DNA of 64,000 bases from Methylophilus medardicus (lineage in GTDB: Bacteria > Pseudomonadota > Gammaproteobacteria > Burkholderiales > Methylophilaceae). The stretch is from assembly GCF_006363955.1 (NCBI RefSeq), contig NZ_CP040948.1, positions 806,001-870,000 of the forward strand. The letters run 5' to 3'. Both the position numbers and the translations under genes were made by a program. Shown in pieces: positions 1 through 64,000 of the stretch; the stretch's first letter is position 1; each line of letters opens with the position of its first letter. Under the pieces are notes generated by a model. The model ran no database searches and had not been told where the DNA came from. It saw nothing but the letters and a program-made list of their open reading frames with translations.

Positions 1-753
1 ATCGCCAGCAACCTCAGCGTCATGCGTTCTGGTTTGTGGGGTGGCTTGTTAGAGGCATTAGATTACAACCTCAAGCGTCAACAGACACGTGCGATGTTAT
101 TTGAAGTTGGTGCGCGTTATGCCAAAGGCACCGAAGGCTTTGTAGAGACCTTGACCTTATCTGGTTTGGTTTATGGCAGTGTGCAACCGGAGCAATGGGC
201 AACAGCAGCACGTGCATTTGATTTCTATGACGCCAAAGCTTATGTAGAGGCCTTGTTTGCACAGCCGGTGCGCTTTGTCGTTGAGCATCATCCCGCATTG
301 CACCCAGGTCAGTCCGCTCGCGTGTATGTGGGCGATCAAGCGGTTGGTTGGCTAGGTAAACTGCATCCGCAATGGCAGCAACAATACGCATTAACGCATG
401 CGTGCTACCTGTTTGAACTGGATGCACAAGCTGCCCTTGCGACACAAGTGCCAAGCTACACTGAGGTCAGCAAGTTCTTACCTGTGCGTCGCGATTTGGC
501 CATGGTCGTCGATCAAGATGTCTCGGCGCAGGTCATGATAGATGCCGTGATTGCGGAGCAAATTCCGCAGTTACAAACGGTTAAATTGTTCGATGTTTAT
601 CATGGTAAAGGTGTGCCCGAAAACAAAAAAAGCCTTGCATTTCTTGTACTTATGCAAGATACTTGCAAGACAATGGTCGATGAGGAAGTGGATGCCATCG
701 TGTCACAAATCCTCAACAACTGGTCATCCAAATTTGCTGCATCACTCAGATAG
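1..753 (+). CDS. pheT: Phenylalanine--tRNA ligase beta subunit, C-terminal part
   Basis: This is the last 250 codons of the beta chain of the alpha2-beta2 enzyme that charges tRNA-Phe. The reading frame is open from base 1, so the gene begins upstream of the window. The visible part covers the end of the catalytic-like core and the C-terminal anticodon-binding domain (FDX-ACB type). That domain starts near the motif KFLPVRRDLAMVV and ends with the family-typical KFAASLR. The following gene, ihfA, lies 90 bp downstream, the usual pheT-ihfA order of proteobacteria, and is probably co-transcribed. Nothing looks damaged. Confidence 0.95.
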   Translation: MASNLSVMRSGLWGGLLEALDYNLKRQQTRAMLFEVGARYAKGTEGFVETLTLSGLVYGSVQPEQWATAARAFDFYDAKAYVEALFAQPVRFVVEHHPALHPGQSARVYVGDQAVGWLGKLHPQWQQQYALTHACYLFELDAQAALATQVPSYTEVSKFLPVRRDLAMVVDQDVSAQVMIDAVIAEQIPQLQTVKLFDVYHGKGVPENKKSLAFLVLMQDTCKTMVDEEVDAIVSQILNNWSSKFAASLR

Positions 754-843
754 TCTTTGTCATAATCGTCGGAAAATACAAAGATTGCAGTTGATAGAAC
801 ATAAACTTCATCTCGCATAATAAGAAGATTCAGGGGATCATTC

Positions 844-1158
844 ATGACACTCACAAAAGCTGACTTGGCTGACTTGTTGTTTGAACAAGTCGGGCTGAAT
901 AAGCGCGAAGCCAAGGATATGGTTGAAGCGTTTTTTGAAGAGGTGCGCAATGCGCTTGAACAAGGCGACAGCGTCAAACTCTCCGGTTTTGGTAATTTTG
1001 AACTGCGCACAAAATCTGAGCGCCCTGGCCGTAACCCAAAAACTGGCGAAGAAATTCCTATTTCTGCACGTCGGGTGGTGACATTTCATGCCAGCCAAAA
1101 ATTAAAATTACGCGTAGAAGAACACTACGCTGAGCAACCGTTTCAGGCACAAGCTTAA
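844..1158 (+). CDS. ihfA: Integration host factor alpha subunit
   Basis: The 104-residue product is a DNA-bending protein that pairs with IhfB and shapes promoters, recombination sites and sigma-54 enhancer loops. The HU/IHF fold is clear: GFGNF at residues 48-52 and the beta-arm PGRNPKTGE at 61-69, with the intercalating proline at 65. The length is normal for the family. An AGGGGA sequence just upstream of the ATG fits a ribosome site. It sits between pheT and a MerR-type gene, the standard context. It matters locally because the receptor/PEP-CTERM region further on has sequences resembling sigma-54 promoters, which often depend on IHF bending. Confidence 0.96.
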
Positions 1159-1171
1159 CTAAACATTTCTT

Positions 1172-1603
1172 ATGGTAGAAACGCAAAAAGTCACACTGCC
1201 GCCTATTCCAGCCAAACGTTATTTCACGATTGGTGAAGTTAGCGAGTTGTGCGGGGTAAAGCCGCATGTTTTGCGTTATTGGGAGCAAGAGTTTACCCAA
1301 CTCAAACCGGTAAAACGCCGTGGTAATCGTCGTTACTACCAGCATCACGAAGTCCTTCTCATCCGTAAAATTCGCGAGCTGCTTTATGAGCAAGGGTTTA
1401 CCATCAGCGGTGCGCGCAATCGATTAGAGGGTGTGGATGAAAAAGCTGACAAATCCCGCGCCGCCACTGAAGTATCTAATGTTACAGCCGCTAACAACAG
1501 CCAGGCGCTATTAGCAGATGTTTCTGCCCTACCGGTGGTCGATGTCGCTGCACTCAGACTACAAATTCAACAGATACTCCAATTGTTAAAAGCGCCTGTT
1601 TAA
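1172..1603 (+). CDS. MerR family transcriptional regulator
   Basis: This 143-residue protein has an N-terminal winged helix typical of MerR proteins. The helix-turn-helix spans about residues 17-38 and contains FTIGEVSELCGVK; a basic wing follows (KRRGNRRYY, about 48-56). The C-terminal half is low in complexity and has no metal-binding cysteines, so it does not look like a metal sensor. It starts 13 bp after ihfA with no good ribosome site, suggesting co-translation. A MerR-type gene directly after ihfA is conserved in many beta- and gammaproteobacteria, but its target is not known to me. A strong terminator follows. Confidence 0.88.
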   Translation: MVETQKVTLPPIPAKRYFTIGEVSELCGVKPHVLRYWEQEFTQLKPVKRRGNRRYYQHHEVLLIRKIRELLYEQGFTISGARNRLEGVDEKADKSRAATEVSNVTAANNSQALLADVSALPVVDVAALRLQIQQILQLLKAPV

Positions 1604-1621
1604 ACACGGCTACGCATACAT

Positions 1622-1663
1622 AAAACCGCATATTCTGCTTAGCGAATATGCGGTTTTGTTTTA
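1622..1663 (+). terminator. Rho-independent terminator after the merR-type gene
   Basis: A perfect 14-bp stem (AAAACCGCATATTC and its complement, 1622-1635 and 1644-1657) with an 8-nt loop is followed by a T-rich tract. It ends the pheT-ihfA-merR unit. Its T tract runs into the predicted -10 box of the tRNA-Pro promoter. Confidence 0.85.
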
Positions 1664-1667
1664 TAAT
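1639..1667 (+). promoter_or_regulatory. Predicted sigma-70 promoter for tRNA-Pro
   Basis: A consensus TATAAT stands at 1662-1667. Seventeen bases upstream is a weak -35 candidate, TTAGCG (1639-1644). Transcription would start near 1674, giving a leader of about 35 nt. The promoter overlaps the preceding terminator hairpin. It is a prediction from motif and spacing only. Confidence 0.5.
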
Positions 1668-1680
1668 GCACCCTTCTTTT

Positions 1681-1698
1681 CGAACAGGTTCCTGTTCG
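1681..1698. repeat. 18-bp palindrome in the tRNA-Pro leader
   Basis: CGAACAGG and CCTGTTCG form a perfect 8-bp inverted repeat around TT. It begins about 7 bases after the predicted start site and ends 10 bases before the tRNA. It could be a leader hairpin that guides 5' processing, or a protein-binding site. The sequence alone does not decide. Confidence 0.6.
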
Positions 1699-1707
1699 AT
1701 TCTGATG

Positions 1708-1785
<78 letters not shown>

Positions 1786-1892
1786 ACAAAATCACTGATC
1801 TGTTTTGCTGAATCTAGCGATTAACCGAGCGCTGAACCAATCCAATCCATTGAAATGGGTCTCCGGTTGCTAAGCCTGTAAGATAGCCAATT

Positions 1893-1913
1893 AGCGGTAA
1901 AGGGCTTACCGCT
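1893..1913. repeat. Stem-loop between tRNA-Pro and the GGDEF-EAL gene
   Basis: AGCGGTAA and TTACCGCT form a perfect 8-bp stem with a 5-nt loop. It lies just past the stop codon of the minus-strand GGDEF-EAL gene and might end its transcript, but there is no T tract on either side. Confidence 0.4.
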
Positions 1914-1921
1914 CGGTGTCA

Positions 1922-4024
1922 TTAAATGGTCAGATCAGGTGCAATCGCAGCAGCGAGTTGTTGTTGGTTACCAATGGTGCCAATGTGGCGCGCCAACGCT
2001 TCGTTGAGTGGCATAGGGCGGTTGAGGTAAAAGCCTTGTGCGAAGGCGACACCCATTTCTTTCAAGCAGTCTAGAGTGGCTTCATCTTCGACGTATTCCG
2101 CGATGGTTTTAATTTCCATGGATTCTGCAACGCTTTGTATGGCTTTGGCCATCGCCAGGTCAACTTTGTTGCTGGTGATGTCTTTAACGTAAGCGCCATC
2201 CATTTTGAGAAAGTTCACAGGTAGGTGCTTGAGGTAACTGAATGAGGACATGCCACTGCCAAAGTCATCCAGCATGAAACGTGTTCCCATTTTTTGTAAT
2301 TCTTTAATGAGTTTAATGGTATTGTCGATGTTAATAATCGCTGAGGTTTCTGTCACCTCGAAGCAAACATGGCTCGGTAAAATGTCATAGGTTTCGAAAC
2401 ATTTTTGAATGTAAGGCAGTAGCTGGGCGTCGCCCAAGGACATGCCAGACAAATTAATACTGACAATGAAAGGGCTGACGCTGGATTGCATTTTAAACAG
2501 CGGCTGCAGGGCCATAAATGCATGCTGAATGACCCAGCGATCAATTTTTGTCATCAGGTGATAACGTTCGGCGGATGGTAAAAATTCGGCAGGGGCAATG
2601 AGGCCGCCATGTTCATCTCGTTTGCGGATGAGGATTTCGTAAAATGGCGGTAGTTCTTTGTGTTGCAACGGAAAGATGCCCTGACAAAAGAGCACAAAAT
2701 CGTTGTGTTCTATGGCCTCGTTGATTCGTAACACCCACTCCATTTCTACATGACGTTTAAGTAAAACATCATCCTCAGGATGGAATAGATGGATCTGGTT
2801 ACGTCCATTGTCTTTGGCTACATAACATGCTGCGTCAGCATGGCGGGTGATTTCACCCACATCTTTAAGGGCGCTCGTGATTTCGACAATGCCAATGCTG
2901 ATGCCGGTTTGAAAAAGCCTTCCCTCGTGCATGAAGCGAAATGTTTCGACCATTTGCCGTAACTGTGCGGCAATCTCAATGGCTTTTTCCACTTGGCAAT
3001 AGCTGAGTAGCAGGCCGAACTCGTCGCCGCCCAGTCTGGCAAAGGTATCTTCTGCACGAATGCGTTGGCTTAGGATCATGCTGATCTGGCGCAGCATTTC
3101 GTCACCAGCCAAATGGCCACAGGTATCGTTAATGACGCGGAACTGGTCTAAATCCATGTAGCAAAAAACGTGATTGGCTTGATGCTGTTTGACATCTTGC
3201 AAGGCTTGTTGCAATCTTCTTTCTAGCTCCTGACGGTTGACTAAGCCGGTTAAAGCATCGTGTCTAGCCTGATAACGGAGTTGAGCTTGGGCGTCTTGGA
3301 TGCGGTGACGCATGTCAGCTTCGACATGCTGCATGTCTTTTGATATCTGATTGATGGTGCTCTGCAACGAGAGGATTTCTGGCAAGGTATTTTTGCCATC
3401 AGTGACATGCTGGCTGCCGATGACAAAACGCTTGAGTGCAGCAGTCATATCCCTAAGTGGCTGACTGATCGAACGGCTCACCCAGCTCACCAAAATTGAA
3501 CATAGCATGAGTGCTAGTGTGATGTAGCCAACATTTTTGATAAAAGCCTCGCGATGATCTTCGATCATTGATGCTTTATCAATGGCGACAAATACATATC
3601 CGAGAAGCTGGTGTTGCGTGGCGGTTGAAAACACTTTTACCATGGTGATGTCATGCGTGCTTTGTTGCATTACCATGGTGTCCTGTTTTGGTAGGGCCTC
3701 TTTAACGCTGAACGAAGTCCCAAGGTTGGCAAGCGGATGATGATCGGCATCGGTAATGATCAACGACAGATAGGGTTCTCGACTCAGCTGGCTGGCTTTC
3801 AATAAACGCTTTATATAATCCTGACCCTGTAATTCTGTCTGGTTGTGGATCACTGCTGAGAGAAACTTTGCAGTGGTCATGGCATGTTGGCTGAGTTTTT
3901 CTTCTTCGTTTTGTAGTTGTTCTTTAAAGTCGAACAGCAGTATCAGGCAAGATAAAACGAAAATGGGCCCGATGACGTAAAGGAGTAGTCTGGATTGAAT
4001 ACTTAGATTTTTGAAAAAATGCAT
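1922..4024 (-). CDS. Membrane GGDEF-EAL c-di-GMP signalling protein
   Basis: This 700-residue inner-membrane protein could both make and degrade c-di-GMP. An N-terminal membrane helix, a periplasmic sensor stretch of about 130 residues and a second helix near 165-182 lead into a HAMP-like linker. The GGDEF motif is at 332-336, with an RxxD inhibitory site (RAED) five residues before it. In the EAL domain the signature is EIL (463-465) rather than EAL. The catalytic Glu, the Asn of SINLSG, the EVTE glutamates, DDFGSG (from 586), the Lys of LKMDG and AEYVED are all present, so activity is plausible. I chose the internal ATG, placing the first helix at the N-terminus. A start 15 codons upstream is possible. 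Confidence 0.9.
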   Translation of the reverse strand: MHFFKNLSIQSRLLLYVIGPIFVLSCLILLFDFKEQLQNEEEKLSQHAMTTAKFLSAVIHNQTELQGQDYIKRLLKASQLSREPYLSLIITDADHHPLANLGTSFSVKEALPKQDTMVMQQSTHDITMVKVFSTATQHQLLGYVFVAIDKASMIEDHREAFIKNVGYITLALMLCSILVSWVSRSISQPLRDMTAALKRFVIGSQHVTDGKNTLPEILSLQSTINQISKDMQHVEADMRHRIQDAQAQLRYQARHDALTGLVNRQELERRLQQALQDVKQHQANHVFCYMDLDQFRVINDTCGHLAGDEMLRQISMILSQRIRAEDTFARLGGDEFGLLLSYCQVEKAIEIAAQLRQMVETFRFMHEGRLFQTGISIGIVEITSALKDVGEITRHADAACYVAKDNGRNQIHLFHPEDDVLLKRHVEMEWVLRINEAIEHNDFVLFCQGIFPLQHKELPPFYEILIRKRDEHGGLIAPAEFLPSAERYHLMTKIDRWVIQHAFMALQPLFKMQSSVSPFIVSINLSGMSLGDAQLLPYIQKCFETYDILPSHVCFEVTETSAIINIDNTIKLIKELQKMGTRFMLDDFGSGMSSFSYLKHLPVNFLKMDGAYVKDITSNKVDLAMAKAIQSVAESMEIKTIAEYVEDEATLDCLKEMGVAFAQGFYLNRPMPLNEALARHIGTIGNQQQLAAAIAPDLTI

Positions 4025-4229
4025 GGATGCTAAGGTGTTTCTTAAAAATAAATCAGCACACTGGTACAAGGGCAGTGAGAAATGGCCGTAGGTTGCGATT
4101 CATGACATCCCCCCAGATTTCGTGTATAAGTCGCTGTGATTATAGCAGTAAGCATTTTGCAGACTGGTCGTTTAAATGCGGCGACTTGTTAATTTTTTTT
4201 AGCATTGAAACTAGTGTATTTCTTTTTTC

Positions 4230-5216
4230 ATGATACCGCAAATTTATATCACAGATTACCTGTCCACTGCGGCTGCACAGCCTGTAGAGATGATACAAGC
4301 GCTGGTGGCACGATGCCCATTGCTGTTAAATGCAGAATGGACATTGGGTGCTTTGCCGCCGATGAAAGCCTTGTTTGCGCAATGCGTTGAGGAGGATCTC
4401 AATCAAGCGGTATCGCCGGTCACGGCGATATTAAAAGCAGCGCAAGTCGGGCCAGCGCTGGACGCTGCGTTTTGTTTATTGCCAGTGCACCTGGGCATGC
4501 GGCGGGATACCTTTAGTTTGCAGGCGGTGGTGCCATTATCTGCGCATGTCTATGCTGCCCTCACAGAGCGACTGTCAGCGCACTTTGCCGATGTCTTCGT
4601 TATTCATCCCGATGCGGCGCATCGCTATTGGTGGATTACGCCATTAAAGCCGGTTGATGCGCTGTGCCAGTGGCCGCAGGATTGTCTATATCAGCAGGCG
4701 TTTCAATGGCAACCGCAAGGGCCCGATGCGGCGTTGGTGCGTCAGTGGACCAACGAAATGCAGATGTTATTGCATCAGTTGGCTGGTGCGTCCGCGATGG
4801 AAGACTGGCCACAGACATTGAACAGCCTCTGGTTTGCCAGTGTAGGAGAGATGCCGCGTTGGCGCCAGTCTTTGCCAACCCTGGCAGGGCAGGGGCATGT
4901 GTTAGATGGCCTAAAGGCCAGTCAACTGCCTGGCATTCAGCCGTTATCGCTAGCGGCGCTATTGGCGCACACGCATCCTCGGGGTGTAGTTTGGGTGGCA
5001 GATGATTGGCAAACCCTTGAATGGAAAGCGCTGTCTAGTGCCTTAGAGACGGGGCAAGTGTCTGCATTGACGCTGGTGTTGCCGTTTGCTGAACGGAGTG
5101 TTGCGGTCCATTATAAAAAACAACCGCGGTGGCAATTTTGGCGCAAAACGCCTAGTTTAGACATCTTATTGCAACAACTTGAAACCAAGCTCACTGCGAC
5201 GCAATCAAGCGTGTAG
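4230..5216 (+). CDS. RpfE-type / cofactor-independent phosphoglycerate mutase-like protein
   Basis: This 328-residue protein resembles the family annotated as regulatory protein RpfE, or 2,3-bisphosphoglycerate-independent phosphoglycerate mutase-like, which sits next to recJ in betaproteobacteria and xanthomonads. The C-terminal signature LVLPFAERSV followed by a basic aromatic WQFWRK segment is the clearest match. I do not see the metal-binding and catalytic motifs of a true phosphoglycerate mutase, so enzyme activity is doubtful and the role is unknown. The ATG has no clear ribosome site. It ends 13 bp before recJ and is probably in the same transcript. The assignment rests on local similarity from memory plus position. 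Confidence 0.65.
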   Translation: MIPQIYITDYLSTAAAQPVEMIQALVARCPLLLNAEWTLGALPPMKALFAQCVEEDLNQAVSPVTAILKAAQVGPALDAAFCLLPVHLGMRRDTFSLQAVVPLSAHVYAALTERLSAHFADVFVIHPDAAHRYWWITPLKPVDALCQWPQDCLYQQAFQWQPQGPDAALVRQWTNEMQMLLHQLAGASAMEDWPQTLNSLWFASVGEMPRWRQSLPTLAGQGHVLDGLKASQLPGIQPLSLAALLAHTHPRGVVWVADDWQTLEWKALSSALETGQVSALTLVLPFAERSVAVHYKKQPRWQFWRKTPSLDILLQQLETKLTATQSSV

Positions 5217-5229
5217 ATGCGATAATCAG

Positions 5230-6915
5230 ATGAAAATTCAGCAGCGCACTTATACAGAAACGGTTTTTCAGGATTTGCAGACGCAAGGTCTTTCGCCATT
5301 ACTTGCGCGCTTGCTCGCCGCTAGAGCGGTCACCGCCGAGGACTGGCCCTTACAAGAGATGCCAGACCTACTCAAGCCTGAGGCATTAACGGGTGCGACG
5401 GAGATGGCAAAACGGCTGGCCGAGGCGATTGCACAAAAAAAACGCATTCTCATCATTGGCGATTATGACGCGGATGGTGCGACCGCCACCACTGTTGCCA
5501 TGCGTGGCTTGCGCATGATGGGTGCTGAGGTGGATTTTTTGGTGCCAAACCGCTTTGAGTATGGATATGGTCTAACGCCCGAAATTGTCGCTTTGGCGGC
5601 GCAACAACGCCCCGATGTCATCCTCACCGTGGATAACGGGATTGCCAGTTTAGATGGCGTCGCCGCTGCCAAAGCGCTCGGTTTGCAGGTGCTGATTACC
5701 GATCACCACTTACCAGCCGAGCAGACACCGATCGCCGATTGCATCGTTAATCCCAATCAGCGTGGGTGCGCGTTTCCGAGTAAGCATCTGGCCGGAGTGG
5801 GGGTGATGTTTTATGTGCTGATTGCGTTGCGTGCTGAACTCAAACAATATGGGACGTTGACAGCGCAGGCGGTACATTTAGGTAGTTTGCTTGATCTAGT
5901 CGCACTAGGCACCGTGGCTGATTTGGTCAAGCTGGATACCAATAACCGTATTTTGGTGAGGCAAGGTCTTAAGCGTATCCGCCAAGGTCAGGCGTGCCCA
6001 GGTATTTTGGCTATTTTGAAACTGGCGGGGCGTGATCCCTCGCAGGTCAATGCGCAAGATTTGGGTTTTTATGTTGGCCCGCGCTTGAATGCGGCTGGCA
6101 GACTCGATGATATGACCATTGGGATTCGTTGCTTGCTGGCAGAGACGCCGCAGGAGGCGATGCAATACGCGCAGCAATTACAGGCACTAAATGCAGAGCG
6201 CAAGCAAATTGAAGCCGAGATGCAATGGGATGCCATGGCGGATCTCACACAGGATTTTCGGCAGACCCAGTACACCATCAGCGTGTTTCAGCCAGACTGG
6301 CATCAAGGGGTGATCGGTATTTTAGCTTCTCGTATTAAAGAGCGCTTCCATCGCCCCGTGATTGCATTTGCTGACGCAGGGGATGGCTTAATTAAAGGTT
6401 CAGGCCGCTCAATTGCAGGCTTGCACTTGCGCGATGCGCTGGATGTGGTCACCAAGCAGCAACCCGATTTGATTCTCAAGTTTGGTGGACACGCGATGGC
6501 GGCTGGACTCAGTATTCGTGCCGAAGACTTCGGGCGCTTTCAGCAGACATTTGAGCAGGTAGTACAGCGTTTAATGGATGCCGACATGCTGTATGAGGTG
6601 CTAGAAACCGATGGCGCGCTGGCGGTGCAGGAGATGACGCTGCAGACGGCTGAAGCTCTGAGTCAACAGGTGTGGGGGCAGGGGTTTCCGCAACCCGTGT
6701 TTTATGATCGTTTTCAGGTGCTTCAGCAAAAAGTCTTAGGTGAAAAACACTTGAAATTGCGCTTGCAAAAACAACAGCAGCAATTTGATGCGATTTATTT
6801 TCAGCATGCAGAATTCTTGCCTGAGGCCGTGGATATTGCTTATGCCTTGCAGGTGAATGAGTTTAACGGCGCACGCAATTTGCAGTTGCAGGTGGTGCAT
6901 GCCGTGACCAGTTAG
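5230..6915 (+). CDS. recJ: Single-stranded-DNA-specific exonuclease RecJ
   Basis: RecJ degrades single-stranded DNA 5' to 3' in recombination, mismatch and base-excision repair. The 561-residue product has the DHH phosphoesterase motifs in order: DYDADG (78-83), VDNG (134-137) and TDHH (157-160), then GPRLNAAGRLDD. A DHHA1-type domain with FGGHAMAAGLS and the C-terminal OB-type domain follow. Length and motif order match the family. The frame is open upstream, but the ATG used here gives the usual N-terminus; the upstream codons overlap the preceding gene. The gene is probably co-transcribed with the RpfE-type gene before it. Confidence 0.95.
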   Translation: MKIQQRTYTETVFQDLQTQGLSPLLARLLAARAVTAEDWPLQEMPDLLKPEALTGATEMAKRLAEAIAQKKRILIIGDYDADGATATTVAMRGLRMMGAEVDFLVPNRFEYGYGLTPEIVALAAQQRPDVILTVDNGIASLDGVAAAKALGLQVLITDHHLPAEQTPIADCIVNPNQRGCAFPSKHLAGVGVMFYVLIALRAELKQYGTLTAQAVHLGSLLDLVALGTVADLVKLDTNNRILVRQGLKRIRQGQACPGILAILKLAGRDPSQVNAQDLGFYVGPRLNAAGRLDDMTIGIRCLLAETPQEAMQYAQQLQALNAERKQIEAEMQWDAMADLTQDFRQTQYTISVFQPDWHQGVIGILASRIKERFHRPVIAFADAGDGLIKGSGRSIAGLHLRDALDVVTKQQPDLILKFGGHAMAAGLSIRAEDFGRFQQTFEQVVQRLMDADMLYEVLETDGALAVQEMTLQTAEALSQQVWGQGFPQPVFYDRFQVLQQKVLGEKHLKLRLQKQQQQFDAIYFQHAEFLPEAVDIAYALQVNEFNGARNLQLQVVHAVTS

Positions 6916-7012
6916 AACCCTTGCGAAATTCACGATGGGTGCTAATTGTAATTAGGCTTAGAGAGTATGGCTTAAATACGGTAAAATACAGCCTTCATTC
7001 AAGAGGTTAAGC

Positions 7013-8113
7013 ATGGCTCGTCCATTTAAATCCCCTAGCGCAAACGCAGCGACGCGGCCGCCTAAAGCGCAAGCAGCCACCCCAGTAGATGCGGCTGATC
7101 CAGCTGCGCCATCGACATCACGTAGCGGCCAGCGATTACACAAATTACTGGCCCTCGCTGGATTTGGTTCGCGCCGGGACATGGAAACCCTCATTGAGAG
7201 CGGACGAATCACGATCAATGGTCAAGTTGCGCAAGTCGGCGCCGTGGTCGACGAGCATGATGTGGTGCGTCTGGATAGCCGAATTTTGCACTTGCCGTTT
7301 GAGGCAGAGCTGCCACAAGTACTGCTTTATCACAAACCTGAGGGCGAGTTGGTCAGCCAGGATGACCCAGAAGGTCGCGCAACCGTATTTGATAAATTGC
7401 CACGCATCAAACAAGGCAAGTGGATTGCGATTGGCCGCTTGGACATGAATACCAGTGGCTTATTGATTTTCACAAACTCTGGCGAGTTGGCGAACCATTT
7501 TATGCATCCTCGGTATGAGGTGGAACGTGAATATGCCGTGCGTATTTTGGGTGAACTGAGTCAGGAGCAAATGGCGCAGTTGACGCAAGGCATTGAGCTT
7601 GAAGATGGTCCGGCGAATTTTGAGAGCATTCATGCCAGTGGTGGCGAAGGCGCCAACAAGTGGTATCAAGTGGTGATTAAAGAGGGACGTAACCGTGAGG
7701 TGCGACGTCTGTTCGAGGCCTATCATTTGCCGGTCAGTCGCTTGATGCGGGTACGTTTTGGTCCGGTGGCCTTACCGCCGCGGCTCAAGCGTGGCACCAT
7801 GCTTAAACTGGAACAAAAACAGGTGGTTGCGTTGCTTGAATGGGCCGGTTTGGCCGTGCCGCGTAAACCGCTCAAACAATTAAGCCCGCATGACAGAGAT
7901 CGCGCGACGCGTGTATTCGTCCCCAAAGTGCGTAAACAGCGTCGTAGCTTGCTCGAAACCGCGAATGCACCGGCAACCCCTGAGCAACGGCCAGCCCGCC
8001 CCCCGAGCGGCAGTCGTCGTATTCGCCAGGATGCCGATATTAAACAAGCCTCGATGCAAAATGCCCGTCTCAATGCGGGCGCAAAAAAACGTGGTGAGCG
8101 CGGGCGAGGTTAA
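7013..8113 (+). CDS. rluB: 23S rRNA pseudouridine(2605) synthase RluB
   Basis: This enzyme converts U2605 of 23S rRNA to pseudouridine. The 366-residue protein has an extended N-terminus rich in Ala and Pro (1-38), then an S4 RNA-binding domain (about 40-88). The RsuA/RluB-type catalytic domain follows, with GRLDMNTSGLL containing the catalytic Asp144 and later EGRNREVRRLFEA. The C-terminal 90 residues are very basic and look disordered, as often in betaproteobacterial RluB. An AAGAGG ribosome site stands 6 bases before the ATG. A terminator shared with the convergent prmB follows. RluE/RluF are alternatives, but the S4 domain and EGRNREVRR favour RluB. Confidence 0.9.
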   Translation: MARPFKSPSANAATRPPKAQAATPVDAADPAAPSTSRSGQRLHKLLALAGFGSRRDMETLIESGRITINGQVAQVGAVVDEHDVVRLDSRILHLPFEAELPQVLLYHKPEGELVSQDDPEGRATVFDKLPRIKQGKWIAIGRLDMNTSGLLIFTNSGELANHFMHPRYEVEREYAVRILGELSQEQMAQLTQGIELEDGPANFESIHASGGEGANKWYQVVIKEGRNREVRRLFEAYHLPVSRLMRVRFGPVALPPRLKRGTMLKLEQKQVVALLEWAGLAVPRKPLKQLSPHDRDRATRVFVPKVRKQRRSLLETANAPATPEQRPARPPSGSRRIRQDADIKQASMQNARLNAGAKKRGERGRG

Positions 8114-8126
8114 ATGTTTGTCATAT

Positions 8127-8156
8127 AAAAAAGCACTTCTCAGGAAGTGCTTTTTT
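8127..8156. terminator. Bidirectional terminator between rluB and prmB
   Basis: AAAAAAGCACTTC and GAAGTGCTTTTTT form a 13-bp stem around TCAG. The A tract on one side and T tract on the other let it work for both converging genes. Confidence 0.85.
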
Positions 8157-8180
8157 GTGGCCAAATCGAGGGGTTCGGGC

Positions 8181-9083
8181 TTACTCTGTGTGTAAATCTG
8201 CTTCTACCAGATCTTCTTTGGTCAGCATAAACACAAGCTGATCGCCCGCACTGGTATCGAGCCAAGTAAACGGCAAGTCAGGGTAGGCCGCATGCAGTGC
8301 GTCACGATTATGACCGATCTCAACCACCAAAATACCACCGTCATTCAAGTAAGCACTCGCCTGTGTCAGCAAGGTATGCGTGTGGTCTAAGCCGGCAACA
8401 CCACTACCCAACGCGAGTTGCGGCTCTTGGCGGTACTCAGCAGGCAATTCTGCCATGCTCGGCGCATCAACGTAAGGCGGGTTGCTAATGATGACATCAT
8501 ATTTACGGCCTTTGAGCGCAGCAAACATATCCGACTGCACCGCTTGCACTTGATCTTCGAGCCCGTAGCGCTGAATGTTGATATTGCACACTTCGATGGC
8601 GTCCGGTGAAATATCCACCACGTCAATATGCGCGTTAGGGAAGGTTTCAGCCAACAACACCCCAAGGCACCCTGAGCCGGTGCAGATATCGGCTGCAGAC
8701 TCGACCATTTCTGGAAATTCTACCCAGGGCTGCAAGCCATCTTCCAATATTTCGGCAATAAATGAGCGCGGCACAATCACGCGTTCATCCACATAAAATT
8801 TGTAGCCCCGCAGCCAGGCTTCGTTTACCAGATAAGCGGTCGGCGTATGTTCGGTGACCCGTTTTTCGATCAACGTTGCGAGATGCTCACATTCTTGGGT
8901 GGTTAAACGGGCATCAAGAAAGTTATCCAGGGTGTCATGTGGTAAATGCAGCGCGCTCATGACTAACCAGACGGCTTCATCATAGCTATTATCTGTGCCA
9001 TGACCATAAAAAATATCAGAGTTTTCAAAGCGGCTGACTGCATAGCGCAGCCAGTCACGGATGGTGTGTAAATTAGCGGTCAT
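8181..9083 (-). CDS. prmB: Ribosomal protein L3 N5-glutamine methyltransferase
   Basis: PrmB methylates a glutamine of ribosomal protein L3. The 300-residue protein has the AdoMet-binding motif [10 protein letters not shown] (132-141), the acidic loop DVVDISPDA and the substrate motif NPPYV at 201-205. The PrmB-typical [14 protein letters not shown] follows, which separates it from PrmC, the release-factor enzyme. Its start overlaps the end of dapE by 11 bp, so the two are translationally coupled. Length and N-terminal helical domain match the family. Confidence 0.93.
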
Positions 9084-10227
9084 AAGATTTTAGTAATAAG
9101 CTTTGCATGGTACGTTTATAGGTTTCTTTGAGGGGCTCGATGTCAGCCACTGCCACACATTCATTGAGTTTATGGATGGTGGCATTGAGCGGCCCAAATT
9201 CAATCACTTCCTGACAGATGTCGGCAATAAACCGCCCGTCAGAGGTGCCGCCGGTGGTGGATAAGTCAGGCGTTACACCATAGCTTTCTCTAATGGCTTG
9301 ACTAATGGCTTCGACCAGTTGGCCACGCGGCGTAATGTAAGACTGGTTATGTTCCCACACGAGCGTGTATTCAAACCCGTGGCTGTCTAGAATGGCATGC
9401 ACCCGTGAGCGCAGGCTCTCCTCAGAGCTGCCTTGTCCGTCTACAGCGGGGCAATAGCGAAAGTTAAACAGAATCTCCACGTGACCAGGCACGACATTGG
9501 TAGCGCCGGTGCCACCATTGATATTTGAAATTTGCCAAGAGGTTGGCGGGAAATATTCGTTGCCATGGTCCCATACCGTTTCGACCATTTCTTTGATCGC
9601 TGGCGCGGCTAAATGAATTGGGTTTTTGACCAGGTGCGGATAGGCGATGTGGCCTTGCACGCCTTTGACGATGAGTTTGCCTGAGAGCGAACCACGGCGG
9701 CCATTTTTAATCATGTCGCCCACCACTTTATTACTGGTGGGTTCCCCGACGATGCAGTAATCAAACCTTTCGCCGCGCGCTTGTAGCGCTTCGACCACTT
9801 TTACCGTACCCTCAATCGCAATGCCTTCTTCGTCAGCCGTGATGAGTAAGCCGATCGAGCCTGGATGGTCAGGATATTCGCTGACAAACGCCTCAATGCT
9901 GGTGATGAAAGCGGCCAGTGAGGTTTTCATGTCTGCCGCCCCGCGCGCATACAGCATGCCGTCTTTAATAGTGGGTTCAAATGGAGGGGTATGCCATTGG
10001 TCCAGCGGCCCGGTCGGTACCACATCGGTATGGCCAGCGAACACAATGAGCGGGGCCGTATTCCCCCGACGGGCATAGAAGTTATCAACCGCACCAAAGC
10101 GCATGCGCTCGATCTTGAATCCAAGCGGTTCTAGACGCGCGATCATGGCCTCCTGACAGCCTGCATCCCCCGGTGTGAGCGAGCGGCGTTTGAGTAAATC
10201 AATGGCAAAATCCAGTGTGTTTGACAT
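9073..10227 (-). CDS. dapE: Succinyl-diaminopimelate desuccinylase
   Basis: DapE hydrolyses N-succinyl-LL-diaminopimelate to LL-diaminopimelate and succinate for lysine and peptidoglycan synthesis. The 384-residue M20-family metallopeptidase has the zinc motif GHTDVVPTG (His66, Asp68), the bridging Asp99 in GAADMK and the catalytic pair in ADEEG (132-134). TSDGRF and a C-terminal NATIHKLNE provide the remaining ligands. It lies 5 bp after a YffB-like gene, the same pairing as in E. coli, and overlaps prmB. dapD is nearby on the same strand but separated by a c-di-GMP gene. Confidence 0.95.
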
Positions 10228-10232
10228 AGGTG

Positions 10233-10586
10233 TTATTCTTTGGCAAAGAGTTGCACATAATCAGCTTCTTTAAAGCCGATGGTGATGATTTGATGGTCTT
10301 TCATTACGATTGGTCGCTTAATGACTGACGTTTTTTCTTGCATGAGGGTTTGCGCAGAAGCTGCATCTATCACGGCATTTTTCTCGGCGTCACTGAGGTT
10401 TCGCCAAGTCATGCCACTGCGATTGATTAATTTTTCCCATGGTTGCTGTTGTAACCATGACTGCGCGGTTGCGGTATCCAGCCCCAGCTTTTTAAAATCA
10501 TGAAATTCGTATTGAATAGCGTGTTGGTCCAACCAATCGCGCGCTTTTTTGACCGTGTTGCAGTTAGGAATGCCGTACAGTTTCAT
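10233..10586 (-). CDS. yffB: ArsC/Spx-fold protein of the YffB family
   Basis: This 117-residue thioredoxin-fold protein of the ArsC family has a single N-terminal cysteine in [11 protein letters not shown] (Cys9) and no second redox cysteine nearby. KRPIV in the C-terminal third is typical of the family. The E. coli relative YffB lies directly upstream of dapE, exactly as here. A glutathione-dependent thiol reductase role has been suggested for the family; true arsenate reductase activity is unlikely. The ATG is preceded by a perfect inverted repeat that could act in its regulation. Confidence 0.82.
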
Positions 10587-10597
10587 GACGATCTGAT

Positions 10598-10621
10598 CTG
10601 GTAAAAATGGTATTTTACCAG
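10598..10621. repeat. Inverted repeat upstream of the YffB-like gene
   Basis: CTGGTAAAA and TTTTACCAG form a perfect 9-bp stem around 6 bases. On the minus strand it ends 11 bases before the YffB-like start codon. It lies in the 80-bp gap after the GGDEF-EAL gene and could be an operator or a weak terminator. Confidence 0.55.
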
Positions 10622-10666
10622 CCAGTGCGCAGGGCGTTGTAATTTATTCTTACAGTGGGTGGGGAC

Positions 10667-12739
10667 TTAGAACAGACTTTGCGTAGTAGATTTGAGTTGC
10701 AACTCACTAAACACATCAAACAGAAATTGTTGCTCAACCGGCTTGGAAAAAAGAAAGCCCTGCATTTGATCACAACCGATGCTGACTAATGCTTTGCGTT
10801 GCGCTTCGTCCTCGACGCCTTCCGCCACCACGTTGAGGTCTAGTGCATGCGCGAGCTTAACAATCGCTTCAACAATCGAGAGTGCCGTATGAGAACCACC
10901 CACGCCTTTGGTCAGGGTGCGGTCGAGTTTCACTTCGCTGATCTCGAGGTCTTGCAAATGCATCAGGCTAAACGGGTGCAGACCAAAATCATCTAACGAG
11001 ATTTTTAAGCCTTGGCGTTTAAAGTGGCGTAAGGTCTCTTTAAACTGTGTCTGGTGATGAATGGCGTTGGTTTCGGATACTTCTAGAATCAGGTTGCGCG
11101 CTTCAACCTGATGTTGCTCAAGAAACGACTGAATCAGTGAACCAAGCTGTTTATTGCGGAACTGTTGATTAGACATGTTGACTGAAATGCTGAGGTCGAT
11201 GCCACGATCACGCGCCTGCTTGATCGTGCTGCACGCTTGCGAAATGACCCAGGCATTGATTTCTTCAATCATGCCAAAGCGCTCAGCGGCTTCAATAAAG
11301 CTATTGGGTGAAAGTAGCCCACGTGTGGGGTGTTGCCAGCGCAACAGCGCTTCTGCGCCATGTGCGAGCCGGGTCAGTGCATCCACTTTGGGTTGAAACA
11401 ATAACCTGAACTCTTGCTGCGTAATTGCTTGCTTGAGTTCAACCCGCGTTTGCTGCATTTCATCGGAGGCCTGCTCAATCTCGGCATCAAAAAAACGGTA
11501 TTGGTTTTTACCGTTTTCTTTGGCTTTGTACATGGCTGCATCTGCATTCAGTTTGAGTTTTTGCAGATTGCCATCTTGCGGATACATAGAGACCCCGATC
11601 GAACACGAGATTTCAATGACATGATCTTCAATAATGAACGTCTCGCGCAAGGCATCCACGATGCGTTGTATCACTGTGACCACACTCTGGTGACTCTCGA
11701 TTTCACTCAAAACAGCGATAAATTCGTCCCCACCCGCGCGTGCGACATAATCGCAATTACGGATGGCGTTACTAATCCGTTTGGATACTTCAATCAGTAG
11801 CAGGTCACCAATATGATGACCAAATTGGTCGTTCACCGGCTTGAAATGATCCAGATCGATGTAGGCCAGCGCCAGAGACTCGCCATTGCGGTCACAGCGC
11901 TTGGCACTGATAATCAGATGCTGATTTAAGGCGTCGCGATTGGGCAGGTGTGTGAGTGGGTCATAGGCTAAAAACTTTTTATTGACCGTTTGGGTGTTGC
12001 GGAACGTCAGCTTACTTTGCGTAATGTCGACATTGCGCTCATAAAAAATGACCAAAATAAACGAGGTGATAAACAATAGTACCGGCACCAGAACCAGTAA
12101 TAACATTAGGTAGTTGCCCGCTTGGTCGGTGGGTTGACCAATTAGCATGTTGTTGTGCACGATACTCAGGTTGATGGCGGTATGAGAGGCCAAAAAGCCT
12201 AGTGCAATTTCAACAGAAAACATCCATTTGAGTCGCTTCAGCGCTTGTCCCTCGTAGCTTTTTAACCAGAGAATGGTCACGATGGCCAAGGCTGAGGTTA
12301 AGCAAGCCAAAAAGAGCGCGAATAATGCGGTCCAAGTATCAATGCGTATGTTAATGGCGCCCGCGCTAATCTGAAAAAAATACGAAAGTAGATAACCACT
12401 GACCCCAGCGGCTAAGGAGGCGTACAACAAATCACGCAAAGGTAGTTTTTTCTGGTTGGCGGTTTTGAGTAACGACAATGAAAGCAGATATGCGCAAAGC
12501 ACACTGCCGATAAAATCCACCGGATGCTGGGTGATTTTAGGAATGTTGTCAGCGGCTAACTGATAGCCGGTATGCAGGGCGAAAATACCTGCAGCGGTCA
12601 GTGCTGAATATTTTTTTAGCAGCGTTTCATGATCTCTGGTGGCCACCAAGCGCAAACGATCCACGAGCTTAAATGCAAAAAAACATCCGATGACACTGGA
12701 TGTGAATAGCAGCAAAATAAGCATATGGGTTGGGATCAT
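10667..12739 (-). CDS. Seven-helix membrane GGDEF-EAL protein
   Basis: This 690-residue protein has about seven hydrophobic helices in the first 235 residues, then GGDEF and EAL domains. The N-terminal region resembles a degenerate MHYT sensor: histidines fall in ALHTGYQL (around 56) and SHTAINL (around 186), but no exact MHYT motif is present. GGDEF is at 336-340 with an RxxD site (RNCD) five residues earlier. The EAL signature EALLR is at 463-467, with EVSETN and AEGVEDE present; DDFGLH (from 583) replaces the usual DDFGTG. Both activities are plausible. It lies between dapD and the YffB-dapE pair, 194 bp from dapD, so it probably has its own promoter. Confidence 0.9.
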   Translation of the reverse strand: MIPTHMLILLLFTSSVIGCFFAFKLVDRLRLVATRDHETLLKKYSALTAAGIFALHTGYQLAADNIPKITQHPVDFIGSVLCAYLLSLSLLKTANQKKLPLRDLLYASLAAGVSGYLLSYFFQISAGAINIRIDTWTALFALFLACLTSALAIVTILWLKSYEGQALKRLKWMFSVEIALGFLASHTAINLSIVHNNMLIGQPTDQAGNYLMLLLVLVPVLLFITSFILVIFYERNVDITQSKLTFRNTQTVNKKFLAYDPLTHLPNRDALNQHLIISAKRCDRNGESLALAYIDLDHFKPVNDQFGHHIGDLLLIEVSKRISNAIRNCDYVARAGGDEFIAVLSEIESHQSVVTVIQRIVDALRETFIIEDHVIEISCSIGVSMYPQDGNLQKLKLNADAAMYKAKENGKNQYRFFDAEIEQASDEMQQTRVELKQAITQQEFRLLFQPKVDALTRLAHGAEALLRWQHPTRGLLSPNSFIEAAERFGMIEEINAWVISQACSTIKQARDRGIDLSISVNMSNQQFRNKQLGSLIQSFLEQHQVEARNLILEVSETNAIHHQTQFKETLRHFKRQGLKISLDDFGLHPFSLMHLQDLEISEVKLDRTLTKGVGGSHTALSIVEAIVKLAHALDLNVVAEGVEDEAQRKALVSIGCDQMQGFLFSKPVEQQFLFDVFSELQLKSTTQSLF

Positions 12740-12933
12740 AAAAAATGCACGGTCATTTTTGGTTGTGAGTTGTGTGACGCTACTGCCTATGATTACTTAA
12801 CGATTGATTCTCCGCATTAAAACACTGACGACACCATCATACTGCTTGAGAACGCCTCTTCATAACGGCCTGCGACTGCCATAACTTGAGGGCAGGGCAG
12901 GCAGATACGCAAATGACGCTCTGTTAAAAGACC

Positions 12934-13761
12934 TTAGATGCCACGTAATAATTCGTTGATACCGACTTTGCCTAAGGTTTTAGCATCGACCTTCTTCACA
13001 ATGACTGCGCAATATAAGCTGTATTTCCCGTCGCTAGAAGGTAAGTTGCCAGAAACCACGACTGAGCCTGCAGGCACACGGCCAAAGTGAACCTCGCCGG
13101 TCTCGCGGTCATAGATCTTGGTCGATTGACCAATATAAACGCCCATCGAAATCACGCAGTTGTCTTCAACCACAACGCCTTCAACGACTTCTGAACGCGC
13201 GCCGACAAAGCAATTGTCACCAATAATCGTTGGGCCAGCTTGTACCGGCTCGAGCACGCCGCCAATACCGACGCCGCCTGATAAGTGCACGTTTTTACCG
13301 ATCTGCGCGCAGGAACCAACAGTCGCCCAAGTGTCTACCATGGTGCCCTCGCCGACATAAGCGCCGATATTGACGTAAGACGGCATCAATACCGCATTTT
13401 TACCAATAAAGGAGCCTTTGCGGACGATGGCATTTGGCACCACGCGGAAGCCGCCTGCTTTGAAGTCTTCTTCGCTGTAGCTGGCAAATTTTGGATCGAC
13501 TTTGTCAAAATAACGCGTCACACCATCATCCATCAGGGTGTTATCTTTTAAACGGAAAGATAACAACACTGCTTTTTTCAGCCATTGGTGGGTTTCCCAT
13601 TGCTGCGTGTCACCAATGCGGCTAGCCACGCGCAATTTACCGGCATCCAGATCGTCTAACACAGAGGCCACGGTGGCTTTGATTTCGGCGGCTGCATTGG
13701 CAGGGTTGATGTTGGCGCGGTCTTCAAAAGCCGCTTCAATAATGCTTTGACGTGGATCCAT
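12934..13761 (-). CDS. dapD: Tetrahydrodipicolinate N-succinyltransferase
   Basis: DapD succinylates tetrahydrodipicolinate in the diaminopimelate/lysine pathway. The 275-residue product shows the left-handed beta-helix hexapeptide pattern over roughly 110-230, such as [20 protein letters not shown] and [11 protein letters not shown]. An N-terminal helical domain and the family C-terminus KVGINELLR are also present. Length matches E. coli DapD. It is on the same strand as dapE, which acts two steps later, but is separated from it by a c-di-GMP gene and the YffB-like gene. Confidence 0.95.
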
Positions 13762-13863
13762 GATGTTCTCTTGTTCGGTTAAATAACAGTGAAACCCGAA
13801 ATTTTAACCTAATTTTGACGGGTCAGGGGCAGCGCATCGCGGCCCGCCCCAGTCAAGTGAGTT

Positions 13864-14676
13864 TTATTTGCTTTTGCTCGCGAGGTAAAACGGCATCACT
13901 TTAGGGGTTAATGCTTGTAGATCCTTGATGCGGTTTTCGCTCGAAGGGTGTGTGCTCAAAAATTCTGGCGGCGCCTCTTTGTTGGTCGCCATCATTTTTT
14001 TCCACAGGCTGACGGCAGCTTCTGGGTTGTACCCTGCGCGCGCGGCTAACTCCAGCCCCATTCGGTCAGCTTCTCTCTCTTGTTCACGACCATTTGGCAA
14101 AGAAAAAAGAAGCTGGCTACCCATGCCTGCGCCTTGGGCAGCCATGCTGCCGGCGGTGCCGCCGACAAACGCCGCCAGCGCTTGCAGGCCAAATTGCTGA
14201 ATGTAGGCTTGTGACATTCGTTCACGTCCATGCTCGCGTAACGCATGCGCGATTTCATGACCGATCACCGCCGCCAGTTCATCGTCGGTGGCATTGAGTT
14301 TTTCGGCCAACCCAGAAAACATCATGATTTTGCCACCAGGCATGCAATAGGCATTCAGTTGATCATTTTTTTCGACATTGACTTCCCATTTCCATTTGGC
14401 AGCATCTGGTCTGAACACAGCCACTTGTGCGATCAGGCGGTGGGAGATAGTCGACACGCGATTCAGTAAGGGTTTGTCTGCATTGAGCGTATTTTTCTTT
14501 TCGGCTGCTTGCAGCGTTTGCGTATAAGACTGGGCAGACATCTTGTCTACAGTGGCCGATGGCAGCAATAACAGTTGGCTGCGCTGCACGCCTGAAACGC
14601 TGTTATTGGTAGTACTGGCACAGGCCGATAACAACGCACACAGGCTGACGATTGAAAGCATTTTGACATTAAACAT
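13864..14676 (-). CDS. M48 family metalloprotease, predicted lipoprotein
   Basis: This 270-residue protein has a lipoprotein signal peptide ending in LLSAC (lipidated Cys19). Its zinc protease motif HEIAH is at 140-144, and the third ligand Glu lies in the downstream EREADRMG. It resembles the small M48 proteases LoiP/YcaL and the catalytic part of BepA, which clear misfolded outer-membrane proteins. No C-terminal TPR domain is present, which argues against BepA. The location is probably the periplasmic face of the outer membrane. The gene stands alone between dapD and kup, with about 100 bp on each side. Confidence 0.88.
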   Translation of the reverse strand: MFNVKMLSIVSLCALLSACASTTNNSVSGVQRSQLLLLPSATVDKMSAQSYTQTLQAAEKKNTLNADKPLLNRVSTISHRLIAQVAVFRPDAAKWKWEVNVEKNDQLNAYCMPGGKIMMFSGLAEKLNATDDELAAVIGHEIAHALREHGRERMSQAYIQQFGLQALAAFVGGTAGSMAAQGAGMGSQLLFSLPNGREQEREADRMGLELAARAGYNPEAAVSLWKKMMATNKEAPPEFLSTHPSSENRIKDLQALTPKVMPFYLASKSK

Positions 14677-14802
14677 AGGGTTTCCTCACACAAGAGTGCG
14701 ACGCTGTTTTGCCAGCACATCGCACTGGTTGATGCATTGCAATAAGTAAAAAAGTGTATTTTACGCCAGGACGATGCCGCTGCGTGCGGCATGCCATCAG
14801 GT

Positions 14803-16686
14803 TTATATTTTCACTTGTGAGCCGAGCTCGACTACCCGATTGGGCGGTAACTTGAATTGGTTAGTGATGGTTTCGGCGGTTCTGAACAAGCCGATGAAGA
14901 TCTTTTTGCGCCAAAAAGCCATGCCGGGCTTGTCGGACGCAATCAGACTCTCTTTACCGACAAAGAATGAGGTATCCATCGCATCCATGGTTAATCCTAA
15001 GGCCTCTGTCAGCACCAAATCTCTGGGCAGGTCTGGCTCGTCCATATAGCCATAGCGCAAGGTGACGCGATAAAAGCCATAAGGCAACACCTCGACCGCA
15101 ACCCGCTCTTCGCGGCTGGTATAGGGGTAATCCTCAAAGCGCACCGTCAGGATGACCATGGTCTCGTGGAGCACCTTGTTGTGTTTGAGATTGTGCAGCA
15201 AGGCATGCGGCACGCCGTCCGGGTTGGGCGTCATAAATACGCCCGCCCCATTGACGCGGGCTGGCGGATGGGCGCCAATGGCTTGAATAAAAGGAATCAG
15301 CTCCATCGACTCTGATTTCAAAATGCTATATAACAACCGGCGGCCCGTTTTCCAGGTACGCATCAGGGTGAAAATAATCAGACCAATCAGCAATGGCACC
15401 CAGCCACCATCCGGTATTTTGAGAATATTGGCGGCGAAGAAGGAGAGGTCAATCACCAAGAATAAGGTAATCAAACAAGCGGTTTTAAGTTTGCTCCAGC
15501 CCCACAGGTGATGAAAGACCACCGCTGCCAGTAAGGTGGTAATCACCATATCGCCAGTCACGGCGATGCCATAGGCGGCGGCTAGGTCGCCTGAACTGCC
15601 AAAAATAAGCACCAGCCCCATGACGGCGACCATCAGCCCCCAGTTGACACGTGGCATGTAGACTTGACCCTCTGTTTTTTCAGAGGTGTGTGCCACATGC
15701 ATTCGTGGAATAAAGCCTAGTTGTAAGGCTTGGCGCGAGACAGAAAACGCCCCCGTAATCACGGCTTGAGATGCAATGACGGTGGCAAGGGTGGCTAACA
15801 GGATGAGTGGGAATAGGGCCCAATCCGGGGCCAGGTGGTAAAAAGGGTTTTGAATCGATTCTGGTTCGGCCAGAATGAGCGCGCCTTGCCCAAAGTAATT
15901 GCAGATCAACGCGGGCAATACAAATAAAAACCAAGCCAATCGAATGGGTTTGCGGCCAAAATGGCCCATATCGGCATAAAGTGCTTCAGCGCCAGTGACC
16001 GCGAGCACCACGGCACCCAGTGCAATAAAAGCAATTTTGGGTTGGGTGTAAAAAAACATGAACGCGTAAGAGGGGCTCAAGGCCTTGAGGATCTCTGGAT
16101 GGTGGTTGATGTTGATCACACCAAGAATGCCCAGCACCGCAAACCAAGTGAGCATGATCGGGCCGAAAAATGCACCCACCACTGCAGTCCCCTTGCTCTG
16201 GGCCCAAAACAATAGAAACAGCACGAAAAGTGTGATCGGTACAATCCAGCTATCGAGCTGCGGCGCAGCCACTTCTAGACCTTCAACCGCTGACAGCACT
16301 GAAATGGCGGGCGTAATCATGCCGTCAGCGTAAAACATACAGGCACCAATAATGCCCAGCATCATGATGCGTTTGCGTTGGTCCGGCTCACCGCCGGCAT
16401 AGCGGCTGGCTAATGACAATAGCGCCATGATGCCGCCTTCGCCACGGTTGTCGGCACGCATAATAAAAGCGACGTATTTAAACGATACGATCAGCAATAA
16501 CGCCCAAGTGATTAACGACAAAATGCCGTACACGTTGTCTTGTGTGAGTAGTAGGGGATGGTGCCCGACCGCAAACACTTCTTTCATGGTGTAGAGGGGG
16601 CTGGTGCCAATATCCCCGAAAACGACGCCAAGCGCGGCGAGGGCCATGGTGTGGAGCGCCGTTTGCTGATTTTTTGTGTGGTCCAT
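14803..16686 (-). CDS. kup: Low-affinity potassium uptake protein Kup
   Basis: The 627-residue inner-membrane protein is a proton-coupled K+ transporter. The N-terminus contains the highly conserved ALGVVFGDIGTSPLYTMKE, followed by about 12 membrane helices. GGEGGIMALLSLA, FYADGMITPAISVLSAVEG and TGAEALYADMGHFG are diagnostic. A C-terminal cytoplasmic domain of about 160 residues completes the family length. The frame is open 64 codons further upstream, but the chosen ATG gives the normal N-terminus and the upstream codons run into the xseA end. Confidence 0.95.
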   Translation of the reverse strand: MDHTKNQQTALHTMALAALGVVFGDIGTSPLYTMKEVFAVGHHPLLLTQDNVYGILSLITWALLLIVSFKYVAFIMRADNRGEGGIMALLSLASRYAGGEPDQRKRIMMLGIIGACMFYADGMITPAISVLSAVEGLEVAAPQLDSWIVPITLFVLFLLFWAQSKGTAVVGAFFGPIMLTWFAVLGILGVININHHPEILKALSPSYAFMFFYTQPKIAFIALGAVVLAVTGAEALYADMGHFGRKPIRLAWFLFVLPALICNYFGQGALILAEPESIQNPFYHLAPDWALFPLILLATLATVIASQAVITGAFSVSRQALQLGFIPRMHVAHTSEKTEGQVYMPRVNWGLMVAVMGLVLIFGSSGDLAAAYGIAVTGDMVITTLLAAVVFHHLWGWSKLKTACLITLFLVIDLSFFAANILKIPDGGWVPLLIGLIIFTLMRTWKTGRRLLYSILKSESMELIPFIQAIGAHPPARVNGAGVFMTPNPDGVPHALLHNLKHNKVLHETMVILTVRFEDYPYTSREERVAVEVLPYGFYRVTLRYGYMDEPDLPRDLVLTEALGLTMDAMDTSFFVGKESLIASDKPGMAFWRKKIFIGLFRTAETITNQFKLPPNRVVELGSQVKI

Positions 16687-16801
16687 TGTGTGAACAGCTA
16701 AAAACAAACGCCCATTATCAGTCAATTTTAAAGCTTCACCAAAACATTTGGCGCAAATAATATCTGCAGTAGATTGATTTGTGGGGGAATCGACGAAAAG
16801 C

Positions 16802-18022
16802 CTACGCTTTGGGCGGCAGCAATTGCGTGACCACGACCTTTGCCTCGCCTTGGTGCAAGGTGACCCGTAGGGGTTCATGCAGGCTTAACGCGGCGGTGTC
16901 GGTGATCGCGTGGCCTTGTGCGTTTTTGACAATGGCATAGCCTCTGGCCAACACTTGGTGCGGGTTCAATTGTTGTAGGCTGTTGGCATACGATTGCAGG
17001 AGACGCTGCTGACGGTGTAGTTGTTGCTGCATCGCCAGTGTGAGGCGATGTTGCCACTGCTTAACTGTCTGTGTTTGTTGTTGCAACTGCTGTGCAGGTG
17101 AAATCAGTCTGCGCGATAAATAGTCTAGTGTCTGTGCATGCTGGCGCAACAGGGATTGCATGGTGCGCATGAGGTTATGCCGCGATTGCATCACCTGTTG
17201 GCGCAGCTGCGATTGGTCCGGGCAGGCCAGCTCCGCCGCCGCTGTTGGGGTGGCTGCGCGCAGGTCTGCGACAAAATCCACGATGGTAAAATCGGTTTCA
17301 TGGCCCACACCGCTGATGGTGGGTAAGCGACAATCGGCCACAGCACGCGCGACAACTTCTTCGTTAAATGACCACAAATCCTCAATACTGCCCCCGCCTC
17401 GGCAAATCAGCAGTGTATCGACCTCTTGCCGCTGGTCTGCCAACCCTATTGCTTGCGCGATGCGCGCTGCAGCGTCCTTGCCTTGTACCGGCGTCGGGTA
17501 GATGACCACACCCATGCCAGGATAGCGTCTGCGGATCGCTGTCAGCACATCGCGTAAGGCAGCGGCATCGGGCGAGGTGACCACGCCGATGCGTTGGGGA
17601 TTGGTCGGGATGGTTTGTTTGCGTGACACATCGAACAGGCCTTCCGCTTGCAGGCGTTGTTTTAATTGCTCAAATGCCTCGTATAAGCGCCCCAAGCCAG
17701 CTGGTTGCATAAATTCAACGGTGAGTTGAAAGTCACCCCTGGCCTCATACAAAGTCACGGTTGCCCGGGCCTCGATGAGATCACCTTCTCGCGGCATGCG
17801 ATCAACCAGACTATTTCGGCCTTTAAACATCACGCAACGCACCTGTGCGCGATCATCCTTCAGCGAAAAATACCAGTGACCACTGGCCGCGCGGGTGAAA
17901 TTGGAGATCTCGCCACTGATCCAAAATAGTGGAAAGCTGGTTTCGAGCAGCTCCTTGGTCAGCCTCGTCAGGTCGCTGACATTCAAGATTTGTTTAATAG
18001 GTGTCGATAACGGATTGGACAT
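16802..18022 (-). CDS. xseA: Exodeoxyribonuclease VII large subunit
   Basis: XseA with XseB degrades single-stranded DNA to oligonucleotides. The 406-residue protein has an N-terminal OB-fold (about 10-105, with WISGEISNFTRAASGHWYFSLKD). The catalytic core follows, with GVVTSPDAAALRDVL and RGGGSIEDLWSFNEE, then a long glutamine-rich coiled coil and the C-terminal VLARGYAIV. It is slightly shorter than the E. coli protein, as usual in this group. xseB is not in the window. It is divergent from the lytic transglycosylase gene across 167 bp. Confidence 0.94.
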   Translation of the reverse strand: MSNPLSTPIKQILNVSDLTRLTKELLETSFPLFWISGEISNFTRAASGHWYFSLKDDRAQVRCVMFKGRNSLVDRMPREGDLIEARATVTLYEARGDFQLTVEFMQPAGLGRLYEAFEQLKQRLQAEGLFDVSRKQTIPTNPQRIGVVTSPDAAALRDVLTAIRRRYPGMGVVIYPTPVQGKDAAARIAQAIGLADQRQEVDTLLICRGGGSIEDLWSFNEEVVARAVADCRLPTISGVGHETDFTIVDFVADLRAATPTAAAELACPDQSQLRQQVMQSRHNLMRTMQSLLRQHAQTLDYLSRRLISPAQQLQQQTQTVKQWQHRLTLAMQQQLHRQQRLLQSYANSLQQLNPHQVLARGYAIVKNAQGHAITDTAALSLHEPLRVTLHQGEAKVVVTQLLPPKA

Positions 18023-18189
18023 AGCTGGCTATTATCCAACAGCCGCTTGCGATTTGGCTACGCTTTTTGATCAAAAGCCAAGCTGACTTTTGCTAGAAAC
18101 AAACTGTGAATGGCGTTTGGAGCTATGTGCCAAGCGATTGAGCCATCGTATTTTGGAATCGGCGCACAAAGAGAGGAACTAAAATTAGC

Positions 18190-19179
18190 ATGCAATGGAA
18201 GACACCCCGTGTGATTGAGTGGGCTGGTATCCGCACGCGCCTCATGTATGCACTGTCCTTAGGGGCTGCATTGTCACCCAGTCTGTCTCAGGCTGATGAG
18301 AACATGTACCCTGCGTTGGTGGATGAGGCCGATCAGGGAGATACGCCCGCAACGCCCACAACCCACTACCGCGAACAGTTCGCGACGAGTCATGCGGCTT
18401 ATAAACAATTCATCAAGTTGCAGGTGAGCTTGGCGACGGGCAGCAAAAATAGTCTGGGCTTAAGCAGTTATGAACAGGCACACACGCATTTTTGTGCCTT
18501 GGCGTCTGCGTCGCCTGACCCAGATGCGCAGTTTGCGCTCGGCTGGTTTTATAGCATGGGCAAAGGCGTGCCGGTCAATCATGATATTGCTGCTCGTCTG
18601 TTTAGTTTGGCGGCAATACAAGGTCATCGCGCGGCCAGAGAGTGGTTAGATAACTCCCCGGGTAACCCTGCGCTGGCAGTGTTGCCCGCATGCCTGCAAC
18701 CACAAGGCAATTCTGCGGCAGAGGTCTTGTTTCGAAAACGTGGGCCCATTTATCAATTGGTTAAAAAGCACGCGCCCGTGTATGGGGTGGATGTCGATTT
18801 TGCCATGGCCGTGATCGCTGTAGAGTCTGGGTTTAATCCCCAAGCGACCTCGCGTAAAAAAGCACAAGGATTGATGCAATTGTTGCCGGACACACAAGCC
18901 AGGTTTCATGTACGGGATGCTTACGACCCGGAACAAAACATCAAAGGCGGCTTATCTTATTTGCGCTGGTTGATCACGCACTTTAAGGGCGATGTCGAAT
19001 TGGTGGCGGCCGCTTACAACGCGGGTGAAAACGCAGTGCAACGACATCAAGGCATCCCGCCCTATCCCGAAACGCGTGAATACGTTAAACGCATTGGTCG
19101 CTATTACAAAAAAAAGCATCATGAGGTTAGGCGAGACGCCGCCCTACAACAGGGGGCGCCCATGTCAGCCGCGTCATAA
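18190..19179 (+). CDS. Lytic transglycosylase with Sel1-like repeat
   Basis: This 329-residue exported enzyme cleaves peptidoglycan between MurNAc and GlcNAc with 1,6-anhydro ring formation. After a signal sequence (about 1-35) comes a Sel1-like repeat segment (about 110-155). The SLT catalytic domain follows, with AVESGFNPQA (catalytic Glu212), GLMQLLPDT (227-235) and AAYNAGENAV near 272. This is the family 1 (MltC/Slt-like) pattern. An AGAGAGGAA ribosome site precedes the ATG. It has no operon partner: xseA is divergent and dsbB follows after 105 bp. It releases anhydro-muropeptides of the kind NagZ, also in the window, would process. Confidence 0.9.
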   Translation: MQWKTPRVIEWAGIRTRLMYALSLGAALSPSLSQADENMYPALVDEADQGDTPATPTTHYREQFATSHAAYKQFIKLQVSLATGSKNSLGLSSYEQAHTHFCALASASPDPDAQFALGWFYSMGKGVPVNHDIAARLFSLAAIQGHRAAREWLDNSPGNPALAVLPACLQPQGNSAAEVLFRKRGPIYQLVKKHAPVYGVDVDFAMAVIAVESGFNPQATSRKKAQGLMQLLPDTQARFHVRDAYDPEQNIKGGLSYLRWLITHFKGDVELVAAAYNAGENAVQRHQGIPPYPETREYVKRIGRYYKKKHHEVRRDAALQQGAPMSAAS

Positions 19180-19284
19180 TGGGGGGGGTGTCGACCAAAA
19201 ACATGAAACGATCTTGCGCTAGGCTGCATCAAAGGCATGTAATCCATTACAATTTGAGCTTTATTGAATGCGCAGGAGTATGTG

Positions 19285-19800
19285 ATGTGTCAGTGGTTTA
19301 AAGGTCGTGGCGGTTATATCGTGGGCACTTTGGCGGCCTTTGGCATCGTCGCGCTGGCGTTATTTATTCAGGTGCAGAATCAGCTCGAACCCTGCCCATT
19401 GTGCATTTCGCAACGCATTATTTTTATGAGTGTGGGCATACTATTCTTGCTGCATGCGTTTGTATCGCCAAAATCTTGGCTGCATCTGGGTCTGATGGGG
19501 TTGGAAGTACTCACAGCGCTCGGTGGCGCCGGCGTTGCCATCCGTCACTGGTGGCTACAAGCGCACAAAGCAGACATCATCGCGGATTGTGGTGTGGGTT
19601 TTGACTATATGTTTGAAAATTTTCCGCTCAAAAAAGCCTTCACTTTGGTTTTTCGCGGTACCGGCGATTGCGCAGCGATAGACTGGACCTTGCTCGGCTT
19701 GACCCTGCCACAACTTGGCCTGATCAGTTTTCTTTTATTCGGATGTTATGCCGTGTACTTGTTTCGTTTGCGTCGCGCGGGCTGCACCTCGCCTAGCTAG
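19285..19800 (+). CDS. dsbB: Disulfide bond formation protein DsbB
   Basis: DsbB reoxidises DsbA and passes electrons to quinone. The 171-residue inner-membrane protein has four hydrophobic helices, the first periplasmic pair CPLC at 37-40 and the second pair at Cys101 (ADCG) and Cys128 (GTGDC). I chose the ATG because AGGAG stands 6 bases upstream. A TTG seven codons earlier lacks a ribosome site. It converges with the diguanylate cyclase gene, with only 20 bp between the stops and no obvious terminator. Confidence 0.94.
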   Translation: MCQWFKGRGGYIVGTLAAFGIVALALFIQVQNQLEPCPLCISQRIIFMSVGILFLLHAFVSPKSWLHLGLMGLEVLTALGGAGVAIRHWWLQAHKADIIADCGVGFDYMFENFPLKKAFTLVFRGTGDCAAIDWTLLGLTLPQLGLISFLLFGCYAVYLFRLRRAGCTSPS

Positions 19801-19820
19801 ATGAAATCGCTGCATTGGTT

Positions 19821-20981
19821 TTAACTTAAGGCGGCGGCAGAAACACTGTTGCGACCAGCTTGCTTAGCTTGATAAAGTGCCCGGTCTGCCCGCTGTATCA
19901 ATTGCGCCAAGTTGTCGCCAGTTTGCAACACCGCCACGCCAGCACTAATCGTGACGCTACCGACTCCGGCGATATGCATCGCTTGAATTTGATGACGCAC
20001 TTTTTCGGCCAATTGTGTCGCTTGTTTCAGCGTGGTGCGGGGCGCATAAATAATCAACTCATCACCGCCCCAACGCACGGCGATATCTGAGATTCGGGTG
20101 TGTTTTTTGATGCAGCTTGCGATGGCTTTAATCACAATATCACCCAACACGTGCCCACGCGTATCGTTGATTTTTTTAAAATGGTCAATGTCGATCAAAA
20201 TCAAGGCATCAGAAATTTTTCTTCGCGTCAGCTGCGTATGTTCAGTAAACACAGTTTCAAAGTGATGGCGATTACTAAGTCCCGTCAAGTGGTCGGTGCT
20301 GGAGAGCGTTTTCAAGTTTTCTTTTTCGACCTCCAACGCCGTATTAGCAGCCGCTAGTTGTTCAGTGCGCTGTTTGACTAGGGCCTCTAAATCGGTATTC
20401 AAAGCTTTTAAATGACTGGTTTGCAACTCTCGCAGACATTCGTAGTTGCGGATGATAAAAAACTGCGCCATTAGATAAAGGCAAAGGCTCAAAATATCGA
20501 GGCTGCTATATTCGGAGGGAAATACCCCGGATAGATGGTTGCTGATCACCAACACCATCAATGTCGCCAGCATGTAGTAACCGGTACGCCGACCTTTGAG
20601 ATAAAAAGCTGCGGCCAAAATCAATAGCAACAATGCGCTGCGGGTTGTGGTGCCGATGCCCATGAAAAACACCGCCAAAAACTGCGTAAAACAAATCCAT
20701 AATGCAATGCTGGATAACAACTCAATGTTTTTCTGGTAGCGATAGAGCGTCCACAATAAGCCAAAAGCGAGAATGGCTGAGGCAATATCGACCCTTGCGA
20801 TGAAGGGTTGCAGATCCCAGCGGATAATGCCCATAGACAACGATACAATGCCCGAGAAAGCAAACACGTTGTTAAGGAACACGACTTTATAGCGCACGTT
20901 GTCGGCAGCAGCATGCGCCGGCGTGCGCTTGATCACCTGCATAACGCAGGCAAGCACTTGGCTAATCCACTTCTTCAACAT
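19821..20981 (-). CDS. Membrane diguanylate cyclase (GGDEF)
   Basis: This 386-residue protein makes c-di-GMP from two GTP. About five to six membrane helices occupy residues 35-175. A coiled coil (about 180-225) then leads to a GGDEF domain whose signature is GGDEL at 305-309, an accepted active variant. The RxxD inhibitory site (RISD, 296-299) has the correct five-residue spacing, so product inhibition is likely. There is no EAL domain. The N-terminal helices match no sensor family I recognise. It is the third c-di-GMP gene within 19 kb. Confidence 0.92.
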   Translation of the reverse strand: MLKKWISQVLACVMQVIKRTPAHAAADNVRYKVVFLNNVFAFSGIVSLSMGIIRWDLQPFIARVDIASAILAFGLLWTLYRYQKNIELLSSIALWICFTQFLAVFFMGIGTTTRSALLLLILAAAFYLKGRRTGYYMLATLMVLVISNHLSGVFPSEYSSLDILSLCLYLMAQFFIIRNYECLRELQTSHLKALNTDLEALVKQRTEQLAAANTALEVEKENLKTLSSTDHLTGLSNRHHFETVFTEHTQLTRRKISDALILIDIDHFKKINDTRGHVLGDIVIKAIASCIKKHTRISDIAVRWGGDELIIYAPRTTLKQATQLAEKVRHQIQAMHIAGVGSVTISAGVAVLQTGDNLAQLIQRADRALYQAKQAGRNSVSAAALS

Positions 20982-21039
20982 CCGGTATCCTTAGTAATTA
21001 TTCTTTTTGTGATGCGTTTAGTTTATGTAAAATTGTGCC

Positions 21040-21055
21040 TGCATCTGCTGATGCA
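21040..21055. repeat. Small inverted repeat upstream of cysM
   Basis: TGCATC and GATGCA form a perfect 6-bp dyad around TGCT. It lies in the 196-bp divergent region between the diguanylate cyclase gene and cysM. It could be an operator, but the repeat is short. Confidence 0.35.
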
Positions 21056-21177
21056 AATTCGACATTGAATTTTTTTACATATTTTAACGCTTTGAATGCG
21101 TTTTAAACGATGCAATTCGTACTTTTTTGGGTGCTAGACCCCTTATTCGTCTGGAAAACAACAAACATTGGTCTGAT

Positions 21178-22071
21178 ATGAAATCATATAAAACGCTGGA
21201 TGACTTTGTCGGCAATACCCCACTGGTGGCCGTGCAACGGATGAATCCGAATCCGAGCAATACCATTTTGCTCAAACTGGAGGGTAATAATCCAGCTGGA
21301 TCAGTCAAAGATAGACCTGCGTACAGCATGATTTTGCGTGCCGAACAGCGCGGGCAAATCAAACCGGGGGATACGCTGATTGAAGCCACCAGCGGCAATA
21401 CAGGCATTGCTTTGGCGATGGTTGCCGCCATGCGTGGTTATAAAATGATGCTGGTGATGCCAGAAAATCAGTCTGTCGAGCGTCGCCAAAGTATGAAGGC
21501 CTACGGCGCTGAGCTGGTGTTAACGTCCAGAGAAGGCAGCATGGAACTGGCGCGAGATGTCGCTTTAAGATTACAGGCAGAAGGCAAGGGGATAGTGCTG
21601 GATCAGTTCGGAAATACCGACAATCCATTGGCGCATTACGAAGGCACAGGCCCAGAGATTTGGCGCGATACCGCGGGCTCAGTCACGCACTTTATTTCCA
21701 GCATGGGAACCACGGGCACCATCATGGGGACTTCGCGTTACCTCAAGGAGCAGAATCCAGCGATTCAAATTATTGGTGTGCAACCCGAAGAGGGGGCACA
21801 AATTCCAGGTATCCGCAAATGGCCGGAGGCGTATCTGCCGTCGATTTATGATGCCAAGCGCATTGATGGGTTGCGCTACGTGAGTCAAAAAAATGCCGAA
21901 GATACCACACGCAAGCTGGCCACCATGGAAGGTGTGTTCGCGGGGATTTCCAGCGGAGGGGCGTTGTACACCGCCTTGCAGCTCTCTCAAGAGGTGAATG
22001 ATGCTGTGATTGTGACCATCGTCTGCGATCGTGGCGATCGCTATCTGTCCACCGGCGTTTACCCATCCTGA
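21178..22071 (+). CDS. cysM: Cysteine synthase B
   Basis: This PLP enzyme makes cysteine from O-acetylserine and sulfide or thiosulfate. The 297-residue protein has the PLP lysine in NPAGSVKDR (Lys44), the substrate loop EATSGNTGIALA and the phosphate-binding GTTGT. The C-terminus CDRGDRYLS is CysM-like rather than CysK-like. I chose the ATG giving MKSYKTLDDFVGNTPLV, the family N-terminus, over a TTG 17 codons upstream. Its stop overlaps the start of the YdbH-like gene (TGATG), indicating coupling. Confidence 0.93.
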   Translation: MKSYKTLDDFVGNTPLVAVQRMNPNPSNTILLKLEGNNPAGSVKDRPAYSMILRAEQRGQIKPGDTLIEATSGNTGIALAMVAAMRGYKMMLVMPENQSVERRQSMKAYGAELVLTSREGSMELARDVALRLQAEGKGIVLDQFGNTDNPLAHYEGTGPEIWRDTAGSVTHFISSMGTTGTIMGTSRYLKEQNPAIQIIGVQPEEGAQIPGIRKWPEAYLPSIYDAKRIDGLRYVSQKNAEDTTRKLATMEGVFAGISSGGALYTALQLSQEVNDAVIVTIVCDRGDRYLSTGVYPS

Positions 22072-24059
22072 TGCGTACGCTGGCGCTGATGCTATGGTTT
22101 TTGGCGTCTCAAGCGTGCGCCATGACCGAGATCAGCCTCAGCGCAGATCAAATAGCCAATGACGTTTTTCTGCTAAAGAAGCCCCACGCCGTCGTCAATT
22201 TGCATCGCAAGCAACAGGTGCAAGTTTACGCGGAGCAATTAAACCTGGGCGATGCACGCATAGACCAGCCCAATATCATGCTCGATATTAGTGCTCGGCC
22301 GAGCTTGCTCATTCGCTCTGACCGAATGCAGCTGCCGCCTTACCAAGTGCGGCACCCAAAAATGATGCTGCGTTATCAGGCGCAGGCACAGCACGCCATG
22401 CTCTCTTTTGATGCCGAAGTGAAAGCGGCGCAGGATGAGACTTGGGGCACGTTTCATCTCAATTGCCAAATGCCAGACCAAGCCATGGCACAACCCTGGC
22501 GGTGTGACGATGGTTTGTATCACGATCTTCGGTCCAATATTCCGTTTCAGCTGCGCTTGACGCCGACTTGGAAAGACCAAGACCATTCAGGCCCTGCCGG
22601 CAAGGGCTTAGATTTGGTGTTTGCCGTTCAAAACGCAACCTTTAGTGATGCCAGTGGTTTGCATGCCGGCGATAAGCTGACGGGTGAGGTCAAGCTCTCA
22701 GCGCACCAACAGGCCGATGGTTGGCACTGGCAAGGCGTGCTTGAATGGCAACAGGGGGAGCTCATCTGGCAACCATTTTATTTTGCCGAGGGCAATAAAC
22801 GGTTTGAAGTGCGGGGCAGGTATCAGCCGCCCTATGTCGATATTGATCAAGCAACACTCGCCTTGCAAGGCGTGGGCACCCTGCACAGTCAAGGTCGCTT
22901 GAATCTGACCACCCAAGCGTTCGATTTTCTAAAAGTCGATGCCAAAGACGTCAACTTTAACGGGGTGTATCAGGCGTTTATTCAGCCCTTGATTCCGAAT
23001 TCTGCATTTGGTCATTTAAACGTATCCGGTAGTGCAGATTGGTCGTTTGAAGCCAAAGGATTACAACCGCTTAAATTTCACCTCACTATTGCTGACGCGA
23101 GTGTCGAAGACCAATCAGGAAAATTTGGTTTTCAACACTTTAACGCCGATATTCCGTGGGATTACGATCATCCCAAGCAGATCGCCATGGGGTATGCCTC
23201 AGGCCATGTTTTAAAGATTCCGCTGGGGGAAACCCGCTGGCAAGCAGAGGTCAATCGCTTTTCAATCACTGCCCCGCGCTTGCAATTGCCCATTCTGGAC
23301 GGTGGCTTAGACTTTCAAGATATTTCAGCGGCCTGGATTAATCAAAGTATGGTCTGGCATGTGAAGATGGATTTGCAGCCGATTAGCATGTCGAGCTTCA
23401 GCCAAGCCTTGGATTGGCCATTGATGCGCGGGCAAATATCCGGGACCATTCCGCTGGTGACCTACGCCAACCACTCTTTAAATATGCTGGGGGAGATGCA
23501 GTTTAAGCTATTTAACGGCTTGGTCGGCATGTCAGACTTGACCATTGATGAACCTTTGGGTGCGGTGCCGCGGTTGCACGCCAATTTCAGCATACGTGAT
23601 ATCGACCTCGGTGAAATTACGCGCACCTTCAATTTTGGCTCCATCACTGGCAAGCTAGAGGGCGATATTCAGCACTTGCGCTTGCAAAACTGGAAGCCAG
23701 TCTCGATGAATGCCTTCGTGCGGACTGCCGATGGACCCTTTGACAAAAAAATCTCGCAGCGTGCAGTTGAAAATATTACCGCTTTGGGCGGAGAAGGCAC
23801 TGCAGCGGCATTGCAGCGCACCTTTTTACGGTTTTTTAAAGCCTTTGGTTATGAAAAAATAGGCTTGAGTTGTGAATTGCGTGGGGATGTCTGCAAGATG
23901 GGGGGCGTGGATACCGTGCCGGGCGGCTTTGTTATTGTCAAAGGCAAGGGCGCGCCGTCGGTGAATGTCAATGGCTATACGGAATACGTCAGTTGGAAAG
24001 ATGTATTGGGACGCATGCAGCGCGTCACTGATAGCAATAGTAAAATCATCATCCAATAA
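22071..24059 (+). CDS. ydbH: YdbH-like AsmA-superfamily protein
   Basis: This 662-residue envelope protein begins with a hydrophobic signal sequence and is mostly beta-strand. Its C-terminal region (from about 590, with FFKAFGYEKIGLSCELRGDVCKMGG) matches the YdbH family end, including a conserved cysteine pair. In E. coli, YdbH with YhdP and TamB moves phospholipids to the outer membrane and works with the lipoprotein YnbE. Here a small lipoprotein and a YdbL-like gene follow directly, the same three-gene order as ydbH-ynbE-ydbL. It is shorter than E. coli YdbH (near 880 residues). The start overlaps the cysM stop. Confidence 0.78.
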   Translation: MRTLALMLWFLASQACAMTEISLSADQIANDVFLLKKPHAVVNLHRKQQVQVYAEQLNLGDARIDQPNIMLDISARPSLLIRSDRMQLPPYQVRHPKMMLRYQAQAQHAMLSFDAEVKAAQDETWGTFHLNCQMPDQAMAQPWRCDDGLYHDLRSNIPFQLRLTPTWKDQDHSGPAGKGLDLVFAVQNATFSDASGLHAGDKLTGEVKLSAHQQADGWHWQGVLEWQQGELIWQPFYFAEGNKRFEVRGRYQPPYVDIDQATLALQGVGTLHSQGRLNLTTQAFDFLKVDAKDVNFNGVYQAFIQPLIPNSAFGHLNVSGSADWSFEAKGLQPLKFHLTIADASVEDQSGKFGFQHFNADIPWDYDHPKQIAMGYASGHVLKIPLGETRWQAEVNRFSITAPRLQLPILDGGLDFQDISAAWINQSMVWHVKMDLQPISMSSFSQALDWPLMRGQISGTIPLVTYANHSLNMLGEMQFKLFNGLVGMSDLTIDEPLGAVPRLHANFSIRDIDLGEITRTFNFGSITGKLEGDIQHLRLQNWKPVSMNAFVRTADGPFDKKISQRAVENITALGGEGTAAALQRTFLRFFKAFGYEKIGLSCELRGDVCKMGGVDTVPGGFVIVKGKGAPSVNVNGYTEYVSWKDVLGRMQRVTDSNSKIIIQ

Positions 24060-24105
24060 CTGTAAACTGCTGAATATCATCATTGCGGCGCGGAGAGGGC
24101 TCAGA

Positions 24106-24333
24106 TTGAAACGGATTGTCTTGAAGAAAAATGCTTCTGCACGCTGGATGCGTGACAGCCTATGGCTACTGGCCGCTGCCGGATTGTGCTCTTGCGTCAC
24201 GATTAATATCTATTTTCCGGCTGCCGCAGCAGAAAAAGCGGCAGATAAAGTCATTGATGAGATCTGGCAACTTCCAGCCAGTACAAATCCTGCCAGCCCA
24301 TCCCCGGCAGTAAATCAGGCGCCTGCACCATGA
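24106..24333 (+). CDS. YnbE-like small lipoprotein
   Basis: The 75-residue product has a basic N-terminus, a hydrophobic run and a lipobox-like LCSC, followed by VTINIYFPAAAAEKAADKVIDEIW. That mature start is typical of the lipoprotein found between YdbH-like and YdbL-like genes. I chose a TTG start because GGAGAGG stands 7 bases upstream and the codons before it overlap ydbH. An ATG at 24148 would remove most of the basic n-region. E. coli YnbE is thought to pair with YdbH as a bridge to the outer membrane. Sequence similarity to E. coli YnbE is weak, so the role is inferred from position and lipobox. Confidence 0.72.
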   Translation: MKRIVLKKNASARWMRDSLWLLAAAGLCSCVTINIYFPAAAAEKAADKVIDEIWQLPASTNPASPSPAVNQAPAP

Positions 24334-24791
24334 ACATAACACAGACGGATTCAACCCTTTATCAACGCGTCGTGCGCTGTGCGCACCATTTAGCGTTCAG
24401 TGGTTTGTTGCTGTTGTTTACGGCCATGTCCGCCCAAGCTGCGGTCGATTTGGATGTGAATACGACAGCGGTGGCTGCGATCAAAGCCAGCATGCAAAAT
24501 CGGCATCTGCAATTGTTCGCTCATTATCAATCTGGAGCGGTAGGCTTAGCCTCCGATGGCTTTGTCGTTGTCAAAGACGCGAGCGTGGTGCCGCTATCGC
24601 AACGCAGTGCGTTAGCGGCCTTGGTGCAAGACGAGAATGCGGATCGTGTTCGCTTATATCAGGGCATTGCCGCCGCCAATGGGCATCCAGAGTGGCAAGG
24701 TGAAATTCAACGTACCTTTGGCCAGCGCTGGATCGATAAAGCGCAGGCAGGTTGGTGGGTGCAGCGCGAAGGTCAGTGGGTTAAAAAGTAA
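24330..24791 (+). CDS. YdbL family protein (DUF1318)
   Basis: This 153-residue exported protein carries a signal sequence after a charged start (cleavage after AQA near residue 37). Its C-terminal half, with RLYQGIAAANG, GQRWIDKAQAG and the ending GQWVKK, matches the YdbL/DUF1318 pattern. In E. coli ydbL follows ynbE and has been proposed to prevent uncontrolled YdbH-YnbE multimerisation. Its ATG overlaps the stop of the small lipoprotein (ATGA), so the two are coupled. It closes a cysM-ydbH-ynbE-ydbL-like transcription unit. Confidence 0.8.
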   Translation: MNITQTDSTLYQRVVRCAHHLAFSGLLLLFTAMSAQAAVDLDVNTTAVAAIKASMQNRHLQLFAHYQSGAVGLASDGFVVVKDASVVPLSQRSALAALVQDENADRVRLYQGIAAANGHPEWQGEIQRTFGQRWIDKAQAGWWVQREGQWVKK

Positions 24792-25241
24792 GGCTATCCT
24801 CAACAAAAGCCTATCTCGCCCTCATTTTTTGCTGGCTGGATAGGTATTTCTACAAGCCGTCTCGCTTTTGTTTTGGGATTGCATGCGCCAGCGCGGCTGC
24901 CCCAAGGTGACAATTTGGTGCGTGATTGCTCGCCTACGCTCGAAAATACCTACCGAAATGGGCACATGCGAGTTCGCATCTGACGCGCGGCTATGGCAAC
25001 GCAATGTTCATCAAATACGCGATTTTTCTGCTTGCCGCCAACGCGTTTCATCCTAAATAGTCAGCATAATCAGTGACTTTCATGTTTTTTTCAACAGCAT
25101 CCCTGCACACAGGAGGACTAGCCAGCATTTGCTGGGTGCCGCTTCTATCCGTTGAACAGCGCAACTAAAGGGCCTGATTTCAGTTTCAGGCATGTTCATT
25201 GCATACAATCAAAGTGCATGTTCCCTTGAAAGGAGTCTGTT
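24792..25241. other. 450-bp gap without a recognisable gene
   Basis: Short frames of about 60 codons exist on both strands (24822-25056), but none has a convincing ribosome site or a recognisable product. Small dyads include CCAGC/GCTGG near 25130. A TACAAT near 25205 and an AAAGGAG before 25242 probably belong to the next gene. The middle part could be a decayed gene, an extragenic repeat or an unannotated RNA. Confidence 0.5.
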
Positions 25242-25721
25242 GTGGCAACTAATCTTTTCGTTCTCCCTCGCTTCGGTGAAAGCATACACCAGCAGGATTT
25301 GGGGATTTACTACATCCTAAATCACCATACTGGTCGTGTGCGCTCATTAATTCAACTCGCGCGTGAAAATGTGCACTGGTATTTGATGCAACTGCAACCG
25401 ATAGCGGATGGTCTGGATTATCGCTGGTCTGTGATGTCGCGCGAAAACGACTGCGCACTCAAGGCCGCCACCGACAAGCAAATTGCCCATTACTTTTCTA
25501 AAGCCGAATACGCGGAGCCCTGCGGCGCTTGGCAGGTGATGCGCAATGCAGATTTCGGATTTGCTAAGTTCACGCCGATCGATGATCCAGAAGATGTCAG
25601 CTATGCCATTCTCACATTTGAAGGTGAAGACATGAAGGCGCCGATCCGATTGCATAAAGCGCCCGCAGAGTGGCTAGAAGAAGATTCAGAAACCGATATT
25701 CTGCAACTCGAGTTTGCCTGA
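25242..25721 (+). CDS. Conserved-looking hypothetical protein, 159 aa
   Basis: I do not recognise this soluble, slightly acidic protein. It has no signal peptide, membrane helix or cysteine motif beyond two isolated Cys. It begins MATNLFVLPRFGESIHQQD and ends in an acidic tail (EEDSETDILQLEF). The GTG start is supported by AAAGGAG a few bases upstream. It appears to be a single-gene unit, separated by 450 bp from the ydbL-like gene and by a stem-loop from the convergent gene. Codon use resembles its neighbours, so recent transfer is not obvious. Confidence 0.7.
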   Translation: MATNLFVLPRFGESIHQQDLGIYYILNHHTGRVRSLIQLARENVHWYLMQLQPIADGLDYRWSVMSRENDCALKAATDKQIAHYFSKAEYAEPCGAWQVMRNADFGFAKFTPIDDPEDVSYAILTFEGEDMKAPIRLHKAPAEWLEEDSETDILQLEFA

Positions 25722-25739
25722 CAAGCAGCCTTTATGGAT

Positions 25740-25767
25740 GCAGCGACCACCTGCAAGCGGTCGCTGC
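25740..25767. terminator. Stem-loop between convergent genes
   Basis: GCAGCGACC and GGTCGCTGC form a perfect 9-bp stem around a 10-nt loop, midway between two converging stop codons. There is no clean T tract, so its efficiency as a terminator is uncertain. Confidence 0.6.
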
Positions 25768-25786
25768 TAGTCAACGCTTTTGCCCG

Positions 25787-26464
25787 TTATGCAGTGGTGC
25801 TGACCACGTTGCCAGTCGGCCCGCGATGTTGCATCCCACTTGATAACGCTTGTAAAAAGCCACTCAGGTTAGCGCTATTACGCTCTCCGCCTAACGCACT
25901 CACCAGCGACTGAAAACTACTCTGTAAGTCGCTGTTGGTGCTATCCGTCATATTTTCCGCTGTATTGTTCGCGCTGCTACTTTCGCTGCTATCGCTTTGG
26001 CTCAGAGAAGCCATTAGACTTTGCAACTTGCCCTCTATGCCATGACCGCCATAAGGCGGTGGCGGCATGCCTGGTGTCGCATTTGTTTGCGAAACAGTCT
26101 CTGTGTCCGTTGAGGACGTTTGGCTATTGCTGCCTTGCGATTGCAAGGCGCTGACCAGGTTTTGTAAAAAGCTACTCAGGGCATTGGCGGCATCGTTGGT
26201 GGTCGTAGTGTTGCTGCTGCTGGCATCTGCACTATCTGTATTGGTGCCGTCAGTACTGCTGGTGCCGGATTGCGCAAAGATCGACGCCAAGCCATCGGTG
26301 ATACCGGCACTTTTTAATGCGGCGTCAATTGCGCCTAAAAATCCGCCGCCGGCTTCGGATTGACCTTCGCCATCGGGTGGTGGGGGCGGGGCTGGCATGC
26401 GGCTGCGTTGGGTGGATAACGATTGAACGTTACTCTGACTGCTTAGTGATGAGATGGATGTCAT
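25787..26464 (-). CDS. Low-complexity Ser/Asn/Gln-rich hypothetical protein
   Basis: This 225-residue protein starts with a Ser-rich stretch, then RSRMPAPPPPPDGEG, and is dominated by Ser, Thr, Asn, Gln and Asp. Short hydrophobic segments recur with the pattern LxxLVSALxxx: FLQNLVSALQSQ, SFQSLVSALGG and FLQALSSGM. There is no signal peptide, membrane helix or cysteine. Such composition occurs in secreted or surface proteins and in structural linkers, but I cannot assign a function. The product and the GC-balanced codons suggest a real gene. Its upstream region holds a double inverted repeat at 26612-26661. Confidence 0.65.
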   Translation of the reverse strand: MTSISSLSSQSNVQSLSTQRSRMPAPPPPPDGEGQSEAGGGFLGAIDAALKSAGITDGLASIFAQSGTSSTDGTNTDSADASSSNTTTTNDAANALSSFLQNLVSALQSQGSNSQTSSTDTETVSQTNATPGMPPPPYGGHGIEGKLQSLMASLSQSDSSESSSANNTAENMTDSTNSDLQSSFQSLVSALGGERNSANLSGFLQALSSGMQHRGPTGNVVSTTA

Positions 26465-26611
26465 GCGGTGTACTCCGTAAATTGTAAAGGTTCAGGGCTG
26501 ATGCCATTGTTCGGGATGGATCGTGTTGACTGAACAGGATCAGATTACATGGGATGACGGTTTTTTATTGGCTGATAAAAAGAAAAAAACCTATATAAAT
26601 CATATATTTAA

Positions 26612-26661
26612 ATGTATCTTTTGATACAAATGATCTCGATTTGTATCGGTTGATACAAATG
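26612..26661. promoter_or_regulatory. Tandem inverted repeats, likely operator
   Basis: Two dyads with the same core lie 29 bp apart centre to centre. The first is TGTATC-TTTT-GATACA (26613-26628). The second is ATTTGTATC-GGTT-GATACAAAT (26639-26660), a perfect 9-bp repeat. TTGATACAAATG occurs as a direct repeat at 26621 and 26650. It lies between the low-complexity gene (start 148 bp away) and the exonuclease gene (start 100 bp away). A dimeric repressor or activator site is the simplest reading. Confidence 0.6.
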
Positions 26662-26760
26662 CGCGATATTTTGTTGAGGCTGTCGTGTTTATGACACCTT
26701 TTCTGGCATAAGCGTGGGCGCTGTGCTATTTTAAAAAATCATTTTTTTGTGGGTAGCGTC

Positions 26761-27531
26761 ATGCTGAGTTTGGTATTTGATATTGAAACGATTCCTGATG
26801 TGGAGGGGGTGCGTCGCTTGCAAGACCTGCCAGCCAATCTGAGCGATGCTGACGTGGCAAATATTGCCTTTCACCAGCGTCGGCAGCAAAATGGCACGGA
26901 TTTTTTGCCGCACCATCTGCAACGCGTCTGCGCAATTTCATGTGCCTTACGCGAGGGCAACCAGTTTAGGGTATGGACATTGGGCGATGAGCAGTCCAGT
27001 GAGGCTGAAATCATCCAGCGGTTTTTTGACGGCATTGACAAATATACGCCGCAAATTGTGAGTTGGAACGGTAGCGGCTTTGATTTACCCGTGTTGCATT
27101 ATCGTGCCATGGTGCATGGGATTGCGGCCCCCCGTTACTGGGACTTGGGTGAGGATGACAAAGACTTTAAGTGGAATAACTACATTAGTCGTTACCACAT
27201 GCGCCATCTGGATTTGATGGATGTGTTGGCGATGTATAGTGGGCGAGCCAATGCGCCGCTTGATCAAATGGCCCAATTATGTGGCTTTCCAGGCAAATTA
27301 GGCATGGATGGCAGCAAAGTTTGGCAGGCGTATTTGGATGGGGAGATCAAAGCCATCCGTGATTACTGTGAAACGGATGTCGCTAATACGCACTTGGTTT
27401 ATTTGCGTTTTCTAAAAATGCGCGGCCATTTGAACGAAGCCAGCTACGCGGCTGAAATCCAGTTGGTGCGTGAGACCTTATCCGGTTACAGCGATGACCA
27501 CTGGCAACAGTTCATGGCCGCTTGGGTTTGA
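26761..27531 (+). CDS. Predicted PolB-like 3'-5' exonuclease
   Basis: This 256-residue protein is the DnaQ-like exonuclease domain found in family B DNA polymerases, standing alone. It shows VFDIETIPD near the start (ExoI, catalytic Asp and Glu), VSWNGSGFDLPVL (ExoII) and YCETDVANTHLVYL (ExoIII). The polymerase domain is absent. The frame opens four codons earlier at a GTG, but the ATG gives the usual family start. It probably trims 3' ends of DNA or RNA. In betaproteobacteria the gene often lies near rlmD, as here. Confidence 0.88.
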   Translation: MLSLVFDIETIPDVEGVRRLQDLPANLSDADVANIAFHQRRQQNGTDFLPHHLQRVCAISCALREGNQFRVWTLGDEQSSEAEIIQRFFDGIDKYTPQIVSWNGSGFDLPVLHYRAMVHGIAAPRYWDLGEDDKDFKWNNYISRYHMRHLDLMDVLAMYSGRANAPLDQMAQLCGFPGKLGMDGSKVWQAYLDGEIKAIRDYCETDVANTHLVYLRFLKMRGHLNEASYAAEIQLVRETLSGYSDDHWQQFMAAWV

Positions 27532-27613
27532 GTTTGACGCTAGTAGGCATGCGCAAGCACATTTGGCTCAGGCCGCACCGGTTTGCAGCCATAGCCGCAT
27601 TAAGATAGCTGCA

Positions 27614-28111
27614 TTACGGTAACGCTGACGCATCGGCTGGCATTGCAGGAGGCGCGTCCTCCTCAATGGTGGGCTCTACGGTGTCTTCATCAATCTTGTT
27701 TCGCCAGTTAAGAATCACACGCTGATGTTTTTTTGCATCATGTACAAATCGATAGCGCTGTTCACTGCCAAGATAGCTGGCGATGACCAGATATTTCCCG
27801 CTGGCCAAGTTTAAAAGCACTCTTGGCGCCGCATGCGCTAGCGTAAATACAGGTTGCTGTTTGCTGTCGAGGATGCTTAGCTGAATGTCATCAATCACGC
27901 GGCCCGCTTTCCCTTCAGAAAACAAAAAATACAGATTGAATTGTTTTTTGAAGGATTCCATGGCTTCGACTTCTTCCGAGCCGATGCCGCCGGTGACGTA
28001 GGCGATGCCGTGGTCTTCTTGTTGAATCGCGACTTCGTCAGCCATGCAAAACGTTGAGATTAACAGGGTAAGCAACAGCGGGGCGGTAATGCGCCATTTT
28101 ATCAGCATCAT
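27614..28111 (-). CDS. Exported hypothetical protein
   Basis: This 165-residue protein has a signal peptide (hydrophobic run, cleavage after STFCMA near 25). The mature part of about 140 residues is predicted to be beta-rich and periplasmic. The core, with TGGIGSEEVEAME, KAGRVIDDIQLSI and LASGKYLVIASYLGSEQRYRF, resembles carboxypeptidase-regulatory or transthyretin-like folds in small periplasmic proteins. The C-terminus is acidic and proline-rich. AAGGAG precedes two adjacent ATG codons, and the second has the better spacing. It is divergent from rlmD. No function can be assigned. Confidence 0.75.
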   Translation of the reverse strand: MMLIKWRITAPLLLTLLISTFCMADEVAIQQEDHGIAYVTGGIGSEEVEAMESFKKQFNLYFLFSEGKAGRVIDDIQLSILDSKQQPVFTLAHAAPRVLLNLASGKYLVIASYLGSEQRYRFVHDAKKHQRVILNWRNKIDEDTVEPTIEEDAPPAMPADASALP

Positions 28112-28175
28112 GAACTCCTTATTTTGATGAGCTTGCTGGATGATTGTAGGCCCAAATCAGGTAAAATAATAGGTT

Positions 28176-29549
28176 ATGAGAAACAACCGTCAACGATCTT
28201 CTAATCTGTCTTTTGCCGCGCGCGCGGCGCAGGCGCCCCGTATTGCTACGATTGAATCCCTTGACCAAGAAGGTCGTGGAGTCACCCATGTCGATGGCAA
28301 AGTCATTTTTGTTGAGGGGGCCCTGCCTTTCGAAGAGGTGAAGTTTGTCTCACACCATGTCAAGGCTACCTATGAGTTGGCGACCACGGTGGAGGTGATT
28401 AAACCATCCAGCCAGCGCGTGACGCCAGGGTGTGTTTATTTTGGCACCTGTGGTGGCTGTGCCATGCAACATCTGGAGTTTTCTGCGCAGGTGGCTGCCA
28501 AGCAGCGCATGCTTGAAGCCGATTTATGGCATATCGGTCGTGTTCGCCCGGAAAAAATGCTACCACCGATTCAAGGCACGCCTTGGCACTATCGGCACAA
28601 AGCCCGCTTGCGTGTCCGCTATGTGGAGAAAAAAGGCGGCGTATTGGTCGGCTTTAATGAAAAGGGCACCAGCTATGTGACCCACATGGATAGCTGCGAG
28701 GTGCTGACCCAGCCGGTCTCAGACCTGATTGTTCCCTTGAAAGCGCTGATCGGCCAATTGTCTATTAAGCAGTCTGTGCCACAAATTGAGTTGGCGGTGG
28801 GCGAAGATGCAACCGTGTTGGTGTTTCGTATTATGGAAGCGCTGACCGATGCCGATGTCGCACTTTTGCAAACGTTTGAATACACCTACGGCGCACAAGT
28901 TTGGACACAAACCAAAGGGCCGGATACGGTCAAGCCATTGTTCAGCCATGGCGATAAGCTGCATTACAGCTTGCCTGAATATAATTTGCAGTATCCATTC
29001 AGCCCCATTGAGTTTACACAGGTGAATCCGGCCATTAACCGGGTCATGATTCGACGTGCCATGCAGCTGTTACAACCACAGGCGGGTGAGCGTATTGCCG
29101 ACTTTTTTTGCGGCTTAGGTAACTTTACGTTGCCGATTGCGCGTAGTGGCGCCAGTGTCTATGGCGTTGAAGGCGCCCAAGCTCTGGTGAAACGAGCGGT
29201 GGAGAACGCCCAGCTCAATCAGGTGAGTCAGGTGGAGTTTGCTGAGTCAGATCTATTCGACATGACCACCGAATCCTTGCAAGCCTTGGGGGCTTTTGAC
29301 AAGTGGCTGGTGGATCCGCCGCGAGATGGGGCGATGGCGTTGATGAAAGCGTTACCGGATGCTGAGGATACTGTAGCCACCCATGCGCCGACGCGCATTG
29401 TTTATGTGTCGTGTAATCCTGCCACCTTGGCCCGGGATGCTGCGATTCTGACGCAATATAAAGGCTATCGTCTGACGGCGGCCGGGGTGATGAATATGTT
29501 CCCGCATACCGCGCACGTAGAGTCTATCGCGCTGTTTGAGAAAATCTAA
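28176..29549 (+). CDS. rlmD: 23S rRNA (uracil(1939)-C5)-methyltransferase RlmD
   Basis: RlmD methylates U1939 of 23S rRNA with AdoMet. The 457-residue protein has an N-terminal TRAM domain (about 20-80). The four ligands of a [4Fe-4S] cluster are Cys86, Cys92, Cys95 and Cys174. The methyltransferase domain has [19 protein letters not shown] and the catalytic [11 protein letters not shown]. Length and motif order match RlmD rather than TrmA, which lacks the cluster. The next gene begins 2 bp after its stop. Confidence 0.94.
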
Positions 29550-29550
29550 C

Positions 29551-31008
29551 GTGTGGACGAAGACATGGCGCTGGCTACTGCCCGCGATCGCACTATCGCT
29601 GTTACTCGGCGCGTGCCAACCTGCAAACCAGCCCGCTCGGCTGGTATTTGCAGTGGCGCAGGCGCCCGTGAATCTCGACCCGCGTTATGCAACCGATGCC
29701 GCTTCTGAACGCATTAATCGGTTGATTTATCAGCGCCTGGTGGAGTTTGATAGTACCTCACAGGCCGTGCCAGGATTGGCGACTTGGCAAATGCTGGATG
29801 CGCAACATTACCGCTTCCAATTGGCGAGTGATACGGTTTTTCACGATGGCCAGCCGTTGAGCGCGATGGATGTGAAAGCTAGCTATGACAGCCTGCTGCA
29901 ATTGACAGACTCTCCACATACTGCCGAATTTAAACATATCCGGCAGATGACAGTCGTTGACAGCAAAACCATCGACTTTGAACTCAGCAGGCCAGACCCG
30001 CACTTTGCCGCGCGGTTAATATTAGGGATTTTGCCTGCACGGCTGATTGCGGTTGGGCATGACTTTGGCCATGCACCGGTGGGCAGTGGTCCGTTTAAGT
30101 TAGATCACTGGCAATCATCTTTACAGCTAGAACGGGTCAGAGATGGCCTCAAAGTGCGCTTCGAGGAGGTAAAAGACCCCAATGTGCGCGTGCTTAAACT
30201 CAAACGCGGTGAAGCTGACCTGATTCAGGGGGATTTACCGCCTGAGCTGGTGAAATACTTGCAAAAACAGCCCAACATTCAGGTAAAAACGGGTGTTGGT
30301 GCCAATTATTCCTATCTGGGTCTTAATGTGCAGGCGGATTTTTTGCGTGATGTGCGCGTGCGACAAGCCATTGCCTATGCCATTGATACACAGGCGATTA
30401 TCGATAAAGTCATGGTCAACCACAGTCGGCAGGCCACCGCAATATTTCCGCCAGAGCACTATGCGGGCAATGCGCGCTTGCAGCCTTACGCTTACCAACC
30501 GGCACTGGCCAAACAGTTATTACAGTCAGCAGGGGTGCAGTTGCCGCTCACGCTCACTTATAAAACCAGCACCGATCCGCAGCGTGTGCGGCTGGCGACC
30601 ATCTTGCAAGCCCAAATGCAGGCTGCGGGCATCGATCTGCAAATCAAGAGCTTGGATTGGGGCACTTTTTTTGCAGACGTGCAAAAAGGAAACTTTCAAC
30701 TCTATGGCCTGACTTGGGTGGGCATTAAAACCCCCGAAATTTACAGCAAGGTATTTTCATCTGGCAATGTGCCGCCGCAAGGGTTTAATCGGGGCCGTTA
30801 CGACGACAAGCTGCTAGACCAGTTGTTGGAAAAGCAAGATTGGCCGGCCGCGACCAGCCGTCTGCATGCACAATTGCCGGTGATTCCACTGTGGTATGAG
30901 GGGCAGTTTGTCGCTTATCGGCACACGATAGAAGCCTACCAGCCCAGCTCTGATGGCAATCTCGATGGCTTAGCCCAAGTGGTATTTAAGCCCATCGAGG
31001 ATCATTAA
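29551..31008 (+). CDS. Peptide ABC transporter substrate-binding lipoprotein
   Basis: This 485-residue protein has a lipobox LLGAC and belongs to the SBP_bac_5 family (DppA/OppA/MppA type). Family marks include VNLDPRYATD, FHDGQPLSAMDVKASYD, GSGPFKLD and DVRVRQAIAYAID. The start is GTG, 2 bp after the rlmD stop, so the gene is probably coupled to rlmD. The matching permeases lie 1.3 kb downstream, after a VIT1-type gene and a YkuD gene. No ATPase genes are visible. The substrate could be a dipeptide, oligopeptide or murein peptide. Confidence 0.88.
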   Translation: MWTKTWRWLLPAIALSLLLGACQPANQPARLVFAVAQAPVNLDPRYATDAASERINRLIYQRLVEFDSTSQAVPGLATWQMLDAQHYRFQLASDTVFHDGQPLSAMDVKASYDSLLQLTDSPHTAEFKHIRQMTVVDSKTIDFELSRPDPHFAARLILGILPARLIAVGHDFGHAPVGSGPFKLDHWQSSLQLERVRDGLKVRFEEVKDPNVRVLKLKRGEADLIQGDLPPELVKYLQKQPNIQVKTGVGANYSYLGLNVQADFLRDVRVRQAIAYAIDTQAIIDKVMVNHSRQATAIFPPEHYAGNARLQPYAYQPALAKQLLQSAGVQLPLTLTYKTSTDPQRVRLATILQAQMQAAGIDLQIKSLDWGTFFADVQKGNFQLYGLTWVGIKTPEIYSKVFSSGNVPPQGFNRGRYDDKLLDQLLEKQDWPAATSRLHAQLPVIPLWYEGQFVAYRHTIEAYQPSSDGNLDGLAQVVFKPIEDH

Positions 31009-31014
31009 TACTTA

Positions 31015-31707
31015 TCATACAGGCGTCACCCCAAACCAATGGCCAATCAGTGCGGTGGCTGCCATCGCCAATGCGCCCCATAGCACGACCCGACTGACAC
31101 TCTTCCATCGACTTGCACCGCCGGTGTCGGCGGCAACGATGCCGAGTAAAGCTAAAAATGGCAGCGTACTGACGGTGAACCAGCTTTGCGCTTGCGCGTG
31201 GGGCGCTAACCAAGCTGTGATGAGGGGTAACGCGGCGCCGCTACTGAAGGCAAACGCCGAGGCCAATGCAGCTTGCAATGGCTGAGCTTGATTCATGTCA
31301 TGCAATCCTAATTCGTCGCGGGCATGGGCTGCCAGCGAGTCATGCTCAGACAATGCTTGCGCCACTTGTGCCGCCAGCGCGGGCGATAATCCGCGCTGGG
31401 TATAAATGGCCGTGAGTTCTCGTAATTCGCTGTCCGGATTGGTCTGTAGCTCTTCGGCCTCACGCGCTAAATCCGCCTGCTCGATATCAGTTTGCGAGCT
31501 CACAGACACATATTCACCTGCCGCCATCGAGAGGGCTCCCGCCACCAGTCCTGCAATGCCGGTCATGAGGAGTGCCTGATGATTAGCGCCTGCCGCCGCC
31601 ACCCCCATTAACAGGCTCGCGGTCGAGATAATGCCATCATTGGCGCCCAATACCGCCGCCCGTAACCAGCCGCTGCGATGTAATAAATGTCTTTCGTGGT
31701 GTGCCAT
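31015..31707 (-). CDS. VIT1/CCC1 family metal transporter
   Basis: This 230-residue protein has about five hydrophobic helices. The family motifs are GWLRAAVLGANDGIISTASLLMG near the start and AGALSMAAGEYVSVSSQTDIE around 55-75. A helical, acidic cytoplasmic insert (about 80-150) provides metal ligands in characterised members. The family moves Fe2+ or Mn2+ out of the cytoplasm. It is encoded opposite to its neighbours and splits the peptide-binding protein gene from its likely permease genes. Confidence 0.9.
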   Translation of the reverse strand: MAHHERHLLHRSGWLRAAVLGANDGIISTASLLMGVAAAGANHQALLMTGIAGLVAGALSMAAGEYVSVSSQTDIEQADLAREAEELQTNPDSELRELTAIYTQRGLSPALAAQVAQALSEHDSLAAHARDELGLHDMNQAQPLQAALASAFAFSSGAALPLITAWLAPHAQAQSWFTVSTLPFLALLGIVAADTGGASRWKSVSRVVLWGALAMAATALIGHWFGVTPV

Positions 31708-31839
31708 ATCGGGTTCCGATGCATGTTGTAGGTCAAATCATCACCTGACCAAAGTTAATTTTAATCGAATTCATCTGAAGTGCGTGTGCGCTGCATCAAA
31801 ACGCGGCCTATCTACGCCAAATCGCTTAGAATATTGTCT

Positions 31840-32328
31840 ATGCATATTGAGATATTTATTCCTGCGCAAACACTGACTTTGTTTGATGACAATGGTGGGC
31901 AAGTTGCGCGTTATTCGGTGTCTACCGCAGCTAATGGCACCGGCTGCATCAAAAATAGCGGCTGCACGCCGCTGGGACGGCATATCATCCGCGCGAAAAT
32001 AGGCGCAGACGCGGCAGATAACACGGTGTTTGTTGGGCGGCGTCCGACCGGAGAAATCTTTACACCGGCACTCAAGCAAGCGTTTCCAGACCGCGACTGG
32101 ATACTAACCCGTATTTTATGGTTAAGCGGGATAGAACCCGGTAAAAATCGTCTGGGCAATGTCGATACGATGCAGCGTTATATTTACATTCATGGCACGC
32201 CGGATGCCACCGAGATGGGGGTGCCGGGGTCTCATGGCTGTGTACGCATGCGCAATGCGGATTTGGTCGCGCTGTTCGAACAGGTCCCTGTGGGCACTAC
32301 TGTGAATATCTGCGAGGCAGAAGATTAA
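31840..32328 (+). CDS. YkuD-fold L,D-transpeptidase/carboxypeptidase-like protein without signal peptide
   Basis: This 162-residue protein carries the YkuD signature: HGTP near 127, then GVPGSHGCVRM with the catalytic His and Cys. The chosen ATG starts directly with the fold (MHIEIFIPAQTLTLF). A longer frame of 20 codons upstream adds no hydrophobic signal, so the product is probably cytoplasmic. Known signal-less YkuD enzymes (ElsL of Acinetobacter, LdcV of Vibrio) are L,D-carboxypeptidases that trim murein tetrapeptides during recycling. The peptide permeases directly downstream and nagZ 3.6 kb on fit that role. An exported L,D-transpeptidase is less likely. Confidence 0.8.
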   Translation: MHIEIFIPAQTLTLFDDNGGQVARYSVSTAANGTGCIKNSGCTPLGRHIIRAKIGADAADNTVFVGRRPTGEIFTPALKQAFPDRDWILTRILWLSGIEPGKNRLGNVDTMQRYIYIHGTPDATEMGVPGSHGCVRMRNADLVALFEQVPVGTTVNICEAED

Positions 32329-33232
32329 GCGCATCGCGACATTATTGCCGGTCATTTTCGGTGTGGTCTGTCTGACCTTTATCCTGCTGCATCTGATTCC
32401 TGGTGATCCGGTCGATGTCATGCTTGGCGAGTCCGCCAGCGGTGCCGATCGTGTGGCCCTTCGGGCGCAACTGGGGTTAGATCAGTCGTTGCCAGTGCAA
32501 TTTGCACAATACGTGCTGCATCTGTTGCAGGGAGATTTTGGCACTTCTATCCATACGCAAACCGCCATTTCGCAACTGTTATGGCAAGCCTATCCTGCCA
32601 CCTTGTTATTGGCACTGGTGGCGCTCGCTATTGGGTTGATGATCGGCATTCCGCTCGGCATCTGGTCTGCACTCAAAGCCGGGCATTGGCAAGATGTGAT
32701 GATCACCATGTTGAGCATCCGGCTGGCCGCCATGCCAGCATTCTGGCTTGGCCCGGTACTGATGCTGGTGTTTGCCGTCTGGCTGGGTTGGTTGCCGGTC
32801 AGTGGCATGGCAGGCCCCACGAGCATTTTGTTGCCTGCTCTAACACTGGGCTTAGGGTTAAGTGCCATCCTCACCCGCATGACGCGTACCAGTTTGCTCG
32901 AAGTGTTGAATGAAGACTTTATTCGCACTGCGCGTGCCAAAGGCCTCACCGAGCGCCAAGTATTACTGCAGCATGCATTGCGGGCGGCTTTACTCCCTCT
33001 GGTGACCATCGTCGGCTTACAAATGGGCAGCTTGTTGGCTGGCGCCGTCATCACTGAAACCATCTTCAGTTGGAACGGCATTGGTCGCCTGTTAGTCGAA
33101 AGTATTGAAAAGCGTGATTACCCGGTGACGCAGGGGTGTGTCTTGGTCGTAGCAATGAGTTATGTATTGATTAATCAAGCAACCGATCTGGTATATCGCT
33201 GGTTGGATCCGCGGACGCGAGGCCATCAATGA
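32324..33232 (+). CDS. Peptide ABC transporter permease (DppB-like)
   Basis: This inner-membrane permease of the DppB/OppB type has about six helices. It carries LLHLIPGDPVDVMLGE near the start and the coupling motif EDFIRTARAKGLTERQVLLQHALR. ATG, GTG or TTG starts would begin at or after the TTG at 32345 and lose the conserved basic segment before helix 1. In frame upstream are the codons for IKRIATLLPVIFGV, matching the family N-terminus. They begin at an ATT (32324), with GAGG 6 bases before it and a one-base overlap with the preceding stop (ATTAA). I give this ATT start with about 50% certainty. dppC-like follows with ATGA overlap. Confidence 0.85.
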   Translation: MKRIATLLPVIFGVVCLTFILLHLIPGDPVDVMLGESASGADRVALRAQLGLDQSLPVQFAQYVLHLLQGDFGTSIHTQTAISQLLWQAYPATLLLALVALAIGLMIGIPLGIWSALKAGHWQDVMITMLSIRLAAMPAFWLGPVLMLVFAVWLGWLPVSGMAGPTSILLPALTLGLGLSAILTRMTRTSLLEVLNEDFIRTARAKGLTERQVLLQHALRAALLPLVTIVGLQMGSLLAGAVITETIFSWNGIGRLLVESIEKRDYPVTQGCVLVVAMSYVLINQATDLVYRWLDPRTRGHQ

Positions 33233-34026
33233 AAGCCTTCTCATTGCTGACCTTGGCTTTTTGGCTGCTACTGGTCCTGCTCGGCCATTTGTTGCAGTTA
33301 CAGCCTAACCAAATTGACCTGAATGCCATTCTACAATGGCCCAGTGCGCAACATTGGTTAGGCACAGATGACTTGGGTCGCGATATTTTGGCACGGGTGA
33401 TTCGCGGGGTAGAAGTCTCGTTGATGGTCACGTTGCTGGTGACGGCGTTCACCATGGCAATCGGCCTCAGCATTGGCCTGATCGCGGGATATAAAGGCGG
33501 CAGGCTGGATACCGCGCTGATGCAGATCACCAATATTTTTTTGGCATTTCCCGGCATCTTGTTGGCGATTGCCTTTGCTGCTGTGTTGGGCGCTGGCCTC
33601 AGTAATCTGATTTTGGCGCTATGTTTAACCGGCTGGGTCACCTATGCCAGACTCGCACGGGGCCAGTCATTGGCCTTACGCCAGCGCTTACATGTGTTGG
33701 CGGCAGAATCCTTAGGCGCCAGTGGTTGGCGCGTCATGCGTTTGCATATTTTTCCGATGCTGATTTCGATTGTGCTGGTAGAGGCGGCATACAGCATGGC
33801 CAGTGTGATGATTGCCGAGGCATCGCTGTCTTTTTTGGGCTTAGGTATTCAAGCGCCTGAGGCCTCTTGGGGCGCCATGTTGCGCGATGCGGTGCGATTT
33901 ATGCTGGTGGCGCCGCATTATGTGTTGATTGTTGGCGGCTGCATGATGAGTCTGATTTTGGCGATTAACCTCGGCGGCGACGTGCTGCGAGATCGGCTAG
34001 ATGTGCGCAGTGAGGGGCGTCTATGA
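33229..34026 (+). CDS. Peptide ABC transporter permease (DppC-like)
   Basis: This 265-residue second permease has a short N-terminus, then WLGTDDLGRDILARVIRG, the DppC/OppC hallmark, and about five helices. The coupling motif is LAAESLGASGWRVMRLHIFP, and EASLSFLGLGIQAPEASWG is near the end. It overlaps both neighbours by 4 bp (ATGA). With the DppB-like protein it would form the membrane channel. The two ATPases that normally complete the transporter are not in the window, so they must be elsewhere or shared. Confidence 0.92.
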   Translation: MKAFSLLTLAFWLLLVLLGHLLQLQPNQIDLNAILQWPSAQHWLGTDDLGRDILARVIRGVEVSLMVTLLVTAFTMAIGLSIGLIAGYKGGRLDTALMQITNIFLAFPGILLAIAFAAVLGAGLSNLILALCLTGWVTYARLARGQSLALRQRLHVLAAESLGASGWRVMRLHIFPMLISIVLVEAAYSMASVMIAEASLSFLGLGIQAPEASWGAMLRDAVRFMLVAPHYVLIVGGCMMSLILAINLGGDVLRDRLDVRSEGRL

Positions 34027-34715
34027 AAAAACAATTTCGTTATTATGACTTGATCATGGCGGCATTTGCGGTGGTGCTGGTTTGCTCCAATCTCATCGGC
34101 CCGGGAAAAATCACTGAAATTCATCTACCGTTGCTAGGCGCGTTAACGTTTGGTGCCGGCATCATGTTTTTTCCAATCAGCTTTATTTTTGGCGATATTT
34201 TGACTGAAGTTTATGGGTACGCCGCCTCTCGCCGCGTGATCTGGGTTGGCTTTGCTTGTCTGGCATTTGCCAGCCTGATGGCCTGGGTCATTGTCGCGTT
34301 GCCGCCGGCGCCTGCCTGGCATGATCAAGCTGCTTATCAATCTGTATTCGGCTCCACGGCGCGTATTGCGATGGCGTCTCTGGTCTCGTTTGTGGCCGGT
34401 GAGTTTGTGAATTCATTTGTGCTGGCAAAAATGAAAGTCCTCACCCAGGGGCGCTGGTTATGGAGCCGTACCATTGGCTCGACCATTTTTGGCGAAGCGG
34501 TGGATACGGTGCTTTTTTTCCCACTCGCATTTTACGGCGCCGGCCAGTTTCCAGATGCGATGATGCCGCAGATTGTGCTGGCGCAATTCACCGCTAAAGT
34601 ATTGGTAGAAGTGGCATTCACCCCGGTGACGTACAAATTGGTCTCATTTCTCAAACGCGCAGAGAATGTAGACTATTACGACACATATACCGACTTTAGC
34701 CCATTTAAGCTTTAA
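34023..34715 (+). CDS. yhhQ: Queuosine precursor transporter YhhQ
   Basis: This 230-residue protein of the VUT family (DUF165) has about six helices, including AGIMFFPISFIFGDILTEVYGY and GSTIFGEAVDTVLFF, which are diagnostic. E. coli YhhQ imports preQ0 and preQ1, precursors of queuosine in tRNA. It overlaps the DppC-like gene by 4 bp, so it is translated from the same transcript, although the functions look unrelated. No queuosine biosynthesis gene is nearby. Confidence 0.9.
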   Translation: MKKQFRYYDLIMAAFAVVLVCSNLIGPGKITEIHLPLLGALTFGAGIMFFPISFIFGDILTEVYGYAASRRVIWVGFACLAFASLMAWVIVALPPAPAWHDQAAYQSVFGSTARIAMASLVSFVAGEFVNSFVLAKMKVLTQGRWLWSRTIGSTIFGEAVDTVLFFPLAFYGAGQFPDAMMPQIVLAQFTAKVLVEVAFTPVTYKLVSFLKRAENVDYYDTYTDFSPFKL

Positions 34716-34754
34716 ACTGTCCGCATTCCATCATTTCTTATAATCGGAACCCCA

Positions 34755-35885
34755 TTGATTCAAATTAACTGGTACGAAAAAAATAAAACCCAAGCGGCTG
34801 ATTGGCAATCTGAAGCAGGGAATCCGCCGCCCAAAGCCGTGGTGATCGCTGATGACACCACCAAAGCCGATGAGGCCTATCGCCTGGCCTGCGAGGGCAC
34901 CGCCTTGCTCTACCGCGGGGATTTTCAAAATGCTAAGCAACTGCTGCAAGCCATCACCCGCCGCGTTGACCGTAAACCCGCTAAACCAGTAGAAACCATG
35001 CTGGAGGCTTTTCACCAACACCGCGCCCGTCAGATTGGCCGCGCCAATATCACCAATAAGGTGTTAATTGAGCTGAAATATGGTGTGTGTGATTTGCCAC
35101 GCGCGCCTGATGTGAAAGTGGCGGTACAAGCGGCGCTGACCATGGATGGCCACAGCCTAGACAAATTGCCGGCCAGACTGGTGCTTTCGTTGAGAGAGTT
35201 GTTAGGGATGGTTGGCGCCCATGAGTGGCGGAAAAAAGGCGTGGCGATTCAGGCGCTGCGTAGCACTATTCACGCTTATTACGGCGTGTATTCACCTGTG
35301 CGGGGCGAATACCTCGATCTCATCGATCAGGCACCGCTCAATCAGCCGCAAGTCGCATGGGATATCGGCACAGGCACAGGCGTGATTGCTGCCATTTTGG
35401 TTGCGCGCGGGGTCAAACAGGTCATCGCCACCGATAATCAGCCGCGTGCATTGGCCTGTGCCAACGATAATGTGCAACGCCTCAACATGCAAACCAATAT
35501 TCAAGTGCAACAGGCAGACTTGTTCCCCGCAGGCAAAGCCGATCTGATTGTGTGCAATCCTCCTTGGCTGCCCGCGAAAGCCAATGCGCCTATCGAGCAT
35601 GCTATTTATGACCCCGACAGCCAAATGCTCAAAGGCTTTTTAAATGGCTTGAAAACACATTTGAACGAACAAGGCGAAGCCTGGCTGATTATGTCCAATT
35701 TGGCCGAAGAAATCGGTTTGCGCGCGCCTGAGGCATTGCTTGGTTGGATAGATGCCGCTGGTTTGCAAGTGATTGATAAACAAGATGTTGCTCCTAAGCA
35801 TGCCAAGGCTACTGATCAGTCTGATCCCCTGTATGCGGCACGTGCCAAAGAAGTCACCAGTCTTTATCGGTTAAAATGTGCTTGA
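34755..35885 (+). CDS. Class I SAM-dependent methyltransferase (small-domain type)
   Basis: This 376-residue protein has an N-terminal domain of unknown role (about 1-175), then a Rossmann methyltransferase domain. The AdoMet motif WDIGTGTGVIAA is around 202-213, the acidic loop is ATDNQPRAL, and NPPW is at 268-271. An NPPW/Y motif marks enzymes that methylate amino groups of nucleic-acid bases or glutamine, as in RsmC, RlmG and PrmC. The target here is unknown. No ATG fits; I use a TTG with GGA six bases before it. It is probably the last gene of the yhhQ unit, with a 39-bp gap. Confidence 0.82.
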   Translation: MIQINWYEKNKTQAADWQSEAGNPPPKAVVIADDTTKADEAYRLACEGTALLYRGDFQNAKQLLQAITRRVDRKPAKPVETMLEAFHQHRARQIGRANITNKVLIELKYGVCDLPRAPDVKVAVQAALTMDGHSLDKLPARLVLSLRELLGMVGAHEWRKKGVAIQALRSTIHAYYGVYSPVRGEYLDLIDQAPLNQPQVAWDIGTGTGVIAAILVARGVKQVIATDNQPRALACANDNVQRLNMQTNIQVQQADLFPAGKADLIVCNPPWLPAKANAPIEHAIYDPDSQMLKGFLNGLKTHLNEQGEAWLIMSNLAEEIGLRAPEALLGWIDAAGLQVIDKQDVAPKHAKATDQSDPLYAARAKEVTSLYRLKCA

Positions 35886-35908
35886 AATTTGAATAACAGG
35901 AATCGTTT

Positions 35909-36955
35909 ATGTCTTTAGGGCCTTTAATGTTGGACGTGGTTGGCAAAGAACTGTCTGCCGACGATGTCCGTCGTCTGCAACATCCTCTAGTAGGTGGGGT
36001 GATTTTGTTTGCGCGTAACTTTGAAAGCAGTGAGCAACTCAAGGCGCTAACGGCCAGTATTCACGCGGTGCGTCAGCCGCCCTTGCTGATTGCAGTCGAT
36101 CATGAAGGGGGGCGCGTACAGCGTTTTCGAGCTGGATTTACCAAGATTCCGCCCATGCGTGAATTTGGTCACTTATGGGATAAACAACCCCGTCAAGCAA
36201 AAGAGTTGGCCGTGCAAGCGGGTTATGTGATTGGCGCAGAGTTACGTGCGCACGGCATTGATTTTAGTTTTACCCCGGTGCTGGATATGGATTATGGCGA
36301 TAGTCTGGTTATTGGTGATCGCGCTTTTCATCGAGATCCACAAGCGATTAATGAATTGGCATTCAGCCTGATGCAGGGCTTGAAAAAAGCTGGCATGGCC
36401 GCTGTCGGTAAACATTTTCCTGGTCATGGCTTTGTAGTTGCCGATTCACATGTGAGTATTCCAGTGGACGACCGCAGTTTTGACCAGATCGCCCAAAATG
36501 ACATGCAACCGTTTGTGCGCATGATAGACGAAGGTTTACACGCGGTGATGCCAGCCCACGTCATATATCCGCAAGTGGATGAGAAATCTGCTGGATTTTC
36601 CCCGCGCTGGCTGCAAAAAGTCTTGCGCGAGCGGTTAGGCTTCAATGGCGTGATCTTCAGCGACGACCTCAGCATGGAAGGCGCAACGGTGGCAGGGGAT
36701 GTCACTGCGCGCACACTGGCGGCGCTCAATGCTGGTTGCGATATGGCGCTGTTATGTAACCGACCGGATTTGGCGGACGAGTTGTTGGCTAAGCTAGATT
36801 GGAAAATATCTGCGCAAAGTATTGCGCGCCTAGCACGCATGCATGGCGGACACCATCCGCTAGACATGGTGGGCCTGCGTGAATCTGCGATGTATGTAGA
36901 TGCGGTGAAGCGGGTGGCCATGGTTGGGCAAAAAGAGTCAGATTTGTTTGCCTGA
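35909..36955 (+). CDS. nagZ: Beta-N-acetylhexosaminidase NagZ
   Basis: NagZ is a cytoplasmic GH3 enzyme that removes GlcNAc from anhydro-muropeptides during peptidoglycan recycling. The 348-residue protein has VDHEGGRVQRF (63-73), KHFPGHG (168-174) with the following DSHVSIP (179-185), and IFSDDLSMEGA with the nucleophile near Asp252. The length matches E. coli NagZ. ACAGGAA gives a good ribosome site. It follows the methyltransferase by 23 bp. In other bacteria its product can control AmpC beta-lactamase induction; no ampR or ampC is visible here. Confidence 0.95.
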   Translation: MSLGPLMLDVVGKELSADDVRRLQHPLVGGVILFARNFESSEQLKALTASIHAVRQPPLLIAVDHEGGRVQRFRAGFTKIPPMREFGHLWDKQPRQAKELAVQAGYVIGAELRAHGIDFSFTPVLDMDYGDSLVIGDRAFHRDPQAINELAFSLMQGLKKAGMAAVGKHFPGHGFVVADSHVSIPVDDRSFDQIAQNDMQPFVRMIDEGLHAVMPAHVIYPQVDEKSAGFSPRWLQKVLRERLGFNGVIFSDDLSMEGATVAGDVTARTLAALNAGCDMALLCNRPDLADELLAKLDWKISAQSIARLARMHGGHHPLDMVGLRESAMYVDAVKRVAMVGQKESDLFA

Positions 36956-37025
36956 CCTAGATGCACTCAGGTAAGCTTTTTGTTATTGATATCAATTTTT
37001 AATGGCACGTGATCCGGTATTCACT

Positions 37026-37925
37026 ATGAAATGGATTCTATTAGGCATATTTTTAGCGTCAGTGAGTTATGTGCACTTTAGAGGCAAAGTGCGGCATCGT
37101 TTTTTTAGGCAGCTATTTGATCACTCCGGCATTGTGTCGCCGTTTAATGTGTTTTTATATCTGTTTTCGAAAGCGCCAACGACGCCATATCTTGAAGTTG
37201 CTGCCTTCCCAGAGTTAAAAGCCATCACCGACCAGTGGCAAGTGATTCGCGATGAAGCGTTGCATGTGCGCGAGCAAGAGCGCATCGCCGCCGCACAAAC
37301 CAATAACGATGCGGGGTTCAACTCATTTTTTAAAACCGGTTGGAAGCGGTTCTATCTTAAATGGTACGATGCACAGCATCCTTCGGCCGCTATATACTGT
37401 CCCAAAACGGTCGCACTCCTGCAAAGTATTCCTACCGTGAAAGCGGCGATGTTTGCTGAGTTGCCACCGGGTGCGCATTTGCGCCCACACCGCGACCCAT
37501 ACGCAGGTTCACTGCGTTTTCACCTCGGCCTTGAAACGCCTAACGACGACCAATGTTTTATCCGAGTCGATGGCGAAGATTACAGTTGGCGCGATGGACA
37601 AGCGGTGATGTTTGATGAAACCTATATTCACGAAGCGCACAACAAAACCGATCAATCACGAGTCATTTTGTTTTGCGATATTGAACGGCCGATGCGATTT
37701 GGCTGGGCGCAAGCGTTGAACCGCTTTTTAGCCAACACCATTGTGACTGCGGCCAGTTCACCGAACGAGGCAGGGGACCAAACCGGTGTCATTAACCGCC
37801 TGTTTCATTACGCTTGGGTGGTTGGGCAATATCGCCGTCGTTTCAAACGCTGGAATAAGCCAGTGTATCAAATCACCCGTATCTTATTGATTGCATTGGC
37901 TTGTTATGCGATTTGGCGGCTTTAA
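37026..37925 (+). CDS. lpxO: Lipid A 2-hydroxylase LpxO (aspartyl/asparaginyl beta-hydroxylase family)
   Basis: This 299-residue Fe(II)/2-oxoglutarate dioxygenase has an N-terminal membrane anchor (about 1-17) and YVHFRGKVRHRFFRQLFDHS, like the start of Salmonella LpxO. The metal-binding HRD (155-157), a following HLGLETP and a distal His in DETYIHEAHN (about 197-206) are seen, with an Arg after it for 2-oxoglutarate. A C-terminal hydrophobic helix ends the protein. LpxO hydroxylates a fatty acid of lipid A at the inner membrane. The frame allows an ATG 8 codons earlier (37002); the one used matches the family start. Confidence 0.85.
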   Translation: MKWILLGIFLASVSYVHFRGKVRHRFFRQLFDHSGIVSPFNVFLYLFSKAPTTPYLEVAAFPELKAITDQWQVIRDEALHVREQERIAAAQTNNDAGFNSFFKTGWKRFYLKWYDAQHPSAAIYCPKTVALLQSIPTVKAAMFAELPPGAHLRPHRDPYAGSLRFHLGLETPNDDQCFIRVDGEDYSWRDGQAVMFDETYIHEAHNKTDQSRVILFCDIERPMRFGWAQALNRFLANTIVTAASSPNEAGDQTGVINRLFHYAWVVGQYRRRFKRWNKPVYQITRILLIALACYAIWRL

Positions 37926-37961
37926 ATGCAAACTATATTTACACAAATGTCACGTTAAACC

Positions 37962-37990
37962 TTGAAACTTTGTGTATTTGCCATTATCTT
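37962..37990 (+). promoter_or_regulatory. Predicted sigma-70 promoter for the BI-1 family gene
   Basis: TTGAAA (37962-37967) and TATCTT (37985-37990) are separated by 17 bases, in front of an AGAGAGGAAG ribosome site. It is a motif match only. Confidence 0.4.
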
Positions 37991-38037
37991 AAGCTTATGT
38001 TGTTTTATGTTTTAACCCAAGAGAGGAAGAATACACG

Positions 38038-38724
38038 ATGTCAGATATGCAAGTTTTAGGTCGCGAGGGCAATGTCTCCACGGCACAAAATCGCGTGCTG
38101 CGTAACACTTATGCATTGCTCGGCTTGAGCATGGTGCCCACGGTCATTGGTGCTTATGTCGGTATGCAAATGAATTTTGGTTGGATGGCGTTGCATCCAT
38201 TTATGTTTGCGATTGGCTTTATGGCCGTGATGTTCGGTATGTTTAAGTTGATTGCCGTGAATCAAAACAGCGGCGTGGGCGTCTGGTTGTTGCTTGCCAT
38301 GACGTTTGTGTTTGGCGTGATGTTAGGCCCCATTTTGCAGTTTGCGTTGCATTTGCGTAATGGTGCCGAGATCGTTGGTCTAGCTGCAGCGGGTACAGGG
38401 ATTACGTTTCTGAGCTTGGCAGCGATTGGTTCTTCCCCAGCGCGTGATTTCAGCGGCATGGGCAAGTTCTTGATGATTGGTCTGATTCTGGCCATTGTGG
38501 CAGGCTTGGCAAACATGTTCTTTCAGATCCCAGCATTGTCACTGGCAATTTCAGGTGTCTCTGTGCTGATTTTCTCAGGCTATATTCTGTATGACGTTAA
38601 TCAAATTGTGCGCGGTGGTCAAACCAACTACGTGATGGCAACCCTGAACTTATACCTCGACATTTACAACCTGTTTGTAAACCTATTGAACATCTTGCTC
38701 TCATTGCTTGGCAATCGCGACTAA
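38038..38724 (+). CDS. Bax inhibitor-1 / YccA family membrane protein
   Basis: This 228-residue protein with seven hydrophobic helices is typical of the BI-1/YccA/YbhL family. It has the start NRVLRNTYALLGLSM, a middle ISFLSLAAIGSS-like segment, and a C-terminal half SGYILYDVNQIVRGGQTNYVMATLNLYLDIYNLF that is the family signature. E. coli YccA binds the FtsH protease and slows degradation of stalled SecY. Members may also leak protons or calcium. A strong ribosome site (AGAGAGGAAG) and a terminator on the other side mark it as a single-gene unit. Confidence 0.93.
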   Translation: MSDMQVLGREGNVSTAQNRVLRNTYALLGLSMVPTVIGAYVGMQMNFGWMALHPFMFAIGFMAVMFGMFKLIAVNQNSGVGVWLLLAMTFVFGVMLGPILQFALHLRNGAEIVGLAAAGTGITFLSLAAIGSSPARDFSGMGKFLMIGLILAIVAGLANMFFQIPALSLAISGVSVLIFSGYILYDVNQIVRGGQTNYVMATLNLYLDIYNLFVNLLNILLSLLGNRD

Positions 38725-38737
38725 GCATTGAGCTTAC

Positions 38738-38766
38738 AAAAAGCCCGCCGATAGGCGGGTTTTTTG
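38738..38766 (+). terminator. Rho-independent terminator after the BI-1 family gene
   Basis: CCCGCC-GATA-GGCGGG forms a 6-bp GC stem (38744-38759), extended by A-T pairs and followed by six T. Confidence 0.9.
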
Positions 38767-39140
38767 TTGTCTATCGGTCATTAACTGCACGGCAATCCTG
38801 TTTTGCCGTGAGAGCTCCAAGCACCGTCCATAGCGAAATGGATTGTTACTAATGACGTAGCCATCCAACATCTAGCAGCGAACAATACACATGATTAATA
38901 ACAATGAACCCAGCCATCATTGCTTTACGATCATCTAAGCAGATTAAAAAATGGTTGATTTGCTTCAATAACCCGCGAATTGCAGGTTTTTTATTTGCGC
39001 GATGTTCACTGCTAACGTAATCGTTCGTTTGATATGGTTTACTACAGCCAAAATGGCTGTGAACAGCCGCAAAAAGTGGTTGTAAAGATTAATTAATTTA
39101 TAACTAATTGATTGTGTTGAATTAATTATAGTGTTGCAGG
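38767..39140. other. Long non-coding region before the TonB receptor
   Basis: No credible frame is present. It holds a perfect 8-bp stem CACGGCAA/TTGCCGTG (38788-38810) and a terminator-like imperfect hairpin with a T tract near 38970-38992. A perfect dyad at 39044-39060 is listed separately. Bases 39080-39130 are very AT-rich, as expected for a bent or IHF-binding segment. A small RNA ending near 38992 is possible but not shown. Confidence 0.5.
39044..39060. promoter_or_regulatory. Perfect dyad, candidate activator site
   Basis: ACAGCCA-AAA-TGGCTGT is a perfect 7-bp inverted repeat. A further half-site ACAGCC follows two bases later. It lies about 81 bp before the candidate sigma-54 promoter of the TonB receptor gene, the usual distance for an enhancer-binding activator. 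Confidence 0.5.
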
Positions 39141-39156
39141 TGGTTTGATTTTTGCA
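39141..39156 (+). promoter_or_regulatory. Candidate sigma-54 promoter for the TonB receptor
   Basis: TGGTTTG-ATTT-TTGCA fits the pattern TGGCACG-N4-TTGCW with the GG and GC elements invariant and correctly spaced. The start site would be near 39167, leaving a leader of about 14 nt that still contains the GGAGGAG ribosome site. Three mismatches in the -24 box lower confidence. Confidence 0.45.
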
Positions 39157-39180
39157 CCTTTTCCTCGTTGGAGGAGAAGT

Positions 39181-41796
39181 ATGTTTAGCAAAAAATTAAA
39201 ATCGGGTTTGTGTTTAGCAGTCTATTCTTGTGTGTCCATCGCGGCTGACGGGGAGGCCGGGGCGGTCAACCCACCCGCCAAGCCGGTGGATTCAAAAACG
39301 ATAGAGTTAGATGAGATTCAGGTGAAGGCAAAGCGCCGGCGCATTATTACCCCTTTGCCCGGTTTGCCGATCGAGCGTGAAACAGCTACCACCAATATTC
39401 AATCTGCGACCGGTAAGGAGATTGCGGACTCTAAAGCGACCAATGTGACCGAGTTTCTCAATGGCAATATGCAGTCTGTCACGGTGACTGACTACGCCGG
39501 CAACCCCTTTCAGCAAGATTTAAACTTTAGGGGGTTTACCGCATCGCCTCAAATCGGTACGCCGCAGGGCATTTCCGTTTATCTAGACGGCGTGCGGATC
39601 AATGAGCCATTCGGCGAGGTAGTCAACTGGGATTTGATTCCGATGAACGCCATTTCTACGCTGAATATTATCCCGGGTTCTAATCCGATGTTTGGCCACA
39701 ATACCATCGGCGGTGCATTGGCGATCACGACCAAAGATGGTTTCTCGGATCATTTCATGCGTGCCCAATATCTGGCCGGGGATTGGGGCCGAGAGCAGGT
39801 GCAATTTTCAAATGGCATTCACGGCGAGCGATTTGCTTTATTCACCGCTTATTCACATTTCAAAGAAGACGGCTGGCGGGTGAATTCGCCGAGCAATGTT
39901 CGTCAACTATTTAACAAAGCCACCGTGCGGCTGGATTCGGGTGAAATTAACTTCACCGCGTTGCATGTGAATGCCGCATTGCTTGGCAATGGGCTTTTGC
40001 CAAAAGAGATGGCTGCCTATGATCGCGAGCAGGTGTTTACCTCGCCTGATGAAGCTAAAAATAGCCTTGAGCATTACAACTTAGGCGGGACTTGGTATGT
40101 TAGCGACCGAGTGAGTATTTCTGGTCAAATTTACAGGCGGAAAGTTGCCCAAGATGCCATAGGCGCCGATGTTTATCCCGGTTACAAAAGGTTATATTCA
40201 AACTGGCAAGATGTCGGTCAGAATGATGCAAACGGCGATGGCATTGACGAGGTTGTCGGTGCAATGAATGGATTGCTGAATTATTCCTCCTTAAGATCGA
40301 CCGCTGATGGCGCTTCGGTACAAGCCACTTTTGACGGAGACAAGCATCAGGTTGCGGTGGGAGCCGCCTATGATGAAAATGAGATCAAGTTTTTGCAATC
40401 CCAAGTGCTTGCTGAGCTAGACGCGGATCATATTGCCCGTTTAACTACCAATCCCTTCTTTGCTGACAATGGATATGGGGGGCAAACTTCTCTGCCGGGC
40501 ATTATTCGAAATAATCTGACTGGCACCAGCCAAACCAAAGCGCTGTTTATGTCGGATACCTATTCCCCGATCGACACCCTGCATATCACCTACGGCGCGC
40601 GCCTAAGCTGGAGTAATGTGAAAAACTACCTGATTGCTGATCGCGGCTTGGATATGTATCAATTTCAGAACAATGTCCTCACTAACCCTGCACGACAGCG
40701 CTGTCGAATCGGTAACTCTGGCGACCCGCTAGCCCGGTTTATTTGCACGACCGGGGATTATGATTATCGAAGCTTTAATCCCTCCCTGGGCTTGTCTTGG
40801 GAAGCGCAGGAAAATTTAACTGCCTATGGCAACGTGAGTAAGGGTTCTCGCGTGCCTTCAGTGATTGAGCTGGGTTGTGCCAGAGACAAAGAAGGCGAAA
40901 ATCAAAGTGATAACGTGCAGTACGGCTGTACGATTCCAACCGCCTTGACGGCTGACCCGTATTTGAAGCAAGTGCGCTCAACCGCCTATGAGACCGGGTT
41001 ACGCGGCAGAATAGCCGACTTTGATTGGAATATTGGCGCCTTTTTGACTGACTTAAAAGACGATATCTTATTTGTGCCACTGGGGCGTAAAAACCGAGGT
41101 GTGTTTGATAACTTTGGCAAAACGCGGCGTGAAGGCATCGAGATGGGTTTAAAAGGCGTGTGGGGCAACAGCACGATCAATTTTAACTACACTTGGATGC
41201 GGGCGACGTTTCAAAGCAGTGCGCAGTTGATTAACGATGCCAATAGCAGCAACACATCAGCTACCGACGGGCAAGCTTACGTTAACATCTCGCCGGGAGA
41301 TGAGTTGCCCGGCATGCCCAACCATATTGTTCAAGCCAATTGGAACTACCGATTCACGCCTGCCTTTGATGCGACACTCAGCATGATTGCGCACGCGTCA
41401 TCTTATGTGCGCGGCAATGAAAATAACGCACACCAGCCGCGTGCAGCTTTGATGGTAGGCACTCGGGATATCTATGACTTTACTGGGCCAGGATCCATTC
41501 CGGGCTATGCCGTGTTTAATTTTCGCGCGAATTATCGTTTTGATAATGGTGTGAGTTTGTTCGCACGGGTTGATAACATTTTTGATAAAGAATATGCCAC
41601 CGCCGGCAATCTAGGACGCAATCCATTTGCAGCCAATGGTGCTTTTAAGTTTGACCCAGTCACCATCGATGGTGATTGGAAAAACTCAACGTTCATCTCG
41701 CCTGGAGCGCCTCGGGCGGCTTGGTTTGGGCTGAATATTGATTGGGGCTGGGATAAGGTCAAAAAATCAAAAGCCGTGCAAGAGCTCGCCGATTAA
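39181..41796 (+). CDS. TonB-dependent outer-membrane receptor
   Basis: This 871-residue protein has a signal peptide (cleavage near 21), a TonB-box-like IELDEIQVKA (41-50), a plug domain (about 65-185, with LNFRGFTASPQIGTPQG and GHNTIGGALAITTKDG) and a C-terminal barrel. The substrate cannot be told from sequence. Two cysteine pairs lie in predicted loops (AARQRC...FIC and LGC...YGC). The last strand ends at IDWGW, but a charged 14-residue tail follows, unlike the usual terminal aromatic. I chose the ATG with GGAGGAG 5 bases upstream; the frame is open 12 codons earlier. Three PEP-CTERM genes follow on the same strand. Confidence 0.92.
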   Translation: MFSKKLKSGLCLAVYSCVSIAADGEAGAVNPPAKPVDSKTIELDEIQVKAKRRRIITPLPGLPIERETATTNIQSATGKEIADSKATNVTEFLNGNMQSVTVTDYAGNPFQQDLNFRGFTASPQIGTPQGISVYLDGVRINEPFGEVVNWDLIPMNAISTLNIIPGSNPMFGHNTIGGALAITTKDGFSDHFMRAQYLAGDWGREQVQFSNGIHGERFALFTAYSHFKEDGWRVNSPSNVRQLFNKATVRLDSGEINFTALHVNAALLGNGLLPKEMAAYDREQVFTSPDEAKNSLEHYNLGGTWYVSDRVSISGQIYRRKVAQDAIGADVYPGYKRLYSNWQDVGQNDANGDGIDEVVGAMNGLLNYSSLRSTADGASVQATFDGDKHQVAVGAAYDENEIKFLQSQVLAELDADHIARLTTNPFFADNGYGGQTSLPGIIRNNLTGTSQTKALFMSDTYSPIDTLHITYGARLSWSNVKNYLIADRGLDMYQFQNNVLTNPARQRCRIGNSGDPLARFICTTGDYDYRSFNPSLGLSWEAQENLTAYGNVSKGSRVPSVIELGCARDKEGENQSDNVQYGCTIPTALTADPYLKQVRSTAYETGLRGRIADFDWNIGAFLTDLKDDILFVPLGRKNRGVFDNFGKTRREGIEMGLKGVWGNSTINFNYTWMRATFQSSAQLINDANSSNTSATDGQAYVNISPGDELPGMPNHIVQANWNYRFTPAFDATLSMIAHASSYVRGNENNAHQPRAALMVGTRDIYDFTGPGSIPGYAVFNFRANYRFDNGVSLFARVDNIFDKEYATAGNLGRNPFAANGAFKFDPVTIDGDWKNSTFISPGAPRAAWFGLNIDWGWDKVKKSKAVQELAD

Positions 41797-42151
41797 TCGC
41801 TGATCGTATTGACGCGAACGACAGGCAAAATTGGTTCTAAAGGATAGAGTTGGTTGTCTGCAACCACCACCTTACCCTCAAGACCGCTTTTATGTCATAA
41901 AAATGTGTGGTTTGACGTAATGATTCGTGTGTTAATCAAATTTTACCTTTGAATGTATTTAAATTAACCAATTGATTTTAAATATATTTATAGTCAAATA
42001 TTATTGGGTAATGGTAAAAAGTTTGTGTTGGTGAAGCACATTCAAATTTTGGCATGCGCTTTGCAATCAATCCTAAATGTAGTGGCATAACAACATATAA
42101 AGCCATGGATATCTAAGTTGAAAAATTTAAGATTTATTTAGGAGAAAAGCA
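41797..42151. other. 355-bp AT-rich regulatory region before the first PEP-CTERM gene
   Basis: No gene is present. It contains small perfect dyads TGGTTG-TCTG-CAACCA (41851-41866) and TTTTATG-T-CATAAAA (41888-41902), a long AT-rich segment (41930-42010) and the candidate sigma-54 promoter listed separately. The AT-rich part could carry IHF sites between activator sites and promoter. Confidence 0.55.
42050..42065 (+). promoter_or_regulatory. Candidate sigma-54 promoter for the first PEP-CTERM gene
   Basis: TGGCATG-CGCT-TTGCA differs from TGGCACG-N4-TTGCW at one position. Transcription would start near 42076, giving a 76-nt leader with an AGGAGA ribosome site. PEP-CTERM genes in other betaproteobacteria are known to depend on RpoN with the PrsK/PrsR two-component system. 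Confidence 0.65.
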
Positions 42152-43036
42152 ATGAAGTTAAAATCATTAGTACTTGCAACAGTGCTTGCTGTATCTGCCT
42201 CAGCGGCATACGCAGGCAATTACGTCACATTAGGTACCGGTGACGGTAGCGTGTTAACACCGGGCAATGGTGGTCTGCGTAACGGCACCCAAAACCCTAA
42301 CGCTGACATTTATCGTATTGAATTGTTATCTGCTACCTATGTGGCTGGCTACGACACCTCCAACTCATTCGGCAATATCGTTGCTGATACCATCAATTAT
42401 CAAACGTTCAACCGTGTTGGCAGCAACAATGTGGCCACAGGTACGGGCACATTAACACTGCTTGATTGGAAAGTGCACACCGGTGTGGATCTTGCGCCCG
42501 GCACAGCCCAGGCCGACATTTTTGACTTTGTTTACCGCGATAGCGCTGATAACAGCCTGGTATTTGCCACGCGTTATTTGAACCGTCAGGATAATAGCCA
42601 AGAAGCTAACTATCTCTACCGCTACAACTACACCAACACGCCAGGATATCAACCAGGCGTGGCTTGGATGTTCTCCAGTGACAATGACTTGCGCATGTAT
42701 CAAGCCGCGTTGACCGATGATTTTAGCTTCAATAACTCTGTGCCCTATGTTGATGGCGTCGTCCGTCAAAAGGGTGACTTCAGCGTTTCTGAAGGTAACC
42801 CATGGTCTGGTTTGTTTTTAGTGAAAACTGACGCGCAATATTACTTCTACAGCGAAAACATCAAAGCAATTGGTTTTTCACAAGCTGGTGAAGAGGGGCA
42901 AGCGGTTGTCAACGGCTGGATTGGTGGCTACGTGGCGAGTGTTGTGCCAGTACCAGAGCCAGAAAGCTACGCTTTGATGATGTTGGGTCTAGGTGTGATT
43001 GGCACCATGGTTCGTCGTCAAAAGAAGCAGGCATAA
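42152..43036 (+). CDS. PEP-CTERM sorting-domain protein
   Basis: This 294-residue exported protein has a signal peptide (AAYAGN, cleavage near 22). The C-terminal PEP-CTERM tripartite signal is VPEPES, a hydrophobic helix (YALMMLGLGVIGTMV), then RRQKKQA. Exosortase would remove the tail and deliver the protein to the cell surface or matrix. The body has no named domain but is clearly paralogous to the next gene: FDFVYRDS, SDNDLRMYQAALTD, EGNPWSGLFLVKTDA and QAGEEGQAVV recur. It has no cysteine. AGGAGA precedes the ATG. Confidence 0.92.
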   Translation: MKLKSLVLATVLAVSASAAYAGNYVTLGTGDGSVLTPGNGGLRNGTQNPNADIYRIELLSATYVAGYDTSNSFGNIVADTINYQTFNRVGSNNVATGTGTLTLLDWKVHTGVDLAPGTAQADIFDFVYRDSADNSLVFATRYLNRQDNSQEANYLYRYNYTNTPGYQPGVAWMFSSDNDLRMYQAALTDDFSFNNSVPYVDGVVRQKGDFSVSEGNPWSGLFLVKTDAQYYFYSENIKAIGFSQAGEEGQAVVNGWIGGYVASVVPVPEPESYALMMLGLGVIGTMVRRQKKQA

Positions 43037-43063
43037 ATAAATAAATATAAAAGCCATGAAAAT

Positions 43064-43090
43064 ATGGCGGTTTTTGCCGCCATTTTTTTA
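43064..43090 (+). terminator. Terminator between the two paralogous PEP-CTERM genes
   Basis: ATGGCGG and CCGCCAT form a 7-bp stem with a 6-nt loop, followed by seven T. The next start codon is only 17 bp on, and no promoter is obvious between, so partial read-through probably feeds the second gene. Confidence 0.8.
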
Positions 43091-43106
43091 ACCTTCTGAG
43101 AGATAT

Positions 43107-43949
43107 ATGATGAAATTAATGACTTTAAAAATGGCGATTGCCAGTGCGATGCTGTCCTTAGCAACCACTGCGACTTATGCAGGCAACTTTACCAATGTGC
43201 CTTATACAACGCCTAATGCGACCGTTGTAAACGGTGCCACCAATCCGGTGGCAGATCAGTTGTTCCTTGATGCGACTAGCATTACTTGGGCAACGGGCTT
43301 TGATGGTTTGGTTGCGCAGTCTATCAACTACAGCGCAACAGCTGGTAATGGCACTTTGACCCTGCTTTCATTCAGAGAAAATGACGATATCTTGTTGGCA
43401 GGACAAGAGGTCGGTGATCTGTATGATTTTGTTTACCGTGACTCTTTAGACGGCAAACTTGTGTTTGGCACTCGTGTCATTTTAGAGGGTGAAGAAGAAG
43501 AGGAAGAGGAAGTTGAAGAGGGCGAAGAGTTCGAAGTTGAACTGAACTTTATCTACCGTGGAGGTTTCACCAACTACACGACTGCTGCCGCTTGGACGTT
43601 CTTGGGTGACAACGACTTGCGTATGTACAACGCTGCGCGGACCGATAGTTATGAATTGGATGCGCCATTTGATGCAGATGCAGATTTGATCCGTTTCCAA
43701 GCAGACATTAGCCCAGAAGAAGGTAATCCAATTTCTGGTTTGTACTTAGTAAAAACCGATGCAACTGCCTTCTCTTTGGCAGCGAATGCCATTGGCTACT
43801 ATCAAGCAGGTGAAGAAGGTCAAGCGGTGGTTGGTGAGTTCATTGCTGGATTTGCGCCAACTGCAGTGCCAGAGCCAGAAAACTACGCTTTGATGATGTT
43901 GGGCTTGGGCGCTATTGCTTTTGCTCGTCGTCAGCAGAAAAAAGCTTAA
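43107..43949 (+). CDS. PEP-CTERM sorting-domain protein, paralogue with poly-Glu insert
   Basis: This 280-residue exported protein has a signal peptide (ATYAGN, about 26) and the C-terminal sorting signal VPEPEN, YALMMLGLGAIAFA, RRQQKKA. It aligns along its length with the preceding gene (YDFVYRDS, GDNDLRMYNAARTD, EGNPISGLYLVKTDA). Near residues 125-150 the first copy has a polar loop. This copy instead has a run of Glu and Val with little else, encoded by repeated GAA/GAG codons. Such runs bind cations or arise by slippage. Two ATGs are adjacent; the first is given. Transcription depends on read-through or a weak promoter in the 70-bp gap. Confidence 0.9.
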   Translation: MMKLMTLKMAIASAMLSLATTATYAGNFTNVPYTTPNATVVNGATNPVADQLFLDATSITWATGFDGLVAQSINYSATAGNGTLTLLSFRENDDILLAGQEVGDLYDFVYRDSLDGKLVFGTRVILEGEEEEEEEVEEGEEFEVELNFIYRGGFTNYTTAAAWTFLGDNDLRMYNAARTDSYELDAPFDADADLIRFQADISPEEGNPISGLYLVKTDATAFSLAANAIGYYQAGEEGQAVVGEFIAGFAPTAVPEPENYALMMLGLGAIAFARRQQKKA

Positions 43950-43994
43950 TAACAATAATCACGACTTTAACCTAAAGCACATTTTTAAAATTAA

Positions 43995-44020
43995 GGGGTG
44001 GCTGGTCCACCCCGCTTTTT
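43995..44020 (+). terminator. Stem-loop before the third PEP-CTERM gene
   Basis: GGGGTGG and CCACCCC form a perfect 7-bp stem around CTGGT, followed by GCTTTTT. It is only 14 bp before the next start codon, so it may act as an attenuator rather than a full stop. Confidence 0.65.
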
Positions 44021-44034
44021 AGGGGGATCCTTAC

Positions 44035-44847
44035 ATGAAAAACATCATCAAAACTTCCGTATTGGCTGCATTGTTGGCATTGTCTGCACAGGCTTCAGCG
44101 AAAACGGCTATTTTCGATTTAAACTTTATTGCCACCAATAACTTTGGCACCACTGCAAACAGCGTAGGTACCGTGACTGTGACCGATCTGGCTGACTTAT
44201 CTGCTGGTGATGGCGTGCGTGTCACTGTGAATTTGAATAATCTGAGCCAGTTTGCATCAGGCAATACAGGTGCAGTTTGGATTTCATCTTACGAAATGAA
44301 CTTTGCTGGTACCGAGCTGCTGGGAAGTGACAATGTTCGCCACGTGGCCGGTTTGAATACATCTCGCATTGAGTGGGAAGAAGATGGTTGTGTCGGTTAT
44401 GGCACCAACTGTGCTAGTTCTGGTGGTGGTTGGGGCGGTACCGAGTTCGATCCAGCGTTTGGTCAAGAGATCAACTTTGCGACCAGTACATTTACCAATG
44501 GTCAATTTTCAACTATTGACTATTTGAACGGTGGCAATGCTGGTTATACTGGTTTTTCAGTAGACCAATTGCTGGCCAATGCGGTTGAGCACAGCAGCGA
44601 TGCGAATGCACCAGATGCTTATTTCTGGATTCGTATTCGCGGCAATACTGCAATCAATGGTGGCGGTATGGCTTCTAGCGGCTACTGGGGTAACAGCTTC
44701 ACGAATGGTTCTGGTGACGGTTTGAACTATCGTCTGAATGTTTTAGCCACTACAGCTGCGGTTGTGCCAGAAGCTGAAACCTATGCCATGTTGATGGCTG
44801 GTTTGGGTTTGATGGGCGCGGTTGTTCGCCGTCGTAAAACTGCATAA
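44035..44847 (+). CDS. PEP-CTERM-type sorting protein (PEA variant)
   Basis: This 270-residue exported protein has a signal peptide (AQASA near 22). The C-terminal signal is VPEAETYAMLMAGLGLMGAVVRRRK, where PEA replaces PEP; this variant is common in betaproteobacteria. The body is not related to the two preceding proteins. It is rich in Asn, Gly and Thr, looks beta-rich and has two cysteines close together (DGCVGYGTNC, near 122 and 128) that may form a disulfide. The function is unknown; delivery to the cell surface or matrix is expected. A bidirectional terminator follows. Confidence 0.88.
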   Translation: MKNIIKTSVLAALLALSAQASAKTAIFDLNFIATNNFGTTANSVGTVTVTDLADLSAGDGVRVTVNLNNLSQFASGNTGAVWISSYEMNFAGTELLGSDNVRHVAGLNTSRIEWEEDGCVGYGTNCASSGGGWGGTEFDPAFGQEINFATSTFTNGQFSTIDYLNGGNAGYTGFSVDQLLANAVEHSSDANAPDAYFWIRIRGNTAINGGGMASSGYWGNSFTNGSGDGLNYRLNVLATTAAVVPEAETYAMLMAGLGLMGAVVRRRKTA

Positions 44848-44868
44848 TCCATTGAATCTGCAGTGATG

Positions 44869-44900
44869 ACAAACCCGCCAATGGCGGGTTTGTTGTTTTT
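44869..44900. terminator. Terminator between the third PEP-CTERM gene and tadA
   Basis: ACAAACCCGCC and GGCGGGTTTGT form a perfect 11-bp stem around AAT, followed by a T-rich tract. It separates two converging genes. Confidence 0.88.
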
Positions 44901-44924
44901 AAGCGGCTAGCGTTTGGTGACAAA

Positions 44925-45849
<925 letters not shown>

Positions 45850-45885
45850 ATTGCATCCATTTACTCACATACAAAACATGATAAA

Positions 45886-46803
45886 TCATTTACTTAATAA
45901 TTGCGTCAATGGCAACTGAGCGCATTGTTTTAATAGCCACTGCATGGCTTTGCCCATTTCTGAGGGTCGTTGCTGGCGCCAGGCGATAAAGGTGGGGCCC
46001 ACCAGTTTGGGTTCAGAGACTTGTTTAATCAATAGTTGCCCCTTTTCTGCGGCGGCCTCTGCTAGCAATCTGGGCAGATACCCAATCGCAACGCCGGCAA
46101 TTTGTGCTTGCAACTTGGTCTGCATGTCTGGGACGGTCAAAATGTCCTGACCTGACAGGATGCCAGACGTGCGGGGTGGCAGGTTGCGCGAACTGTCCGC
46201 TGCCGCCACCACGCGATGTTGCACGATATCGCTGGCGGTGAGCGGCTCGGGTAGGTGGGCGAGCGGATGGTGCGGGGCCACTGCAAATACAAACTCCAGT
46301 TGACCGAGTAAGTGCGTAGCAAATCCGCCGCCCGGTGGCGCATCGCCAGGCGCCCCAATTGATATGTCGGCACGGCCTGATTGCAAGGCATCCCAGCTGC
46401 CGCCATATACCTCACGCCAGAGTTTGATACGCGTACCAAAGCCTTGCTGATAAAAGTCCTGCAACAGCTCAAGGATGGGCTTGAAGTCAAACAGGTCACT
46501 AACGGCAATTGAAATGTCCGTTTCAACCCCGGTCGCAATGCGTTGCACCCGCCGCTCTAGCGTGTGTGCTGCATCGAGTAAAAAACGTCCTTCTTTAAGC
46601 AGCTCGAGGCCGGCTTGGGTGAGCGTGGCGCGATGACCGCTACGGTCAAACAATTCGAGTCCTAGGTCTTCTTCTAGGCGACGAATGGTATACGTCAGTG
46701 CAGAGGGTACGCGATAGAGGGATTCGGCCGCTGCGGCGAAGCTCCCTTTGCGGTCAATCGCATCAATCACCTCGAGGGCTTCTAGGCTAAGTTTAATCGT
46801 CAT
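45886..46803 (-). CDS. LysR family transcriptional regulator
   Basis: This 305-residue protein has an N-terminal winged helix-turn-helix (about 4-63, with GSFAAAAESLYRVPSALTYTIRRLEEDLG) and a substrate-binding-like effector domain (about 90-295). It is divergent from the pirin/WrbA/YceI/NemA-like genes, the classic arrangement for a LysR protein and its target operon. The perfect inverted repeat at 46840-46861 between them contains a T-N11-A core and is its likely binding site. The inducer is probably an electrophile or quinone, judging from the target genes. Confidence 0.92.
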   Translation of the reverse strand: MTIKLSLEALEVIDAIDRKGSFAAAAESLYRVPSALTYTIRRLEEDLGLELFDRSGHRATLTQAGLELLKEGRFLLDAAHTLERRVQRIATGVETDISIAVSDLFDFKPILELLQDFYQQGFGTRIKLWREVYGGSWDALQSGRADISIGAPGDAPPGGGFATHLLGQLEFVFAVAPHHPLAHLPEPLTASDIVQHRVVAAADSSRNLPPRTSGILSGQDILTVPDMQTKLQAQIAGVAIGYLPRLLAEAAAEKGQLLIKQVSEPKLVGPTFIAWRQQRPSEMGKAMQWLLKQCAQLPLTQLLSK

Positions 46804-46839
46804 GAGATGTTAATCAAAAAAACTGAACAAGAGATGCAA

Positions 46840-46861
46840 AATGTTTTGCTATCAAAACATT
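46840..46861. promoter_or_regulatory. Perfect inverted repeat, candidate LysR operator
   Basis: AATGTTTTG and CAAAACATT form a perfect 9-bp dyad around CTAT. It includes a T-N11-A pattern and lies 36 bp before the LysR start and 46 bp before the pirin start. It could serve both divergent promoters. Confidence 0.7.
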
Positions 46862-46907
46862 AAGTGTTTTTTTATCATACAGTTAATATTTCAAATGGAG
46901 TGAATAA

Positions 46908-47642
46908 ATGTTGCATGTTCGCCCTTCAAATACGCGTGGTTATGCCCATCATGGTTGGTTAGAAAGCTTTCATAGCTTTTCATTTGCCGGTTATTACGAT
47001 CCTGCACACATGGGGTATTCGGTGTTGCGTGTGATCAATGACGATAAGGTGGCGCCGGGCACCGGCTTTGGTATGCATGGGCATCAGGACATGGAAATCA
47101 TTACCTACATGCTGGCTGGAGAGCTGCGGCATACCGATAGCATGGGTCACAGTGAAGTGATCCGTGCGGGGGATGTGCAGCGGATGACAGCAGGTACAGG
47201 GGTTCGTCATAGCGAAATGAATGCTTCTACGCAAACCACCGCTCATTTGTTGCAAATTTGGGTCACGCCGGACACTCTCGGTTTGGCGCCTGCCTATGAG
47301 GATAAAACCATCCCGCTGGCAGACAAACAAAATCAGTGGGCGTTAATCGCGGCACCAGTGGCCCCGCATGTTGCCGCCTCAGATGCGCAGTACGGGTCAT
47401 TAAAAGTACATCAAGACCTGTCACTCTATGCCACAGTGTTAAGCCCCGCGAGGTCATTACCTGTCGAGGTCAAAGCACATCGTTGTGCGTATTTGCATGT
47501 TGCCCGTGGTGCGGTGATGATCGGAGATCAAACGCTGCAAGCCGGGGATGCGTTACAAGTGGAGGCCGCGCAGCGCTTCACTATGCAAGCAGTCGCTGAG
47601 AGTGAAGTGTTGTGGTTTGATTTGCCACGCACCTCTGAATAG
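46908..47642 (+). CDS. Pirin family protein (YhhW-like)
   Basis: This 244-residue bicupin has the metal-site motif GFGMHGHQDMEI (His57, His59) with His101 and Glu103 in TGVRHSEMN. The second cupin domain ends the protein. The best-known bacterial relative, E. coli YhhW, has quercetin 2,3-dioxygenase activity in vitro, but the physiological role is unclear. It is the first gene of a four-gene set (pirin, flavoprotein, YceI, NemA-like) that looks like an oxidative/electrophile-stress operon controlled by the divergent LysR protein. Confidence 0.92.
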   Translation: MLHVRPSNTRGYAHHGWLESFHSFSFAGYYDPAHMGYSVLRVINDDKVAPGTGFGMHGHQDMEIITYMLAGELRHTDSMGHSEVIRAGDVQRMTAGTGVRHSEMNASTQTTAHLLQIWVTPDTLGLAPAYEDKTIPLADKQNQWALIAAPVAPHVAASDAQYGSLKVHQDLSLYATVLSPARSLPVEVKAHRCAYLHVARGAVMIGDQTLQAGDALQVEAAQRFTMQAVAESEVLWFDLPRTSE

Positions 47643-47673
47643 TATTTTCCCATTGTCGATAAGGAGTTAAAAA

Positions 47674-48246
47674 ATGACACAGGTTTCAATTGTTTATCAT
47701 AGCGGTTATGGCCACACGGCCGAACAAGCAAAAGCCGTGGCACGTGGTGCGCAAAAAGTGGCTGATGTCACCGTGCATTTGCTGACGGTGGACGAGGCGC
47801 AGCTGCAGTGGGATGTGCTCAAAGCCAGTGATGCTATTATTTTTGGTAGTCCGACCTATATGGGTTCAGCTTCTGCGCAATTCAAAGCGTTTATGGATGC
47901 CAGCTCCAAGGCTTGGTTTACGCGTGACTGGCAAGACAAAATTGCCGCTGGCTTTACCACCTCTGCGAGTCAAAGTGGTGATAAGTTAAATACCTTGACG
48001 CAACTGTCGGTGTTTGCCGCGCAACATGGCATGATTTGGGTGAGCTTAGGCTTGCTGCCGGGGAACAATCACAGTCAAGGCTCGGTCAATGACTTGAACC
48101 GTTTGGGTGGATTTTTGGGCGCCATGGCGCAAGCCAACTCAGATCAAGGTCCAGACTTAGGGCCTATTCAAAGCGATTTGCTGACAGCAGAACATCTCGG
48201 TCAACGCGTGGCAACTTTGACGCAACGATTTTCTAAAGCTGCATAA
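47674..48246 (+). CDS. Flavodoxin-like NAD(P)H:quinone oxidoreductase (WrbA-type)
   Basis: This 190-residue flavodoxin-fold protein has the FMN loop YHSGYGHTAEQA near residues 8-19 and the second flavin loop GSPTYMGSASAQFKAFMDASS (about 68-88). The SQGSVNDLNRLGG region also fits the WrbA/NQO1-like group. It would reduce quinones by two electrons and so avoid semiquinone radicals. It follows pirin by 31 bp, with an AAGGAG ribosome site. Confidence 0.88.
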   Translation: MTQVSIVYHSGYGHTAEQAKAVARGAQKVADVTVHLLTVDEAQLQWDVLKASDAIIFGSPTYMGSASAQFKAFMDASSKAWFTRDWQDKIAAGFTTSASQSGDKLNTLTQLSVFAAQHGMIWVSLGLLPGNNHSQGSVNDLNRLGGFLGAMAQANSDQGPDLGPIQSDLLTAEHLGQRVATLTQRFSKAA

Positions 48247-48278
48247 CGCAGCGAATCAACATAAATAGGAGAACAACA

Positions 48279-48851
48279 ATGAAAAAAGTCATGTTTGCAC
48301 TAAGTCTATTCGCGGCAACCCAAGCTTGGGCGGCAACAGAGTCCTATAACATTGATGCAACACACAGTTTTGCTAACTTCAGTATCCGTCACGTGGTGTC
48401 AAAAACAACAGGCACCTTCAATGATGTGACAGGTGTGGTGACCTTAGATCCCACCAATCTCAATACCGCCAATGTGCGTGCAGCCATTAATGTCAGCAGC
48501 GTGAACACCGGCTTCGGTAAACGTGATGAGCATATCAAGGCAGACAAATATCTAGATGTAGCCAAATATACGCAGATTTTGTTTGAAAGCACCAAGTTCA
48601 CTGCCAGCAGTCAGACGCAGGCGGTCATGCAAGGTAAATTAACCATGCATGGGGTGACTAAGCAAGTGGAGATTCCAGTCAAAGTGCTCGGCTATGGCGC
48701 GGATCCGTGGGGTGGCCAGCGTGCGGGGTTTGAGGGGCATTTAACGATCAAGGCCTCGGACTATGGGTTTGGTTGGGCCACCGGCGCAGGGGCACCCGTG
48801 GGTGATGAAATTGAAATTACGCTCTTGATTGAGGGCGTCAAAGCAAAATAA
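48279..48851 (+). CDS. YceI family periplasmic protein
   Basis: This 190-residue lipocalin-like protein has a clear signal peptide (ATQAWA, cleavage near 18). YceI motifs are IDATHSFANFSIRHVVSKTTGTFNDVTG, FGKRDEHIKADKYLDV and GKLTMHGVTKQVEI. Family members bind polyisoprenoids such as ubiquinone-8 precursors in the periplasm. Its place beside a quinone reductase and an alkene reductase is consistent with quinone or lipid stress. An AGGAG site precedes the ATG. Confidence 0.94.
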   Translation: MKKVMFALSLFAATQAWAATESYNIDATHSFANFSIRHVVSKTTGTFNDVTGVVTLDPTNLNTANVRAAINVSSVNTGFGKRDEHIKADKYLDVAKYTQILFESTKFTASSQTQAVMQGKLTMHGVTKQVEIPVKVLGYGADPWGGQRAGFEGHLTIKASDYGFGWATGAGAPVGDEIEITLLIEGVKAK

Positions 48852-48917
48852 TGACGAACAACGCCGCACGGTTGCGCGCGATGTTCAAATCAATATCGCT
48901 TTAAACACAAGGAGTAA

Positions 48918-50000
48918 ATGATGGCTTTGGATTTATTTTCCCCAGTAAGTTTGGGGAGTATTGCACTACAAAACCGCGTGGTGATGGCACCGTTAACCCG
49001 TAATCGCGCCGGTGAAGGCGGGGTACCGCAAGCAATGAACGTGACTTATTACGAGCAGCGCGCGACTGCAGGTCTGATCATCACAGAAGCTACGCCAATT
49101 TCACCGATGGCGCATGGCTATCCGGCACTGCCCGGGATTTACACCGATGCACAGGTGGCCGGTTGGAAAAAAGTGACGGATGCAGTCCACGCAAAGGGTG
49201 GCAAAATCGTGATTCAGTTGTGGCATGTGGGTCGTATTTCTCATCCCAGTCTGCTGCCTAATCAGGCGACGCCAGTGGCGCCATCTTCATTGAAGCCGGC
49301 CGGCAAGGCGTTTACCTATCAAGGTTTGCAAGACTACGTGCAACCGCGCGCACTAGACGCAGCAGAGTTACCTGCCATCGTGCAAGATTATGTGCATGCC
49401 ACCCGTAATGCCATGGCTGCTGGTTTCGATGGGGTAGAAGTGCATGCCGCAAATGGTTACCTGTTGGACCAATTCTTACGTGACGGAAGCAATCACCGTC
49501 AGGATCAGTATGGTGGATCTATTGAAAATCGCAGTCGTTTCTTACATGAAGTTGTGCAGGCCGTGGTCGATACCATTGGCGCTGACAAAGTGGGCGTGCG
49601 TTTGTCGCCAGTGAATCCATTCAATGATATGCATGATAGTCAAGCGCAGCAGACGTTTAATGCGGTTACGGAATCTCTGTGCAAATATGGTTTAGCCTAT
49701 TTGCATGTGGTTGAAGGGGGGATACATGGCGGTGGCAAAGCCGAACCTTTCGATTTCTCGGCGATGCGCAAGCTTTTTAATCAAAGCTACATTGCCAACT
49801 TGAGCTATGACAAGGCACGCGGCAATGCAGCGATTGCTAGTGGTCACGCCGATGCCGTGGCTTATGGTGTGCCATTTATTGCCAATCCTGATTTGGTGGC
49901 GCGACTTGCCAGCGATGCGCCATTAAACGCCGCAGATTCAAAATCCTTCTACGGTGGCACTGAACGTGGCTATACAGATTATCCATTCTTAACCGCTTAA
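48918..50000 (+). CDS. nemA: Alkene reductase, Old Yellow Enzyme family
   Basis: This 360-residue FMN TIM-barrel enzyme reduces activated C=C bonds (enones, maleimides) and nitro groups with NADPH. Family marks are PLTRNRA near 27, VIQLWHVGR, the substrate-binding VEVHAANGYLLDQFL with His and Asn, and FRDGSNHR-like RDGSNHRQDQYGGS. The last part, ANPDLVARLASDAPLN, matches NemA. Two ATGs are adjacent; AAGGAG favours the second (48921). E. coli NemA is induced by electrophiles. Here the whole set probably responds to the LysR protein. Confidence 0.9.
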   Translation: MMALDLFSPVSLGSIALQNRVVMAPLTRNRAGEGGVPQAMNVTYYEQRATAGLIITEATPISPMAHGYPALPGIYTDAQVAGWKKVTDAVHAKGGKIVIQLWHVGRISHPSLLPNQATPVAPSSLKPAGKAFTYQGLQDYVQPRALDAAELPAIVQDYVHATRNAMAAGFDGVEVHAANGYLLDQFLRDGSNHRQDQYGGSIENRSRFLHEVVQAVVDTIGADKVGVRLSPVNPFNDMHDSQAQQTFNAVTESLCKYGLAYLHVVEGGIHGGGKAEPFDFSAMRKLFNQSYIANLSYDKARGNAAIASGHADAVAYGVPFIANPDLVARLASDAPLNAADSKSFYGGTERGYTDYPFLTA

Positions 50001-50009
50001 ATGCATCAC

Positions 50010-50046
50010 GGACGCGCGGCAATTATTTATAAATTGTCGCGCGTCC
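50010..50046. terminator. Long stem-loop after the NemA-like gene
   Basis: A 15-bp stem (GGACGCGCGGCAATT against AATTGTCGCGCGTCC, one G-T pair) encloses a 7-nt AT loop. No T tract follows, so it may stabilise the mRNA end or be a palindromic extragenic element rather than a standard terminator. Confidence 0.6.
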
Positions 50047-50083
50047 TCCCAAGAAGCTTGCTGCGCACGGTGGTCGAGCGTAA

Positions 50084-50102
50084 AATTCGCGCAACGCGAA
50101 TT
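50084..50102. repeat. Inverted repeat upstream of tpiA
   Basis: AATTCGCG-CAA-CGCGAATT is a perfect 8-bp dyad 42 bp before the tpiA start. With the longer stem-loop before it, it makes a palindrome-rich 140-bp gap. It could be an operator or part of an extragenic repeat family. Confidence 0.55.
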
Positions 50103-50143
50103 CAACCGAACTAACGCTCCGCACATTGTGAGTCAACTGCTGC

Positions 50144-50938
50144 ATGCTCCCTTCTGATTTCTCCCCTTCTATTCCGCATAAACTGGTCGTTGCCAATTGG
50201 AAAATGCATGGCAACCTTGCCCGCAATCAAGTTTTAATAAAAGAATATTTGCAAGCACTGAACCCTTTGGCGCAAACCAAGGTCGTAGTGTGCGTGCCTT
50301 ATCCGTACTTAGCGCAGATACAGATCTTGCTTGCGAATACGGGAGTGGCCTGGGGAGCGCAGAATCTAGCTAAATTTGAGCAGGGTGCGCATACCGGTGA
50401 AGTCAGTGCCGAAATGTTGAAAGACTTCGGTGCGCAATATGTGATTATCGGCCATTCAGAGCGCAGTACCGCGTACTGCGAGTCTGATGAAAATATTGCC
50501 GAAAAATTTATGATGGCCAAGCGACATGGCTTGACCCCTATCTTGTGTGTGGGAGAAACGTTGCTTGAGCGTGAGGCTGGGGTGATGACCCGCGTAGTGG
50601 GTAAGCAGCTTGAAACGATCATACGATTGTTTGGTGCTGGTGCTTTTGCGGAGTCGATTGTGTCGTATGAGCCGATCTGGGCTATTGGGACTGGTTTGGC
50701 AGCCTCGGCTGAGCAAGCGGTGGCGATGCATCAGTTCATACGTGACACGGTGGCAGCGGCCGATAGTGCGGCTGCTAGCACGTTAAAAATCCTCTACGGG
50801 GGCAGCGTAAACCCACAAAATGCGGTACAATTATTAAATCAGAAGGAAATAGACGGCGCGCTGGTCGGTCGTTGCTCACTAGATGCAGAGCAATTTATAA
50901 AAATATGTCAGGCCGTTCCTGAAAACAGCGTTATCTAG
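50144..50938 (+). CDS. tpiA: Triosephosphate isomerase
   Basis: TpiA interconverts dihydroxyacetone phosphate and glyceraldehyde 3-phosphate. The 264-residue protein has Asn18 and Lys20 in ANWKMHG, the catalytic His104 in IIGHSERS, the catalytic Glu176 in YEPIWAIGTG, and LYGGSVNPQNA near the C-terminus. It has about 10 more N-terminal residues than usual; no closer in-frame ATG fits, and the given ATG lacks a clear ribosome site. secG follows after 53 bp, the tpiA-secG order common in proteobacteria. Confidence 0.95.
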   Translation: MLPSDFSPSIPHKLVVANWKMHGNLARNQVLIKEYLQALNPLAQTKVVVCVPYPYLAQIQILLANTGVAWGAQNLAKFEQGAHTGEVSAEMLKDFGAQYVIIGHSERSTAYCESDENIAEKFMMAKRHGLTPILCVGETLLEREAGVMTRVVGKQLETIIRLFGAGAFAESIVSYEPIWAIGTGLAASAEQAVAMHQFIRDTVAAADSAAASTLKILYGGSVNPQNAVQLLNQKEIDGALVGRCSLDAEQFIKICQAVPENSVI

Positions 50939-50991
50939 ATAGCGAAAATGCCAAAAGCTTGATCGTTATTTAATCAATGGACTAAAGAAAT

Positions 50992-51336
50992 ATGGAAAAT
51001 GTTATTCTCGTCATTCATGTGTTGGCAGCAGCTGCCGTGATTGGCTTGGTCTTATTACAGCATGGCAAGGGCGCCGACATGGGTGCCGCTTTTGGAAGTG
51101 GCGCATCTGGCAGTTTGTTCGGTGTATCCGGCTCCTCCAACTTGCTCAGCAAGCTGACATCAATTTTTATTACAGTGTTTTTTGCAACTAGCTTGACGCT
51201 GGCATTTTTGTCCAGTCACAAAGCGAGTTCTGGCAGCGTGGTTAAGTCTGCGTTGACACAACAGGCTCCAGCCAAAGGTGAGGCAGCGCAAGCCGTCAAA
51301 CCTGTTGAAAATGCACCCAAAGATATTCCTAACTAA
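50992..51336 (+). CDS. secG: Protein-export membrane protein SecG
   Basis: SecG is the small third subunit of the SecYEG translocon. The 114-residue protein has two membrane helices flanking the conserved LLQHGKGADMGAAFGSGASGSLFG. An Ala/Lys-rich tail of about 35 residues follows, as usual in betaproteobacteria. It follows tpiA, and a tRNA-Leu gene begins 6 bp after its stop, so the two are probably in one transcript. Confidence 0.95.
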   Translation: MENVILVIHVLAAAAVIGLVLLQHGKGADMGAAFGSGASGSLFGVSGSSNLLSKLTSIFITVFFATSLTLAFLSSHKASSGSVVKSALTQQAPAKGEAAQAVKPVENAPKDIPN

Positions 51337-51342
51337 GTTTAA

Positions 51343-51427
51343 GCCGTCGTGGTGGAATTGGTAGACACGCTATCTTGAGGGGGTAGTGACGAAAGTTGTG
51401 CGAGTTCGAGTCTCGCCGACGGCACCA
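51343..51427 (+). tRNA. tRNA-Leu (anticodon GAG)
   Basis: This 85-nt class II tRNA has a complete acceptor stem (GCCGTCG with CGACGGC) and an anticodon stem CTATC/GGTAG enclosing TTGAGGG, giving anticodon GAG. It has a long variable arm, a T arm with GTTCGAG and an encoded CCA. It reads CUC and CUU. It lies between secG and nuoA. Confidence 0.96.
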
Positions 51428-51546
51428 GTCCAGTGTTGTTTTAACGACGTGGCTGGATGGGAATTGGTTATTTGGGAGTATTTTTGATGTGCTGCGGGTT
51501 GGGTGCATTGAAATCACTTGTTAACATGATCGATTAAGGCAGCTCA

Positions 51547-51903
51547 GTGTTAGAAAACTATTTCCCAATTCTGATGTTTATCCTGGTCGGCCTGGGCGTA
51601 GGCTTAGGGCCGTTGATAGCAGGTAAAATTCTCTCTCCGCACAAACCTGATGCGGAAAAAAACTCTCCCTATGAGTGCGGCTTCGAAGCTTTTGAAGATG
51701 CGCGTATGAAGTTCGATGTGCGCTACTACCTAGTCGCCATTCTATTTATTCTGTTTGATCTCGAAATTGCGTTTCTTTTTCCATGGGCGGTCGTCATCCA
51801 AGACATTGGGTCTGCTGGCTTTTGGGCGATGATGGTCTTTTTGTTTGTGTTGGTGGTCGGCTTCATCTTTGAATGGATGAAGGGCGCCCTTGAATGGGAT
51901 TAA
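51547..51903 (+). CDS. nuoA: NADH-quinone oxidoreductase subunit A
   Basis: NuoA is a small three-helix membrane subunit of respiratory complex I, near the quinone site. The 118-residue protein carries the conserved [42 protein letters not shown]. The start is GTG. It opens the nuo operon, which runs to the end of the window in the standard order. The preceding 119 bp after tRNA-Leu should hold the operon promoter, though I could not identify one with confidence. Confidence 0.96.
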
Positions 51904-51909
51904 TGCAAA

Positions 51910-52389
51910 ATGAGCATTGAAGGCGTATTAGAAAAAGGGTTTGTCACTACCACGCTAGACACGGTGATTAATTACACACGCACCGGTTCTTTGTGGCCGA
52001 TGACGTTTGGTCTTGCCTGTTGTGCGGTAGAGATGATGCATGCCGGAGCCTCACGTTATGACCTTGACCGATTTGGTATCGTGTTTCGTCCGAGTCCGCG
52101 GCAGTCTGATGTGATGATTGTTGCCGGTACCTTAGTCAATAAAATGGCCCCGGCGTTGCGCAAGGTTTATGACCAAATGGCGGAGCCACGTTGGGTGATC
52201 TCGATGGGAAGCTGTGCCAACGGCGGTGGTTATTATCATTATTCTTACGCGGTGGTCCGTGGCTGCGATCGAATTGTGCCAGTCGATGTCTATGTGCCTG
52301 GGTGCCCGCCAACAGCAGAAGCCTTGCTTTACGGCATCATCCAGTTACAAAAGAAAATCAGGCGCACTAATACAATCGCTAGAACTTGA
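51910..52389 (+). CDS. nuoB: NADH-quinone oxidoreductase subunit B
   Basis: NuoB carries iron-sulfur cluster N2, the last in the chain to quinone. The 159-residue protein has the adjacent cysteine pair in [10 protein letters not shown], then GSCANGGG and [11 protein letters not shown], the four N2 ligands. It starts 6 bp after nuoA. The length is typical for proteobacteria. Confidence 0.96.
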
Positions 52390-52433
52390 TTTTCGTCCAC
52401 TATCACGAACACTTAAGCCCAAGAAATTAAACT

Positions 52434-53030
52434 ATGTCCGCAAAACTCGAACATTTGTCCGCACAGCTCAAATTGGCTTTGGGCGACGGTGTGGTCAAGC
52501 TGGAGCAAGCATTAGGCGAACTCACTGTTGAGGTGCACGTCAAGCATTTATTAGCCGTCACTGAGCGACTAAAAACGCATGCTGAGCTCCAATTTGAGCA
52601 ATTAATTGACTTGTGTGGTGTGGATTATTCCGAGCATGGCGATGGCCGCTGGGAAGGTCAGCGCTACGCTGTGGTATTGCATTTGCTCTCAGTGAGTTTA
52701 AATCAGCGCGTGCGTATTCGTGCTTTTGCTGCTGAGGACGATTTTCCAGTATTTCCGACGTTGGTCGATATCTGGCCAGTGGCAAACTGGTTTGAGCGTG
52801 AGGCGTTTGATCTCTACGGCATCATGTTTAAAAACCATCCTGATTTGCGTCGTTTACTGACTGACTACGGCTTTGTTGGTCATCCTTTCCGTAAAGATTT
52901 CCCCATGATTGGTAATGTTGAAATGCGTTATGACCCGGTGCAGCAGCGCGTGATTTATCAACCAGTGTCGGTTGAGCTTCGCAATAATGTGCCACGCGTG
53001 ATTCGTGATGAAGGTGCACACCATGGCTGA
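52434..53030 (+). CDS. nuoC: NADH-quinone oxidoreductase subunit C
   Basis: NuoC is a peripheral-arm subunit that helps hold the NuoB/NuoD region. The 198-residue protein has the signature [39 protein letters not shown]. It is separate from NuoD, unlike the fused NuoCD of enterobacteria. Its last 8 bases overlap the start of nuoD. Confidence 0.95.
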
Positions 53031-54276
53031 AATTAAAAACTACACCATGAACTTTGGCCCGCAGCACCCTGCGGCCCACGGTGTTCTGCGATTGGTGCTT
53101 GAGCTGGACGGCGAAGTGATTCAGCGCGCAGACCCGCACATTGGTTTGCTGCATCGCGGCACTGAAAAGCTCGCAGAAAATCGCACCTATCTGCAAAGCG
53201 TGCCTTACATGGATAGGCTTGATTACGTCTCTATGATGGCGAACGAGCATGCTTATGTGATGGCCATCGAGAAAATGCTCGGTATCGCTGTGCCAGAGCG
53301 CGCGCAATACATTCGCGTGATGTTTGATGAAATCACGCGTATTCTCAATCACCTGCTGTGGTTGGGTGCCCATGCGCTTGATGTGGGCGCTATGACGGTA
53401 TTTTTGTATGCGTTCCGTGAACGCGAAGACCTCTTTGATGTGTATGAAGCGGTTTCTGGTGCTCGTATGCATGCGGCCTATTACCGTCCTGGCGGCGTGT
53501 ATCGCGACCTCCCGGAAAATATGCCGCAGCACGAAACTACCAAGTTCCGCAGCGCAGATGAAATCAAAAAACTCAATGAAAATCGTCAGGGCTCCATGCT
53601 CGATTTTATTGAAGATTTTACCAATCGCTTCCCCACCTACGTTGATGAGTACGAAACACTCCTGACCGATAACCGCATTTGGAAGCAGCGTACCGTCGGC
53701 ATCGGAGTCGTCACACCTGAGCGTGCATTGGCGCTGGGCCTGACTGGCGCAATGTTACGGGGATCCGGTATCGCTTGGGATCTACGTAAAAAACAGCCTT
53801 ACGAAGTGTACGATCGCATGGATTTTGACATTCCTATTGGTGTTAACGGCGACTGTTACGACCGCTATCTGGTGCGTGTAGAAGAAATGCGTCAATCCAA
53901 CCGTATCATCAAGCAATGTATCGATTGGCTACGTAAAAATCCCGGACCAGTGATTACTGACGATAACAAAATTGCGCCGCCTAACCGCGAAGGCATGAAA
54001 ACCAATATGGAAGACTTGATTCACCACTTCAAGTTATTCACAGAAGGGTTTCACGTGCCAGCAGGCGAGGCTTACGCTGCGGTAGAGCATCCCAAAGGTG
54101 AATTTGGTATCTATATGATTTCTGATGGTGCCAATAAACCATATCGTCTGAAAATTCGTGCGCCAGGCTTTCCTCATTTAGCCGCGCTAGACGAAATGAC
54201 ACGCGGGCACATGATTGCCGACCTGGTGGCCATTATTGGTACGCAAGACATTGTGTTCGGCGAAATCGACAGATAA
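53023..54276 (+). CDS. nuoD: NADH-quinone oxidoreductase subunit D
   Basis: NuoD forms the quinone-binding cavity with NuoB and is related to hydrogenase large subunits. The 417-residue protein starts [24 protein letters not shown] and has the HRGTEKL and [12 protein letters not shown] quinone-site segments and the terminal [10 protein letters not shown] chose the ATG with AAGGTG just upstream; a GTG six codons earlier is less likely. It overlaps nuoC by 8 bp. Confidence 0.96.
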
Positions 54277-54320
54277 GCGGAACGAAGCGAAAGCACAGAT
54301 CGAAAAGACAAGGTATAAGC

Positions 54321-54800
54321 ATGCTGAGTGCAGAATCTATTGAAAAGATTGAATACGAACTGGCCAAGTATCCCAAAGACAAGCGTCAAGCAGCCGTGAT
54401 GTCGGCATTGCGGATTGTTCAGATGGAACGTGGTTGGTTGTCCAAAGAGAGTATTTCCGAAGTCGCGAATTATTTGCGTATTCCTGAGATCGCTGCCCTT
54501 GAGGTGGCGAGTTTCTACAATATGTATGATTTACAACCGGTCGGTGAGTATAAGCTCACGATCTGTACCAACATCTCGTGTATGCTGCGCGGCTCAGACG
54601 AGATCGTCGAACACTTGCAGCATAAGCTGGGGGTTGGATTTAATGAAGTGACGCCCGATGGCAAGTTTTGTTTGAAAGAGGGCGAATGCATGGGGTGTTG
54701 TGGCGGGGCGCCTTTGCTGCATGTAAACAACGCCGTGATGCACGAATTTCTAACCACTGAAAAAGTGGATGCCCTGATTAACGAATTAAGCAAAGCTTAA
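54321..54800 (+). CDS. nuoE: NADH-quinone oxidoreductase subunit E
   Basis: NuoE holds the [2Fe-2S] cluster N1a in the NADH-dehydrogenase module. The 159-residue thioredoxin-like protein has the ligands Cys82 and Cys87 (CTNISC) and Cys123 and Cys127 ([11 protein letters not shown]). It lies 10 bp before nuoF and 44 bp after nuoD. Confidence 0.95.
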
Positions 54801-54810
54801 GGAACCACCC

Positions 54811-56145
54811 ATGGCAAACATTTTAAACGCCCAAACACAACATCCACCCGTCATTAAAACTGACTTGGCGGGGCAGACCTTGGTCACGCTGCGCACCCTG
54901 ACTGAAGAGAATCCAGCCTCCTTAGCCACCTATGAAAAATTGGGTGGATATGCGCAACTCAAACGTCTGGTGGCCGAAAAAGTCAAAGCGCCAGACATTA
55001 TTAGCCAAGTCAAAGTCTCTAATTTACGCGGTCGTGGTGGTGCTGGTTTCCCGACCGGCCTCAAATGGAGTTTTATGCCACGTTATTACGATGGCACCAA
55101 ATATCTCGTTTGCAACACCGATGAAGGCGAGCCAGGCACCTTTAAAGACCGCGACATTATCCGTTATAACCCGCATCAGTTGATCGAAGGTATGGCCATC
55201 GCTGCATATACTTTGGGTGCGCGCGTGGGCTACAACTATATTCACGGTGAAATCTGGCAAGATTACGAAATATTTGAAACCGCATTAGCTGAGGCGCGTG
55301 CAGCCGGTTATTTGGGTGAAAATCTATTTGGTTCTACATTTAGTTTTGATTTACACGCAGTGCATGGCTACGGCGCATACATTTGCGGCGAAGAAACAGC
55401 CTTGATTGAATCTATTGAAGGTAAAAAAGGCCAGCCGCGCTTCAAGCCCCCGTTCCCAGCCAGTTATGGCGTGTTTGGCAAACCAACCAATGTTAACAAC
55501 ACTGAGAGTTATGCCTCTATCCCATGGATCATGCAGCATGGTGGTCAAGCATTTGCCGATCTAGGCGTCCCCAACTCTGGCGGAAGCAAGCTTTTTTCGG
55601 TGTCTGGCCATGTTGAAAAACCCGGCAACTACGAAATCAAAATGGGCATGCCTTTCAAGGATCTCCTTGAGATGGCTGGCGGTATCTGGAAAGGTCGCAA
55701 GCTTAAGGCAGTGATCCCAGGTGGACCTTCAACCGCGGTGATGCCTGCCAGTGCGATTGAAAACGCCACCATGGACTATGATGGCCTGAGTAAAGCGGGC
55801 TCCAGCCTTGGCGCAGGTTCGATGATTGTGATGGATGAAACGACTTGCATGGTCAAAACGCTCAAACGCTTGAGTTATTTCTTTTATGAAGAGAGCTGTG
55901 GCCAGTGTACGCCTTGCCGCGAAGGCACTGGTTGGGTATATCGCATCATAGAACGCATAGTCGACGGCAAAGGCAAGATGGAAGACCTCGACCTGCTGAC
56001 AGATCTGAGCAACAACATTTCGGGTCGCACCATATGTGCCCTCGGTGATGCAGCTGCGACGCCTGTGTTAAGTTTTATCAAGCACTTCCGCCCAGAATTT
56101 GAATATTACATCCAGCATGGCAAGTCCATGGTCGATGGTAAATAA
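54811..56145 (+). CDS. nuoF: NADH-quinone oxidoreductase subunit F
   Basis: NuoF binds NADH, FMN and cluster N3. The 444-residue protein shows the NADH/FMN loop [43 protein letters not shown] and the N3 cysteine motif [12 protein letters not shown], with a later Cys in [11 protein letters not shown]. Length and order are standard. Confidence 0.96.
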
Positions 56146-56171
56146 ACGCTATCAAGCTTAACGGTAATCAC

Positions 56172-58604
56172 ATGCTAAACATCGAAATTGACGGCAAACC
56201 ACTAGAAGTTGAACACGGCAGCACCATTATTGATGCGGCGGACGCGGCTGGCATTGCGATCCCGCGGTTTTGTTATCACAAAAAATTGTCGGTGGCTGCG
56301 AACTGCCGTATGTGTTTGGTGCAGGTAGAAAAGTTTAATAAGCCGTTGCCGGCTTGCGCCACGCCTGTTGCTGATGGCATGAAGATCTATACACGCAGCA
56401 AGTCAGCGGTTGAAGCACAGCAAAGCGTGATGGAGTTTCTACTAATCAATCACCCGTTGGATTGCCCAATTTGTGACCAAGGTGGCGAGTGTGATCTGCA
56501 AGATATTGCCGTCGCCTATGGTGCGTCAGGCTCACGTTATACTGAAGAGAAGCGGGTAGTATTCAATAAAAATATTGGTCCCTTAGTCAGCACCGATATG
56601 ACGCGTTGTATTCAGTGTACGCGCTGCGTTCGTTTCTTAAAAGAAGTGGGCGGCATGCAAGAATTGGGCCTAGTGAACCGCGGTGAGCACGCCGAAATCA
56701 CGGCTTATGTAGACCAATCAGTCAACTCAGAGCTTAGCGGTAACATCATCGATTTATGCCCGGTCGGCGCGCTAACCAGCAAGCCATTCCGTTACTCTGC
56801 CCGTAGTTGGGAATTAGTTCGCAGGCCGTCGATTGCAGCGCATGATGGGTTGGGTTCACACATTGAAGTGCACGTTAAAGATCACAAAGTCATGCGGGTT
56901 TTGCCGCGTGAAAAAGAGTCGATTAACGAATGTTGGTTGTCAGACCGTGACCGTTTTTCTTATGAAGGCCTAAATAGCCCTGATCGCCTCAAGGTGCCGA
57001 TGATTAAGCACAACGGTCAATGGCAAGAAACCGACTGGAAAACCGCACTGGAGTTTGCAGCCGGTCAGCTCAAAGATATTACTAAGGAACACGGTGGTGA
57101 TGCTTTAGGGGTGCTGGTCTCACCGAACAGCACCATGGAAGAAGGCTATCTGATTAAACAGTTGGCGGACGGATTAGGCTGTGGCAACGTAGATTACCGT
57201 TTGCGCCAAACAGATTTCCGTTTAGATGGTAAACGTACTGGCACCCCTTGGATGGGTTGCAATATTCAAGAGATCGAAGAGCTTGATCGTATCTTGCTGA
57301 TTGGCTCTAACCTGCGCAACGAGCACCCGTTATTGGCACAACGCATTCGTAAAGCCGTCTCGAATGGGGCTGAGTTATGCATCGTCAGCCCGCTAGATAA
57401 CGATCCTTTGATGGACATTGCACATAAAGTCATTGTGCGGCCGAATGACATGGTGAATGTATTGGGCCAGATCCTGAAAGCGATGTCTGGCTTGCAAAAA
57501 TTGTCCTTGTGCTTGCCACCAGCGTTAAACACGCTGTTAGAAGAAATCAAAGTACGTCCGAACACGCAGAAGATTGCCGAGTGTTTGGCCGGGATCAGTG
57601 AAGAGCTAATTTTGATTGCGCCAAAAGTGGGCATTTTCTTGGGCAACATGGCGCTGAGTGATCCTCGCTTTACCGAGATGTACAGCATGGCTGAAGCCAT
57701 TGGTGGCATCACCGGTGCAAAAGGCGGTATTTTGCCTCCTGCAGCCAATAGTACGGGCATGCACCTGATGGGGGTGATGCCAACCGCGACCGGCATGCAT
57801 GCAAGAGCAATGATAGAAGTGCCTCGTAAGGCTTATTTGTTACTCAATATTGAGCCCGAGTTGGATTGCCAGCATGCGGCGCTGGCCAGCGAGGCGATGG
57901 CCAAAGCAGAGTGCGTGATTGCTTTAACCGCTTACAAGTCTTCAGCACTCGATAATGCAGACATTTTGCTACCGATTGCTCCTTTTACGGAAACCTCAGG
58001 CACGTTTATGAGTATGGAAGGGCGCGTGCAAAGCTTTCAAGCAGTGACGCGTCCGTTAGGTGAAGCGCGACCGGCTTGGAAAGTATTGCGCGTGTTGGCA
58101 AACACTTTAGGGCTGCCAGGTTTCGATTTTAACAGCTCAGAAGAAGTCAAAAATGCGATCTTCAATCATGAGAAGCCCTCAGCAGTGGTTTGGCGTAGCC
58201 TGAATAACAACTTGAAAGAGTTAGTAGAGATTCAAGTAAATATTAAAAAAGAAGGCTTACAGCGGATTGGTGAAGTGCCGCAGTATGAGTTTGATCCAAT
58301 CGTCAGACGTTCGGCGCCGCTGCAAAAAACCAAATACAATGTGCGGCCGATGGCACGGATGCGGGCGGAGCAACTGGTAGAGCTTGGCTTGACCGACGGT
58401 GACATCGTCGTCGCGCATCAAGACAAAGGCAGTGCCGTGTTAAAAGTACGTGTGGATAATCATGTTGCCAAAGGCTGCGTACGCGTGGCGGCAGCGCATC
58501 CGCTCACCGCCAGCCTGGGTGATCTCATGGGAGATATCACGATTGAAAAAGCATCGCCCGATCAAATAGCAATTTACGAAAAACAACTGACCGAGATGGC
58601 ATAA
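56172..58604 (+). CDS. nuoG: NADH-quinone oxidoreductase subunit G
   Basis: NuoG is the largest peripheral-arm subunit and carries several iron-sulfur clusters. The 810-residue protein has an N-terminal ferredoxin-like domain ([20 protein letters not shown]) for N1b. The His-Cys cluster N5 lies in [19 protein letters not shown] four-cysteine cluster N4 lies in [10 protein letters not shown] with [12 protein letters not shown] molybdopterin-oxidoreductase-like domain without cofactor follows. The extra N7 cysteine motif is not evident. It ends 1 bp before nuoH. Confidence 0.95.
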
Positions 58605-58605
58605 C

Positions 58606-59634
58606 ATGCAATTCTTTGCTGAATTTTTTGGCTCTTACTGGACAGACGTGCAATTGGTCGTCTGGACATTAATTAAAATCGTGGCCATTGTGTTGCCGTT
58701 GATGATTGCTGTGGCTTATCTCACTTACGCTGAGCGCAAAGTTATCGGCTACATGCAGGTACGTATCGGACCTAACCGTGTCGGTCCGGCTGGCTTATTG
58801 CAACCATTAGCTGATGGTTTGAAGTTGCTGTTTAAAGAAATTATCCTGCCGACAGCCTCAAACAAAGCGCTATTTTTTCTTGGGCCTGTGTTGGCGATTG
58901 CGCCGGCTTTTGCCGCTTGGGCAGTGGTCCCGTTTGATGCCACGATGGTGCTAGCAAATGTCGATGCTGGCCTGTTATACATACTCGCGATGACTTCTGT
59001 AGCGGTTTATGGGGTGATTATTGCGGGTTGGGCGTCGAACTCCAAATACGCATTTTTGGGCGCATTACGTTCAGCAGCACAAATTGTTTCATATGAAATT
59101 GCGATGGGCTTTACCTTGGTGGGCGTGCTCATGTGTGCCAATTCTCTTAACCTAGGCAATATTGTCATGGGTCAGGAGGGCGGTTTCTGGCATTGGTATT
59201 TCTTACCGTTGTTTCCCTTATTTGTCGTGTATTTCATCAGTGCAGTGGCAGAAACCAACCGTGCACCGTTTGACGTTGCCGAAGGGGAGTCCGAAATCGT
59301 TGCTGGTTTCCATGTGGAATATTCAGGCATGGCCTTCGCCGTGTTCTTCTTAGCTGAATATGCCAACATGATGTTGGTCTCCATGCTTGCGGCATTGATG
59401 TTCCTTGGCGGTTGGTTATCTCCAGTGCCATTCTTGCCAGACAGCATTTTGTGGCTGTTGGCAAAAGTCGCATTCCTGTTGTTCCTGTTTTTGTGGTTCC
59501 GCGCGACTTTCCCACGTTATCGTTACGACCAGATCATGCGTCTGGGTTGGAAAGTGTTTATCCCCATCACGCTGATCTGGATTGTCGTGGTTGGCGCGAT
59601 GATGCAAACGCAATGGGCTTATTTGTTCCATTAA
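58606..59634 (+). CDS. nuoH: NADH-quinone oxidoreductase subunit H
   Basis: NuoH links the peripheral arm to the membrane arm and lines the quinone channel. The 342-residue protein has about eight helices, with [65 protein letters not shown] and [11 protein letters not shown], all diagnostic. Start and length are standard. Confidence 0.96.
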
Positions 59635-59688
59635 TAGTTAAGCCGAGCTCACCGCTCATGCACAGACAAGGATGTTGGAAACCTGACC

Positions 59689-60180
59689 ATGTTGAACGCG
59701 ATTAAAAGTACATTAGGCAGTTTGATGTTGTGGGAAATGCTGAAAGGCATGGCCCTGACTGGACGCTATTTCTTTGCCAAGAAAATTACCATTCAGTATC
59801 CCGAAGAGCGTACGCCGCAATCGAACCGTTTTCGCGGTTTACACGCATTGCGTCGTTATCCGAATGGCGAAGAGCGCTGTATTGCTTGCAAACTCTGTGA
59901 AGCCGTTTGTCCAGCGATGGCCATTACGATTGAGTCAGACCAACGCGATGATGGCACGCGTCGCACCACCCGTTACGATATCGATCTGACGAAATGCATT
60001 TTCTGTGGTTTCTGTGAAGAGTCTTGTCCGGTAGACAGCATTGTTGAAACGCGTATTTTTGATTATCACGGTGAGCAGCGCGGTGACCTGCTCTATACCA
60101 AAGAAATGCTATTAGAGGTCGGCGACAAGTACGAGGCTCAAATTGCACAAGACCGCGCACAAGACAAAGTATATCGATAA
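59689..60180 (+). CDS. nuoI: NADH-quinone oxidoreductase subunit I
   Basis: NuoI carries two [4Fe-4S] clusters, N6a and N6b. The 163-residue ferredoxin-type protein has [12 protein letters not shown] and [12 protein letters not shown], each followed by a distal proline as expected, after an N-terminal amphipathic segment. The 54-bp gap after nuoH is the largest in the operon but holds no obvious signal. Confidence 0.96.
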
Positions 60181-60197
60181 GCGCAGACAGGATAATC

Positions 60198-60821
60198 ATG
60201 GTATTTACTGATATTGTTTTTTATGTGCTGTCAGCGATTTTGCTGTTTTCAGGCATCCGCGTGATTACAACACGCAACCCGGTGCATGCAGCGCTGTTTC
60301 TTGTACTTGCTTTTTTTACAGCAGCAGGCATTTGGCTGTTGCTTGAAGCAGAGTTTTTGGCCATTGCCTTAATTCTGGTTTACGTCGGCGCAGTGATGGT
60401 GTTGTTCTTGTTTGTTGTGATGATGCTAGATATTAATTTGGATAAGTTACGCGAAGGCTTCTGGGAATATTTACCCATGGCTGGCTTCATCGGTGTATTG
60501 ATGGTGGTTGAGATGACCATGGTGCTGGCAGACAAAAATTTGCGCCCAAGTGCGGCGGTCGAATTACCCGCTAATTACAGTAACACTGCCGCTTTGGGCA
60601 AAGTGCTTTACACCGACTATTTACTGCCATTTGAGCTGGCAGCGGTGGTCTTGTTGGTGGCCATGATTGCAGCGATTGTGCTGACTTTGCGTGAGCGTAA
60701 GGACAACAAATCCATGAATCCGGCTGACCAAGTCAAAGTAAAGCGCAGCGACCGGATCCGTATTGTGTCGATGCCTGCCGTTGTAGAAGCGCCGGCACCG
60801 TCGGCAGAGGAGAAAAAATAA
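60198..60821 (+). CDS. nuoJ: NADH-quinone oxidoreductase subunit J
   Basis: NuoJ is a five-helix membrane subunit. The 207-residue protein has [51 protein letters not shown], the conserved helix pair with the pi-bulge region. A charged, Ala/Pro-rich tail follows. nuoK starts 2 bp later. Confidence 0.95.
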
Positions 60822-60823
60822 TC

Positions 60824-61129
60824 ATGGTCGGATTGTCTCATTACCTGATTTTAGGCGCGCTGATGTTTGCAATTAGCGTGATTGGTATTTTTCTCAACCG
60901 TAAAAACGTCATTATTTTGCTGATGGCGATTGAATTGATGTTGTTAGCCGTCAATCTCAATTTCATTGCCTTTTCACATTATTTAAACGATATTGCCGGC
61001 CAAGTCTTTGTATTTTTTATCCTAACGGTGGCAGCGGCTGAGTCTGCGATCGGTTTGGCGATTTTAGTGGTGTTGTTCCGCAATTTGCGCACCATCAATG
61101 TCGATGATTTGGATCAGTTAAAAGGTTAA
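60824..61129 (+). CDS. nuoK: NADH-quinone oxidoreductase subunit K
   Basis: NuoK is a three-helix membrane subunit with two conserved intramembrane glutamates, seen here in [14 protein letters not shown] and [13 protein letters not shown]. The 101-residue length is exact for the family. It is packed tightly between nuoJ and nuoL. Confidence 0.96.
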
Positions 61130-61134
61130 GTAGA

Positions 61135-63216
61135 ATGACAATAAAACAAATCTTGATATTGATTCCCTTGCTGCCGTTGTTTGCAGCTGCGCTGGTCGGT
61201 CTTTTTAGAAATATGCTTCCGCGCTGGGCGGGTCACGTCATCACCATTCTGGGTGTGGGTGCTGCATTTGCATTATCCACCTATATCTTTAATCAGACCC
61301 TTAACGGTTTTACCCTAAACGAGGCCGTTTACACTTGGCTGGATTCGGGTGACATACACTTTGAAGTGGGTTTCTTGATCGATAACCTCAGCGCCATGAT
61401 GATGGTAGTGGTGACATTTGTCTCACTCATGGTGCACATTTACACCATTGGGTATATGGCCGAAGACCCTGGCTATGCGCGTTTCTTTAGCTATATTTCC
61501 CTGTTCACTTTCTCCATGCTGATGTTGGTCATGAGCAACAACTTTATGCAGTTGTTCTTTGGCTGGGAGGCTGTCGGCCTAGTGTCCTATTTATTGATTG
61601 GTTTTTGGTTTACTCGACCAACGGCGATCTATGCCAACTTGAAAGCTTTTTTGGTCAACCGTGTAGGTGACTTTGGTTTCTTGCTTGGCATTGGCATGGT
61701 TCTTTATTACTTTGGCAGTCTGGATTACGCGACCGTGTTCGAGCGCGCGCCAAGTTTAGCCGCCACGCAAATTAACTTGTGGGGGCATAGCCAGTGGTCA
61801 CTGATGACCGTCACTTGCTTATTACTTTTTATTGGTGCAATGGGTAAGTCTGCGCAAGTGCCACTGCATGTGTGGTTACCGGATTCTATGGAAGGCCCAA
61901 CGCCTATTTCTGCCCTGATTCACGCTGCAACGATGGTTACAGCTGGTATCTTCATGGTGGCCCGCATGTCACCCCTGTATGAGTTATCGACCACTGCTTT
62001 ATCCACAGTGATGGTGATTGGTGCGATTACCGCACTATTCATGGGCTTTTTAGGTATTATTCAAAACGACATCAAGCGTGTGGTGGCTTACTCGACCCTA
62101 TCACAACTCGGTTATATGACCGTGGCGCTGGGTGCATCAGCCTATTCTGTGGCTATTTTTCACCTGATGACGCATGCATTCTTTAAAGCCCTGTTATTCC
62201 TAGGTGCTGGCTCTGTGATCATGGGTATGCACCATGATCAAGACATTCGCAATATGGGCAATCTAAAAAAATACTTGCCGATTACCTGGATTACTTCGTT
62301 AATTGGCTCATTAGCATTGATAGGCACGCCGTTTTTTGCGGGCTTCTATTCCAAGGACAGCATCATCGAGGCAGTTGAGCTGTCGCATATTCCTGGTAGT
62401 GGCTTTGCTTACTTTGCGGTTATTGTGGGTGTATTCGTGACAGCGTTTTATTCTTTCCGGCTCTATTTTCTGGTGTTTCATGGTGAAGAAAAATGGCGTC
62501 AGGCCAAACACGATGACCACGCGCATGCTACCCATGTAGATGCTGGTCACGCGGATAATGGGCATGACGATGCGCACGCAGACAATCATGATCACGACCT
62601 TCATCATGGCCTCGGTCCTAATGACAATCCGCATGAACCTGGCTGGGTGGTCACCTTGCCGTTGGTGTTGCTGGCGATCCCATCATTAGTCATTGGTTAC
62701 CTTGCTTTAGAGCCGATGTTATACGGTGATTTCTTCAAAAACGTGATTTTTGTGAATCCGCAGGCCCACCCTGCAATGTCCCACCTTGCTCATCATTACC
62801 ACGAGCTCATGCATAGCCCGGCTGGCATGGCCATCCATGGTTTTACCAGCTTGCCATTTTTCCTTGCTGCATCGGGCGTCCTGCTGTCTTGGTTCTTCTA
62901 TATGAAACGGCCAGATATTCCAGCAGCGATCAAGACTCGTTGCATGGTGATTTACAATATTCTTGAGAACAAATACGGTTTTGATACTTTCAATGAAAAG
63001 TTCTTTGCTGGCGGTTCACGTTTTCTGGGTAACTGGTTATGGAAATACGGTGACATTACCTTGATTGATGGCGCCATGGTGAATGGCACCGCCAATACCA
63101 TGGGCAAAATTGCCGCTAAAATCCGCAATCTGCAGTCTGGACTCATTTATCATTACGCTTTCGCCATGATCATCGGCGTATTCCTCCTTATGACTTTCTT
63201 TATCAAAATAAACTAA
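61135..63216 (+). CDS. nuoL: NADH-quinone oxidoreductase subunit L
   Basis: NuoL is the distal proton-pumping subunit with an antiporter-like core and a long lateral helix. The 693-residue protein shows NNFMQLFFGWEAVGLVSYLLIGFW, the lysine and histidine segments VPLHVWLPDSMEGPTPISALIHAATMV, and FAGFYSKDSIIEA. A loop at residues 459-500 is extremely rich in His and Asp, with 12 His in 42 residues, and is likely exposed. The lateral helix and C-terminal helix follow. Its stop overlaps the nuoM start by one base (TAATG). Confidence 0.96.
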   Translation: MTIKQILILIPLLPLFAAALVGLFRNMLPRWAGHVITILGVGAAFALSTYIFNQTLNGFTLNEAVYTWLDSGDIHFEVGFLIDNLSAMMMVVVTFVSLMVHIYTIGYMAEDPGYARFFSYISLFTFSMLMLVMSNNFMQLFFGWEAVGLVSYLLIGFWFTRPTAIYANLKAFLVNRVGDFGFLLGIGMVLYYFGSLDYATVFERAPSLAATQINLWGHSQWSLMTVTCLLLFIGAMGKSAQVPLHVWLPDSMEGPTPISALIHAATMVTAGIFMVARMSPLYELSTTALSTVMVIGAITALFMGFLGIIQNDIKRVVAYSTLSQLGYMTVALGASAYSVAIFHLMTHAFFKALLFLGAGSVIMGMHHDQDIRNMGNLKKYLPITWITSLIGSLALIGTPFFAGFYSKDSIIEAVELSHIPGSGFAYFAVIVGVFVTAFYSFRLYFLVFHGEEKWRQAKHDDHAHATHVDAGHADNGHDDAHADNHDHDLHHGLGPNDNPHEPGWVVTLPLVLLAIPSLVIGYLALEPMLYGDFFKNVIFVNPQAHPAMSHLAHHYHELMHSPAGMAIHGFTSLPFFLAASGVLLSWFFYMKRPDIPAAIKTRCMVIYNILENKYGFDTFNEKFFAGGSRFLGNWLWKYGDITLIDGAMVNGTANTMGKIAAKIRNLQSGLIYHYAFAMIIGVFLLMTFFIKIN

Positions 63217-64000
63217 TGATGCAAGCCGACCTCACAAGTATTTCCTGGTTAAGTCTGGCCATCTGGCTACCGGTCATCTCCGGCGTGCTGGTATTGTTGC
63301 TGGGAGGTGACCATAAGGCCACGTTGACACGATGGTTGGCTTTAGCCGGCAGTTTGGTCAGTTTTTTGGTGACACTCCCGCTATACACCTTGTTTGATAC
63401 ACAAGATGGATTTTTCCAGTTTGAAGAGTTATTACCTTGGGTACCGGCCTTCAATATGCACTATCACTTAGGTATTGATGGTTTTTCGATGCCGCTGGTG
63501 CTGTTGACGAGTTTCACCACTGTCATTGTGGTGTTGGCTGGGTGGGAAGTGATTACCAAGCACGTGGCGCAATACATGGCGGCCTTTCTGATCATGAGCG
63601 GCATCATGATCGGCGTATTTACTGCGCTGGATGCCTTGCTCTACTACGTGTTTTGGGAGGCCATGCTGATTCCGATGTTCTTGGTTATCGGTATTTGGGG
63701 CGGGCCAAACCGCGTTTACGCGACGATTAAATTTTTCTTGTATACCTTGCTAGGTTCGCTGTTGATGCTGGTGGCATTTATTTACCTCTATCACCAAACT
63801 GGCAGCTTTGAATTGGCGGACTACTACCTACTGCCGCTGAGCATGCAAGCTCAGATCTATATCTTCATCGCGTTTTTTATGGCTTTTGCGGTAAAGATCC
63901 CTATGTGGCCGGTACACACGTGGTTACCTGATGCACACGTTGAAGCGCCAACAGGCGGATCGGTGGTATTGGCGGCGATTGCGCTCAAGCTGGGTGGTTA
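63216..64000 (+). CDS. nuoM: NADH-quinone oxidoreductase subunit M, N-terminal part
   Basis: The frame is open from the ATG at 63216 to the window end (261 complete codons), so about half of this antiporter-like proton-pumping subunit is visible. It contains HLGIDGFSMPLVLLTSF, YYVFWEAMLIPMFLVIGIWGG and KIPMWPVHTWLPDAHVEAPTGGSVVLAAIALKLGG, the conserved Glu and Lys regions of the family. A second ATG follows directly at 63219. nuoN is expected next, outside the window. Confidence 0.95.
   Translation, partial: MMQADLTSISWLSLAIWLPVISGVLVLLLGGDHKATLTRWLALAGSLVSFLVTLPLYTLFDTQDGFFQFEELLPWVPAFNMHYHLGIDGFSMPLVLLTSFTTVIVVLAGWEVITKHVAQYMAAFLIMSGIMIGVFTALDALLYYVFWEAMLIPMFLVIGIWGGPNRVYATIKFFLYTLLGSLLMLVAFIYLYHQTGSFELADYYLLPLSMQAQIYIFIAFFMAFAVKIPMWPVHTWLPDAHVEAPTGGSVVLAAIALKLGG

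Follow-up and report, generated by a model that had tools for sequence, protein, structure and literature searches.

Four consecutive genes on the forward strand of a 64,000-nt stretch of Methylophilus medardicus DNA (contig NZ_CP040948.1, positions 806,001 to 870,000; hereafter the window) may encode a two-layer uptake system, in which PEP-CTERM proteins of the P1 type are the exosortase-sorted surface partners of a sigma54-regulated TonB-dependent receptor, TBDR-A. We put the probability of this reading at roughly 0.4. TBDR-A would serve as the importer in the outer membrane. P1, joined by P2 and P3 as accessory copies, would be exported, and the exosortase XrtB would then sort it to the surface of the cell or to the polysaccharide layer, where P1 would bind or concentrate the TBDR-A substrate, or dock on the receptor itself. 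An NtrC-type regulator would switch on the TBDR-A and P1 promoters via a palindrome and a sigma54-like site. The sequence supports the domain content, the sorting tails, the co-occurrence and adjacency of receptor and P1, and the presence of palindrome and sigma54-like site at both promoters; a physical partnership between P1 and the receptor, and a scarce metal chelate or similarly scarce ligand as the substrate class, are what we infer beyond it.

Dozens of PEP-CTERM proteins are made by many environmental bacteria, and we know of no role for most of them. Tentatively, one such family could be the dedicated external subunit of a TonB importer, its coat-fixed binders passing ligand on, within a dedicated sigma54 TonB-receptor regulon that uses TGGYT-N6-ARCCA as its enhancer. 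If true, this would give one PEP-CTERM family a concrete, testable function through its fixed pairing with an importer. It would likewise predict a sigma54 enhancer and a likely activator for a number of TonB receptors of methanol-using bacteria, which would be an unusual form of receptor control.

Gene layout and sorting tails

The initial annotation described a receptor gene followed on the same strand by three PEP-CTERM genes with nothing in between, and both Pfam domains and coordinates bear this out. TBDR-A (39181..41796, + strand, 871 aa) is followed by P1 (42152..43036), P2 (43107..43949), and P3 (44035..44847), all on the + strand, with gaps of 355, 70, and 85 nt. The receptor probably starts at ATG 39181 rather than at the TTG 39145 of the open reading frame list, because GGAGGAGAAG precedes the ATG and the first Met of four relatives aligns there. 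The description of the block as bounded by terminators fares less evenly. A hairpin, AACCCGCC-AAT-GGCGGGTT followed by T-rich DNA, does lie at the 3′ end (~44872..44890, + strand; found by sequence inspection and absent from the hairpin-scan output), but upstream of the block the scan gives a hairpin on the − strand only (38744-38759), and it also places terminator-like hairpins inside the block, in the P1/P2 gap (43064..43083, + strand) and the P2/P3 gap (43995..44013, + strand). Because of these internal hairpins and the separate sigma54-like sites for TBDR-A and P1, the receptor and PEP-CTERM genes are, as judged from sequence, not one transcript, and a single transcription unit is not supported. 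Among known RNA elements, a search from 36 to 48 kb returned four weak matches, none above its gathering score.

The class of each protein is clear from its domains. A plug (PF07715, E 9e-16) and a barrel (PF00593, E 1e-39), both above cut-off, make TBDR-A a TonB-dependent receptor; Pfam detects no signalling domain in it. PF07589 recognizes the tails of P1, P2, and P3 above its cut-off (E 4e-8, 2e-5, and 2e-7, respectively). TIGR02595 gives 24.6, 22.0, and 15.7 bits against a cut-off of 16, and 20.2 bits for the P3 stretch when searched genome-wide. All three tails consist of a PEP-type motif, a hydrophobic stretch, and a basic tail, and the genome encodes an exosortase, which together mark P1, P2, and P3 as predicted exosortase substrates. 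The sole exosortase found in the genome is XrtB (336 bits, cut-off 275). The N-terminal signal peptides of the PEP-CTERM proteins are putative, being assigned by visual inspection together with a simple rule for hydrophobic stretches.

Beyond its tail, P1 falls under every specific family cut-off. It is acidic (pI 4.3), and no classic metal site is evident in it, since the mature protein has no Cys and a single His. P2, a paralog at 46% identity to P1, has a pI of 4.05, a Glu-rich insert, and no His. A fold search with the structure model of P1 (pLDDT 86.4) returned no PDB match at E ≤ 0.001; the best rows had TM-scores by query of 0.09–0.28. Membership of P3, which is of the PEA type, in the P1 family was considered and rejected, its alignment with P1 and P2 being confined to the sorting tail; its own model (pLDDT 57.6) is too poor for a fold search.

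Linkage of the receptor to P1

Among 187 Methylophilaceae genomes, P1 occurs in 17, the receptor in 17, and both in 16 (p = 5e-21, with genomes treated as independent). In a scan anchored on P1, 20 of 24 loci had the receptor immediately upstream; the other four are three contig ends and one second P1 copy. The pair is found at a YccA/TadA site in Methylophilus-type genomes; in Methylobacillus and bacterium 11 it lies within an XrtB polysaccharide locus, and in Methyloversatilis at neither place. The linkage of receptor and P1 is real and beyond chance, and their adjacency survives a change of chromosomal place. Rarity of the two together in relatives, one of two outcomes that the initial annotation named as fatal to its proposed module, is thus the opposite of what the genomes contain. 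The full gene order that it put forward, a receptor with two paralogous genes and a PEA-type gene, holds in its receptor–P1 core, but the set of PEP-CTERM genes around that core varies. P2 recurs at high identity in three genomes (that of the window, L091, and L092), an extra PEP-CTERM protein of ~460 aa is present in three others (L098, L099, and L100/L101, the last split over contigs), and one additional PEP-CTERM gene lies upstream of the receptor in four (L091, L094, L096, and L098). Across the whole genome, PEP-CTERM genes show no significant enrichment in the vicinity of TonB-dependent receptor genes (3 of 17 vs. 1.3 expected, p = 0.14).

Such a pattern could also arise by co-regulation without partnership. 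P1, P2, and P3 would then be matrix or flocculation proteins that stabilize the polysaccharide layer, and the receptor would be co-induced for surface-attached, nutrient-poor growth. This is somewhat unlikely in our estimate. The position of the module in Methylobacillus and bacterium 11, inside the XrtB polysaccharide locus, agrees with it, as does pepA, a sigma54-dependent PEP-CTERM gene that has a part in floc formation and a putative terminator behind it (PMC9850573). However, the pairing of one receptor clade with one PEP-CTERM family, preserved when the module changes place, goes beyond what a shared lifestyle would require, and the other PEP-CTERM genes scanned have neither the strong sigma54-like site nor the perfect palindrome. 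A very improbable alternative has the three proteins acting as a shield that keeps phages or bacteriocins from exploiting the receptor. A phage does use PqqU as its receptor (PMC12124388), and the PEP-CTERM gene set does differ between genomes, but the P1 core is well conserved, with a mean column identity of 66% over 12 orthologs.

Palindromes and sigma54-like sites at both promoters

Upstream of TBDR-A lies a perfect copy of the palindrome TGGYT-N6-ARCCA, TGGTTTACTACAGCCA (39035..39050, + strand), a predicted activator site. A palindrome scan places a second copy with one mismatch, TGGCTGTGAACAGCCG (39054..39069, + strand), 19 nt from the first. Then comes a candidate −24/−12 site of the sigma54 type, TGGTTTGATTTTTGCA (39141..39156, + strand; score 9.0). 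The arrangement recurs upstream of P1, with a perfect palindrome, TGGTTGTCTGCAACCA (41851..41866, + strand), and a sigma54-type site, TGGCATGCGCTTTGCA (42050..42065, + strand), whose score of 18.2 is the highest in the window on both strands. The sigma54 scoring matrix was built from a consensus. Given the GG-N10-GC motif at each, TBDR-A and P1 are both predicted to have sigma54-type promoters. The receptor-side score of 9.0 is matched or exceeded by 12% of random positions, and the palindrome with at most one mismatch turns up in 84 of 600 random 400-nt stretches.

The arrangement is retained in relatives. At all 11 YccA-site loci, at least one perfect palindrome precedes the receptor gene, a palindrome with at most one mismatch precedes the first PEP-CTERM gene downstream of it, and GG-N10-GC is found 37–47 nt before the start used for the receptor. 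Some gene starts were set from alignments, making promoter-to-start distances approximate. The P1-side sigma54-type score is at least 11.4 in 10 of the 10 YccA-site loci scanned. The palindrome was spotted by eye in these upstream stretches and then counted, so that these 11 loci are not an independent test; the independent ones are the Methylobacillus loci, the genome-wide count, the relatives of TBDR-B, and the regulator search. Over 24 loci scanned, a set that excludes L101 (the second contig of the L100 genome), the same-genome copies L106–L108, L110–L114, and L117, and also L118, L121, L123, and L128, the palindrome stands at both the receptor and P1 promoters in 16; the other eight (Methyloversatilis-type loci and L109) have the receptor–P1 pair without it. 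In the genome as a whole, perfect palindromes occupy 44 places, compared with 15 for a control pattern. Ten of them coincide with a sigma54 score of at least 12, only five of these belonging to TonB-dependent receptor operons or P1. In a promoter scan of 30 PEP-CTERM genes, upstream DNA being incomplete for two, P1 is the only one with a sigma54-like score of at least 12 and also the only one with a perfect palindrome.

The palindrome and sigma54-like site precede 6 of the 17 TonB-dependent receptor genes or operons of the genome. One of these six operons encodes a receptor above the siderophore-receptor cut-off, and one encodes an NtrC-type regulator (1178054-1179469 of the genome), beside the receptor TBDR-B. 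Queries of 14 genomes that bear the palindrome found the regulator in every one, and G003 and G010 have it as well. Of eight genomes lacking the palindrome, at least two encode a 57% homolog of it; in seven of the eight, part of the candidates or all of 65 were scored, and absence there is not exhaustive. The genome also carries rpoN. These observations suggest that both promoters belong to a TonB-receptor regulon and are activated by the NtrC-type regulator.

A sigma54-type promoter and upstream activator motif before a PEP-CTERM gene, as at P1, have precedents in the PrsK/PrsR regulon (PMC1569441) and in pepA (PMC9850573). The present genes differ from both in their palindrome, in having TonB-dependent receptor operons as members, in the candidate regulator beside such a receptor, and in XrtB as the exosortase. 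It is nonetheless conceivable, if improbable, that the system is the classical PrsK/PrsR PEP-CTERM regulon (Haft 2006) with the receptor as an ordinary extra member. The architecture of motif then sigma54 site is the same; the mean spacer of 62.8 nt given in PMC1569441 compares with 71 nt at the receptor promoter, counted from the second palindrome copy; and the PrsR model gives 384 bits for the TBDR-B-adjacent regulator, whose best match is AtoC with PrsR second. However, Haft motif 1 is a 17-mer ending in TTTACA, unlike TGGYT-N6-ARCCA, and no protein of the genome exceeds the PrsR cut-off (24 matches, the best at 411.9 vs. 502.6 bits). Moreover, a strong sigma54 site marks one of 30 PEP-CTERM genes, while the palindrome and sigma54-like site mark 6 of 17 receptor genes or operons.

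Possible substrates and closest precedents

Family models leave the substrate of TBDR-A unassigned, all the listed models for TonB-dependent receptors scoring far under their cut-offs, including the siderophore-receptor model TIGR01783 (91.8 bits, cut-off 223.5). The solved structures closest to it by profile search are YncD/PqqU (E ~1e-17). This likeness favors a reading in which the receptor imports PQQ, the methanol-dehydrogenase cofactor, or a PQQ–metal or lanthanide complex, and the acidic surface proteins keep it near the cell. All 16 P1 loci with a genus name come from Methylophilus, Methylobacillus, or Methyloversatilis, genera that we take to be methylotrophs, and at two Methyloversatilis loci the module adjoins a convergent pqq cluster (pqqB, pqqD, and pqqE identified). 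In a methanotroph, two of four mutations of a lanthanide-switch suppressor lie in or near exosortase genes (PMC5874918). Against this, TBDR-A lacks the aromatic signature residue Y99 of PqqU (PMC12124388): the position, where the signature is Y, F, or W, aligns with Ile or Val in the TBDR-A family, in an alignment that leaves out the R304 and R365 stretches. The receptor also reaches only 66 bits on the PqqU family model (cut-off 1200). The pqq neighborhood is limited to 2 of 24 loci, both from sister strains, and pqqB of this genome lies ~510 kb away. The PQQ reading is therefore weakened, and we regard it as quite improbable.

For the preferred reading, a surface partner of an importer, the general plan is familiar from SusCD and HasR/HasA, in which a TonB receptor of the outer membrane cooperates with a binding protein outside it. 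OprC/azurin, mentioned in PMC10957091, is another such pair of receptor and surface protein. The likeness to these three is one of description, a receptor plus an external protein, and in the present case an exosortase would sort the latter. Among the open-access literature matches listed, none describes the palindrome TGGYT-N6-ARCCA or this gene layout. The remark in the initial annotation that it knew of no described system with this exact layout should be read beside ZepA of Anabaena, by analogy the closest precedent for the receptor–P1 system. According to PMC10957091, ZepA is a PEP-CTERM zinc exoprotein that mediates zinc uptake, with a proposed hand-over of zinc to an outer-membrane receptor. 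It is an exported protein with a signal peptide and, like P1, carries a PEP-CTERM tail, and genes for TonB-dependent transporters and other PEP-CTERM proteins lie near some of its homologs. Unlike mature P1, with its single His, and P2, with none, ZepA contains His residues predicted to bind zinc; and ZepA is a Zur target, whereas P1 has a predicted sigma54 control and keeps the receptor as a fixed neighbor.

Gene order and conservation of the receptor–PEP-CTERM pair

As the initial annotation had it, a TonB-dependent receptor gene (TBDR-A, 39181–41796) is followed on the same, forward strand by three PEP-CTERM genes, P1 (42152–43036), P2 (43107–43949) and P3 (44035–44847). This module lies between a Bax1-I family (YccA-like) gene and tadA in a 2.6 Mb genome assembled as one contig, of which the window covers positions 806001–870000. 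The ATG at 39181 is more likely the receptor start than the TTG at 39145. The intergenic gaps measure 355, 70 and 85 nt, and a terminator scan of the window placed terminator-like hairpins in both the P1–P2 and P2–P3 gaps; the block is therefore not a simple operon, contrary to the earlier view of it as one unit bounded by terminators. P1 and P2 are paralogs (46% identity), and P3 aligns to them in the sorting tail only. With cleavage points placed by hand, all three mature proteins are acidic (pI 4.3, 4.05 and 4.1 for P1, P2 and P3). P2 carries a Glu-rich insert (43485–43545), most clearly common in the alignment to the P2 rows of loci L106 and L107. Just upstream of the YccA-like gene lies LpxO, a lipid A hydroxylase scoring above its family cut-off (37002–37925).

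Close orthologs of P1 (the best 12, identity at least 54%) and of the receptor (at least 57%) fall in the same 12 of 61 genomes searched. Across 187 Methylophilaceae genomes, P1 (E ≤ 1e-30) and the receptor (E ≤ 1e-160) each occur in 17 and together in 16 (hypergeometric p = 5e-21, with genomes treated as independent and relatedness ignored). The mismatches are G014, in which a 41% receptor is followed by diverged PEP-CTERM genes (L103), and G165, in which P1 begins at a contig end. A P1-anchored scan of an 84,980-species collection returned 24 loci (Methylophilus 6, Methylobacillus 4, Methyloversatilis 6, Methylophilaceae without genus 3, others without genus 5), many from genomes already counted in the preceding search, so that the two counts are not independent. 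In 20 of these 24 the receptor is the gene immediately upstream of P1, in the same orientation. Three misses (L108, L121, L128) come from sequence starting too near P1 to judge the upstream gene; the remaining one, L118, is without a receptor, but its contig also carries a complete copy, L129, ~20 kb away.

The module occupies the YccA–tadA site in 11 genomes (across two contigs in G007), an XrtB-type polysaccharide locus in bacterium 11 and four Methylobacillus genomes, and a different site in Methyloversatilis. L097 and L102 were found to encode EpsL, a WcaJ-type transferase and other Eps proteins; the remaining loci of this placement match those polysaccharide genes, among the matches listed. 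These differing neighbors indicate that the receptor–PEP-CTERM pair is kept together despite changed surroundings. The proposed order of receptor, two paralogs and PEA-type gene survives in its pairing but not in its exact PEP-CTERM set: P2 is found at high identity in three genomes, the P3 type in some, an additional PEP-CTERM protein of about 460 aa in three, and one more PEP-CTERM gene 5′ of the receptor in four. In L109, a second receptor gene (12070–14331; 33% identity to the first) stands behind P1 and a P3-type gene. In two sister Methyloversatilis strains, a convergent pqq cluster comes straight after the module (L122 and L123, about 11818–14903).

Paired promoters sharing a palindrome

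No sigma54-type site in the window scores higher than the one upstream of P1 (18.2, from a matrix built on a consensus). Downstream of the receptor, such a site scores at least 11.4 in 10 of 10 YccA-site loci scanned and 9.7–12.3 in four Methylobacillus loci; it falls below 9 in L097, L109 and eight Methyloversatilis-type or related loci scanned. Before the receptor itself, all 11 YccA-site loci have a GG-N10-GC 37–47 nt from the start used, with scores of only 9.0–11.6.

Common to the receptor and P1 promoters is a palindrome, TGGYT-N6-ARCCA, the predicted activator site. Of the 24 loci scanned, 16 (11 YccA-site, bacterium 11 and four Methylobacillus) carry it with at most one mismatch at both promoters, and eight (L109 and seven Methyloversatilis-type or related) have it at neither; in L098, L099 and L100 the gene adjoining the receptor was the 460-aa PEP-CTERM gene, not P1. 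Such near matches are not rare by chance (84 of 600 random 400-nt stretches), and the palindrome counts as evidence because of its perfect copies, paired arrangement and conservation. A perfect copy stands upstream of the receptor in every palindrome-bearing locus, the 11 at the YccA site as well as the other five. Among the genome's 30 PEP-CTERM genes (two with incomplete upstream DNA), P1 alone has a sigma54-like score of at least 12, and P1 alone a perfect palindrome within 400 nt upstream; P3 has a near match.

A 2006 study predicted sigma54 control, with an activator motif further upstream, for PEP-CTERM genes (PMC1569441), and sigma54 control of pepA has been demonstrated (PMC9850573). 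The PEP-CTERM exoprotein ZepA serves zinc uptake and was proposed to pass the metal to an outer-membrane receptor (PMC10957091). Among the best-ranked matches in open-licence papers, no account of the receptor/PEP-CTERM pairing or of the palindrome was found.

A candidate regulator and its predicted regulon

A second receptor gene, TBDR-B, is followed closely by a gene for an NtrC-type sigma54 response regulator (L135:5361–9470; genome 1175360–1179469), with tandem palindromes upstream. The two adjoin in 9 of 11 relatives fetched, all nine with at least two palindromes (≤1 mismatch) 5′ of TBDR-B. Of the exceptions, L190 is without a palindrome and L189 has just one near match, roughly 680 nt upstream; its genome (G027) encodes a regulator homolog elsewhere, apparently beside another receptor gene. 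Regulator orthologs (identity at least 67%) occur in 14 of 14 queried genomes with a palindrome-bearing module, and also in G003 and G010. Among eight genomes with a palindrome-free module, six gave no regulator at E ≤ 1e-150 and two a 57% homolog; in seven of the eight (all but G213) 68 of 87–126 candidates were scored, and absence holds at that depth. The association yields a Fisher p of 4e-4 counting the two homologs and 3e-6 without them, genomes being treated as independent.

Genome-wide, 44 sites match the palindrome perfectly, versus 15 for a reversed control. A sigma54-like site within about 200 nt accompanies 10 of the 44 at a score of at least 12 (3.5% of random positions) and 15 at a score of at least 9 (12%). 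Five of those 10 belong to P1 or receptor operons; the others (95656, 95678, 1065562, 1072680, 1242690) are intragenic or not readily assigned to a target. Of these, 95656 and 95678 (L139) are perfect copies in tandem, accompanied by a sigma54-like site but with no clear target gene. Both elements precede the gene or operon of 6 of 17 receptor genes, two scoring only 9.0 and 10.2. These predicted regulon members are TBDR-A, TBDR-B with its regulator, a receptor nearest FecA and siderophore models though under their cut-offs, one accompanied by ECF sigma and FecR-like genes, another by a FecR gene, and a receptor exceeding the siderophore cut-off that is encoded behind an ECF sigma gene.

Possible substrate and function

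Because a siderophore-type receptor shares the predicted regulon, a scarce metal chelate would be our first guess for the substrate. Among solved proteins the receptor family comes closest to PqqU/YncD, but it has Ile or Val where PqqU has its signature aromatic residue. A confident model of P1 matched no solved fold at E ≤ 0.001. The surface proteins may hold the ligand or dock on the receptor (probability about 0.4), or they could merely shape the matrix.

Two further neighborhoods of the genome combine such genes. In L157:580–3646 (genome 2181579–2184645), a PEP-CTERM gene lies directly 5′ of a haem-receptor-like gene on the same strand; the receptor falls below model cut-offs, and its upstream DNA yielded no palindrome. 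The second receptor/PEP-CTERM neighborhood, L104:2994–11151 (genome 600993–609150), comprises exbB, exbD, tonB and a PEP-CTERM gene, after which come the palindrome and a sigma54-like site, then a FecR gene and the gene for a 1222-aa receptor.
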